Virus record (IMG/VR): IMGVR_UViG_3300033141_004211
Location: 64,001-100,391 of that record
Strand: one strand, 5' to 3'
DNA from: a virus
Length of the DNA stretch: 36,391 nucleotides
The notes beneath the pieces were generated by a model, which did no database searches, was not told the DNA's origin, and worked only from the letters and a program-made list of their open reading frames with translations. How positions within the stretch are numbered: the first letter of the stretch is position 1; each line of letters starts with the position of its first letter. A program made the translations under genes and the position numbers. Below, piece by piece: positions 1 through 36,391 of this stretch.

Positions 1-1
1 G

Positions 2-202
2 GTTGGGGAGAAGGGCAGCGTCAAAAGTCGCAGAGGTCGTCCCCCAATCTCCCCAAACGCCCAGACCGTAGCTATCAGCATCACGGTCACTCAAAAGCAC
101 TTGGATTTCCTGCGCAGGTATGGTTTCGGTAATGTCAGCCTCGGCGTTCGTCGGTTAGTTAATGAGGCTAAGGCCGGGCGGATTGACTCTAAGGCGGGAT
201 AA
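2..202 (+). CDS. Small DNA-binding-like protein, 5'-truncated at window edge
   Basis: This is an open frame running in from the left edge and ending at TAA 200-202 (66 visible residues). It begins with a basic Gly-Arg-Pro-Pro stretch (RRGRPP, AT-hook-like). It continues with a short strand and helices (ISITVTQKHLDFLRRYG, then a GVRRLVNEAK helix), which has the strand-helix-helix look of a ribbon-helix-helix repressor. It is the only convincing plus-strand gene in the window and converges on the leftward phage genes. Two hairpins follow its stop. The true start lies outside the window. The DNA-binding role is inferred from composition and secondary-structure pattern, not from a recognised family. 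Confidence 0.6.
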   Translation, partial: VGEKGSVKSRRGRPPISPNAQTVAISITVTQKHLDFLRRYGFGNVSLGVRRLVNEAKAGRIDSKAG

Positions 203-205
203 GTA

Positions 206-237
206 TAGCGCCGGGGCGTTAAACAACCCCGGCGCTA
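206..237. terminator. Hairpin after the left-edge gene
   Basis: A perfect 11-bp inverted repeat (TAGCGCCGGGG at 206-216 with CCCCGGCGCTA at 227-237) and a 10-nt loop starts 4 nt after the stop codon of the left-edge gene. The T-run after it is weak (CTTCT), so it may be an incomplete intrinsic terminator that works with the next hairpin. Confidence 0.6.
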
Positions 238-267
238 CTTCTACATGCACGCTTCGCGCGGTATCAA

Positions 268-297
268 AAACACCCAGGGAAACAAGCCTGGGTGTTT
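268..297. terminator. Bidirectional intrinsic terminator
   Basis: A perfect 11-bp stem (AAACACCCAGG at 268-278 with CCTGGGTGTTT at 287-297) has an A-run on one side and a T-run on the other, so it can terminate transcription in both directions. It sits between the rightward left-edge gene and the leftward terminase operon. This is where a bidirectional terminator is expected for convergent transcription units. Confidence 0.75.
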
Positions 298-330
298 ACA
301 CGTTATATCAACAAGCGGCGGGTTCTATCA

Positions 331-358
331 GTCATAATCGCACGGTCATAATCGCATC
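331..358. repeat. Short tandem repeat, two 14-nt units
   Basis: The 12-mer GTCATAATCGCA occurs at 331-342 and 345-356, giving two units of 14 nt. It lies in the gene-free stretch 298-511, where I see no other feature. Its function is unknown. Confidence 0.5.
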
Positions 359-511
359 TTCAGTAGTGATTACTGGGGTCACGTCCCGATTTCAAGACAT
401 TCTCCTTTTAGCCTCTCGGCAACATCTACGCTATCACCTGTTTCTTTCTTTCCCTACCTGATTCCGCTCAACACGACAATTAGCACACAGCGTTACCTCA
501 TCACAGATGCT

Positions 512-751
512 TCACAACGGCGGGGGTTGTTGAAGCCAATGTTTCGGCTGGGCTTTCACTATCTCTACGTAGTTTGGTTCCTTCTCGATACCCAGAACCT
601 CTTCCCAACCCACAAGGTGGCGAGCCATCTGCATAGAGCGATTGGTTTCACGATCTTCGTATGGCGGATCGCAAAGCAGAGCATGGAATTTCGGCCCATT
701 GTAGTCAGCAGCCCAATCAAGCACGTCTTGACAGAAGATTTCCCACGTCGG
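512..751 (-). pseudogene. Internally deleted DNA methyltransferase remnant
   Basis: The reading frame (GTG at 724, open from 751) encodes WEIFCQDVLDWA and then HALLCDPPYE, the catalytic motif IV (DPPY) region of adenine/N4-cytosine DNA methyltransferases. It runs almost directly into GWEEVLGIEKEPNYVEI, which is the SAM-binding motif I/C-terminal block of the same family. In intact phage enzymes of this type these blocks are normally separated by roughly 150-200 residues. That middle (target recognition and other motifs) is missing here, and only 70-80 residues remain. I therefore call it a decayed gene, downstream of the large terminase in the same direction. A truncated protein could still be made but would not be expected to methylate DNA. 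Confidence 0.7.
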
Positions 752-789
752 CTAAAATCCCCAGAAGTGTAACCATACCCATCATGGCG

Positions 790-2433
790 TTACGGTCCCC
801 AACGTGAAGTGCGCAGAGCATCTACCCATCTGCCGTCGGTCGGCAGACCACCTCGCCGTTCTGCTGGCGGGTGCTTGTCACTACTATCAAATACCCGATA
901 CAATTTGATTTCAGCTTGCCCCCCGGAAATCCCGAATGCACTATACGCATATCCCCAGCAGTCTATCAGGTGGTCAGGCCCCTTATCAGGCAGTTCCCCC
1001 TTTGGATTACCGGCCTTGTCCATCTTGAGCTTCAGTGTCTCCAACTCACGAATGAGCGGCCAACATGAATCGGGGTCAATCCATACCCCTGTCTGTCCCT
1101 CGCGGTAATTGCCGTTCAGCCACTTGCGGATAAGGCTAACACGCTCTTCCACCCCTATGCCGATGGGAGATACCCTGAGGCCCATCTTATTCAGCTCGTC
1201 TATCTCGCGGGGAGCGCGTTCGTCACAGTAACACTGGAGATCATAAGGCAACCTGTATTTGGCGAACTTAGCCTGCACGAGGGGCACCAAGTCCCGTAGG
1301 TCGAGTTCTCTTTCATAGATGCAGTCAAAAAGAAAAAGATTGTCCCGTTTATCTCTAGCGACGAACAGCACAGCCAAGGGATCGGCCCATCCCATGTCCA
1401 TCGTGACGGTAATTTCCAGTGCCCGACGTTGTGAATCGTCATTTAGTCGCTCACGCCATATTGCCACCTGGGATGGATCGCAATGAACATCCTGGGAGAA
1501 CGCGGCAAAAACCAAACCTTTCCGACCCGGTTTTAAACAGCGATACTGGGCATCAAATAAGTCCCAATCCGTCGTGACGAATTTCGTCCAGATGTCCTCT
1601 AGAGAAAGGAAACCGTCGCTAGCCCTAAGTTTCCCGTCGGGGTGACGCTCCGGGTCCTCGTGGCAAATGTCATACCAGCTCTCTTCTTCCCCTTCCTTTA
1701 TCCTGATGACCCGTTTGCACTGTTCACAGTCAGGCAGAGTACACCGCTGTCCGGCCTCGAAAACGCACCAGGTGTAAGTCCTGAAGGGCCAGCTTGGTTC
1801 CCTCGGTTTTTCCACCAAGAGCCGAAACATATTACCAGTAGCGAACTTTCGTGTGCTGGATAGAATCTGTACAGCCTTATAACCGTGTTTACTCTGCGCC
1901 ATACAGTATGCTTCCTGCAATATGTCCCAGCTCATCAATTCCACCTCATCGCACACAACGCATAGGGGGTGGGGCGAATTGCAACCGGCCATGCTTCCCG
2001 TCAAGACTTGTATGTTGGAACCATTGCGATATAGTGTCTTGCTCTTGATACTGAACACTACATCCATGCTGAACCAATCCAGGCTGCCGAGGGAACGAAT
2101 ATAGTCATAGCACTTATTTGCTTGTTCCTTCACAGCACCCACACTTGCTATCTCATAGAGAGGTTTATGGATAGCGTTGAGATGGTCCAAAATAGCAATG
2201 TTCTGTGTCTTGCCTCCAGAGCGCGAGGCAAAAACCAGAACATTGCATTCTCGTTCAAAAAACACATCTACTATGAAGGAAAATGGGGCGACATGATTCT
2301 GACACACCGCTCGGCGCGGAACATGGTATCCCAGATATGCCCTGATGTACTCATGAAGATCGTCGTCCCCACGAGGTACAGTGTGCGCATCCGCTAACCT
2401 TATTTCACGCTTTATAGTATCAGGCAATATCAT
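790..2433 (-). CDS. terL: Phage terminase large subunit
   Basis: This is the ATP-driven motor and nuclease that packages phage DNA into proheads (547 residues, a typical length). The Walker A motif is ASRSGGKT at about 69-76 and Walker B with catalytic Glu is LCVVCDEVE at about 157-165. The C-terminal RNase H-like nuclease shows Asp in MDMGWAD (about 346-351), CDERAP (about 404) and PDHLIDCWGYA (about 487-491). A Cys cluster (CTLPDCEQC, about 231-239, with DICHED near 257) suggests a zinc-binding insertion between the two domains. The start overlaps the end of the preceding gene by 14 nt, so the two are probably translationally coupled and co-transcribed from the promoter at 3131-3159. Confidence 0.93.
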   Translation of the reverse strand: MILPDTIKREIRLADAHTVPRGDDDLHEYIRAYLGYHVPRRAVCQNHVAPFSFIVDVFFERECNVLVFASRSGGKTQNIAILDHLNAIHKPLYEIASVGAVKEQANKCYDYIRSLGSLDWFSMDVVFSIKSKTLYRNGSNIQVLTGSMAGCNSPHPLCVVCDEVELMSWDILQEAYCMAQSKHGYKAVQILSSTRKFATGNMFRLLVEKPREPSWPFRTYTWCVFEAGQRCTLPDCEQCKRVIRIKEGEEESWYDICHEDPERHPDGKLRASDGFLSLEDIWTKFVTTDWDLFDAQYRCLKPGRKGLVFAAFSQDVHCDPSQVAIWRERLNDDSQRRALEITVTMDMGWADPLAVLFVARDKRDNLFLFDCIYERELDLRDLVPLVQAKFAKYRLPYDLQCYCDERAPREIDELNKMGLRVSPIGIGVEERVSLIRKWLNGNYREGQTGVWIDPDSCWPLIRELETLKLKMDKAGNPKGELPDKGPDHLIDCWGYAYSAFGISGGQAEIKLYRVFDSSDKHPPAERRGGLPTDGRWVDALRTSRWGP

Positions 2434-3124
2434 CTTCTGTCTGGACAGAATTCGTCTCCAACAGTAATTCTTGCCGCGCCAACCGTTTTAGTTGTTCAGG
2501 GTCTTGAACTAACTCTAACATCTCCTGGAACGCAGGATGCTGTCCCAGAAGGGCAATGACCTTGTCGCCGAGGTCGATCTCCCGCCGCTCCACACTGGCC
2601 AGCCGTATGTCTGCACGGGCTGGCTCTCTGTCAAGAATCCCCAGGTCCATCTGGAGGCTGGCAATGTCCTTTGCCATGTTGAAACAATCCTTTATCTCAG
2701 CACGCAGAGTGCTAAGGAAGGAGGGCTTCCTATCACTATTTTGCTGTTCTCTCTCTACTTGTACCATGTCCGTCAGGCGCGAGAATTGGATGAGATACAG
2801 TGTCTCCATCTCGGTGAGCGCGTCCAGGTGCTCTTTAGCTTTCTCGCGCAGCTTCTGGATGTACTCTGGCGGATTACCAGACAGATCAATGGCCCGTGCT
2901 TGCACAGGATCGGGGGTGAGGACATCTTTCATTGAAGCGTCATTGACATACCGTCTCAGTGCCTGCTCAAGCGAGCGCCGCTTGAGATTGACGAGTTCCC
3001 CGCGCTCCTCTTGGATAAACCGTGCTATCATCCCCAAACTCTGGCCAGCACGGATAAGAGCGTGTACCTCCTCAAGGCATTTCAGGTTCCTGATCTTCGT
3101 GTGCGCGGTGTCTTTTCTTCTCAC
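2420..3124 (-). CDS. Putative terminase small subunit
   Basis: A 234-residue protein lying immediately upstream of, and overlapping, the large terminase gene. This position and size fit a small terminase subunit, which recognises phage DNA for packaging. The N-terminal half (LEEVHALIRAGQSLGMIARF) looks like a helix-turn-helix region. The middle (about 95-150) is strongly helical and charged and could oligomerise. I see no diagnostic small-terminase motif, so the role rests mainly on context. I choose GTG at 3124. A longer frame reaches ATG at 3181, but that adds an implausible hydrophobic leader and would contain a perfect sigma-70 promoter. With GTG at 3124 the predicted transcript starts at or next to the start codon (leaderless). 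Confidence 0.6.
   Translation of the reverse strand: MRRKDTAHTKIRNLKCLEEVHALIRAGQSLGMIARFIQEERGELVNLKRRSLEQALRRYVNDASMKDVLTPDPVQARAIDLSGNPPEYIQKLREKAKEHLDALTEMETLYLIQFSRLTDMVQVEREQQNSDRKPSFLSTLRAEIKDCFNMAKDIASLQMDLGILDREPARADIRLASVERREIDLGDKVIALLGQHPAFQEMLELVQDPEQLKRLARQELLLETNSVQTEDDIA
2435..2450. repeat. Palindrome TTCTGTC-TG-GACAGAA
   Basis: A perfect 7-bp inverted repeat over the terminase start/upstream stop overlap. It is a variant of the TCTGTCTGAACAGA motif found at three other gene junctions. Confidence 0.5.
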
Positions 3125-3130
3125 AAAAGC

Positions 3131-3159
3131 AGTATACCAGAGAAAGCACAATATGTCAA
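3131..3159 (-). promoter_or_regulatory. Sigma-70-type promoter for the terminase pair
   Basis: Read on the minus strand: TTGACA (3154-3159), exactly 17 bp, then TATACT (3131-3136). The -10 box is followed by GCTTTT and the GTG start codon, so transcription should begin on or next to the start codon. Confidence 0.85.
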
Positions 3160-3188
3160 AGAAGCCTACCGCAGCATCCAAGGGTCTT

Positions 3189-3359
3189 TCAGTATCCTCT
3201 ATCGGATCGTGGGCTCTGTAACGACAGTCTCGCCCAAATCGCTTTCACGGCGTTCTCCGGGCCAAGTAACTCCAGAAAAACAGCCCCATTGCGCCACCCG
3301 TCCTCCACGAGGTTCACTACCGACGCGGTGAACCCCTTAAACGTCACTCTCTTGAGCAT
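3189..3359 (-). CDS. Small unknown protein (56 aa)
   Basis: The frame starts at ATG 3359 and has a good ribosome site (GAGGGG about 8 nt upstream). It encodes 56 residues beginning MLKRVTFKGFTASVVNLVED. It lies directly downstream of a perfect promoter (3429-3457) and a leader hairpin (3380-3406), and ends before the terminase promoter. These three features support a real gene. I do not recognise the family. The sequence is basic at the N-terminus with one amphipathic helix, and no metal-site or membrane segment is visible. Confidence 0.6.
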   Translation of the reverse strand: MLKRVTFKGFTASVVNLVEDGWRNGAVFLELLGPENAVKAIWARLSLQSPRSDRGY

Positions 3360-3379
3360 TACTCATCCCCTCTAAAATG

Positions 3380-3406
3380 CCAGAAACCTCACTTGGAGGT
3401 TTCTGG
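3380..3406. promoter_or_regulatory. Perfect leader hairpin between promoter and small gene
   Basis: CCAGAAACCTC (3380-3390) pairs with GAGGTTTCTGG (3396-3406) around a 5-nt loop. It lies in the transcribed leader between the promoter at 3429-3457 and the start codon at 3359. It is followed on the minus strand by CATTTTA, so it could be an attenuator or a protein-binding site. Confidence 0.6.
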
Positions 3407-3428
3407 AATAGAATATGATGTTGGTGAA

Positions 3429-3457
3429 AGTATACCACATTTAGTTCATTTTGTCAA
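3429..3457 (-). promoter_or_regulatory. Sigma-70-type promoter
   Basis: Minus strand TTGACA (3452-3457), 17-bp spacer, TATACT (3429-3434). The spacer ends CTAAATGTGG, identical to that of the promoter at 21187-21215. It should drive the 56-residue gene at 3189-3359 and probably reads on into the terminase genes. Confidence 0.85.
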
Positions 3458-3474
3458 GGCAATTGAACAGATTC

Positions 3475-3933
3475 TCAACCACCTTTGTCTTCACCAGGAA
3501 TCCAAGACCAGCCACCTGGGATTCTTTGCAACTCCCATCGCCAGAAATATTCAGCGGCTTCCTCAGCCCTAAGTGACTTCCTTGCCCACCCAGCCTCAAA
3601 CACACGCCATAATACCCAAGGAATCAACCACGCCTCCCCTGGAGTTCTTGGTGTCCTAAAATTCAAAGCCAGATACGCTTGCCCATACCGCACATCTGTC
3701 ACCAAGCTGAGCGTCTCACGCTGATGCTCAAGAATTTTTGAGAACTCAAAGACACCACTGCGCGTCGCCTTGCATTCAACGACAACGAAGCATCCTAGCC
3801 CATCCATGCAGAAAAAATCGGCCTTTTTCTGAACGGTGAATCTCTTCCCCCTAACATCAACGGGGTGGATAACGAGAGGATACATCCTCTCCAGCATCTT
3901 ACCGATCTCAGTCTCGAAAGGTAGCTTACTCAT
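3475..3933 (-). CDS. PD-(D/E)XK nuclease, resolvase/RecU-like
   Basis: A 152-residue protein with the layout of a small PD-(D/E)XK nuclease: an N-terminal helix with Glu (FETEIGKMLERM), Asp in KKADFF (about residue 39), then VVECKAT (Glu 53, Lys 55), followed by EHQRETL. This arrangement is typical of Holliday-junction resolvases such as RecU and of penicillin-binding-protein-type phage nucleases. A role in resolving branched phage DNA before packaging is likely, and the position between the clamp and terminase genes fits. ATG 3933 is chosen because its A overlaps the TGA of the preceding 51-residue gene (TGATG) and AGAGG precedes it. An upstream ATG at 3981 would overlap that gene extensively. 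Confidence 0.72.
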   Translation of the reverse strand: MSKLPFETEIGKMLERMYPLVIHPVDVRGKRFTVQKKADFFCMDGLGCFVVVECKATRSGVFEFSKILEHQRETLSLVTDVRYGQAYLALNFRTPRTPGEAWLIPWVLWRVFEAGWARKSLRAEEAAEYFWRWELQRIPGGWSWIPGEDKGG

Positions 3934-4088
3934 CACTGCCTCTGAACCTGAAGAAGAAACCCGGCGAACCGCGCGCTCCACTCGCCAACAAGCAGACGGA
4001 CGGTATCGGAGGCCCAGTCAGCATCATGTTTTCTCTGCACCCACAAAGCATAGAGGAACAAATCGTATATCTCGTTCAACCGCTTCAT
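3933..4088 (-). CDS. Small unknown helical protein (51 aa)
   Basis: ATG at 4088 is preceded by AAGGAGA at ideal spacing, and the TGA stop overlaps the ATG of the nuclease gene (TGATG). It encodes MKRLNEIYDLFLYALWVQRK and about 30 more residues, an amphipathic, Trp-rich helical protein. The coupling suggests it is made in step with the nuclease. It could be a partner protein, but no family is recognised. Confidence 0.65.
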   Translation of the reverse strand: MKRLNEIYDLFLYALWVQRKHDADWASDTVRLLVGEWSARFAGFLLQVQRQ

Positions 4089-4148
4089 CAGTTGTCTCCT
4101 TCCAGTTCAGCCTATGCTAGGCATCGGCCTTGCGGTTGCAGAGTTCCT

Positions 4149-5270
4149 CTAAGGCGTGTCATAACCCTGTCCCAACGTCATCGGCATAATCATGTGGAGA
4201 AAAGAGACCGTGTCAGACAGGGGACGAAGAATAACAGGAGAGCTCGGCGCAGCGATCTCAAACACAACCTCGCTATTAAACACCTTAAGCGCCTCCAACA
4301 GGAACCCTGCATGTAACGCGAAGGTGATGCCGTCTCCCTCAACATCGGCTGACACCTCAGTAGAAGAAGTGTCAACCTCGCCAAGGGCCTCCACTTCCAC
4401 GCCAGTCCCCACCACCTTGAGGACCACTGGTATGCGGTCCATCCCCCTAGTCGAGAACACGGAGACTGCCTTAACAGCGCGGTACAAATCGCCCGGGGCA
4501 GTAACGAACCTTGTCTTCCACCCAGGGGGAAGGTATTTCTTGTGCTCTGGGTAGGAATAGTCTAGCACACGGGAAGACAGCCTGAAGCACCCAACGTCGA
4601 AAGCCACTTGAGCATCCTCCAGGGTCATCTTGACCACCGCGTCGGGCTCCACGCGGAGGATACGCAGTAGCTCGGTGAAGGTCCTTGCAGGAATCAGGAC
4701 CTTGATCTCATCAAGGTCCCACTCCGATCTGACGATAACCTCAGAGAGGCGGAAGCCATCGCTGGCTACAGCAGATATCTCCCTACCGCTGGTGGTGAAC
4801 AACACCCCGGCGAGCACCGGGCGAATCTCATCCTTCGCGGCGGCAAAGACCACACGGTTTAGCAAGCCAAGCATCACCTCCGGTGCGAAATCCACAGACT
4901 CAGTGTCACTTTCAACGCTGGCAGCCATAGGGAATTCGTCTGGGGGGAACCCCCTAATGTGTGCCATATTACAGCCGGCCTCAATCGTCAACTCGTTTCC
5001 CTCGATCTCCAAGGTCAGCATCCCGTCCAGTGTAGCTATCAAATCTCGGAACAAGCGTGAGGGGACAGACAAGCCGCCGTCACCATCAATATCTGCCTCA
5101 ACCCGGCAACTGATCGAAATATCGAGATCGGTGGCAGAGAGACGGAGGGTCTCGCCATCGCCCTCTATGAGAACATGTGACAAGACGGGCATGGTACTGC
5201 GGGCAGGAGTAGCCCGTGACACTATAGCAAGGCTCTCAGCAAGTTTGTCGCGCACAATTGAGCATTTCAT
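4149..5270 (-). CDS. dnaN: DNA polymerase sliding clamp (beta subunit)
   Basis: A full-length (373 aa) bacterial-type beta clamp, which encircles DNA and tethers the replicative polymerase. The N-terminus MKCSIVRDKLAESLAIVSRA and PVLSHVLIEG, the domain-1 block LRLSATDLDISISC, and the C-terminal MIMPMTLGQ (equivalent of the usual VMPMRL end) are all family hallmarks. A phage-encoded clamp suggests that the phage either recruits the host polymerase selectively or encodes its own elsewhere. The start codon lies only about 20 bp from the end of the IscB element, and no strong ribosome site is visible in that gap. The insertion may therefore have replaced the native leader. Confidence 0.93.
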   Translation of the reverse strand: MKCSIVRDKLAESLAIVSRATPARSTMPVLSHVLIEGDGETLRLSATDLDISISCRVEADIDGDGGLSVPSRLFRDLIATLDGMLTLEIEGNELTIEAGCNMAHIRGFPPDEFPMAASVESDTESVDFAPEVMLGLLNRVVFAAAKDEIRPVLAGVLFTTSGREISAVASDGFRLSEVIVRSEWDLDEIKVLIPARTFTELLRILRVEPDAVVKMTLEDAQVAFDVGCFRLSSRVLDYSYPEHKKYLPPGWKTRFVTAPGDLYRAVKAVSVFSTRGMDRIPVVLKVVGTGVEVEALGEVDTSSTEVSADVEGDGITFALHAGFLLEALKVFNSEVVFEIAAPSSPVILRPLSDTVSFLHMIMPMTLGQGYDTP

Positions 5271-5386
5271 CGAAAATCCAACCTGCGGAAACCCCCGACA
5301 TATTGTCGGGGGAGGAGCAGGCTTCCCTCCTTTCCACCGAAGAGTGCGTTACTACCGACCCGCTTCAAGCAGGTCGGTCTTGACTT

Positions 5387-6601
5387 TCAAATCCCGTTGA
5401 CTTCAATCCGTAGCGTGCGCCCGCCCTCAAGCCGTCGCAACTTCTTCCAACTGATGGAATGTGACAATACCTCGCCATTCAGTCTGCGCACATCAAAATA
5501 GCCGCTGGACCGCAACCCGTAGATAAAGCCCTCGCGCCCATCGGGTAATCGCACCCGATCACCGCGCCTGAACCCCTTTGCGCTGGCAATAGTGTTGCGG
5601 ATGTGCGAGCGCGCACCCTTGAACAACTTGCGGTTTTGGCGGCGAGCGAATACACCCAGGTAACAAACTGGGACGCGCTGCTGCTCATGCCCGCCCGCAA
5701 TCACAAAGGCGTCGTTAATGTGTGTCTTGGGCAAGCCCAAGGTCATCCGTTTCGCCTTGGTGATGTAGCCAAAGGTGACTGACCGCCTCAGATCAGCAGT
5801 TGCCCGCATTACATACGCCTTGAGGGTGTTGAACTGGGTTACATCCCGTAAGCTCTCCGGGGCTTTGAGTTCAAGCGGCTTCGCGCCGCTGTGATGATCC
5901 CGGTGACAAGTCTCGCACAGGGTGACCAAGTTGGCGGGGCGATCACTCCCGCCTTCTTTCCGTTGACGAAGGTGGTGGACGGTCAGCACTGGATCACCCG
6001 ATTTGCCCTTGCACGCCCGACACTGATGCCGATCTCGCCACAAGACATACTCGCGCACATTTTGGAAACCGTACTGCTCGCCTTGCTGGTAGCCCACGCC
6101 TGCGACACTTGGATTGACCAATTTGTGCGGATCAAAATTGCCGATCTCAAATGACCAATAAGTCACCGGCAAGATACTCCCCACCAAGTTGATAACCTTG
6201 AGCGTTTCTTCTACTTTCGCCCGCACCGATGGGGGCAGTTCGTCTTTCCGCTTGCGGTTGAGAAAGCGGGGCGGGCGATAGCGAGTCTTGCGACCGCGCC
6301 GGGTGTGGCGGAACATCCGTCGCTTGGTGAGCAAACCGGAGATGTCTGTCCGCAATTTGAACTCGGCGGCGAACAGTTCCCGCCTATCGGAGACGACGGA
6401 TACGCCCACGTGGACTGTGCCCAAATCCACGCCTGCTTTGAGGGGTTGGGTATAACCACTCTCACGGTCAAGCAGGCGGATGGTAAATGGCTCACGCCGG
6501 ACGACTTTGGCGCGCCCCGAGCTGATCCAGCGACGCACCGCGCCGCAGCGTTTGGTAGGCATTAGAGGTCTACCGTTCTTGTCTTGTACGTAAACAAGCA
6601 T
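5387..6601 (-). CDS. iscB: IscB RNA-guided nuclease (HNH + split RuvC)
   Basis: IscB is the compact ancestor-type relative of Cas9. It uses an omega RNA to cut matching double-stranded DNA. The order is intact over 404 residues: PLMP segment (GRPLMPTKRCGAVRRW, about 10-25), RuvC-I AGVDLGTVHVG (Asp 59), an Arg-rich bridge helix (about 93-118), RuvC-II YWSFEIGNFD (Glu 152), HNH with CRACKG and LTVHHLRQRKEGGSDRPANL...CHRDHH (about 194-237), RuvC-III THINDAFVIAGG (His 294, Asp 297), and a C-terminal basic RNA/TAM-interaction region. All catalytic residues look present. Its guide RNA would come from the HEARO-type region just upstream. The role in the phage is unknown: selfish maintenance of the element, or weaponised against competing DNA. 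Confidence 0.92.
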   Translation of the reverse strand: MLVYVQDKNGRPLMPTKRCGAVRRWISSGRAKVVRREPFTIRLLDRESGYTQPLKAGVDLGTVHVGVSVVSDRRELFAAEFKLRTDISGLLTKRRMFRHTRRGRKTRYRPPRFLNRKRKDELPPSVRAKVEETLKVINLVGSILPVTYWSFEIGNFDPHKLVNPSVAGVGYQQGEQYGFQNVREYVLWRDRHQCRACKGKSGDPVLTVHHLRQRKEGGSDRPANLVTLCETCHRDHHSGAKPLELKAPESLRDVTQFNTLKAYVMRATADLRRSVTFGYITKAKRMTLGLPKTHINDAFVIAGGHEQQRVPVCYLGVFARRQNRKLFKGARSHIRNTIASAKGFRRGDRVRLPDGREGFIYGLRSSGYFDVRRLNGEVLSHSISWKKLRRLEGGRTLRIEVNGI

Positions 6602-6869
6602 CTTGAGAATCCTTTCGGATAAGTCAACCTTACGGCTGTTTGGTGCTCCTCGCCAATGTTGGAAGGGCTTGTTAGACCGGTAGCACCGTCCCTACCCCAC
6701 AGGACTTTTAACCACCGGTGACAGTTGCCAGGAGCTGGAGCATTCACCCCTGGGTGTCGTGACCCAACCAACGTAGCCCGATAGCCTTACGGCCCTGGCT
6801 GAGGCTGGTCAACTTGGGGCTTGCGGGATGCCCCCACAAGCCCTCGACTTCTAGTCGGGGGTAGTTGAC
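6602..6869 (-). ncRNA. HEARO / IscB omega RNA
   Basis: About 268 nt directly upstream of iscB contain nested GC-rich hairpins and no plausible protein. On the minus strand it opens GTCAACTACCCCCGACTAGA, then GTCGAGGGCTTG and a GGCTTGTGGGGG/CCCGCAAGCCCC stem. This is the 5' signature I associate with HEARO RNAs that accompany IscB genes. In this family the guide is the sequence immediately 5' of the scaffold. Here that is about 16 nt at 6870-6885 (ATGGACCGGCAGCAGT on the minus strand), overlapping the stop of the upstream HNH gene, so the current guide is phage sequence flanking the insertion. Confidence 0.82.
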
Positions 6870-6884
6870 ACTGCTGCCGGTCCA

Positions 6885-7235
6885 TCAGAATTTCCTCGGC
6901 GGTCCAGCTTTCCATGGTAACCCCTCATACCAGTCCCTGACCGCCTTCTCCCCATATCGCTCACAAGCCAAGCGCCAGGCGTCCTCCCGACTCAGCCTGT
7001 GCTCCCTATGACAAAAACGGCAGACGACAAAACAATTGATCGCACAATGAATCAGTAACTTGTTCTCATACTTCCAGCCCCGCACATCTTCACGAGAGAC
7101 AATACCCTCGTGAAGATCGGTGATGCCCCCACGGATACCACATACCTCACATCGCCAACCTCGCCTGGCAAGAAGACGCGATTTTAGTTGCCTTCTCTTC
7201 TCAGTGAGAAGGCGATTAAACGTCATCCTGTCCAT
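6885..7235 (-). CDS. HNH-type zinc protein
   Basis: A 116-residue protein with CEVCG near residue 31, an Asp-Leu-His in ITDLHEGIVSRED, and CRFCHREHR near 92-100. This is a two-CxxC HNH-endonuclease-like arrangement with the catalytic His probably in DLHEG. It could be a phage HNH nuclease (packaging-associated, homing or repair) or a zinc-binding protein that has lost activity, since the final HNH histidine is not obvious. The start overlaps the end of the preceding gene by 20 nt. A second in-frame ATG 9 nt inside is an alternative start. The IscB element begins directly after its stop codon. Confidence 0.65.
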   Translation of the reverse strand: MDRMTFNRLLTEKRRQLKSRLLARRGWRCEVCGIRGGITDLHEGIVSREDVRGWKYENKLLIHCAINCFVVCRFCHREHRLSREDAWRLACERYGEKAVRDWYEGLPWKAGPPRKF

Positions 7236-8313
7236 AATCAGCTTTCACTCGCGTCCTGACGATGATCTCATCAAGCCACCTTTGCGTCTCACCACCCTCA
7301 CCGATCACGGCAAATGCTGGATGCCACTTTCCACTATGCCAATAACCGAGCGTCTTGGTAGCAGGATCATAAGTTCGCATGAGCCTATCGGGACTGGGAA
7401 CAGCAGGCTCAGTCTCCCCAGCGATCTCAGGAAGATACTCATCGAGAACTGGCCCGGGGTTTTCCTCAATTATCTCACCATCTCCACCGATCATCAAGAT
7501 CTCACCAGTCCCCTCATCAACAACCTTACGGGGGAGTTTATCCTCATGCGCCCTGGCAAGAGCTATGAGGTGATTCATCCCTGCATTAGTCACAGCACTG
7601 TCAAAGAGCGCGTTCTGGAGATTCAGCGAGTAGTCGAAGATGCCATCGGCAATGGCCCCGCAACACCGCGTTACCTTGCTGATAGGGACCGCCACGATCC
7701 GGTCGAGCGTGAGGGCAGCTATCCACGCTCGTTTCTCTACGTTGCGCAGCATTACATCAGCGGCCCGCATCCACTCGTAGAACTTTTTTCGCTGCCGTTC
7801 CCACTCTACTTCATCGCAATCGCTGCAACAATGCTTCCGCACCCACCCCCAGAAGTCCTCTCCCGGGGCGAAACGCCGAAACTCTTCCCAATGAGCCCTG
7901 ACAGTAGCCAGCATCAGTCCACGCTGCCACGGGCTCACTTCCTCGAAGCGAAGATGGGCCTCCAGATACTGCGCCGACTGGTGAAGAGCCCACCACGCCG
8001 TATCTCCCTCCTTTCCAAAACGCTCAAAGGATGACGGAGCAACAAGAGGCCACAGCCACGATTCCGCCTTGACAGGTACTTCTGAGGGAGAAGCGAACTC
8101 AACGTCATCCCCAAGCATTGGGAAGTGATCATCCCCAAAACTCCCATCGGAGATAACCAGGACCAGCTTTCCATCAGCATGAACGAAGTCAAGCACATCG
8201 TCAGGCTTCAGCTCAGGGATGTCATCTCGGAAATCCACCATCTCACCCCTGCGGAAGACTGCAACAGCCACGATTCCTTCCTTGTCAACTGCAATGAGCT
8301 CATGTCCAGACAT
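7216..8313 (-). CDS. Unknown protein in replication cluster (365 aa)
   Basis: Not recognised. The N-terminal 110 residues are acidic and beta-rich. The middle (about 110-270) is helical with several Trp and a Cys pair (KHCCSDCDEVEW). The C-terminus (YDPATKTLGYWHSGKWHPAF) looks like a small beta domain. It follows the helicase gene with only 2 nt between them and overlaps the HNH gene, so it belongs to the replication transcription unit. A helicase loader or other replication accessory is possible from position alone. No Walker motif is present. Confidence 0.6.
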   Translation of the reverse strand: MSGHELIAVDKEGIVAVAVFRRGEMVDFRDDIPELKPDDVLDFVHADGKLVLVISDGSFGDDHFPMLGDDVEFASPSEVPVKAESWLWPLVAPSSFERFGKEGDTAWWALHQSAQYLEAHLRFEEVSPWQRGLMLATVRAHWEEFRRFAPGEDFWGWVRKHCCSDCDEVEWERQRKKFYEWMRAADVMLRNVEKRAWIAALTLDRIVAVPISKVTRCCGAIADGIFDYSLNLQNALFDSAVTNAGMNHLIALARAHEDKLPRKVVDEGTGEILMIGGDGEIIEENPGPVLDEYLPEIAGETEPAVPSPDRLMRTYDPATKTLGYWHSGKWHPAFAVIGEGGETQRWLDEIIVRTRVKADYGQDDV

Positions 8314-8315
8314 TT

Positions 8316-9719
8316 TCAGAACCCTTTCGGTTTTTCCTCCACCACAAAATCGGGAGGATCACTAATTCTACCAAGTTCTCGCTCATAATGCAACCTCACC
8401 ACCCCACCCGGACCGTATCTAAACTTCGCAATCTTGAGATACCACGCCTTTGGATCGTCCGCACGGATGCTTTGCCCCTCGACCTTTTTGGTCAGGACAG
8501 CATCCATCTCTCCTCTCTCCCAATATGAGTAAATATCCCACGGGCAAAGGACCAAATCCGCCACATCGTTACCAGCCCATAAGACATCCCCTTGTGCGGG
8601 CATCTTGTCGGGCCTCTCGTCAACACTCTTTTTCACCTGCGAGATGGCCACGACAGCTATACCGAGACCCTTAGCAACGACGTTCTTGAGGGCTTTGTAT
8701 ACCCCCTTGACCCGCTCCAATGCATCGGGAGCGGCGTCTGAGAGCAGACCAACAAAATCTATGTACCAGACATCAATACCATGGTGGAAGCTTAGCTGAA
8801 GAGCCTGGAAATAGACATCAGCAGTGGTAACACTACTCCTATCGTCAATGAACAGTGGAAGCTCAGCTAACTTTGCCTTAGCGTCATTGAGGGCACGTCG
8901 CACCTCGCGGTTGCCAGCATACCCACCTCCCATCAGGCGAGTCCAATCGACACCCGCCTCGGCGCACAAAAGCTTGAGGAGCAACATCTCCCCGGGCATC
9001 TCAATTGAGGACCAACCAACAACGTATCCATGCGCAGCTTGCCACTTGCTCCAGGTCAACGCCGTGGTAGTCTTGCCAGACCCCGGCAAACCGGCAATGA
9101 TATGCAACCAGTGACGCCCAAGCCCACCGCCAGTCACAGCATCTAGCTTCTGCCAGCCAGTAGGGACACGCATATACGGTTGACCTGCCAGCCATGCATC
9201 CAGCGCCGGGGACAGTTCCTGCCAATACCCTGCTACTTGCCTGGACCCCTTCCTCACCCGCCGCTGTTGCTCAAGAATGACCCGGCTTACGAAGTCATTC
9301 CAAAACTCCTCGTATTTGAGGCCGGGCCTCTTCGCAGCCCGATCCAGTTCGCCCTTCATCTCAGCCAAGAAATATTTCGCCGTCGCAATCCTGATCCTCT
9401 CAGCGAATAGGAAGACCTTCTTGGTGTCGTGCACTCCTCTCTCCATGAGGAAAGAGGGAAGGGATTCCACGTACTCACGTCCAACAATTTCTAAGGCGGA
9501 ACCAGCACCATGTTTCATATTCTCAAGCCGGAAGACAATCTCCTCAGGCGTGGGGGCGGCGCGTTCCATCAGTGCTTGCATGACAGCCTTCCAAACAAGC
9601 CCATGTTTCAAGGGCATATCATCCGGCTCCACGAGTTCACTGACGGAGGCAGCACAAGCTGGCTCTGCCAGGACACAACCGAGGAACAAATCGCAGGCTT
9701 CGATGTCGTATTCTCTCAT
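8316..9719 (-). CDS. dnaB: Replicative DNA helicase, DnaB-like
   Basis: A 467-residue DnaB/RecA-fold helicase that unwinds the replication fork. The N-terminal domain (about 1-110: EACDLFLGCVLAEPACAASV, LVWKAVMQALMER) matches DnaB-N, which binds primase. A linker follows, then Walker A AGLPGSGKTTTA (about 209-220) and Walker B VWYIDFVGLL (about 317-325). The next blocks are VVAISQVKKSVDERP, GNDVADLVLCP and KIAKFRYGPGG, the last corresponding to the usual KxRxGxxG arginine-finger region. Its ATG overlaps the stop of the upstream gene (ATGA). Primase and clamp lie in the same operon, giving a nearly complete phage replisome apart from a polymerase. Confidence 0.9.
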   Translation of the reverse strand: MREYDIEACDLFLGCVLAEPACAASVSELVEPDDMPLKHGLVWKAVMQALMERAAPTPEEIVFRLENMKHGAGSALEIVGREYVESLPSFLMERGVHDTKKVFLFAERIRIATAKYFLAEMKGELDRAAKRPGLKYEEFWNDFVSRVILEQQRRVRKGSRQVAGYWQELSPALDAWLAGQPYMRVPTGWQKLDAVTGGGLGRHWLHIIAGLPGSGKTTTALTWSKWQAAHGYVVGWSSIEMPGEMLLLKLLCAEAGVDWTRLMGGGYAGNREVRRALNDAKAKLAELPLFIDDRSSVTTADVYFQALQLSFHHGIDVWYIDFVGLLSDAAPDALERVKGVYKALKNVVAKGLGIAVVAISQVKKSVDERPDKMPAQGDVLWAGNDVADLVLCPWDIYSYWERGEMDAVLTKKVEGQSIRADDPKAWYLKIAKFRYGPGGVVRLHYERELGRISDPPDFVVEEKPKGF

Positions 9720-10006
9720 CGTTCCACGCCAACCACCTTGAAAGGAGTATCCACGATCTCATCTGCATCCCCATCAGGTTGCTGGAGGGTAATTGACCGT
9801 GGCGCAATGCCAAAAGCCAATGCTACTGTCGTCAGTGCTGCTTTATATCCCTCTCGGTAAGCCCGCAGGCTCGCAGCCAGCGATTCAGTTGAGTCGGGCG
9901 ACCCTGCCCCAATCTCAGCTATCGTTGCGGCTGTGGCTGCACTGGCCTCATTAGCCGCCAGCAATGCATTGCGGATGTCTTCTGAAAACCAAATGTCAAG
10001 TCCCAT
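9716..10006 (-). CDS. Unknown Ala-rich protein (96 aa)
   Basis: Not recognised. An Ala-rich helical N-terminus (NALLAANEASAATAATIAEIG) is followed by a second helix (LAASLRAYREGYKAALTTVALAFG) and a short acidic tail. It starts directly at the stop of the RAMP-like gene (TAAATG) and overlaps the helicase start by 4 nt. It is therefore translated in a block with them and may act with one of the two. Confidence 0.65.
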   Translation of the reverse strand: MGLDIWFSEDIRNALLAANEASAATAATIAEIGAGSPDSTESLAASLRAYREGYKAALTTVALAFGIAPRSITLQQPDGDADEIVDTPFKVVGVER

Positions 10007-10570
10007 TTAACGCTCCAGCACCTCAAAACGCCCGAAGAGACCCTGCCTCTGGGGACGGAAATCACCGAGCCCAGAGACAACACCAGCCCGGCGCAAGGTG
10101 GCGAGGATCACATCCTCCCCGACGAACTCCTCGTCGTACTCAATAATCACATCCGTCTGCCACTCCCTCAACTTCGGTCGGGATCTCAGAATGGCAGATC
10201 GCTGCACCACCACACGGCGTGTGTCAATCTCATACGTGGTCAGGGGGACTGTGTCGTGATCAGTCAGCGATAACCACTCCCAATCTCCATCAGGGGACAT
10301 GACGTTCAGTATCGCCCCGGCCAAAATGGAGCGAGCACCGCGCCTGCCGATTTTGTACCCAGTGGCAGCGTGCAAGAGAGCCGCGCGGATTGCAGCGGTG
10401 GGAAAGACAAGGTTGCCGTCCGCATTGCGATAGGTCGCTGCCTCAGCCTCATCCTCGGGCTTCGGAATCCTCTGCCTGGGGGATTTCGTCCCAGGTTGTG
10501 TCATACTCCCCAACGGATTATGCATCAGGAGGGGAGTAGTCCCTCTTAAAGTCACTCGTAGCTTTGCCAC
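10007..10570 (-). CDS. RAMP/Cas7-like protein of unknown function
   Basis: A 187-residue protein whose pattern resembles RAMP-superfamily (Cas7-type) ferredoxin folds. It has an opening strand with GTTPLLMHNP (10-19) and a middle PTAAIRAALLHAATG (57-71), reminiscent of the PGSSLRGALR segment of RAMPs. It has a Gly-rich end, GLGDFRPQRQGLFGRFEV (167-184), like the terminal RAMP glycine loop. There are no other cas genes nearby. In a phage replication block such a fold might bind single-stranded nucleic acid, but that is inference. The start is GTG at 10570 with AAGGAG about 11 nt upstream. A pentamer repeat array lies in its leader. Confidence 0.6.
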   Translation of the reverse strand: MAKLRVTLRGTTPLLMHNPLGSMTQPGTKSPRQRIPKPEDEAEAATYRNADGNLVFPTAAIRAALLHAATGYKIGRRGARSILAGAILNVMSPDGDWEWLSLTDHDTVPLTTYEIDTRRVVVQRSAILRSRPKLREWQTDVIIEYDEEFVGEDVILATLRRAGVVSGLGDFRPQRQGLFGRFEVLER

Positions 10571-10600
10571 TTCTCATTTCTCCTTTCTTCATAATTTGTA

Positions 10601-10660
10601 CCCTGCCCTGCCATACCAAGCCATGCCTGGCCGCGCCACGCCATGCCTCGCCCAGCCACA
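10601..10660. repeat. CCNNG pentamer array 1 (12 units)
   Basis: Sixty nt split exactly into twelve 5-mers of the form CCNNG, for example CCCTG, CCAAG, CCATG, CCTGG, CCGCG and CCACG; two units end in A. It fills the gap between the ParB-like stop (10670) and the ribosome site of the RAMP-like gene, so it is transcribed as GGCNN-type leader RNA. It is a diverged sibling of array 2 at 11384-11478 and shares the 13-mer CCTCGCCCAGCCA with it. Confidence 0.85.
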
Positions 10661-10669
10661 TGAAAGCTC

Positions 10670-11355
10670 CTAATCACTTAAATCCACCTTGTCAAGGGCC
10701 TTCTTCAACCTGATAAGAGCCGCTCTCAAGCGACCATGAGACAGGTCTAGCACATCGGCTTCCAACAGCAGGGCCAACCGGTTGGCATAGAAGCTGGCCT
10801 TGTTAGTGCCACCCTTCTTGGCGGCCCTTGCTTGCAACTTGGTGAGCCTTTTCCCCGCCCTGTCGGTGCAATCAGGCGGCAAGATCACTGGTGTCCTGAC
10901 CTCATTCCCCTCATCATCGGTGGTGACAGCCCAGCCAGTCCTGTCTGTCACAAGTTTACCCAGCTTCTCGGTCGTCATGCCTACCAAGGAAGCCACAGTA
11001 TCTATCTCGAGTCCATGCCTCCCGGCGATCTGGACACAGCGGATGTAGTCAACCTTGCTGAGTCTGCGGCCATGTTGTCCATTGAGGCGAATCGCATCAG
11101 AGAACAATTCGGCCTCACTCGCATATTCCTTCCACTTCGCCGCGATTCTGGTGGTGGGCTCGAAAACCCGCAATGCGCCTTCACCCTGTGGAAGCCGTCA
11201 ACAACACGGTTGCTGGCCCTGTCAACAACAACAGGCGGAAGGACCACACCACTCCTCAGAGCCTCAGCAAGTTCGGCCACATACATGTCAGATAACCTGA
11301 CCCTTGGGTAAAGCTCATAATCCAACACCAAATCAGCCAATGCTACCTTCACCAT
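10670..11355 (-). CDS. ParB-like protein interrupted by a -1 frameshift
   Basis: ATG 11355 (ribosome site GAAAGGAGAATGAAAG) opens a ParB N-terminal domain: VALADLVLDYELYPRVRLSD, LRSGVVLPPVVVD, VVDGFHRVKA. At about 11175-11180 the homologous continuation moves to the -1 frame (LRVFEPTTRIAAKWKEYASE, then FSDAIRLNGQHGRRLS, a typical ParB/helix-turn-helix region, ending at 10670). The first frame by itself runs on to 11002 with non-homologous sequence. No slippery heptamer is evident at the junction. A one-base deletion (real or sequencing error) is the simplest explanation. Alternatively the second half starts separately at TTG 11173. The gene is bracketed by the two pentamer arrays. Confidence 0.7.
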
Positions 11356-11383
11356 CTTTCATTCTCCTTTCTTCAAAAATTAT

Positions 11384-11478
11384 CCCTACCTTGCCTAGCC
11401 GCGCCTGGCCTAGCCTCGCCCAGCCATGCCTCACCACGCCAAGCCCTACCACGCCAGACCTCGCCAAGCCTTGCCACG
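11384..11478. repeat. CCNNG pentamer array 2 (19 units)
   Basis: Ninety-five nt divide exactly into nineteen 5-mers of the pattern CCNNG, such as CCTTG, CCTAG, CCGCG, CCTGG, CCAAG and CCACG; four units end in A. The array begins immediately after the primase stop (11480) and ends before the ribosome site of the ParB-like gene. The fixed CC..G at 5-bp period with free middle bases is not ordinary low-complexity sequence. Confidence 0.88.
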
Positions 11479-11479
11479 A

Positions 11480-12532
11480 CTATCTCACCCAATTTCCATA
11501 ACCGAATTTGTCACTGAAGAACTTCCTCAGTCCATCTGCCTTAACAGTTCGATTCATTATCAGGTCACAAAACTGCCCACGCGTTCCACCAGCCTTGACC
11601 CAATCTATCACGTCGCCTTCCCTACTATCCCAGATGGAATCCAGGAAAGCGATCTCCCAGGTTGGTCCAAGGGATTGCGCGACCAAGAACGCCTGGTCTT
11701 CCTCACCAATATCAGGGACAACAACACCACCAGAGAGATGGGCAAGCAGCTTCTTGAGATAGGGCCTGAACGAGCGACAACCGTTCGTCCACGAGAATGA
11801 GGAAAACCCCCATTCTGCATGGAGAAACAAGGCGGTCATCTCGCCGAAGACAACAATGCCATACCTCGCTCCCCTCACCCACATACGCCCGTAGCCATAC
11901 ACCCCATTCCGCCCTTTAATTCCCCAGTACTTGGGCCGGTGAGGACTGGCGATGTTCCTGAACCTGAGAGTGATTAAGTCCTCATAGCTATCCCCCCAGA
12001 CGGGGATCACCACAGCCTTGTCCCCGGCGCTATAACCGATCCGCTCTCGGTCAATGGTGTCATCGCTTAACAGCCACTTGTCTTGGACCCACTTCCGTGC
12101 CCATGGCGCTAGGGGATAATGATTAAGCACCGAAACATCCATTGGGTCGGGTAAGGGTTCCTCAGCATCACGCTGGATTCTGATCTCCTTTACGCCAACA
12201 GGTAACGGTCCTGGGCAAGCACATTCAGCCAGAACTTTCTCAGCGATCTCTGGCAGCGATAAGGCAGGGTAAATGTGCGAATACCAGTCTATCACCGATC
12301 CCCACTCATCGCACTTTGGCGAGAGGCAGCGATAGTATTCCTTGTACACCAGAAATGACGGGCGTCTGTCCTCGTGGAAGGGACAACAGCCCAACCAGTA
12401 CTCACCGCCAGAGACTGGGCGCGCCTGCTCCAGATAGGGCGGGATGATCTCACGGAGATCGCATCGCCGCTTGATCTCAGCGAAATCAATGCACTTGTGC
12501 TCAATCTCAGGTGGTTTTTCCCATGCCGCCAT
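11480..12532 (-). CDS. DNA primase, DnaG-type (zinc finger + Toprim)
   Basis: About 350 residues. The N-terminal CHC2 zinc-binding domain is clear: IDFAEIKRRCDLREIIPPYL, then CCPFHEDRRPSF (Cys 50, His 53) and YRCLSPKCDEWG (Cys 69, Cys 74). The catalytic Toprim domain follows, with KAVVIPVWGD, a VVFGEMTALFL Glu motif and VVPDIGEEDQ Asp motif. It would make RNA primers for the DnaB-like helicase in the same operon. It is shorter than host DnaG because the C-terminal helicase-binding domain is absent. I prefer ATG 12532 because GGAGAA precedes it at good spacing; an upstream start at 12559 is possible. Both overlap the preceding gene. Confidence 0.87.
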   Translation of the reverse strand: MAAWEKPPEIEHKCIDFAEIKRRCDLREIIPPYLEQARPVSGGEYWLGCCPFHEDRRPSFLVYKEYYRCLSPKCDEWGSVIDWYSHIYPALSLPEIAEKVLAECACPGPLPVGVKEIRIQRDAEEPLPDPMDVSVLNHYPLAPWARKWVQDKWLLSDDTIDRERIGYSAGDKAVVIPVWGDSYEDLITLRFRNIASPHRPKYWGIKGRNGVYGYGRMWVRGARYGIVVFGEMTALFLHAEWGFSSFSWTNGCRSFRPYLKKLLAHLSGGVVVPDIGEEDQAFLVAQSLGPTWEIAFLDSIWDSREGDVIDWVKAGGTRGQFCDLIMNRTVKADGLRKFFSDKFGYGNWVR

Positions 12533-12989
12533 GGACTTTTCTCCAACAGGAGGGGCCAAACCCGCGTTGCACCGATTGCGGATGGGTCAACCGGCGACCG
12601 CATCGCTGGCAGACAGCAATTACAATCTCCCCACGTTCCCGCAAGGTAGGGTAATGATAATCAAAGAACCTACGGAAGTCAGTAGCCTCATGTCTGAAAA
12701 GGGCACAGGTGCGGTTAATGACTTCTTCTGCCAACTCCACATCGAGGAGATCACGAAGTGCGAGAAGGTCATCGTAACTGCTCCGACACGCAGCACGCAA
12801 TCCCACACCCATCACTCGCTCAGCGGCAAACCCACCGGCCGCTACTATCAGTCGGTGCTCAGGGCGAACATTCTCACTTATATATTCGCAGCGTGGGTCA
12901 TCAACCTCCACGACCACTCGCGTCGCGTACCCAAGTTCGGACGCCACCCACGCATGTCCAAGTTCATGGATGCTAACCTGTAACTTCAT
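12507..12989 (-). CDS. Freestanding FtsH (M41)-like zinc peptidase with C-terminal zinc finger
   Basis: A 160-residue protein with HELGHAWVASELG at 8-20 (HExxH zinc site), AAGGFAAERVMG at 50-61 and SYDDLLALRDLL at 71-82. In that order these match the peptidase half of FtsH: HEAGHA, GGRAAEE, and the Asp that is the third zinc ligand. The membrane and AAA+ parts of FtsH are absent. The C-terminus CQRCGRRLTHPQSVQRGFGP (about 127 on, then SC) is a small Cys4 finger of the kind found fused to many phage proteins. A small soluble protease could remodel host or phage proteins, but without an ATPase its substrate choice is unclear. It overlaps both neighbours. Confidence 0.72.
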   Translation of the reverse strand: MKLQVSIHELGHAWVASELGYATRVVVEVDDPRCEYISENVRPEHRLIVAAGGFAAERVMGVGLRAACRSSYDDLLALRDLLDVELAEEVINRTCALFRHEATDFRRFFDYHYPTLRERGEIVIAVCQRCGRRLTHPQSVQRGFGPSCWRKVHGGMGKTT

Positions 12990-13203
12990 AGAATTCCGGC
13001 GGTGGTAACCTCTTCTTGGTTTCCTCTGTGAGACAATAGTAGGGAACGTTCACAAAGGTTTTTGGAGTTCTAAAGATAGCATAACGCACATTGAGCGGGC
13101 CAGTGGGTTTGGACCATCCAATGAACTGGCCATAGGTGCGGCGCACCTTGTCTGTCATAAAGTCCTTGTAAGTATACGCCACACGCGTACTCGTGTCACT
13201 CAT
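12973..13203 (-). CDS. Unknown basic protein (76 aa)
   Basis: Not recognised. It is rich in aromatic and basic residues (YTYKDFMTDKVRRTYGQFIG, PPEFYEVTG). The start at ATG 13203 overlaps the upstream stop (ATGAGTGA) and has a GAGGAG ribosome site. A more upstream ATG at 13221 would extend into the preceding gene. Tight coupling on both sides supports a real gene. Confidence 0.6.
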   Translation of the reverse strand: MSDTSTRVAYTYKDFMTDKVRRTYGQFIGWSKPTGPLNVRYAIFRTPKTFVNVPYYCLTEETKKRLPPPEFYEVTG

Positions 13204-13489
13204 TTTCCTGCTCCTCTCCATAAAACCTGATAGCCCAACGAATCAGGGCTCGTACAGCCGCAACGTGTGTGGAGGCGTGGGCACTTGCCTGGTGTCCATC
13301 TCTATCGGTTGCTGTCGCCCACACCCGTCTCATCGTACCAGGACTGGTGCGAATGACTAACCCGTCCCCTAAGTCCCACTCTATCCGTGTGCCTCCATAC
13401 CACGCTGCCGTCGGGGAGGGAATATCCCCGGGACTTGGCACACGCGGGAAACGCCCGGCTAAAGCACGACCAACTTCCGGGTCGTTCAT
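13196..13489 (-). CDS. Unknown protein (97 aa)
   Basis: Not recognised. It begins MNDPEVGRALAGRFPRVPSP. The middle has a beta-hairpin look (RIEWDLGDGLVIRTS), and the C-terminus is a helix (HVAAVRALIRWAIRFYGEEQ). ATG 13489 overlaps the stop of the upstream gene as TGATG, which fixes the start better than an upstream in-frame ATG at 13531. Confidence 0.6.
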   Translation of the reverse strand: MNDPEVGRALAGRFPRVPSPGDIPSPTAAWYGGTRIEWDLGDGLVIRTSPGTMRRVWATATDRDGHQASAHASTHVAAVRALIRWAIRFYGEEQENE

Positions 13490-13815
13490 CACCACACCCT
13501 CACATATCGTTGCCCCCTGCTCGGGTTCCACTCACCGCTGAGTATATCAGCAATGACGTACTTGATGAACCCAGGTGAGCGTACTTCCACAAGGCCATTC
13601 CTATGAGCCTGGAACAGGGCCTCAATCGCAGTTTCGATCTCCTCGAGGGTATAAGCAGGAACGCCCTTCTCTTCATCACCGTCGAGGATTTGCTGCATAA
13701 TCCCGACGGTTCTATAGAACTCCCCGGCACTCTTATGTCCAAAGTGGTTGCCCCACTTGCGAGCAAGTCTCCTGGCTGGGGAATCCTCAACGTACCGTCC
13801 AAGCTTCGCAGGCAT
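13489..13815 (-). CDS. Unknown protein (108 aa)
   Basis: Not recognised. It is mostly helical and basic at the N-terminus (GRYVEDSPARRLARKWGNHF). It has an acidic middle with EEIETAIEALFQAHRNGL, and YVIADILSGEWNPSRGQRYV at the end. The layout resembles small phage replication-accessory or winged-helix proteins, but no motif settles it. It shares its start with the stop of the next upstream gene and ends in the TGATG overlap with the following one. Confidence 0.6.
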   Translation of the reverse strand: MPAKLGRYVEDSPARRLARKWGNHFGHKSAGEFYRTVGIMQQILDGDEEKGVPAYTLEEIETAIEALFQAHRNGLVEVRSPGFIKYVIADILSGEWNPSRGQRYVRVW

Positions 13816-14162
13816 CAGAAACCCCTCTCCTTGAACCTAAACGGGCAGCACAACCAGGGCCAGTCTATGGCCTCTCTCTGCTCTATGAAGGTCACGCCAC
13901 CAACCTCGAAAGCAATCTCATAAGTCCTCTCACTGATCCGCCGCGACGAACAGACTATCATACCAAGCGGGACTTCAACATTGCCAACCCGCCTGGAGGG
14001 TGACCGGGGGTGCCCCTCAACGAACCAGGGGGGGCACCCCCAACACACTCGATATGGACAGTACCCATGCTCACAGTTCGCATGAGCACATATCTCTCCT
14101 ACACGGGTGCTGATCGCATCAGAACCCCGCAGCCTTAGCGGGCTCTGGTTTCCCACCATCAC
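13815..14162 (-). CDS. Cys-rich unknown protein (115 aa)
   Basis: Not recognised. A Cys/His cluster ICAHANCEHGYCPYRVCWGC (about 24-43) followed by a CC pair near the C-terminus (WPWLCCPFRF) suggests metal binding. ATG 14162 has GGGAG 7 nt upstream but overlaps the preceding gene by 44 nt, so an internal start remains possible. Confidence 0.55.
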   Translation of the reverse strand: MMVGNQSPLRLRGSDAISTRVGEICAHANCEHGYCPYRVCWGCPPWFVEGHPRSPSRRVGNVEVPLGMIVCSSRRISERTYEIAFEVGGVTFIEQREAIDWPWLCCPFRFKERGF

Positions 14163-15612
14163 CTAACTCCCTGAGTACGCGTTCTATCTGTCCGAAAAGG
14201 GCGTCCATCTCAGCTTCCTGGTCGCACAAGCGGATGTAACCATCAGTATCAGCCAGGACAGCTACGATGTTCTCCCGCACGGTTTGGGTCCACCCCTCCA
14301 GAGGGTTCGACCGGTCCAGACCAGCGAACTCGTAGACAGGCAGCAGGTACTTGCGGCACCACTCAACACCTTCAGGGGCCAATGCCCCATCCTCATCAAA
14401 AGTACGCTCGCATCCAAACGAGCGACCAGCTGCGTTAAGGATGGACGCGACCGTCGCAGGGGGGATACTCTCATCCTCAAGGGGGGATGGCTTCTCATCG
14501 AAGCCGGGGATGGACTCTTCGGAAGGCGCAGGGGTAGTAGCAGCAATCTGCTCTTCACTGATGTCCCTGATCATACGCAGGGGGGATGGTTGGAAAGACT
14601 TCTTACCACTGATCCGCTGGATGACTACGGCAGAAGCGGCATCAACCGCTTCACGGTTGACTCGCCCGTTCTCCGTGATGGTCACATGCAGGAGATGCCC
14701 CATCTGGGCTGCCTTTTGCAGGGCAGCCTCCAGGGGGGCAAGCAGGTTGGCACGCGCCCCAACGGGCACCTCCAACAGCAACTCGTCGGGCAGGTCCTCC
14801 ACGAATTCCTCTACATTGATGCCCAGCGTCCTCATAAAAGCATCGAAGGTCGCCTTGGCATGGGATTTGTACCAAACATCCTCCCCGGCTGCGTTCTGAG
14901 CGCGGATTATAGTGTAGTTCATCTTGACAGGGAGTAGCACGCCTGCCCACTCCTCAGGGGCCACAACCCTCAGTAAGAACACAACCTGGCGGACTTCACG
15001 TGGACCTTCCTCTCTGTCTTCAGTGTAGAGAACCCAGGTGGGGCGTCTCCTGATCCAATCCCAGTAGAGGAACTGGTGGAAGGTGGCCAGAACCTCGGTG
15101 TGGGGAGGGATTTGCCCCTCGATATCACGGGCAACGCTCTCACGGATCGCAAGAGACCATTCCCCCCCGGCGTTCAGCATGGCGGTGACCTCCTGAAGCA
15201 AACGCTCATCGTCATCGTAGGTCAAGCCAGCAGTACTAAACCCGGCTCTCGCTAAGACAAACTGCGTCCAGAAACTCGGCCAGGGCCTGCCATAGCGATC
15301 CCATCTGGTGTCAAGGTATGCATATCTATCAGGATCATCCTCATCGGGCTGATGATTCTTCAGGGGGTGACCAAGATAGAAACGCACATCGTGCCCGATG
15401 GCTTCCTCTGGAGCGGTGAAGACCTCATCCCCAGAGTAGGCGGGGACCTCATAAGGAAGGACACCCTTCACTCTCGCAGTGACAGTAGCAGACCAGCGCC
15501 CAAGTGCCCAATCTTCCTCAAGTTGACGAAACTCGTTCACAATCTCGAAGGGAGGACCGATCTTCACATAGCCTGTGAAACTCGGTCCACCACCTTCTTC
15601 CCATTTACCCAT
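14119..15612 (-). CDS. Large unknown protein of replication region (497 aa)
   Basis: Not recognised. The N-terminal half is compact and Trp-rich (TRWDRYGRPWPSFWTQFVLA, FHQFLYWDWIRRRP). A central region (about 225-330) has a helical arrangement around VWYKSHAKATFDAFMRTLGI. Residues about 345-390 form a low-complexity Ser/Pro/Glu linker (PSEESIPGFDEKPSPLEDES), followed by a helical C-terminal domain. The size and modular layout would suit a phage replication or recombination factor, such as a single-strand-binding or annealing protein. No motif supports a specific assignment. Confidence 0.65.
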   Translation of the reverse strand: MGKWEEGGGPSFTGYVKIGPPFEIVNEFRQLEEDWALGRWSATVTARVKGVLPYEVPAYSGDEVFTAPEEAIGHDVRFYLGHPLKNHQPDEDDPDRYAYLDTRWDRYGRPWPSFWTQFVLARAGFSTAGLTYDDDERLLQEVTAMLNAGGEWSLAIRESVARDIEGQIPPHTEVLATFHQFLYWDWIRRRPTWVLYTEDREEGPREVRQVVFLLRVVAPEEWAGVLLPVKMNYTIIRAQNAAGEDVWYKSHAKATFDAFMRTLGINVEEFVEDLPDELLLEVPVGARANLLAPLEAALQKAAQMGHLLHVTITENGRVNREAVDAASAVVIQRISGKKSFQPSPLRMIRDISEEQIAATTPAPSEESIPGFDEKPSPLEDESIPPATVASILNAAGRSFGCERTFDEDGALAPEGVEWCRKYLLPVYEFAGLDRSNPLEGWTQTVRENIVAVLADTDGYIRLCDQEAEMDALFGQIERVLRELGDGGKPEPAKAAGF

Positions 15613-15632
15613 TTCTTTCTCCTTTCGACATA

Positions 15633-16028
15633 CTATCGCGGCGAGTTCTTTCCGAACTCGTATGCCGCTTCACGCGGGGGAGCCTTCCCCCTCTCTTGCT
15701 TGTCAACGTATACCAATAGCCGGTGCATATCAGATATGAGTGTGATCACCTCCTTTCCTATCTTGCCAAGGCCATCAAGTGTCTCGGCGACTTCACGAGA
15801 GCCAAGCCTCACACGGACCGGCATGTCCCCACTAGGACGCAGGGCATAATTCGTGAACAGGTCTCGCGTATCGCCAGCAGGAGCACGCAATTTCAACCCG
15901 TGCGAGACGCTAATCCTCTCTACAAGCAACGTGACCGTGACGGTCCCGTCCGGGTTATCCGTCACGGCCTCCAAGTGAGCATCCACAGCGGTCACCGGGA
16001 TAGTCTCGCCAGCCACTTCTTCTACCAT
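15633..16028 (-). CDS. Unknown protein (131 aa)
   Basis: Not recognised. The N-terminal half is beta-rich (VTAVDAHLEAVTDNPDGTVT, then VTLLVERIS), and a helical C-terminus (LDGLGKIGKEVITLISDMHR) ends in a basic tail. ATG 16028 has an AAAGGAG-type ribosome site. The gene lies 20 nt before the large unknown gene, in the same unit. Confidence 0.6.
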   Translation of the reverse strand: MVEEVAGETIPVTAVDAHLEAVTDNPDGTVTVTLLVERISVSHGLKLRAPAGDTRDLFTNYALRPSGDMPVRVRLGSREVAETLDGLGKIGKEVITLISDMHRLLVYVDKQERGKAPPREAAYEFGKNSPR

Positions 16029-16041
16029 AGTGAGGCTCCTT

Positions 16042-16521
16042 TCAGTCTATAAGGCGTCTGACGTACTCTTTTGCAACCTCGGGGGAGAACCACCAACCCT
16101 GCCCTTTGAGGGTACGCCCAAGACGCTTGATGGGTTGTGGCAACCCATTCTGCGGGGCACCACGCACCAGCGCCAGGACCTTCTGCTTTGGCACGTCTGC
16201 AAACACAGCCAATTGCATAGTACCCATCCCCTCACGGATTTCATCGGGGTTAACACGCTCCAGCCCATAGCGATCTGGAGCGAGCTCTAGGAAATACCTG
16301 ATGACTCCACGAGCCCTGCACCTGAGCCACATGGCATAATTCCGTGACTCAGTGTCAAGTCGTGTCATGGTTCCCTCAACGGTCTCACCGTCGAGGATGT
16401 GCATTGCTGTGTGGCGATGCGCTGGCAAACCAACATCGGATGCCTCTATATCCTTCTTGAGCAACTCAATCTGGGTGGGAACACCGCGCCACCCTCTAAT
16501 CCTAATCTTTCTACCCTTCAC
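16042..16521 (-). CDS. Unknown basic protein (159 aa) displaced from its ribosome site
   Basis: It starts at GTG 16521 with a very basic N-terminus (MKGRKIRIRGWRG). The C-terminal part (KQKVLALVRGAPQNGLPQPI, then KGQGWWFSPEVAKEYVRRL) resembles a phage DNA-binding or MerR-like helix-turn-helix with wing. The TnpB element ends 6 nt upstream of the start. Its original ribosome site AAAGGAGG appears to be at the far end of the element (17974-17981). Removing the element would put that site 8 nt before the GTG. Expression now probably relies on sequences at the element end. Confidence 0.62.
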   Translation of the reverse strand: MKGRKIRIRGWRGVPTQIELLKKDIEASDVGLPAHRHTAMHILDGETVEGTMTRLDTESRNYAMWLRCRARGVIRYFLELAPDRYGLERVNPDEIREGMGTMQLAVFADVPKQKVLALVRGAPQNGLPQPIKRLGRTLKGQGWWFSPEVAKEYVRRLID

Positions 16522-16533
16522 CCTTCTGGTTCC

Positions 16534-17775
16534 TCAAACTGTGCCAACTTGACAGCAGTCGAGCCCGTGTCCATTCACGGGTGAGGGACTTATGCCGAAG
16601 CTGCCCTCTTCGCGCTTCACAGGCCGCCCAATGGCGTCGCCTCCACGCGCAGGCACCGGTAACCCTCGGTGCTTCAACCCCCAGTCACGGAGGTTTGTCG
16701 CTGCATTGTGATCGCGGTCATGAACCGTACCACAATCGCAAATCCATGTTCTGTCCCCGAGCGTTAAGGAGTCATTGATGCTTCCGCAAACACTACAGAG
16801 CTTGCTGGATGGGAACCATCTGTCTGCGGTGAGCACCGTGCCACCTCTCCAAGCGAGTTTGTAGCAAACCTGCCTTCGGAACTCCCCGAAGTTTGCGTCA
16901 CTTACTGCCTTGGCAAGACGATGGTTCTTTACCATGCCCTTGACGCCCAAATCTTCGAGAACCACTATCCCGAAGTTGTCAGCCAAGTAACGCGTGGCCT
17001 TGTGCGTAGCGTCTGCCCGTATATCCGCGATGCGTTTCTGGATGCGGGTCACTCTCCGCTTGGCACGCTTACGGCGATTGCTTCCCATCTGCTTCCTAGC
17101 AAGCTGCCGCTGCGCTCGCGTCAAGAGCTGCTCGTACCGCTCGATAGCCTTTGGATTCTCGAAGACCGTGCCGTCCGACAGCGTGGCGAGGGTCTTCACG
17201 CCGAGGTCAACACCCACTATCCGGTCTTGTTTCTCGACCGGGCCAAGGGCTTCGACTTCGACGTTGAAAGAGGCGTACCACTTGCCAGCGCGTTCGGTGA
17301 TAGCCACGGTGCCGACGAGCCTGCCGTCGAAGCGGAGAGGTTTAGTCATACGCACCCAGCCGAGCCTGGGGATACGGAGCCGCTTCCCCTCGACCTTAAC
17401 CGCATCAGGTTCGAGGTGAAATACCATCCTGCTTCGCTTTTTCGATTTCCACCTCGGGAAACCAGGCTTGCTTTCCCCGTTCTTCACGCGGCGGAAAAAG
17501 TGGCTAAATGCTTCGTCCAGATGCATCAGGGCCACCCGTGGAACAGACTTGGGTACATTCTTGAGCCAAGCGGTCTCCGGCTCACGCTTAAGCTGAACGA
17601 TTTCGACCATGAGCTTGTAGGCTCCAGGCGATTTACCCTCGGCCTCACAGCTTTCGATTTTGCGTTCAAGCCCGTAGTTGTAGGCCCACCGGTGAGCACC
17701 CGCCCACTGCACGAACTTTGTACATTGTTTGTCGTTGGGCAGCAGTTGAACCTTATGCCCCTTTTGGATACGCAT
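16534..17775 (-). CDS. tnpB: TnpB RNA-guided nuclease (copy 1)
   Basis: A full-length 413-residue TnpB, the ancestor-type relative of Cas12, which cuts DNA matching an omega RNA copied from the 3' end of its own element. Catalytic residues are all visible: RuvC-I IVGVDLGVKTLATLSDG (Asp 190), RuvC-II VVLEDLGVKGM (Glu 274), zinc ribbon CSVCGSIN...WICDCG (Cys 327/330/346/348) and RuvC-III DRDHNAATNL (Asp 355). The omega RNA should span the last part of the gene and end at 16528. The guide slot then reads AGAAGGGTGAAGGG, which is phage sequence. It has its own promoter at 17909-17937. It is clearly different in sequence from copy 2, so not a recent duplication. Confidence 0.92.
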   Translation of the reverse strand: MRIQKGHKVQLLPNDKQCTKFVQWAGAHRWAYNYGLERKIESCEAEGKSPGAYKLMVEIVQLKREPETAWLKNVPKSVPRVALMHLDEAFSHFFRRVKNGESKPGFPRWKSKKRSRMVFHLEPDAVKVEGKRLRIPRLGWVRMTKPLRFDGRLVGTVAITERAGKWYASFNVEVEALGPVEKQDRIVGVDLGVKTLATLSDGTVFENPKAIERYEQLLTRAQRQLARKQMGSNRRKRAKRRVTRIQKRIADIRADATHKATRYLADNFGIVVLEDLGVKGMVKNHRLAKAVSDANFGEFRRQVCYKLAWRGGTVLTADRWFPSSKLCSVCGSINDSLTLGDRTWICDCGTVHDRDHNAATNLRDWGLKHRGLPVPARGGDAIGRPVKREEGSFGISPSPVNGHGLDCCQVGTV

Positions 17776-17908
17776 GATCCTGTCTCAAAAACAGGTGACC
17801 CCTCAGTTCTTGGCGGTTCGGTTGTGACAGACAGAACCAGCGTTTGAGAACTTGGGGGCCACGAAAACAACAAACCCGCCACGCCTTATAGCTCTGTCTG
17901 TCATATAC

Positions 17909-17937
17909 ACTATAGCACAATCCCTCTCTGCTGTCAA
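17909..17937 (-). promoter_or_regulatory. Promoter in the left end of TnpB element 1
   Basis: Minus strand TTGACA (17932-17937), 17-bp spacer, TATAGT (17909-17914). The -35 box is part of the internal repeat shared by the two element ends. It gives tnpB copy 1 an independent transcript and may read through into downstream phage genes. Confidence 0.75.
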
Positions 17938-17988
17938 GTTGTTAAAGTGCCCGGGGTAAGATTGAGGAACCTACCTCCTTTCTAAGAG

Positions 17989-18333
17989 TTACTTACCCCG
18001 CTTTGGCATGGTTTGTCCTACCTTGATACACGTTTCGTTAGCAGTTGTAACCTCCCTCTTCAAAATAGGCCTAATCCACCCACGCTGATACATCATCCTC
18101 AAGGTGCGATACCCTTGGTCGTGCCAGCGTGTGGCAATAGTCTTACTAACACCTTGACGATGGGCAAACTCACTGGGGGTATCCAAATACCACAACAGCG
18201 AGTCAAAAATCTCTCCGAGAAGGTCAGTCCACTCCCGCGCTGCAACTGCTTTGCGCACTGACAAGAGAGTAGCCTTCTCATCGAGATCCTCAACACACCC
18301 AAACACTCGTTCCCATTTAACCTTCTGAGTCAT
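17989..18333 (-). CDS. Helix-turn-helix protein (114 aa)
   Basis: The C-terminal half contains DTPSEFAHRQGVSKTIATRW followed by HDQGYRTLRMMYQRGWIRPI, a convincing helix-turn-helix with a second supporting helix, as in phage regulators. I choose ATG 18333 (MTQKVKWERVF); a start 12 nt further upstream is also in frame. Its stop is followed by the ribosome site AGAAAGGAGG and then the TnpB element 1 end. A 9-bp inverted repeat (CGGGGTAAG, 17952-17960 with 17992-18000) spans that junction. It lies between the two TnpB genes, so its native neighbours are probably the genes at 19720-19997 and 16042-16521. Confidence 0.65.
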   Translation of the reverse strand: MTQKVKWERVFGCVEDLDEKATLLSVRKAVAAREWTDLLGEIFDSLLWYLDTPSEFAHRQGVSKTIATRWHDQGYRTLRMMYQRGWIRPILKREVTTANETCIKVGQTMPKRGK

Positions 18334-18344
18334 TTTCGAGGCCA

Positions 18345-18474
18345 CCGTTCTCTGATACCTGCTAGAATCTCATTATTAAGGCCCATGTTAGAATCCTTCA
18401 AGCTCTTTCTTAACGCTGTATTCCACATGGAGGGAAACACGCAGCACGCGGCGTTTATCCGTTCTCCGATACCT
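18345..18474. repeat. Direct repeat pair downstream of TnpB copy 2
   Basis: CCGTTCTCTGATACCT (18345-18360) and CCGTTCTCCGATACCT (18459-18474) match at 15 of 16 positions. They flank about 98 bp without a gene. The distal copy overlaps the tnpB stop codon, where the omega RNA scaffold should end. The proximal copy abuts the start of the helix-turn-helix gene. One of them is likely the true right end of the element. Confidence 0.6.
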
Positions 18475-19720
18475 ACTCAAATCTCGCATAGAGATTGATG
18501 CTCGGTTCCTGCTTCGCCGAGGCTGCCAACGATGCTACCGTTGGTCTTACATCCTCTCCACAGGCGTTTTGGAGCTTCGCTCCCAGTTCCGGCGGAACTC
18601 GCCGTACCGCTAAGTTCACGATGTTAATTGCTGCATTCAGGTCTCTGTCCAGTGTTGCACCACAGCCATCACACACCCATACTCTGTCGGAAAGGGTGAG
18701 GTGGTCGTTAATAGTACCGCACACATGGCACGTTTTACTGGACGGGAAGAACCTATCCACCGCGTACACCATTACACCAGCCCAAGCAGCCTTGTACTCC
18801 AATTGCCGCCTGAACTCGTAGAAGCCAACATCTGATATTGCACGCGCTAGGTGATGATTCTTCAGCATATCGCTAACATTGAGATCCTCAATTGCTACAA
18901 GCCAGGGTCTCTCGTTATCCGGCTTGGTTCTCGCCACGATAGCAGAGGTGGCTTTATGTAGCGCGTCACGGCGAATGTTAGCGATTCTGTGATGAAGTCG
19001 CGCAATCTTGGCCTTGGTCTTCTTGTAGTTGTTGCTACCGCGCTTCCTGCGAGCTAACTGGCGCTGTATCCGCTTGAGTTTCCGTTGTGCTTTTCGCAGG
19101 GGCTTGGGATTCTCAAAGCGCCGACCATCGCTGAGGATAGCCATATCCTTCACTCCGAGGTCAACACCAATTGGCTCGCCAGTCGCCCGCGTAACGCCGA
19201 TCTCCTCACGCACTTGAACGCTGACATACCAACGACCAGCACGTTCAGAGACGGTTGCGGACAGGATATGTGCATCAGTGGGGATATAACCGCGCTCTTT
19301 CAGGCGTAACCAACCAATACGTGGCAGGCGTATCCGGCCATGCTCAACCCGAATCGCACCGTCTACCCGGAACTTCAGGGGGCTACGCTTACGGGACTTG
19401 AACTTGGGGAACCCTGGCTCCTCACCACGCTTCACTCTGCGGAAAAACGCCCGGTACGCTTTGTCCAAGTCGCGCAAGGCGTTCTGGGGGACGCTCTTGG
19501 GATAGTTATAGAGCCAGGGGTATTCAGTCTTCTTCGGGGCGTTGAGTTGTCGGTGTTGCTCTATGGCATTGCTTGATTTGCCAGTAGCCTCATACTCAGC
19601 GATGCGTCTTTCAAGGCCCCAGTTCCACGCCCAGCGAGCAATACCAGCGCACTGTAACAGCAGGGTGCGTTGTTTATTGTTCACATCTATCTCAACTTTG
19701 TATGCCTTGAGAATTTCCAT
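18473..19720 (-). CDS. tnpB: TnpB RNA-guided nuclease (copy 2)
   Basis: A 415-residue TnpB with intact catalytic centre: RuvC-I PIGVDLGVKDMAILSDG (Asp 187), RuvC-II LVAIEDLNVSDM (Glu 278), zinc ribbon CHVCGTIN...WVCDGCG (Cys 331/334/350/353) and RuvC-III LDRDLNAAINI (Asp 360). Its ATG overlaps the TAA of the upstream gene (TAATG), so it appears translationally coupled to the phage operon. No left transposon end separates it from the preceding gene. That arrangement suggests either insertion exactly at a stop codon or a TnpB fixed in the phage genome. Its omega RNA should lie over the gene's 3' end and the repeats downstream. Confidence 0.92.
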   Translation of the reverse strand: MEILKAYKVEIDVNNKQRTLLLQCAGIARWAWNWGLERRIAEYEATGKSSNAIEQHRQLNAPKKTEYPWLYNYPKSVPQNALRDLDKAYRAFFRRVKRGEEPGFPKFKSRKRSPLKFRVDGAIRVEHGRIRLPRIGWLRLKERGYIPTDAHILSATVSERAGRWYVSVQVREEIGVTRATGEPIGVDLGVKDMAILSDGRRFENPKPLRKAQRKLKRIQRQLARRKRGSNNYKKTKAKIARLHHRIANIRRDALHKATSAIVARTKPDNERPWLVAIEDLNVSDMLKNHHLARAISDVGFYEFRRQLEYKAAWAGVMVYAVDRFFPSSKTCHVCGTINDHLTLSDRVWVCDGCGATLDRDLNAAINIVNLAVRRVPPELGAKLQNACGEDVRPTVASLAASAKQEPSINLYARFE

Positions 19721-19997
19721 TAGTCTTTCTTCTTCCTGCGACGCTCAGCACTGCGGCGACCATAGAGCTTGGCCGCGAAAGAAGCCATTAACGCCAAGAT
19801 GTCCTCGACCAACTCGGCCTCATAAGATTTCGGTAAAGACTCCTCAATCCATTCCACAATCGCTGACCGAGATCCTCACAGTCAACAGACGCGAGGGGGA
19901 CATCCACGACGAACTTGCCACAGCCAATCGCACAGTGTCCCTCCTGCGGGATGTCAATCCCGTAGGCATCCTTCCAACCCTGGGTGTCTCTACTCAT
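19720..19997 (-). CDS. Small protein interrupted by a -1 frameshift
   Basis: ATG 19997 overlaps the stop of the upstream SWIM-like gene (ATGAGTAG). The first frame reads MSRDTQGWKDAYGIDIPQEG and on to PLASVDCEDLG. At about 19845-19852 sensible coding moves to the -1 frame (AIVEWIEESLPKSYEAELVE, then DILALMASFAAKLYGRRSAE and a Lys/Arg tail), ending TAA 19720-19722 overlapping the TnpB start. The span is one base short of 93 codons, consistent with a single missing base. A decayed gene, an assembly error or programmed frameshifting are all possible. The family is unknown. Confidence 0.6.
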
Positions 19998-20574
19998 CGC
20001 CTGCCCCCTTCTGTCTGAACAGAGGGGAGGGCGAGATGCCCTCGTCCAATCCCCAGGCCACCACGAATACATCGTTCGATAAACGCAGGTGGTGAACATC
20101 GATTTCTCCCCCGCCCTGATACTTGGCCCAAGCGACGGCCTTCTCCACCCGGGGGTCTCCGCGCCAACACACGTGGACTTGACTCGCGGACCAGCGATGA
20201 GCAGCTACCCACCGTGTGACTGCCAAGATGTGCTTGCACGGCCACGTCGTCGGCTCTCCGGCCTCAAGGGTGACGGTCACCTGGTGTGACCGATTCACCT
20301 TATCACGGGTGATCGTCAGGAAACGCAAGGCATCAAGGTCATCACGCCATGCACACCACTGCTCATCGCTTTCCCCCTCCATATCGGGGAGAAGCAATAA
20401 GTCAGTCTTCCTAGCAACATGGACCATCTTCGCCTTCTCTGCTCTAACAGCAAAGGCGTCGTAGTCATACAGATGCTCCTGTCGCCACGTGAAGTCTTCG
20501 CACGAACATTGACAGTAACAAAATGATGGCTCATCGAAAACAGGGGGGGAAGGGGGGTCAAGCCACCTAGCCAT
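19990..20574 (-). CDS. SWIM-like zinc-finger protein (194 aa)
   Basis: Near the N-terminus CYCQCSCEDFTW and, about 95 residues later, WPCKHILAVTRW give the CxC...CxH pattern of a SWIM zinc finger, with an unusually long insert between the two halves. SWIM fingers bind DNA or proteins; they occur in helicases, transposases and recombination factors. The remainder (VEKAVAWAKYQGGGEIDVHH) is unassigned. It overlaps the genes on both sides by a few bases and belongs to the unit started at 21215. Confidence 0.58.
   Translation of the reverse strand: MARWLDPPSPPVFDEPSFCYCQCSCEDFTWRQEHLYDYDAFAVRAEKAKMVHVARKTDLLLLPDMEGESDEQWCAWRDDLDALRFLTITRDKVNRSHQVTVTLEAGEPTTWPCKHILAVTRWVAAHRWSASQVHVCWRGDPRVEKAVAWAKYQGGGEIDVHHLRLSNDVFVVAWGLDEGISPSPLFRQKGAGDE
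20005..20027. repeat. Palindrome CCCCTTCTGTCTGAACAGAG-type hairpin
   Basis: It contains TCTGTCTGAACAGA with extra CCCC/GGGG pairing outside. It lies just before the stop of the SWIM-like gene. Confidence 0.55.
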
Positions 20575-20707
20575 CCTCGGGCTCTTCCTCTGCCGCAGTC
20601 TCCAAGAGTCGATTCACTTCGTCAATCCACTCTTCCGATTCATACAGAAGCCCGCACCCTTGGCAGGTATCGCCATCAATATCATTCCCACATTTTGGAC
20701 ACTTCAT
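20567..20707 (-). CDS. Zinc-ribbon miniprotein (46 aa)
   Basis: MKCPKCGNDIDGDTCQGCGL shows two CxxC knuckles separated by 8 residues, a classic zinc ribbon, followed by an acidic helical tail (EEWIDEVNRLLETAAEEEPE). ATG 20707 is supported by the ribosome site GAAAGGAGAAG. A longer upstream frame would run through a structured leader and is rejected. It may be a small transcription- or replication-modulating protein. Confidence 0.7.
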   Translation of the reverse strand: MKCPKCGNDIDGDTCQGCGLLYESEEWIDEVNRLLETAAEEEPEDG

Positions 20708-20809
20708 TATACTTCTTCTCCTTTCAGAAGTCCGGCGGTGTAGGGAAGCCGCCAGCCGGTGAGCCCGGGAACCGCCCAGGCGTCGGGTTCGACCACAATG
20801 ACCATCACA

Positions 20810-20870
20810 GTGGAAGGCGTGAGGGGGTGGAGGGAAAAGCACTGCAAGGAGGCACCCTCACGCCCTCCAC
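20810..20870. ncRNA. Structured leader with long imperfect hairpin
   Basis: The 171-nt gap 20708-20878 holds an 18-bp imperfect inverted repeat (left arm 20810-20827, right arm 20853-20870, 16 of 18 paired), and a GGCGG/CCGCC stem near 20733-20750. It is transcribed between two zinc-ribbon genes and could be an RNA regulatory element or a processing site. No known riboswitch pattern is recognised. Confidence 0.4.
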
Positions 20871-20878
20871 TCTAACGA

Positions 20879-21148
20879 TCACCCAAAAAGATCAGCATGG
20901 TCCTCCGCAGGAGACTTCTGGCTCTTAATACTTGGGCGCATAGGGGGAGCATAAGGACCAACAACGCTATACCGCGCCAGCTTGCACGCCGGACACCACA
21001 GCCGCCATTCCCCACTCACGCGCTGAACAGTGAGGGAGCCACGGCAACTACCGCAGAAATACCGTGCCGCTGCACTATCCAGGTCAATCAATTTCTCGTC
21101 AGAACCAATCTGAACCTGACGTGTGCTGTCGTAGTACCGAACTCGCAT
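20879..21148 (-). CDS. Zinc-ribbon protein (89 aa)
   Basis: After an N-terminal beta segment (MRVRYYDSTRQVQIG) come FCGSC and, 19 residues later, WCPAC: a zinc ribbon with CxxC-CxxC. The tail is basic/Pro-rich and then acidic. It is the first gene after the promoter at 21187-21215, and so likely an early product. The function is unknown; small zinc ribbons in phages often modulate RNA polymerase or act in replication. Confidence 0.68.
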   Translation of the reverse strand: MRVRYYDSTRQVQIGSDEKLIDLDSAAARYFCGSCRGSLTVQRVSGEWRLWCPACKLARYSVVGPYAPPMRPSIKSQKSPAEDHADLFG

Positions 21149-21186
21149 AATCCAATTCCTCTAGAGATTGAGTGAATTCTAAGGTA

Positions 21187-21215
21187 AGTATACCACATTT
21201 AGCCCGGCTTGTCAA
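21187..21215 (-). promoter_or_regulatory. Promoter of the zinc-protein/replication unit
   Basis: Minus strand TTGACA (21210-21215), 17-bp spacer, TATACT (21187-21192). The 15-mer CTAAATGTGGTATAC is identical to that of the promoter at 3429. It starts the long transcription unit that runs through the zinc proteins into the replication genes. Confidence 0.85.
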
Positions 21216-21221
21216 GTTTGG

Positions 21222-22196
21222 TTAGAAACCGGTGAGTGGCTTCAAGGCGACCTTCTTCCGCCTTCCACTGTTCATACCCACTAGAACGCCAGCCTCCACC
21301 AACTCAGAGATGTCGGCGTATTTCGTTGAGGTGGAACCTGACCGACCATTCCAGACAGCCGTGAAGACCTCCTCTAGCGCAACACCCTCACGGCGAGGGT
21401 CATGGTCGCGGACGAACCCAACTATCTGCTCCAGCCGCTCCTCTTTTGTCCGCCACGCAGAATACTCAGGGCGCGGGCGATCAGGTTGCACAGGACGTTG
21501 GGGTTGGCGATCCTCAGCAGCCAGCCGCTCCTTGAGGGCAGCGACACGCTTCCCCTTCTGACTGTTCCAAGAGCGGACGAACCGCTTCTCCCACTCCTCT
21601 AGCGCGACGTTATGTTCGCGCTCTATCCTTGCTTTGGCAGCCTGAAACTCAAGCAGGAAGCGACCAATTGTCTCTCCGGCCACAACGGTCGTCAAGGGCA
21701 CCCCCAAACCTACAAACAAACCGATTGCCAAGGCTGACAGCACTGGCGGCAGCACAACACCAGCCTTGGCAAGCGCAGCGAAAAGCACCTCGACGACGTT
21801 GGAGGTGGTAACTGCTCCAATCGTCGCGATCAGCCCAATGACAATCCACCGCGTCCCGACCGCAGGGATCTTGTCATCTCCCCGCTCCTGCATGATGCGG
21901 CGGAGGCGGACAAACTGGTACACGATAGCAGCCAGCTCAAAAAAGACTGTGCCCAGTATAGCCTCACCAAATCTGAGCCAAGGATCAGTGAAAGCCGAGT
22001 TATCATACAACAAGGCCGCCGTGCGAAAGGCAGAAACAAGAGGACCAATCACAGCCACTGGCATGAATAGCCAGAACTGCAAGAAATCCAGGCCGGAAAC
22101 GCGGGGTCGCTCTGGCCGAGGGTTAGTCAGTTCCCACTCTTCGCGATACTCACGAAGAGCTTGCGCAACGATTTCTACCTTTTTCGATTTCGTCAT
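21222..22196 (-). CDS. Membrane protein with coiled-coil and winged-helix-like C-terminus (324 aa)
   Basis: Four hydrophobic segments are visible (about 38-62, 80-100, 117-135 and 147-175). They are followed by a charged helical stretch (ALEEWEKRFVRSWNSQKGKR) and a Pro/Arg linker. The C-terminal 80 residues have a winged-helix pattern (RLEQIVGFVRDHDPRREGVA, then STKYADISELVEAGVLVG). The domain order suggests a membrane-anchored DNA-binding protein, perhaps tethering phage DNA or sensing at the membrane. No named family is recognised. It is the last gene of the accessory operon that includes the Csx15-like gene. Confidence 0.62.
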   Translation of the reverse strand: MTKSKKVEIVAQALREYREEWELTNPRPERPRVSGLDFLQFWLFMPVAVIGPLVSAFRTAALLYDNSAFTDPWLRFGEAILGTVFFELAAIVYQFVRLRRIMQERGDDKIPAVGTRWIVIGLIATIGAVTTSNVVEVLFAALAKAGVVLPPVLSALAIGLFVGLGVPLTTVVAGETIGRFLLEFQAAKARIEREHNVALEEWEKRFVRSWNSQKGKRVAALKERLAAEDRQPQRPVQPDRPRPEYSAWRTKEERLEQIVGFVRDHDPRREGVALEEVFTAVWNGRSGSTSTKYADISELVEAGVLVGMNSGRRKKVALKPLTGF

Positions 22197-22252
22197 TCAG
22201 TCTTCTATCACAACCTTGATGTCCGAAACTGTGTCATCAAAGCACCCTTCTT

Positions 22253-22633
22253 TCAGATGCGTTTCTGGCGCGCGGTGTCGCGCACGGTCTGCAGGTCCAG
22301 CACCTCGGCCACCTCGTAGCGTGGCGGCATCCCACCCACACGGCGCAGGCGCACCACGGGCGGAAAGTAACCCATCCGCCCGTGCAGCTCGGCCAGCAGC
22401 GCGACGGCGATAAAGTTGAGGGAAGGCGGGTTGACCAGCAGGGGCAGTGTCTGCCACTCAGTAGGGGAGAGAGCGCACTCGTCGGCCAAGGCCGTCACCT
22501 GTGGTAGCAAGGGCTGTTGAGCGTCTATCTGACTGGACACCTCGATCACCCGTTCCACCTGCTGGCCAGTGAAGGCCTCGATCTGTTGCAGGTGGTCGGG
22601 GGCGAGAGGGTGGGAGAAGTTGAGGATGATCAT
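22253..22633 (-). CDS. csx15: Csx15-like CRISPR-associated protein (putative ring nuclease)
   Basis: A 126-residue protein beginning MIILNFSHPLAPDHLQQIEA. It has the block EWQTLPLLVNPPSLNFIAVA at about 59-78, AELHGRMGYFPPVVRLR at about 81-97 and RYEVAEVLDLQTVR near the end. I associate this pattern with the Csx15 family found beside type III CRISPR systems, mostly in Chloroflexota. Csx15 is regarded as an ancillary protein that handles cyclic oligoadenylate second messengers (ring nuclease); that is family knowledge, not shown here. No type III effector or CRISPR array lies nearby. Its ATG overlaps the stop of the pentapeptide-repeat gene (ATGA), and its sequence is visibly GC-richer than its neighbours, suggesting acquisition. 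In a phage it could blunt type III immunity. Confidence 0.66.
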   Translation of the reverse strand: MIILNFSHPLAPDHLQQIEAFTGQQVERVIEVSSQIDAQQPLLPQVTALADECALSPTEWQTLPLLVNPPSLNFIAVALLAELHGRMGYFPPVVRLRRVGGMPPRYEVAEVLDLQTVRDTARQKRI

Positions 22634-23175
22634 ATCTTTATGCGCATCTCTTCACAAAGACGCGCAAACAACTCTGCGAGGGTCATAGTGGGAGGCCCGG
22701 GCTCCCACACGTCCCGGCGTTCCTGAAAACGGAACGCTCGAACCTCTTTCCCAAACGGGCAGTCTCCCCCCTCTGCCCACGCCTGGAACGCTTTAGACTT
22801 GATGTTTACTGAGCAGAAGGCGTCCCACTTCATGAGCTCTATGATGAGCTCATTACCCGGGTCACCCCAATTGACCTGGGAGAGGATGGCCAGGGGGGAA
22901 TATTTTGCCCCCCGAAGGTTGGCGCACTCTATGTCGGCGCCTTGGAAGTTGGCACCCTCCAGGTTGGCCCCGGCGAGGTTAGCGCAGGCCAGGTTGGCCA
23001 TAAAAAAGTTGGCACCAACCAAGCTGGCGCCTGAGAAATTGGCGTCCCGGAGGTTGGCCTTAGAGAAGTTGGCGCCATCCAGGTTGGCGCCTGAGAGGTC
23101 AACTCCCTCCAGATTGGCGCCAGAAAAGTCAGCGCCAACCAACTCGACTTTGTACCTTAATTTTTCTTCTTTCAT
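22630..23175 (-). CDS. Pentapeptide-repeat protein
   Basis: Residues about 12-90 are a run of A(D/N)LxG pentapeptides (GADFSGANLEGVDLSGANLD and so on), forming a right-handed quadrilateral beta-helix. A C-terminal domain follows, with LIIELMKWDAFCSVN and WAEGGDCPFGKEVRAFRF. That tail occurs on many phage pentapeptide proteins; its role is unknown. Some pentapeptide proteins mimic DNA and inhibit gyrase, but this cannot be read from sequence. It is translated just ahead of the Csx15-like gene with a 4-nt overlap and carries two strong hairpins in its leader (23201-23258). Confidence 0.85.
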   Translation of the reverse strand: MKEEKLRYKVELVGADFSGANLEGVDLSGANLDGANFSKANLRDANFSGASLVGANFFMANLACANLAGANLEGANFQGADIECANLRGAKYSPLAILSQVNWGDPGNELIIELMKWDAFCSVNIKSKAFQAWAEGGDCPFGKEVRAFRFQERRDVWEPGPPTMTLAELFARLCEEMRIKI

Positions 23176-23200
23176 TTTTTGCCTCTTTCTTTTGGCGAAG

Positions 23201-23258
23201 GGGGAAGGCCGAAGCCTTCCCCACGATTGACCTCGCGAGGAGGCTAGGCAGCCTCCTC
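23201..23258. promoter_or_regulatory. Twin perfect hairpins in the leader of the pentapeptide/Csx15 pair
   Basis: Hairpin 1 pairs GGGGAAGGC (23201-23209) with GCCTTCCCC (23214-23222); in the minus-strand RNA its loop is UUCG closed by C-G, the extra-stable tetraloop. Hairpin 2 pairs GAGGAGGCT (23237-23245) with AGCCTCCTC (23250-23258) around a 4-nt loop. Both stems are perfect 9-bp. They lie between the stop at 23272 and the ATG at 23175. They lack a T-run, so mRNA stabilisation or protein binding is more likely than termination. Confidence 0.65.
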
Positions 23259-23271
23259 TCTGTTTCTCCTT

Positions 23272-23697
23272 TCAGACAGGGATATAATACCCGTCCTCAT
23301 CTTGAATAAACTCGGCGCCCTCTATCCCAGCCGGGTCATCAGGCTGGGGGTCGGAGCAGGCGTAGTACCAGCGACCCTCGCTCCATAAGGCACAGTCCAC
23401 ACTGGACTGTGACGGGCAACGCTCGATTTCATTAGGAGTGAGCCAGCGCGTCGGGTACTCCGTCTTTTCCGTGGGCTTTGTGAAGCTGAAGTCGGTGGCG
23501 AAAAACTCGTCCTCGTAAGGGAGGCAAATGTCACAGCCCTCCCCCTTGACGAGCTCCCAGTAGTACTGGGAGGGAGAGCTCATGTGGAAATGCGGCCCGC
23601 CAACGGTCGTGCGGTAAAACAGAGTACCGCACGATTCGCACTGCATCAGATCGATCTCGGTCGTCACGCTCTCCGTGACGCTCTTGATGAATTTCAT
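23272..23697 (-). CDS. Unknown Cys-containing protein (141 aa)
   Basis: Not recognised. CESCG (about 20-24) and GCDIC (about 54-58) form a possible zinc site. The C-terminus is acidic (DDPAGIEGAEFIQDEDGYYI). An excellent ribosome site (AAAGGAGACAATATC before ATG 23697) supports expression. It is the second gene after the promoter at 24029-24057. Confidence 0.65.
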   Translation of the reverse strand: MKFIKSVTESVTTEIDLMQCESCGTLFYRTTVGGPHFHMSSPSQYYWELVKGEGCDICLPYEDEFFATDFSFTKPTEKTEYPTRWLTPNEIERCPSQSSVDCALWSEGRWYYACSDPQPDDPAGIEGAEFIQDEDGYYIPV

Positions 23698-23739
23698 GAT
23701 ATTGTCTCCTTTCTTTCAGTCTTCCCACGTGTCGAGAGG

Positions 23740-23988
23740 CTAGCCAACCGGCTCCTCGCTGTAGTACCAAGCTTCTGCTTGGTGCTGCGCCTCGACCTTG
23801 GCGTTGCGAGCGTCTGCCTCAGCCCGCCGCGCATCCAGCCAGGCCGCCCGCTCGGAGGCGTCCACCACGACCTCGGTTAGCTCGCCCTTGATAGGGCGAA
23901 CTGCCGTCCCTGTGCCATGGGTTTCCTCTTGCGGGCCAAAGAACAAGTCAAACGTGCTTCCCAGTGTGTCTGTGCTTTGTTCACTCAT
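23740..23988 (-). CDS. Unknown charged protein (82 aa)
   Basis: Not recognised. A disordered-looking N-terminus leads into an Ala/Arg/Glu helix (ERAAWLDARRAEADARNAKV) and an acidic end. The ribosome site GGAAGGAGAAAAAA precedes ATG 23988. It is the first gene of the unit driven from 24057 and is probably expressed strongly. Confidence 0.62.
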   Translation of the reverse strand: MSEQSTDTLGSTFDLFFGPQEETHGTGTAVRPIKGELTEVVVDASERAAWLDARRAEADARNAKVEAQHQAEAWYYSEEPVG

Positions 23989-24028
23989 TTTTTTCTCCTT
24001 CCTATGTATATGTGTTAAGTTTGATTAT

Positions 24029-24057
24029 ATGATACCACATTTTCGCCTAAATGTCAA
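24029..24057 (-). promoter_or_regulatory. Promoter of the Csx15-containing accessory operon
   Basis: Minus strand TTGACA (24052-24057), 17-bp spacer, TATCAT (24029-24034), with the same AAATGTGGTAT block as two other promoters. It lies in a local AT-rich stretch and has a perfect CRP/FNR-type palindrome about 30 bp upstream. Confidence 0.8.
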
Positions 24058-24083
24058 GGGGTACGTGAAAATTTTAAGGTTTG

Positions 24084-24099
24084 TGTGATAAATTTCACA
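24084..24099. promoter_or_regulatory. CRP/FNR-type operator TGTGA-N6-TCACA
   Basis: TGTGATAAATTTCACA is a perfect palindrome matching the CRP-family consensus. Its centre (24091.5) is about 69 bp upstream of the transcription start predicted for the promoter at 24029-24057, a distance typical for class I activation. Whether a host CRP/FNR-family protein binds it is inference. Confidence 0.5.
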
Positions 24100-24168
24100 T
24101 AGCAATCACAGAATCCCCTTCAGGTTGAGGCGTGGGAGCCGAGGTGCTTCAGCCTTGGAAGATGTCAG

Positions 24169-24312
24169 TCAGAAGCCAACAACCCACAGCGGGGACAGTA
24201 TCCCGTTTTCGACCAAGCTACCAATCAGCCAGGTCAGAACGTATGCAACCAGAAAGCATCGCAGCAACCAGCTTCCCAATTTCCCCACCTGAACTTGCGC
24301 AAATCCAAGCAT
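24169..24312 (-). CDS. Single-pass membrane peptide (47 aa)
   Basis: ATG 24312 overlaps the TAA of the preceding gene (TAATG) and has AGGAGAG upstream. It encodes MLGFAQVQVGKLGSWLLRCF followed by a hydrophobic segment (FLVAYVLTWLIGSLV). It is the last gene of the membrane-protein cluster. Its function is unknown; a holin-like or scaffold peptide is conceivable. Confidence 0.6.
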   Translation of the reverse strand: MLGFAQVQVGKLGSWLLRCFLVAYVLTWLIGSLVENGILSPLWVVGF

Positions 24313-24857
24313 TATCTCTCTCCTAGCCACTCATCTATCCGTCGCTTAATCCGCGACGGATAGAAAACGTCTGCAAGCGTCAAAGCCACCCGGGCCGAGG
24401 GGCCGAACACGCTCACACTCCCGCATCCAAATACCCACCACAGAAAGGCCTTCAGGGACATCTCCACCCCATTATCCCCCTTTTTGATGCCTAACTGAGC
24501 CCTGGTGAACGCGATGTGCTCTCTTCTCAAACGCGCCCCCGCCTCCCAGGAAAACGGGTGCCTGGATTGGAAAATGATCGCATTCTCTCTCCTGGAAAGG
24601 ATGTACATCTCATCTCGCCAGTCGTCCACGTGGAACATCGTCCAGAGCGTTGCCAAGAACATTCCAACGAGCTGAAAAATCAGGAACGCCTCCCTGGACA
24701 TTACTTCAGTCACGCGGAGGCCAATGGCAAGGACAGCCCAGCACACACCATACAGAACCGGAAGGACCAATCTAGGGAGTAGGACAAGGATATGACGACG
24801 CCAGATTATATCCCCGCGCTGTGGAATGTACCAACGCTCTACGTTCTCGACCATCAT
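24312..24857 (-). CDS. Membrane protein (181 aa)
   Basis: Two hydrophobic segments (about 23-45 and 56-75) form a hairpin near the N-terminus, preceded by QRGDIIWRRHILVLLPRLVL. A third weaker one lies near 137-150. The pattern of an N-terminal membrane pair plus a cytosolic domain (YILSRRENAIIFQSRHPFSW) resembles bacterial PH-domain (YdbS-like) membrane proteins, but I am not sure. It overlaps neighbours at both ends. Confidence 0.6.
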   Translation of the reverse strand: MMVENVERWYIPQRGDIIWRRHILVLLPRLVLPVLYGVCWAVLAIGLRVTEVMSREAFLIFQLVGMFLATLWTMFHVDDWRDEMYILSRRENAIIFQSRHPFSWEAGARLRREHIAFTRAQLGIKKGDNGVEMSLKAFLWWVFGCGSVSVFGPSARVALTLADVFYPSRIKRRIDEWLGER

Positions 24858-25222
24858 CCCTCACCGATCACATCGCCAAAGCCAGCTGCCTCCGGAGAAG
24901 CGTTGACAATGTTGTGAATCTCTTGCAGTTTCCCAATCGTCAGGTTGTCCAGTTTCTCCAACAGCCTCAGATCATGCTCCGCTTGCCATTTCATCGCTTC
25001 CTGTTGGGACCTGAGCCAATCCCGATTCGCCAGGAACAAATTCAGGAACCAGATAATCACAGTGCCGAACAACGCGACGACTAGCTTTGTCAGCTCAAGC
25101 GGTCTGAGCATGAAATACTCATCAAACGCGGTGCGCAGGCAGATAAGCCATAGTATTCCTACCATAATGAAACATACAAGCCAGCCGCGTATCGCATCCA
25201 CACCACCCTTAAATTGTTCCAT
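24854..25222 (-). CDS. Two-helix membrane protein (122 aa)
   Basis: Two transmembrane segments (WLVCFIMVGILWLICL at about 14-29 and LVVALFGTVIIWFLNLFLA at about 47-65) are followed by a charged coiled-coil-like region (QQEAMKWQAEHDLRLLEKLD). The size and layout recall small phage membrane or holin-type proteins, though it sits in the FtsK-like ATPase cluster rather than with an identified lysin. Confidence 0.6.
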   Translation of the reverse strand: MEQFKGGVDAIRGWLVCFIMVGILWLICLRTAFDEYFMLRPLELTKLVVALFGTVIIWFLNLFLANRDWLRSQQEAMKWQAEHDLRLLEKLDNLTIGKLQEIHNIVNASPEAAGFGDVIGEG

Positions 25223-25337
25223 AACTCATACCTCTCTGCGTTTGTTTGCCTATGTGACTCCCTCTCCACCTCTTGCGCAACTCGAGAGAGAGGGACTCAA
25301 TCTGTTCAGACAGACACTCAGTGTGTTTGCAGCTCAT
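25209..25337 (-). CDS. Small helical protein (42 aa)
   Basis: ATG 25337 lies inside the end of the upstream gene, and the TAA overlaps the start of the following gene, filling the gap between them. It encodes MSCKHTECLSEQIESLSLEL and then a basic stretch (RKRWRGSHIGKQTQ), an amphipathic helix followed by positive charge. The ribosome site is weak. It is supported by gap-filling and composition only. Confidence 0.42.
   Translation of the reverse strand: MSCKHTECLSEQIESLSLELRKRWRGSHIGKQTQRGMSYGTI
25301..25314. repeat. Palindrome TCTGTTCAGACAGA
   Basis: The exact reverse complement of TCTGTCTGAACAGA, placed just after the stop of the gene at 25318-25788. Confidence 0.5.
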
Positions 25338-25788
25338 CGGAATTACAAACACCGAGCAACGGGACACACTCCTGACGGGCTGGCGGTTCTCCAATGAGAA
25401 CAAATGACGGAGGTTTCTCATCCACAGGGGATGGAAGCATAGCACCCTCGACGCTGAAACCTCCAGGAAGTGCTCCACCACGTCCATCACCGATTCCATC
25501 TGCCATCCGACGAGCCATAATCACGTGGGAAACAGCCTGAGCCGCCGGAACAGCACTGGCGCGAAGCCCAAAACCTATTCCAAGGCACAGGATAGCAATA
25601 GCCCCGCAGATCAGGATTGCATAAAGCCCTTTCCCGACCATTTCAAGCCCGGCGGATACTTTTCCAACCAACTTGAAAAACCCCTCTTCTGCCGCGTTTG
25701 AGTTTACGAAATACCAGAACCCAAACGCACTCATGAGACAGAGACTAAGAATAATCAGAATGCATAGTCCAGTCAGGAACTGTGTCAT
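25318..25788 (-). CDS. Two-helix membrane protein (156 aa)
   Basis: Hydrophobic segments at about 4-28 and 56-76, with a 25-residue loop between, are followed by a long soluble tail rich in Gly/Pro (GDGRGGALPGGFSVEGAMLP). The gene lies 6 nt after the FtsK-like ATPase gene. With two more membrane proteins downstream it may form a membrane complex with that ATPase. Confidence 0.62.
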   Translation of the reverse strand: MTQFLTGLCILIILSLCLMSAFGFWYFVNSNAAEEGFFKLVGKVSAGLEMVGKGLYAILICGAIAILCLGIGFGLRASAVPAAQAVSHVIMARRMADGIGDGRGGALPGGFSVEGAMLPSPVDEKPPSFVLIGEPPARQECVPLLGVCNSDELQTH

Positions 25789-25794
25789 CTTTTC

Positions 25795-27165
25795 CTACAC
25801 CCTCACTTTCCATACAGAGTCCAGAATCGTATCAGCAATGCGGCACAGCCGCACACTCTGATTCTGGTTCACACCAAGTCTGGCCTCAATGACAGTCCGA
25901 CCATAACCCCGGCTCTTCTTACGGAGCCGACCCTCGAGACGAATTCGTACAGCTTCAGCGATCTGTCCATCGCTGAAGGCGCCAGCCCCGTTGCCACCGG
26001 CTGGCAAGTCCAGGCTGCTGACCTCCGGCCACGTGGACATCTCAGGCGGACCAAACTCCCATCGCTCCCTGAGCACAACTTCAGGGAAGTACGATGCCTG
26101 AAGTCGTACAGGGGGAAGATTAGCGTTGAGAGCGTAGCAGTCCCCAGGGGGTCTGAGGTACAAAGCCCTTTTGTCATACAGACCCTCGACACTTCCAGCT
26201 AGGTTGGAAGTATGGAAGACCACCCGGCCTGAACAGTTCGCCTTCAGGATGCCGGCGAAAGGCCCAAGAGCACGCTCGACAGCGTGCTGTGCCGCGAGAA
26301 GCAAGTGCATCCGACACTGAGCCCCGGCAGAGGCCAGAGCGTCAACGATCTTGACACAAAGGGGATCATCACTCAGGGCGGGAAGCTCGTCGATCACAAC
26401 GATAATGCGTGTATCACGAGACGCACCATTGTACCTGGCTTCTATCTCGTCGCGCAACCAGACAAGCGCAGCCCGCGCCTCATCGAGGGAACAAGCAGGG
26501 GGAGCGATAGCCCCCTTCAGGGCAGGGATGATACCCAGACCATCGGCTTTCTTTGCCGCGTCAATGAATACGAAGCGATTGCTGCGACAAAGAGCCAACT
26601 GTGCCACCGCGTTCTGCAAAGCAGTGGACTTGCCACTCGTGGTAGAGCCCATGAAGAAATAGTGCGGTGAACCTTCCCTCAAGTCCAGGCTCAGCATCAC
26701 TGGCTGGTAGTGCTCCTCCAGCCCTGCGATCCAGAAATCACCCTGGGCCTTCATACGCCTCCAGGCGTCCTTCCGAATCAGAGTGTGAGTCTGAACGTCC
26801 TTCTCAGCCAGCCTGTCACTCCAAGGAAGATATACTACCCACTTCCGGCCATACCACCCGGTCAGAGGGTCAACATCCCGGCGAATCGCGTCTGGACAGT
26901 CACGCCCGGTAGGAACGCTCTGCCGAAGCAATGCCATGTCATGCTTCTCCAGAAGAGAGACAATCTCGGCTGCGTACTGCCCAACACCGATACGCAGACC
27001 AGCAACGCGGGGGCCATTGATCGCCTCGATATTTGGCAGTACGGCGGCAATGACAGGACGACCACGAGCGTCAACACGCCCAAAGCCACGTGCCACCACC
27101 TCCCTTATACCCCTGGCCCAGTACTCCAGGAACCTGTACCTGTCTCGTGATTCTCTGACTGACAC
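25795..27165 (-). CDS. FtsK/HerA-type DNA-translocase-like ATPase
   Basis: A 456-residue P-loop ATPase: Walker A FFMGSTTSGKSTALQNAV (about 170-187) and Walker B RIIVVIDELPAL (about 253-264), with the following AQCRMHLLLAAQHA and SGRVVFHT segments typical of FtsK/SpoIIIE/HerA motors. The C-terminus GRTVIEARLGVNQNQSVRLC resembles a winged-helix gamma-type end. It is distinct from the terminase. Related enzymes pump DNA in segregation, in conjugation (TraSA-type) and in internal-membrane phage packaging. The flanking small membrane proteins suggest it works at the membrane. It overlaps the preceding gene by 1 nt. Confidence 0.8.
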   Translation of the reverse strand: MSVRESRDRYRFLEYWARGIREVVARGFGRVDARGRPVIAAVLPNIEAINGPRVAGLRIGVGQYAAEIVSLLEKHDMALLRQSVPTGRDCPDAIRRDVDPLTGWYGRKWVVYLPWSDRLAEKDVQTHTLIRKDAWRRMKAQGDFWIAGLEEHYQPVMLSLDLREGSPHYFFMGSTTSGKSTALQNAVAQLALCRSNRFVFIDAAKKADGLGIIPALKGAIAPPACSLDEARAALVWLRDEIEARYNGASRDTRIIVVIDELPALSDDPLCVKIVDALASAGAQCRMHLLLAAQHAVERALGPFAGILKANCSGRVVFHTSNLAGSVEGLYDKRALYLRPPGDCYALNANLPPVRLQASYFPEVVLRERWEFGPPEMSTWPEVSSLDLPAGGNGAGAFSDGQIAEAVRIRLEGRLRKKSRGYGRTVIEARLGVNQNQSVRLCRIADTILDSVWKVRV

Positions 27166-27707
27166 TATTTCACCATGAACGAGCAGATTACATCAGCAAG
27201 CCAGTGCACCAAATCACCGACGCACAAACCGAGCAAAAAAGACCAAAACCACCAGAAGCGAAACGGTAGAAACCACCACCTCAACCACTTCAGCGGCTGA
27301 GGTGGGATCAGTATCTCTTCCCAAAGCCCAAAGCCTATCAAATCTATGATAAAGATACCAAAGCAGAATACCAAGAAACTTGTCAACCACACGGACGCTA
27401 CACGGAGGAGGGCAGATAACGGAGGCCAATGCGAAAACGGGTTCCGCCCACCCCGCTGATGAATCAGCATCTGATAGGGCCACAGCAATGGCTGTAGAAC
27501 TCCCCATCGCTTAGAAGGGAGCGATTGGGGCAGGTCCATATCAGGGGATAGGCAAAACGGGTTAGTGAGGTAGCCAGCAGTAGCAGCACCTATATTCCCC
27601 CACCTCCAGACGTCAAGAAGAGGGAATCCAGATGCAGTCCAGGCACCAAGGACAAAAAGAGGGGTGGTCACTAATGCTATTCTCTGATGAGTTCTGCCGT
27701 CCGGCAT
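27165..27707 (-). CDS. Metal-site membrane protein (DUF2227-like)
   Basis: From ATG 27707 (AAGGAGAAGC upstream) it encodes about 180 residues with MPDGRTHQRIALV, LSPDMDLPQS, RNPFSHWPPLSALL and GDLVHWLADVI. This His/Asp set, spaced around membrane helices, matches the DUF2227/YdjM-type membrane hydrolase group, where these residues bind metal. Three to four hydrophobic segments are visible. The substrate is unknown. In this cluster it may modify envelope lipids or support the membrane-bound ATPase. Confidence 0.68.
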   Translation of the reverse strand: MPDGRTHQRIALVTTPLFVLGAWTASGFPLLDVWRWGNIGAATAGYLTNPFCLSPDMDLPQSLPSKRWGVLQPLLWPYQMLIHQRGGRNPFSHWPPLSALLRVASVWLTSFLVFCFGIFIIDLIGFGLWEEILIPPQPLKWLRWWFLPFRFWWFWSFLLGLCVGDLVHWLADVICSFMVK

Positions 27708-27717
27708 TGCTTCTCCT

Positions 27718-27777
27718 TCATTTCTTTTCAAACTTATCCGCGCTTAGCTTCTGTCTGAACAGAAGCTCGTTATCCAT
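27718..27777 (-). CDS. Possible 19-residue leader peptide with internal hairpin
   Basis: ATG 27777 overlaps the stop of the upstream gene (ATGGATAA). The frame encodes MDNELLFRQKLSADKFEKK and ends 10 nt before the next start. A perfect 9-bp hairpin lies inside it (27746-27767). It may be a translational-coupling peptide rather than a functional protein. Confidence 0.35.
   Translation of the reverse strand: MDNELLFRQKLSADKFEKK
27746..27767. repeat. Hairpin AGCTTCTGT-CTGA-ACAGAAGCT
   Basis: A perfect 9-bp stem with a 4-nt loop contains TCTGTCTGAACAGA. It lies between the ribbon-helix-helix gene and the membrane-protein gene. Confidence 0.6.
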
Positions 27778-27976
27778 GTCCTGTATCTTTCGTCTCATTT
27801 GCCCCAAAGCGACCAACCGCTGCCAAGAGAGCATCACGCAAAGTCTTCTCGTCTATCTCAAGGGCGATCTTGACAGCAGCGCGCACCAACGCAGCTTGAG
27901 ACACAAGCGGGCATCTCAAATGCAACGCGGCAAGCTCTGCCTCGTCTATCATGAATTGCTTTCTGACATACGCCAT
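27770..27976 (-). CDS. Ribbon-helix-helix-like small protein (68 aa)
   Basis: MAYVRKQFMIDEAELAALHL gives a short strand and helix, then SQAALVRAAVKIALEIDEKT a second helix, the arrangement of ribbon-helix-helix DNA-binding proteins. It is the first gene after the promoter at 28005-28033 and could autoregulate that promoter. The ribosome site GAAAGGT is moderate. Confidence 0.6.
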   Translation of the reverse strand: MAYVRKQFMIDEAELAALHLRCPLVSQAALVRAAVKIALEIDEKTLRDALLAAVGRFGANETKDTGHG

Positions 27977-28004
27977 GACACATACCTTTCAGCAACTCTA
28001 CCTA

Positions 28005-28033
28005 ATTATACACAATAGTCCCCGATTTGTCAA
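28005..28033 (-). promoter_or_regulatory. Promoter of the ATPase/membrane-protein unit
   Basis: Minus strand TTGACA (28028-28033), 17-bp spacer, TATAAT (28005-28010): a perfect consensus promoter placed just behind the terminator of the structural-gene unit. Confidence 0.88.
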
Positions 28034-28035
28034 AT

Positions 28036-28063
28036 AAAAAAGGTGGACCTTATCCACCTTTTT
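28036..28063. terminator. Intrinsic terminator after the structural-gene unit
   Basis: AAAAAAGGTGGA (28036-28047), loop CCTTA, TCCACCTTTTT (28053-28063). The stem is flanked by A- and T-runs, so it can act in both directions. It ends the leftward unit coming from the tail and surface genes. Confidence 0.8.
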
Positions 28064-28093
28064 CTCATCAGAGAAAAGTTTCATCTCTATATT

Positions 28094-29335
28094 CTATACC
28101 TTGTTCATTGTGAAGAGGTCTGCGAGCCCTACCTCTTCTAGCTCAGCGAATATGTTTTCTATACCCCTCCTCTGTAGAGGTATAGAGACCAATTGCCACA
28201 TTGTAACCGCAGGGGCTTTCGTGAAGATGACCGTCACCGTCTCATTCCCAACATCAACCTGGAAGGTTTGGTCCAGGAAGGAGATGGTATAAGTGCCGGG
28301 GTTCCAGATGTTCAGTTCCCAGCCACCCGGCCCGTGTTCTGGCTTGGAACCCGATAGCAAGGCGGTAACATTCCCCCAGGAGTCGCTCACCGCTACTGCA
28401 ATGTTGGCCTCTGGCATCTTGCCTATCAGCAAGCGGAGCCCCCCCCGTCGTTGAACTTTCATAGTCCAGGTGTCAGGGGGCGGTTCAGGAGGTGGTGGCT
28501 TGGGGGGTGTCCAGAGCTCCTCTGCCACTTCCACTTCCCACCAACCCGTCTTCCCGGTGTCGTAAGGGAACCTCCACTCCTCAGAAAGATGCGTCCCACT
28601 TGGCCTCTCCAGGTGCACCAAGAATGTACGGCCCGCCTCTCCCTCTGCGGGGATGTAATCTGTTGTGAGCTCAAATCCCCTTATGGTGGTAGGATGTACG
28701 GTACCGAGGTCTGGCCCACCCTCAACTCTCAGGTGAGCCCTCACGTCGTAGAAGTCTCGCTCTCCCACAGCCCTGATGTGAATCCTGTTTTCGGCCCTCT
28801 CTATGAACTCTGCGGAGATCAGCTCAAATTGCCTCTCAAATTCCTCTCCCCCAATCATCCTCTGAAAAACTTGGTCAAGATGCTCGTGATTTGTGCCTGC
28901 GATCATGCCCAGCCCCTGAACCAGGTCACTCGGAAAAGTCTTGCTCCGCACCCACACAGCATAGGGGCCTCCCTCCCCTACACCAAAGTAGCCACCTGCC
29001 CCCATTCCAGGCCCTACGTCCCCGTTCAGGTTTGTGAGGCCATGCACGAATTGAGGATACCAGTCGTAGCTGGTTATTTCTGTCGGTGGCTCAGGCGGGT
29101 CGGGCGCATCGGGCCAATAGAGGGCAACGTCTTGTCCCTCGATAGGCCTGCCGTCTTCGTCTAGTACCTGGGTAACAAGGGCGGCTGGTCCCTCTTTTGC
29201 TCGCAGTGCCACCAAACGGTAGGCCGCCTGGTTGGGGTCGGTCGCTGTCCGTACAACCTCGACTCCGTAGCGAGATGCAGCCCACTCCATATCCCGCTCA
29301 TTCCCCTCCAAGTCAAAAACCTTTGGCTCGTCCAT
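28094..29335 (-). CDS. Putative virion or surface protein (413 aa)
   Basis: Not assigned to a family. The N-terminal region (KVFDLEGNERDMEWAASRYG, then QVLDEDGRPIEGQDVALYWP) and the middle are beta-rich with Ig-like and carbohydrate-binding character. A Pro-rich linker (WTPPKPPPPEPPPDTW, about 275-290) separates a C-terminal beta-domain (GGWELNIWNPGTYTISFLDQ). Similar modules accompany glycosidase-like proteins in Chloroflexota and their phages. It overlaps the preceding TIM-barrel gene by 23 nt and is the last gene before the terminator. Confidence 0.6.
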   Translation of the reverse strand: MDEPKVFDLEGNERDMEWAASRYGVEVVRTATDPNQAAYRLVALRAKEGPAALVTQVLDEDGRPIEGQDVALYWPDAPDPPEPPTEITSYDWYPQFVHGLTNLNGDVGPGMGAGGYFGVGEGGPYAVWVRSKTFPSDLVQGLGMIAGTNHEHLDQVFQRMIGGEEFERQFELISAEFIERAENRIHIRAVGERDFYDVRAHLRVEGGPDLGTVHPTTIRGFELTTDYIPAEGEAGRTFLVHLERPSGTHLSEEWRFPYDTGKTGWWEVEVAEELWTPPKPPPPEPPPDTWTMKVQRRGGLRLLIGKMPEANIAVAVSDSWGNVTALLSGSKPEHGPGGWELNIWNPGTYTISFLDQTFQVDVGNETVTVIFTKAPAVTMWQLVSIPLQRRGIENIFAELEEVGLADLFTMNKV

Positions 29336-30212
29336 TATTCACCTCCGGATAGATTCTATAATTCCCAATCCAGGTGGGAATTTCGGTTCCAAGGACATCA
29401 AAACCCTTGGTTCTCCAATCGTCATTCAATCCTGCCCCGAAGAGCAAGGCGAAATCTACATCGTCATCTCTCTCCAGGGCGTCTATGTACCAAGCCAAGC
29501 TTGCTTTATAGTTCGTTTCATAATTCGGGGCAGCAAAGCGAAAACCCAAGTTCTCTTGGCCAGCTATTACCCCTCCGTCTAATCCGCACTCCGTTATGGC
29601 AAACTTTACGTTGCGGAATCCTGCTTTCTTGATAGCCCGAGAAGCCACTTTCCATCTCAGGGTTTGCCACATGCCATCATTGCCTTGCATTAAGCCATCA
29701 CAGTAAGTCCTGTACATTTGGGGCCAGTCATACTCATGCCAGCCTAGCCTGCAAACGGGACAATTATCTAGCGCAGTCAGAGTACGATGAAACACTGTTA
29801 TGTCATCTCTGAAATGGCCAGTGTTAAGGTTCAAAACGATAGCATGGATGCCCATCTGTTTGTGAGCCTCGGCGATAAACGCCGAGGCAAAGCGGTCGGC
29901 CAAGTCGTGCCGCCCGAGGTCATAGGAATAGATGTACTCATTGTTGCCGAGTACATAATCCAGGATGTCTGAGAAGGGTGCTGTCTCTCTTTTTAGAGTA
30001 CTTACCGCCTGGGCAGCATCTTCCTCGGGGTGCTGGTCCCAGGTGAAGTTGGGCCAGTGACGGAAGATAGACTTGACCCCCATGTCCCTCAGAGCTTCAT
30101 AAAAGCTTCTCTCTTTCACCATAATCCCCATTGCTGCCCTTGGCTTAGCCACCCGACAGAAATCCAACAGCCCGGAGGCGTTCATTTGGCATTGTGCCCC
30201 TAGTTTCCCCAT
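29313..30212 (-). CDS. TIM-barrel glycosidase-like protein (299 aa)
   Basis: The pattern of a clan-A glycoside hydrolase is visible: DYVLGNNEYIYSYD gives the Asn-Glu acid/base motif (Glu 92) and VKFAITECGLDGG the strand-end nucleophile (Glu 208), about 116 residues apart. Trp-rich strands lie between them. It may cleave or bind cell-surface or capsular glycan during infection, or be a lysis enzyme. No signal peptide is seen, consistent with a virion component or with release at lysis. The ribosome site GGAGGAAGG precedes ATG 30212, which overlaps the upstream gene by 13 nt. Confidence 0.66.
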   Translation of the reverse strand: MGKLGAQCQMNASGLLDFCRVAKPRAAMGIMVKERSFYEALRDMGVKSIFRHWPNFTWDQHPEEDAAQAVSTLKRETAPFSDILDYVLGNNEYIYSYDLGRHDLADRFASAFIAEAHKQMGIHAIVLNLNTGHFRDDITVFHRTLTALDNCPVCRLGWHEYDWPQMYRTYCDGLMQGNDGMWQTLRWKVASRAIKKAGFRNVKFAITECGLDGGVIAGQENLGFRFAAPNYETNYKASLAWYIDALERDDDVDFALLFGAGLNDDWRTKGFDVLGTEIPTWIGNYRIYPEVNNGRAKGF

Positions 30213-31252
30213 TTTCCTTCCTCCACAACAGCCTGGAAAGCGGTAATATATTCGGGATTGTCCGCTATATCCTCGATAGTATCCCCCATATAAGAAGAAG
30301 GACTCCAGGGATAAAACATTATCCCGTCAAAAACATCATAGCTTAAGACCTCCATACCCACCTGCCGCACCCAATCAGCGGAGGGAAGGGGGATACCACG
30401 AGCCGGGTACTCATATACTGCTATGAGAGCTACCACCCGTAAGCTTGGGTATTTTGCCTTCAACTGTTGGGCGGCCGCCGCTTGGTCTGTGACATAGCCC
30501 GTTTGCTGATGCTTCTTCATGGTGATAGTAAACCCAGCGATGTCTACAAATTCTCCCCCGTTAGCGAAGGATTCTACACAACCTAACTGCCCAAAGTTGA
30601 CCATCACTTGGATGTCTGGGTCTACACCTTTTACGGTCTGATAGAACTGTCGCATCTCACTAGGCGTAATACCCCACTTCCCCGGATGACACGGTTCGTC
30701 AATAATGTAGTACCCAAAGAAGTCGGGGTCACTAGCTATGTCATTGCCGGAGAACACTGCACTGATGATCTGCTCCAGCTTGATAAAATCAATCTTTGTC
30801 CCGCTCTGGAACGCCCGCCGACTTTGCGCCCGGCCAAGAAGTTGCAACCCCTGAGACTTCGCTGCCTGTAGCGATGGGGATAGGTCGGCCTGATAGGTTT
30901 GGTTGGAGACAACACTCATCCCTAAGCTCGCTACAGCCCCGAAATCGGCGGAGTCATTGACCGCCATAATGCCCACGAACCTCCTTCGGGGATACTCCGT
31001 CGGTGTGGGCGTTGCCGTAGGTGTTGCCGTAGGCGCAGGCGTCATCGTACTGGTAGGCACACTCGTAGGAGTCTGAGTGGCGGTGCTGGTAGGCAATGGG
31101 GCCGCACACCGTACCAAGACCGCCTCACCCGGCTCCAGTACTACCGTCTCTACATCAGTGGCTCCAATAAATCCCCGGCTTCCAAAAACCGCCACTCCCA
31201 CAACCACAATGAGAAATGCTAACACACAAAGTGTTACCTGCCAAGATTTCAT
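30200..31252 (-). CDS. Membrane-anchored TIM-barrel-like protein with Thr/Pro linker (350 aa)
   Basis: From ATG 31252 the protein has one N-terminal transmembrane or signal-anchor segment (VTLCVLAFLIVVVGVAVFG, about 6-24). A Thr/Pro-rich linker (TSTMTPAPTATPTATPTPT, about 62-80) follows, of the type common in Chloroflexota secreted proteins. A barrel-like domain comes next, with GYYIIDEPCHPGKWG (a glycosidase-like Asp-Glu), VDIAGFTITM and DGIMFYPWSPSS. It pairs with the next TIM-barrel gene. The start region is disturbed by a 53-bp miniature element between the ribosome site and the ATG. A TTG start within that element at 31279 is less likely. Confidence 0.66.
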   Translation of the reverse strand: MKSWQVTLCVLAFLIVVVGVAVFGSRGFIGATDVETVVLEPGEAVLVRCAAPLPTSTATQTPTSVPTSTMTPAPTATPTATPTPTEYPRRRFVGIMAVNDSADFGAVASLGMSVVSNQTYQADLSPSLQAAKSQGLQLLGRAQSRRAFQSGTKIDFIKLEQIISAVFSGNDIASDPDFFGYYIIDEPCHPGKWGITPSEMRQFYQTVKGVDPDIQVMVNFGQLGCVESFANGGEFVDIAGFTITMKKHQQTGYVTDQAAAAQQLKAKYPSLRVVALIAVYEYPARGIPLPSADWVRQVGMEVLSYDVFDGIMFYPWSPSSYMGDTIEDIADNPEYITAFQAVVEEGKWGN

Positions 31253-31259
31253 GATCCAC

Positions 31260-31312
31260 GGTTCCTCAAACTGTGTCAAAGTGCGTTGCCAACGTGAGTA
31301 GTTTGAGGAACC
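31260..31312 (-). mobile_element. 53-bp miniature element related to TnpB element 1
   Basis: Perfect 13-bp terminal inverted repeats GGTTCCTCAAACT (31260-31272 and 31312-31300) surround a 27-bp core. One end matches 16 nt of the TnpB element's right end (GGTTCCTCAAACTGTG). The other resembles its left end (GGTTCCTCAA, then GCACTTT). It looks like the two ends of that element fused by internal deletion. It lies between a ribosome site (AGAAAGGAGTA) and ATG 31252. Confidence 0.72.
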
Positions 31313-31389
31313 TACTCCTTTCTAGACTAATTACTCACACTCCAGGTCCACATCCAACAAAGCGTTGAGCTCAATAGTGACTCAACCAC

Positions 31390-31731
31390 CTAGCCATCGC
31401 ACTCTTCGGCCGGGTCCAGTATGTCCCACACTTGGCCCACCACAAGTGGGCCAAAGCTTTTGCCCACCAAGTCTTTCAGCAAAGCGACATCCTCAACTTT
31501 GAGGTCTACCTCGCCTTCACTCAGACGCAACGCCAGGCGGTACCGTCTCGCCTTCTCTGTGCCTTGAAGCCGCTCGTCCGGATACTGTGCCAATAGTGCG
31601 TCAGTACACACTGATAGCAAGGTGATAGCCCGTTCCTCCGTCGCCTGGCCACAGGTAGGACACCGCTGGGACGCTACTGTGAGCGGCGAGCCGTCAAGTG
31701 TAGTCAGTGCCTGTGCAAAGTTGACCTTCAT
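31390..31731 (-). CDS. Phage morphogenesis-type protein (113 aa)
   Basis: MKVNFAQALTTLDGSPLTVA, then CPTCG, then RRYRLALRLSEGEVDLKVED and LLKDLVGKSFGPLVVGQVWD. This layout (short N-terminal strand, helix with RRYxLA, VDL-DVALLKxLVGK) is common for small proteins encoded among phage structural genes. The exact role (tail assembly or scaffold) is not established. GAGAGGGGG precedes ATG 31731. The CxxC near the middle may be a metal site or disulphide pair. Confidence 0.6.
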   Translation of the reverse strand: MKVNFAQALTTLDGSPLTVASQRCPTCGQATEERAITLLSVCTDALLAQYPDERLQGTEKARRYRLALRLSEGEVDLKVEDVALLKDLVGKSFGPLVVGQVWDILDPAEECDG

Positions 31732-31816
31732 AGTAACCCCCTCTCTACCTGGTCAGGAACATGATAATCCAGACCAAAACGTTAGCTAACAACATGCACT
31801 TCAGGACCGGGATATT

Positions 31817-31942
31817 CTAAATCCAGACATCTGTGCCCCAGATGAGCTTGTGTAAAGGAACGCTCTCCAGAACCCCAGGCGAGAACTCTATGTATACTGC
31901 CCGGAAACGCCCCGGCTCTACTGTGATGGTAGAGTCTTCCAT
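31817..31942 (-). CDS. Small unknown protein (41 aa)
   Basis: ATG 31942 with AAGGGGGTGG upstream encodes MEDSTITVEPGRFRAVYIEF and 21 more residues, largely beta-strand. An in-frame upstream ATG at 32014 would add a Cys-rich basic stretch and lacks a ribosome site, so I prefer the short form. It lies between the large virion protein and the morphogenesis-type gene. Confidence 0.55.
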   Translation of the reverse strand: MEDSTITVEPGRFRAVYIEFSPGVLESVPLHKLIWGTDVWI

Positions 31943-32025
31943 CCTTACCACCCCCTTTCTATTTAAGGCTGTGCAGCAACGACATAATTTAACCACCTTT
32001 TTTCTAATGAGCAAACGTTACCACC

Positions 32026-34602
32026 TCAGGTTGGTTCACCTAATTTATCGCTAATGTAATTAAAACAAACCCCATGAAGCTCCACTGTATCAGAAATTGT
32101 GTCCTGAGCGTCGGCTGAGAGTCTGGTCAATTTAAACATGATAGTTACGTCGGTGGCACTGGGGGCGTTAATTCCCTCAATAGTGGTAATCACCAACCCA
32201 TTGGCAGTGGCAGAAGCAGCGTCAACCACTGTCAGCGTTTCCTCCCCGTCTTGGGTCATATCCTCATCCTCGCTAAACCAGCGGTATTTTAACTGCCACT
32301 TGCAATTGCCAGTAGAAGCCGAACTCCAGCCAATCCGTATTATTACCCCCTCAGTTCTATCCAGGTCGTAAGGAATGGCTATTCTCCAGCTAACGCTCTC
32401 CTGATTAGCCCCCACACCTTCGTTGCTAAACTCCCAGGCCGCAGTTTCCAACGTCCCGAAAGATACCTCGCTAGCTGGCTTAGCTCCAGGGGCTTTTATT
32501 CCAGCTGCATCAATCCACAAATCCCTAATAACCCTGGCTGTGCCGTGAAGGGTTAGCTCCCCATCCGAGGCAAAGGAGGCATAGTTAGTGCCATCATCTC
32601 CAAACATGGCGTCTCCCACCACCTGAAATGCCGCGTCTGGTGAGGTCGTCTTGACGCCGACGGGGCCGCCGAAATAACTAGGCGATGAGCCACTATGGTA
32701 CAAGGCATAATCCATGCCTCGTACATCATGAAGGTACAGCATGTATGCTGTGCCAGTGATGGTAGCGCTGCTGTCACCTCGAACATGGAAAGCGTAAAAG
32801 TTGCCTCCGACCGTCACACCAGCTTCGAGGTCGGTATAGACCTGGAAGCCAAAAGCGTTATCCGCTACCTCACCGGCGTTGAGGTCTGCAAGGATGTAGC
32901 CTCCGAAGAAGTCGTCAGTGACAGTGCCTCCGGCCATCCGGGCTAAAATCCACATGCCACGTAGGTCTTCCGTGCCATCTCCTACTGTGCCATCGTTCAA
33001 AACGGTCGCAGAGTAAAGGCCAATGAGGTCACCGATGGTGCCCCCTGCTTGGCTCATACTAGTGTTTGCATAGTATCCGTAGAAGTCATCATTCCTGTCA
33101 GTGGCTCCGGCGGTCTTCGTGTGAATGTTTCTGATACCCATCCAGCCCGTAGTGATGTCAAGGGCCGTGTCTTCTACCCGGAGGTGGTGGGTTCCCGCTG
33201 CAGTCCCAATACCAACGTTGACGTTAAAGAGCACGTTATCATCATAAAACTCTGCGACCGTGACCTCGCCACCTCCGCCAGCGGTAGCAGTGTTGGCTCG
33301 AATCTGCACAACGCCATTGGACGCACGGTTGCATAGCGCAACCACATCGCTGCCAGGAAACAGAAGCGCATAGCGGTCAGAGCTGCCACTGTCCCTATAA
33401 GTGATTCCCCCACCCCCACCTACTGTGCCAATAAACCGTAGGAGAGCACTAGCCTTTGCGAGGTCAAAGTTAGCATCCTCTAAGGTCAGTGTATCTGGGG
33501 TGGCATCACTCCACACCAGCCGCCCTGCCGCTGCACCTAAGCCGACCATAGCACCATCTGGCAGAGTGATACCATCGCCGGAGACACGAGCAAATTCTCC
33601 CAAGGCAGCTCCTGCTTTGCGGCCAAGAATAGAGAGATAGCTGTCTTCACTGGCGGCAGCCGCGTCACTCCATACGGCATCGAGAGCGATAGCATCCTCT
33701 GTAGTGCCCCCGTCGTCTTCCAATCGAAAAAGAATCCGAGAGCCCAGCCCTGCCGCCGCTACTCCACTGGTTGCCCTGCCCAACCGCATCATCTCAATAA
33801 TGGTATTCGTCGATGCGTCGGAAAAACTCAGCTCTAACATCGGATTAGCAGCGTTGCTGTAAGTCAAACTAACCCTATCCCCGAGCAAGAGAGTCTTCAC
33901 ATCTACATACGTTGGGGCGATTTGCAAAATGTCCGTCCCGCCTCGGTCTCTAAAGACTGCGAACCCCGCCTCGCCGCTCTGGGCTGGAATCTGAAACACC
34001 CAACGGCTGGCATATTGAACCACATCATCTTCGAGATAAATAAAGCCAGTATCGTCATTGGAACCCCCAATCCAACCGACATACGGGCTGTCTCCTGCGC
34101 CGTCATCGAGAACTAAGCCAGCAGCAATTAGCCGCGCAACGTCTGTCCCGCCCACCTCAAAATCAATCTGGTCATCCGTCGGTGCGCTAATGCTTGTATC
34201 GCCGTCAGCGTCCAGCACCAGGGCGTCAGCCGCCCCGTTCAAATCCAAGAATTGGCCACCTTGTGCATTACTGCTATGATCGTGAACCCATATCGGCGGT
34301 GATGTCCCCCCACCAGCATCCTGGATGAAGGCCACAAATTCATAATACGTAAGTTTACGATCTTTCGCCTTGGCGACATAAATGACATCGCCGTAGGACA
34401 AAACCGGGATGCTGTAGCACTGAGTTAAACGATTGTCGTCGTCTACCAAGCGAATCCAATAAAAGTTGGCACGTCCGGCGACGGCTACCGTAGCACCATC
34501 CCCATTACCAGCGACGGCCATGACAGGGAGGTTCTTATTAGCTTTCCTCCCCATCGTACTTCCGTATTCAGCTTCGGCTTTGAATCTTACTGGAGTTCTC
34601 AT
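32026..34602 (-). CDS. Tail fibre-like virion protein (858 aa)
   Basis: A large Gly/Ala/Asp-rich protein of irregular short beta repeats (FLDLNGAADALVLDADGDTS, ARLIAAGLVLDDGAGDSPYV, AALGEFARVSGDGITLPDGA), typical of phage tail fibres or spikes. About 100 C-terminal residues form a separate beta domain (QESVSWRIAIPYDLDRTEGV to the end), often seen in virion proteins and possibly receptor-binding. Its start overlaps the end of the upstream structural gene by 4 nt. No intramolecular chaperone motif was recognised. Confidence 0.75.
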   Translation of the reverse strand: MRTPVRFKAEAEYGSTMGRKANKNLPVMAVAGNGDGATVAVAGRANFYWIRLVDDDNRLTQCYSIPVLSYGDVIYVAKAKDRKLTYYEFVAFIQDAGGGTSPPIWVHDHSSNAQGGQFLDLNGAADALVLDADGDTSISAPTDDQIDFEVGGTDVARLIAAGLVLDDGAGDSPYVGWIGGSNDDTGFIYLEDDVVQYASRWVFQIPAQSGEAGFAVFRDRGGTDILQIAPTYVDVKTLLLGDRVSLTYSNAANPMLELSFSDASTNTIIEMMRLGRATSGVAAAGLGSRILFRLEDDGGTTEDAIALDAVWSDAAAASEDSYLSILGRKAGAALGEFARVSGDGITLPDGAMVGLGAAAGRLVWSDATPDTLTLEDANFDLAKASALLRFIGTVGGGGGITYRDSGSSDRYALLFPGSDVVALCNRASNGVVQIRANTATAGGGGEVTVAEFYDDNVLFNVNVGIGTAAGTHHLRVEDTALDITTGWMGIRNIHTKTAGATDRNDDFYGYYANTSMSQAGGTIGDLIGLYSATVLNDGTVGDGTEDLRGMWILARMAGGTVTDDFFGGYILADLNAGEVADNAFGFQVYTDLEAGVTVGGNFYAFHVRGDSSATITGTAYMLYLHDVRGMDYALYHSGSSPSYFGGPVGVKTTSPDAAFQVVGDAMFGDDGTNYASFASDGELTLHGTARVIRDLWIDAAGIKAPGAKPASEVSFGTLETAAWEFSNEGVGANQESVSWRIAIPYDLDRTEGVIIRIGWSSASTGNCKWQLKYRWFSEDEDMTQDGEETLTVVDAASATANGLVITTIEGINAPSATDVTIMFKLTRLSADAQDTISDTVELHGVCFNYISDKLGEPT

Positions 34603-36391
34603 AGGCTAAACACCGGAGCTATGCACGTGACTTTCGGATTTGACCAGCCATTTGCGACACAGACAGCATTCCAGTTTCCAGTTTGCCGCTGCCAAGACAA
34701 TCCCCTATCCTTTGAAACGTAAACCGGGCCAGAGGCAATGCCGTCACCATCTTGCGTGACGTAGAAATAATCTGCATTGTGAGGATAATCGGCACAATGC
34801 CGCATCCACCAATTACCCGGATCGCCAAGGTTGACGGCGTGAACCCACCCGTTTCGCTGTGTCCACGCTGTGCCATCATCCGAAACAAAAAGGTTGAATG
34901 TAGTATCACACAAAGCAAATGCCCAATATCTATCCGTGCGGAAACGGTTGCATCCAACCCACAGGGCCATCGCTTCGTTTTCGCCAGTGCACAGATCATC
35001 GCAAGAACAAACGAGATGGTCATTTGTGCAGCGGACCACCCTCGCGGTATCGTCGGCGTACGGATCTTCGTAAGATCCAGCATACAATCCGTGAGCGTCG
35101 TCATCGTTATCAGTATGGCGATGGTGGCAATGGGGACCCTGAAGATATTCAAAATCATCCGTGTAACCGCATAGCAAATCACACGGATCAAGCCTTAAGT
35201 CCACCCATCCCGCCCACAGATTCGTAGTTCTTGTTATCTTGAAGATCCCGTCGGGCCATCTGTACCAAGAGACCCACGCGACATTCGCATCGTGGGATGA
35301 AGCCTCGATTCTGGGCATACACACCCCTCCGACTTCCCCACCCTTCAGATTCTGAGAGTTAAAATTCAAGGCATTCACCGTCCACCAAACTGTAGGCTCC
35401 GTCCATCCATTCGTGACGCCGCTGGCCATCCACAAGTTTTCCTGAACGGAAGAAGAAACCACCATCCCAACGATGTCTTCAGAATCGCCAGACGTATCTA
35501 GAACTTGTGTCCATGTCGGGGCATCAGTATTCAGATTGGTCGTCAGCCATATCCCATTCGGTCCACAGACCATTGCCCTGTTGAACGGATCGAACTTGTC
35601 CAAAGCAATGAACAACAGCCCTCCAGCATCAACCAAACCCAAATCGGTATAGACGACATCTCCAGGATTGTCGGACATAGCACCTGACATTCTGATAACA
35701 TGGCCACTATCCCCCAAGACAAAATAGGCCAGTGCTCCATCCTTTCCCAAATCTTCTCCCCACGGAGGCGGATCGTCCACGCCATTCGTCTGCGGAGGCC
35801 AATCCCCCCAATATTCAGGTGGATTCTCAGGCGGGTCTTCAGCCGGAGGCTGTGAAGGATATTCTCCAGCCACTCCGTCCGGGCCCCAAGTACTGGCCTC
35901 CCCCTCAACATCAACTAAAATAATACCGTCCTTGTTGTCCACATGCATAGATACGCCAGTGCATAGAAACTCTTTCTTATCCCAATCGAAAGAACGCACG
36001 GTAGAGGATAACGTAATACCAAAGTAATCAAGCGTTGCAGGTTCCAACACCCTATTATTGAACGCCTTCACGTGAATGTGGGGGAAGCGAATGTTCCTCC
36101 ACGCCCGATATAAGCCGGACAGGGTATTGGCCTCAGGTTGCGCAGCGGCGATTGTGCTGCCAGATAGTAAAATCCCATCTACCTTCTCTATGGTGCCGAA
36201 ATTAGTCTGCCTGGCCGGCGCGAGAGAATACACCTCCTGTGGGTTGCCGTTCGCATCGTAGATGAAACCGATGAAATCCACTTGTGCCACTGAATCCCGC
36301 TGGCGCTCTTCACCAACCCCTAGCTCCTCACGCCAGTCCTGCCTTTGGAAAACATAGACCGGGGGACCCCACCAAACCCTCTCGCTAAGGT
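34599..36391 (-). CDS. Large virion protein with propeller-like repeats, 5'-truncated at window edge
   Basis: The frame stays open to the right edge of the window, and the sequence before GTG 36290 (VWWGPPVYVFQRQDWREELG) is coding-like. That GTG is therefore probably internal and the gene starts outside. It has a Pro-rich linker (PSQPPAEDPPENPPEYWGDW) and then repeated blades with Trp and Asp-box-like turns (LWMASGVTNG, VSDDGTAWTQRNG, VSKDRGLSWQRQTG), as in sialidase/BNR beta-propellers. A His/Cys/Asp-rich stretch (GPHCHHRHTDNDDDAH) may bind metal. It is probably a tail or baseplate protein. Confidence 0.72.
   Translation of the reverse strand, partial: LSERVWWGPPVYVFQRQDWREELGVGEERQRDSVAQVDFIGFIYDANGNPQEVYSLAPARQTNFGTIEKVDGILLSGSTIAAAQPEANTLSGLYRAWRNIRFPHIHVKAFNNRVLEPATLDYFGITLSSTVRSFDWDKKEFLCTGVSMHVDNKDGIILVDVEGEASTWGPDGVAGEYPSQPPAEDPPENPPEYWGDWPPQTNGVDDPPPWGEDLGKDGALAYFVLGDSGHVIRMSGAMSDNPGDVVYTDLGLVDAGGLLFIALDKFDPFNRAMVCGPNGIWLTTNLNTDAPTWTQVLDTSGDSEDIVGMVVSSSVQENLWMASGVTNGWTEPTVWWTVNALNFNSQNLKGGEVGGVCMPRIEASSHDANVAWVSWYRWPDGIFKITRTTNLWAGWVDLRLDPCDLLCGYTDDFEYLQGPHCHHRHTDNDDDAHGLYAGSYEDPYADDTARVVRCTNDHLVCSCDDLCTGENEAMALWVGCNRFRTDRYWAFALCDTTFNLFVSDDGTAWTQRNGWVHAVNLGDPGNWWMRHCADYPHNADYFYVTQDGDGIASGPVYVSKDRGLSWQRQTGNWNAVCVANGWSNPKVTCIAPVFSL

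Follow-up and report, generated by a model that had tools for sequence, protein, structure and literature searches.

A 53-bp miniature element with TnpB-element ends at a ribosome-binding site of a phage genome

Introduction

How did a 53-bp palindrome carrying the ends of a TnpB element come to lie between a phage ribosome-binding site and the start codon of a gene, and how might that gene tolerate it? The original prediction described the palindrome as a miniature of a full TnpB element in the same phage, placed like it after a ribosome-binding site, and proposed targeted insertion and possible mobilization in trans. We analyzed this locus in a window of 36,391 nucleotides, bases 64001-100391 of a 100,391-bp IMG/VR record; coordinates are those of the window unless given as genome positions.

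Results

The miniature (31260..31312, minus strand) consists of 13-bp perfect inverted repeats flanking a 27-nt core. Read along the minus strand from 31312 to 31260, it is GGTTCCTCAAACT-27 nt-AGTTTGAGGAACC, 53 nt in all, with no mismatch between the arms. The full element, 1,444 bp long (16528..17971, minus strand), has the same ends, GGTTCCTCAA...TTGAGGAACC (10-bp perfect repeats, or 12/13 counting one mismatch), lies between AGAAAGGAGGTA and a GTG start, and encodes the 413-aa protein TnpB1 (16534..17775, minus strand), which matches general TnpB models. At the right, the two elements have 16 nt in common (CACAGTTTGAGGAACC, 31260..31275 in the miniature, minus strand; E = 9e-4 against the genome). 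At the left, the miniature's arm (31300..31312, minus strand) together with the TA before it gives TAGGTTCCTCAA, 12 nt shared with the full element, 10 of which fall inside the boundary originally drawn; this boundary can be placed only to within about 4 nt, since two intact ribosome-binding sites also have TAGG after them.

A whole-genome search for the end sequence, proposed beforehand as a check, found GGTTCCTCAA without mismatch at exactly four places in the 100,391-bp record, and these are the four ends of the miniature and the full element; length alone would predict about 0.2 occurrences. Inverted repeats of at least 13 bp occur four times in the record (the miniature's, another of 13 bp, and two longer ones), so the palindrome alone is unremarkable, and it is the identity with the TnpB element's ends that exceeds chance. 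An unrelated regulatory hairpin or terminator resembling TnpB ends by coincidence would suit a genome in which 13-bp inverted repeats are not rare, but the exact 16-nt match, the 12 nt at the other end, the same flank, and the absence of the end 10-mer elsewhere in the 100 kb make such a coincidence very improbable. A terminator or Rfam family was also considered in its own right and rejected: no T run follows the palindrome on either strand, and there is no Rfam match. The observation of a miniature whose 13-bp perfect inverted repeats are TnpB-element ends, with 16 nt identical at one of them, is confirmed.

The miniature is present as a single copy in the record; like a MITE or PATE, it has ends that match its parent element and no coding capacity. 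Its 27-nt core has no significant match in the interior of the full element (shuffle fractions of 0.16 and 0.10 for the two ends), and no direct repeat of at least 7 nt joins the two ends, so these data do not support an origin of the miniature by simple deletion from the full copy now in the genome. Judged by its ends, it is a diverged terminal-only relative of that element.

The core of the Shine-Dalgarno sequence is AGGAG, and the miniature is immediately preceded, on its 5' side, by the ribosome-binding site AGAAAGGAG (31315..31323, minus strand). This sequence has nine copies in the genome on both strands (200,782 positions). Seven are uninterrupted, all with an ATG within about a dozen nucleotides; the remaining two are interrupted by exactly the miniature and the full TnpB1 element (site at 17975..17983, minus strand). 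Because the seven other copies all stand ahead of an ATG, we take AGAAAGGAG to be the phage's own ribosome-binding site. Each element thus lies between this site and a start codon: the miniature splits it from the ATG of a 348-aa gene without a Pfam match (30200..31246, minus strand), and the full element separates a 159-aa gene (16042..16521, minus strand) from it, ahead of the GTG. The left flanks, AGAAAGGAG-TA at one element and AGAAAGGAG-GTA at the other, are nearly alike, and joining the miniature's flanks yields AGAAAGGAG, 9 nt, and ATG, in agreement with what had been predicted for its excision; two insertions at the same kind of site, both between a genuine ribosome-binding site and a start codon, are likewise borne out. 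Neither viral contigs nor INPHARED yielded relatives of the lipoprotein-like gene next to the miniature; terminase relatives in these collections were distant ones only, none usable to seek empty sites, and no empty site was found.

The TnpB proteins of this phage place the elements within a known lineage. In a tree of 114 rows that includes TnpB1, TnpB2, and TnpB3, all three fall in one clade of 45 (support 100), and 19 of these are immediately preceded by an IS607-type serine transposase. TnpB1 forms a long branch in this clade and has no TnpA of its own; its nearest sampled relatives, at 45-49% identity, come from Chloroflexota genomes and one Actinomycetota assembly. TnpB2 (415 aa, 47% identical to TnpB1; 18473..19720, minus strand) follows a C-terminal remnant of an IS607 serine transposase TnpA, PKSYEAELVEDILALMASFAAKLYGRRSAE (19744..19833, minus strand), which lies upstream as in Chloroflexota relatives; TnpB3 is at genome positions 42981-44231. 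The right ends of TnpB2 and TnpB3 read GGAGAACGG, like many Chloroflexota IS607-type right ends, and finish in AACGG, while that of TnpB1 and the miniature, TTTGAGGAACC, is close to TTTGAGGAACGG of L177 and L180 and finishes in AACC. With TnpA upstream of so many clade members and a TnpA remnant before TnpB2, the TnpB1/miniature family belongs by lineage with IS607, and its descent from IS607-type elements, which pair a serine transposase TnpA with TnpB, is most likely as far as these sequences indicate. None of the other TnpB relatives has these terminal inverted repeats. The record contains no intact Y1 or serine transposase, and the suggestion of mobilization in trans finds no support in it.

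TnpB1 and TnpB3 each have a structured leader RNA of about 78 nt between promoter and tnpB (17825-17903, minus strand, and L005 4673-4749, minus strand, respectively) with a 13-bp closing stem, in which 6 pairs are altered on both sides yet kept; this RNA has no match in Rfam, 301 Chloroflexota genomes, or the searched TnpB loci. In L004, positions 13930-14030 (minus strand) resemble the left region of TnpB3 and continue into a short IS607 TnpA-like tail, for which tblastn gave no support. The window also holds an IscB-like gene with RRXRR and HNH domains (5387-6601) and a HEARO RNA directly upstream (6638-6869), both on the minus strand; with TnpB, the phage therefore has both kinds of RNA-guided nuclease.

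The target-adjacent motifs of IS607 TnpB, next to the left end, are AGGAG in 18 of 22 strains and GAGGG in 4 of 22 (PMC11061315), the published AGGAG motif coming from another IS607 TnpB clade (RAGATH-18) than that of TnpB1. In this phage, AGAAAGGAG supplies an AG-rich motif beside the left end in both copies, and GAGGG is seen by inspection in the left flanks of several relatives from Chloroflexota. Since the AGGAG/GAGGG target motif coincides with the Shine-Dalgarno core, insertions in a compact phage genome would land in ribosome-binding sites, and the location shared by the two elements probably reflects this known AG-rich preference rather than a new targeting system. The proposal of targeted insertion holds as regards the type of site, which the published preference explains better than new targeting would. 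Among the Chloroflexota relatives, 5 of 19 right ends have an open reading frame of 60 codons or more, starting with ATG, no farther than 25 nt downstream (background 12%, P = 0.07), which is suggestive only of a general placement ahead of start codons.

Two other properties of IS607 elements, insertion at GG and the normal absence of terminal inverted repeats (PMC6188088), are not shared by the TnpB1 element and the miniature. The left flank of the full copy contains GG (AGGAGG), and the right ends finish in AACC followed by AG or GT; GG at both junctions is found in neither element, and because the right ends are AACC, not AACGG, the GG core for standard IS607 exchange is missing. Perfect terminal inverted repeats of 10 bp (full element) and 13 bp (miniature) are present. 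An IS200/IS605-type single-strand element, served in trans by a Y1 TnpA and recognizing its flank through left-end guide pairing, would make sense of another feature: in the full copy, TACC at positions 14-17 can pair with GGTA, and in the miniature, TACT(C) at positions 13-17 can pair with (G)AGTA, the flank change GGTA/AGTA being mirrored by internal TACC/TACT at nearly equal distance. These are two cases only, however, noticed post hoc; terminal inverted repeats are atypical of such elements, the TnpB clade is tied to the serine transposase rather than to Y1, the record has no Y1 gene, and the combination that defines this type (a Y1 TnpA or a TnpB lineage tied to it, with subterminal hairpins) is absent here. 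We consider this origin unlikely.

Further miniatures were sought in the window and beyond it. A candidate of about 38 bp (18345..18382, minus strand; left boundary deduced) carries a right-end-like GGTATCAGAGAACGG, which agrees with the TnpB2/TnpB3 right ends at 14 of 15 positions, and a possible left end, GGCCTTAATAATGAG, before it; it lies between a candidate ATG (18386-18384) and a 118-aa gene. Removing it would join ATG-GTG-GCC in frame, depending on the boundary chosen. Scans of viral contigs gave three matches to the 16-nt end, a number plausible by chance, and one match to the inverted pair, in L002 inside a methyltransferase-like coding stretch, which we judged to be chance. A search of 400 Chloroflexota genomes for miniatures with a left and a right end (GGGTAATAA...GAGAACGG) gave one match versus two control matches; at this level, there is no evidence of a widespread class.

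The 53-mer could also be a relic that never moved, left when a full TnpB1-type element inserted at the ribosome-binding site and lost its interior in place. The record does hold decayed pieces, namely the TnpA remnant before TnpB2, a decayed C-terminal fragment of TnpB (genome positions 52306-52416, minus strand), and a solo right end at 18345-18360, and Haloquadratum offers a documented case of repeat-mediated core deletion that left 52 bp (PMC3119063). A core unrecognizable as that of the full element and the lack of direct repeats speak against such decay, although a diverged ancestor copy would look alike. We regard this history as a serious but minority possibility.

As a linear spacer, the miniature places AGGAG 62 nt from the ATG; with the arms paired, the distance is 9 nt. 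In the predicted transcript, the arms pair with a probability of 0.89-0.97, and the AUG is predicted to be more open when the stem forms. The miniature's right end also carries a GAGG 11 nt ahead of the ATG, and the full element has one at its own right end, 10 nt ahead of the GTG. In the split sites of T4 genes 25 and 38, a hairpin shortens 27 to 11 nt and 22 to 5 nt, respectively (PMC3014915); a hairpin between Shine-Dalgarno sequence and AUG that restores the spacing is what structure prediction yields here as well. Compared with shuffled sequences, the leader with the hairpin shows no excess stability (z = -1.2) and thus does not demonstrate that structure is under selection.

This bears on whether the palindrome, whatever its origin, has been domesticated and kept as the hairpin of a split translation initiation region. 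Its stem is perfect over 13 bp, compared with a mismatch at position 11 in the full element, the stem probability reaches about 0.97 with a more open AUG, and T4 genes 25 and 38 are arranged likewise (PMC3014915). On the other hand, this is one sequence only, its stability is ordinary relative to shuffles, and the right-end GAGG at 11 nt could suffice. Domestication is a tentative reading, to which we give about one chance in four.

Elsewhere in the window, a motif of about 31 nt is repeated at 3428-3458 and 21186-21216 and also at 3130 and 24028. On the minus strand, the first two of these copies show a TTGACA-like box and a TATACT box separated by about 17 nt, and the motif is probably a shared phage promoter. 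A pentapeptide-repeat-like protein of 181 aa is encoded at 22630-23175 (minus strand), and its gene contains 15-nt periodic repeats (22915-23142).

Discussion

Our best explanation, to which we assign a probability of roughly 0.6, is that the 53-mer is an ends-only derivative of the TnpB1 family, of IS607-type descent, that came to lie at AGGAG and is tolerated through a hairpin and a substitute GAGG. Like the full element, the miniature lies directly 3' of an AGGAG that is the phage's Shine-Dalgarno sequence, and an IS607-type ancestry, with GG-containing targets flanked by AGGAG or GAGGG, would lead to insertion into ribosome-binding sites. The miniature may have been moved by an IS607-type transposase from elsewhere or may be what is left of a longer copy that lost its interior at that site. 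Its presence could be tolerated if the arms form an mRNA hairpin that leaves the Shine-Dalgarno sequence only about 9 nt ahead of the ATG, and also if the GAGG in the right end, 11 nt before the ATG, acts as a substitute. The original interpretation is partly supported, in that kinship with the TnpB element and the site preference stand. As for an extremely small mobile element, the small size holds, with a precedent at 52 bp (PMC3119063), but movement as a 53-mer is not upheld.

If this explanation is correct, the AGGAG motif of IS607-type TnpB would be tied to the Shine-Dalgarno core; we found no paper connecting them. IS607-type TnpB elements would then be expected at gene starts, persisting only while translation continues. 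The 53-mer would be a transposon end pair turned translation-permissive spacer, and elements like it would be a possible origin of split ribosome-binding sites, for example the one in T4 gene 25. In a bolder form, derivatives of about 40-55 bp would home to ribosome-binding sites, the TnpB motif being the Shine-Dalgarno core, and would spare the gene through a self-complementary spacer and GAGG, each forming a portable split site; we hold this to be doubtful.

Closest in size are the 52-bp PATEs of ISHwa23 and HqIRS46 in Haloquadratum walsbyi (PMC3119063). The PATE of ISHwa23 retains only the termini of a TnpB element of 1.5 kb and resembles the miniature as a TnpB-only transposon cut to its fused ends, with mobility in trans suspected and unproven. 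The Haloquadratum elements differ in being IS605-type, with near-terminal palindromes and a deletion at 19-22 bp direct repeats, on an archaeal chromosome, whereas the phage miniature has terminal inverted repeats, no direct repeats, an IS607-type clade, and a ribosome-site target. Ends-only TnpB derivatives are therefore already known; what seems new is the phage, the IS607-type TnpB ancestry, and the ribosome-site setting.

With the IS607 family (IS607, IS1535, and ISFba1; PMC6188088, PMC11061315), the phage elements share the TnpB clade, a nearby TnpA remnant, an AGGAG flank, and the lack of a visible target duplication. They differ in that TnpB1's element has no TnpA, terminal inverted repeats are present, and the right-end GG core is missing. 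The IS1535 TnpA needs LE 20-60, and the 53-bp miniature, without most of that region, falls well short of the length known to be bound by TnpA.

T4 genes 25 and 38 (PMC3014915) likewise have a hairpin between Shine-Dalgarno sequence and AUG that gives functional spacing. Their spacers are 22-27 nt and of no known transposon origin, whereas here the spacer is 62 nt and the predicted hairpin is formed by 53 nt of transposon ends; translation through this split site is putative. The hairpin seems to turn an ordinary ribosome-binding site into a split one like that of T4 gene 25, in what is apparently a new setting.
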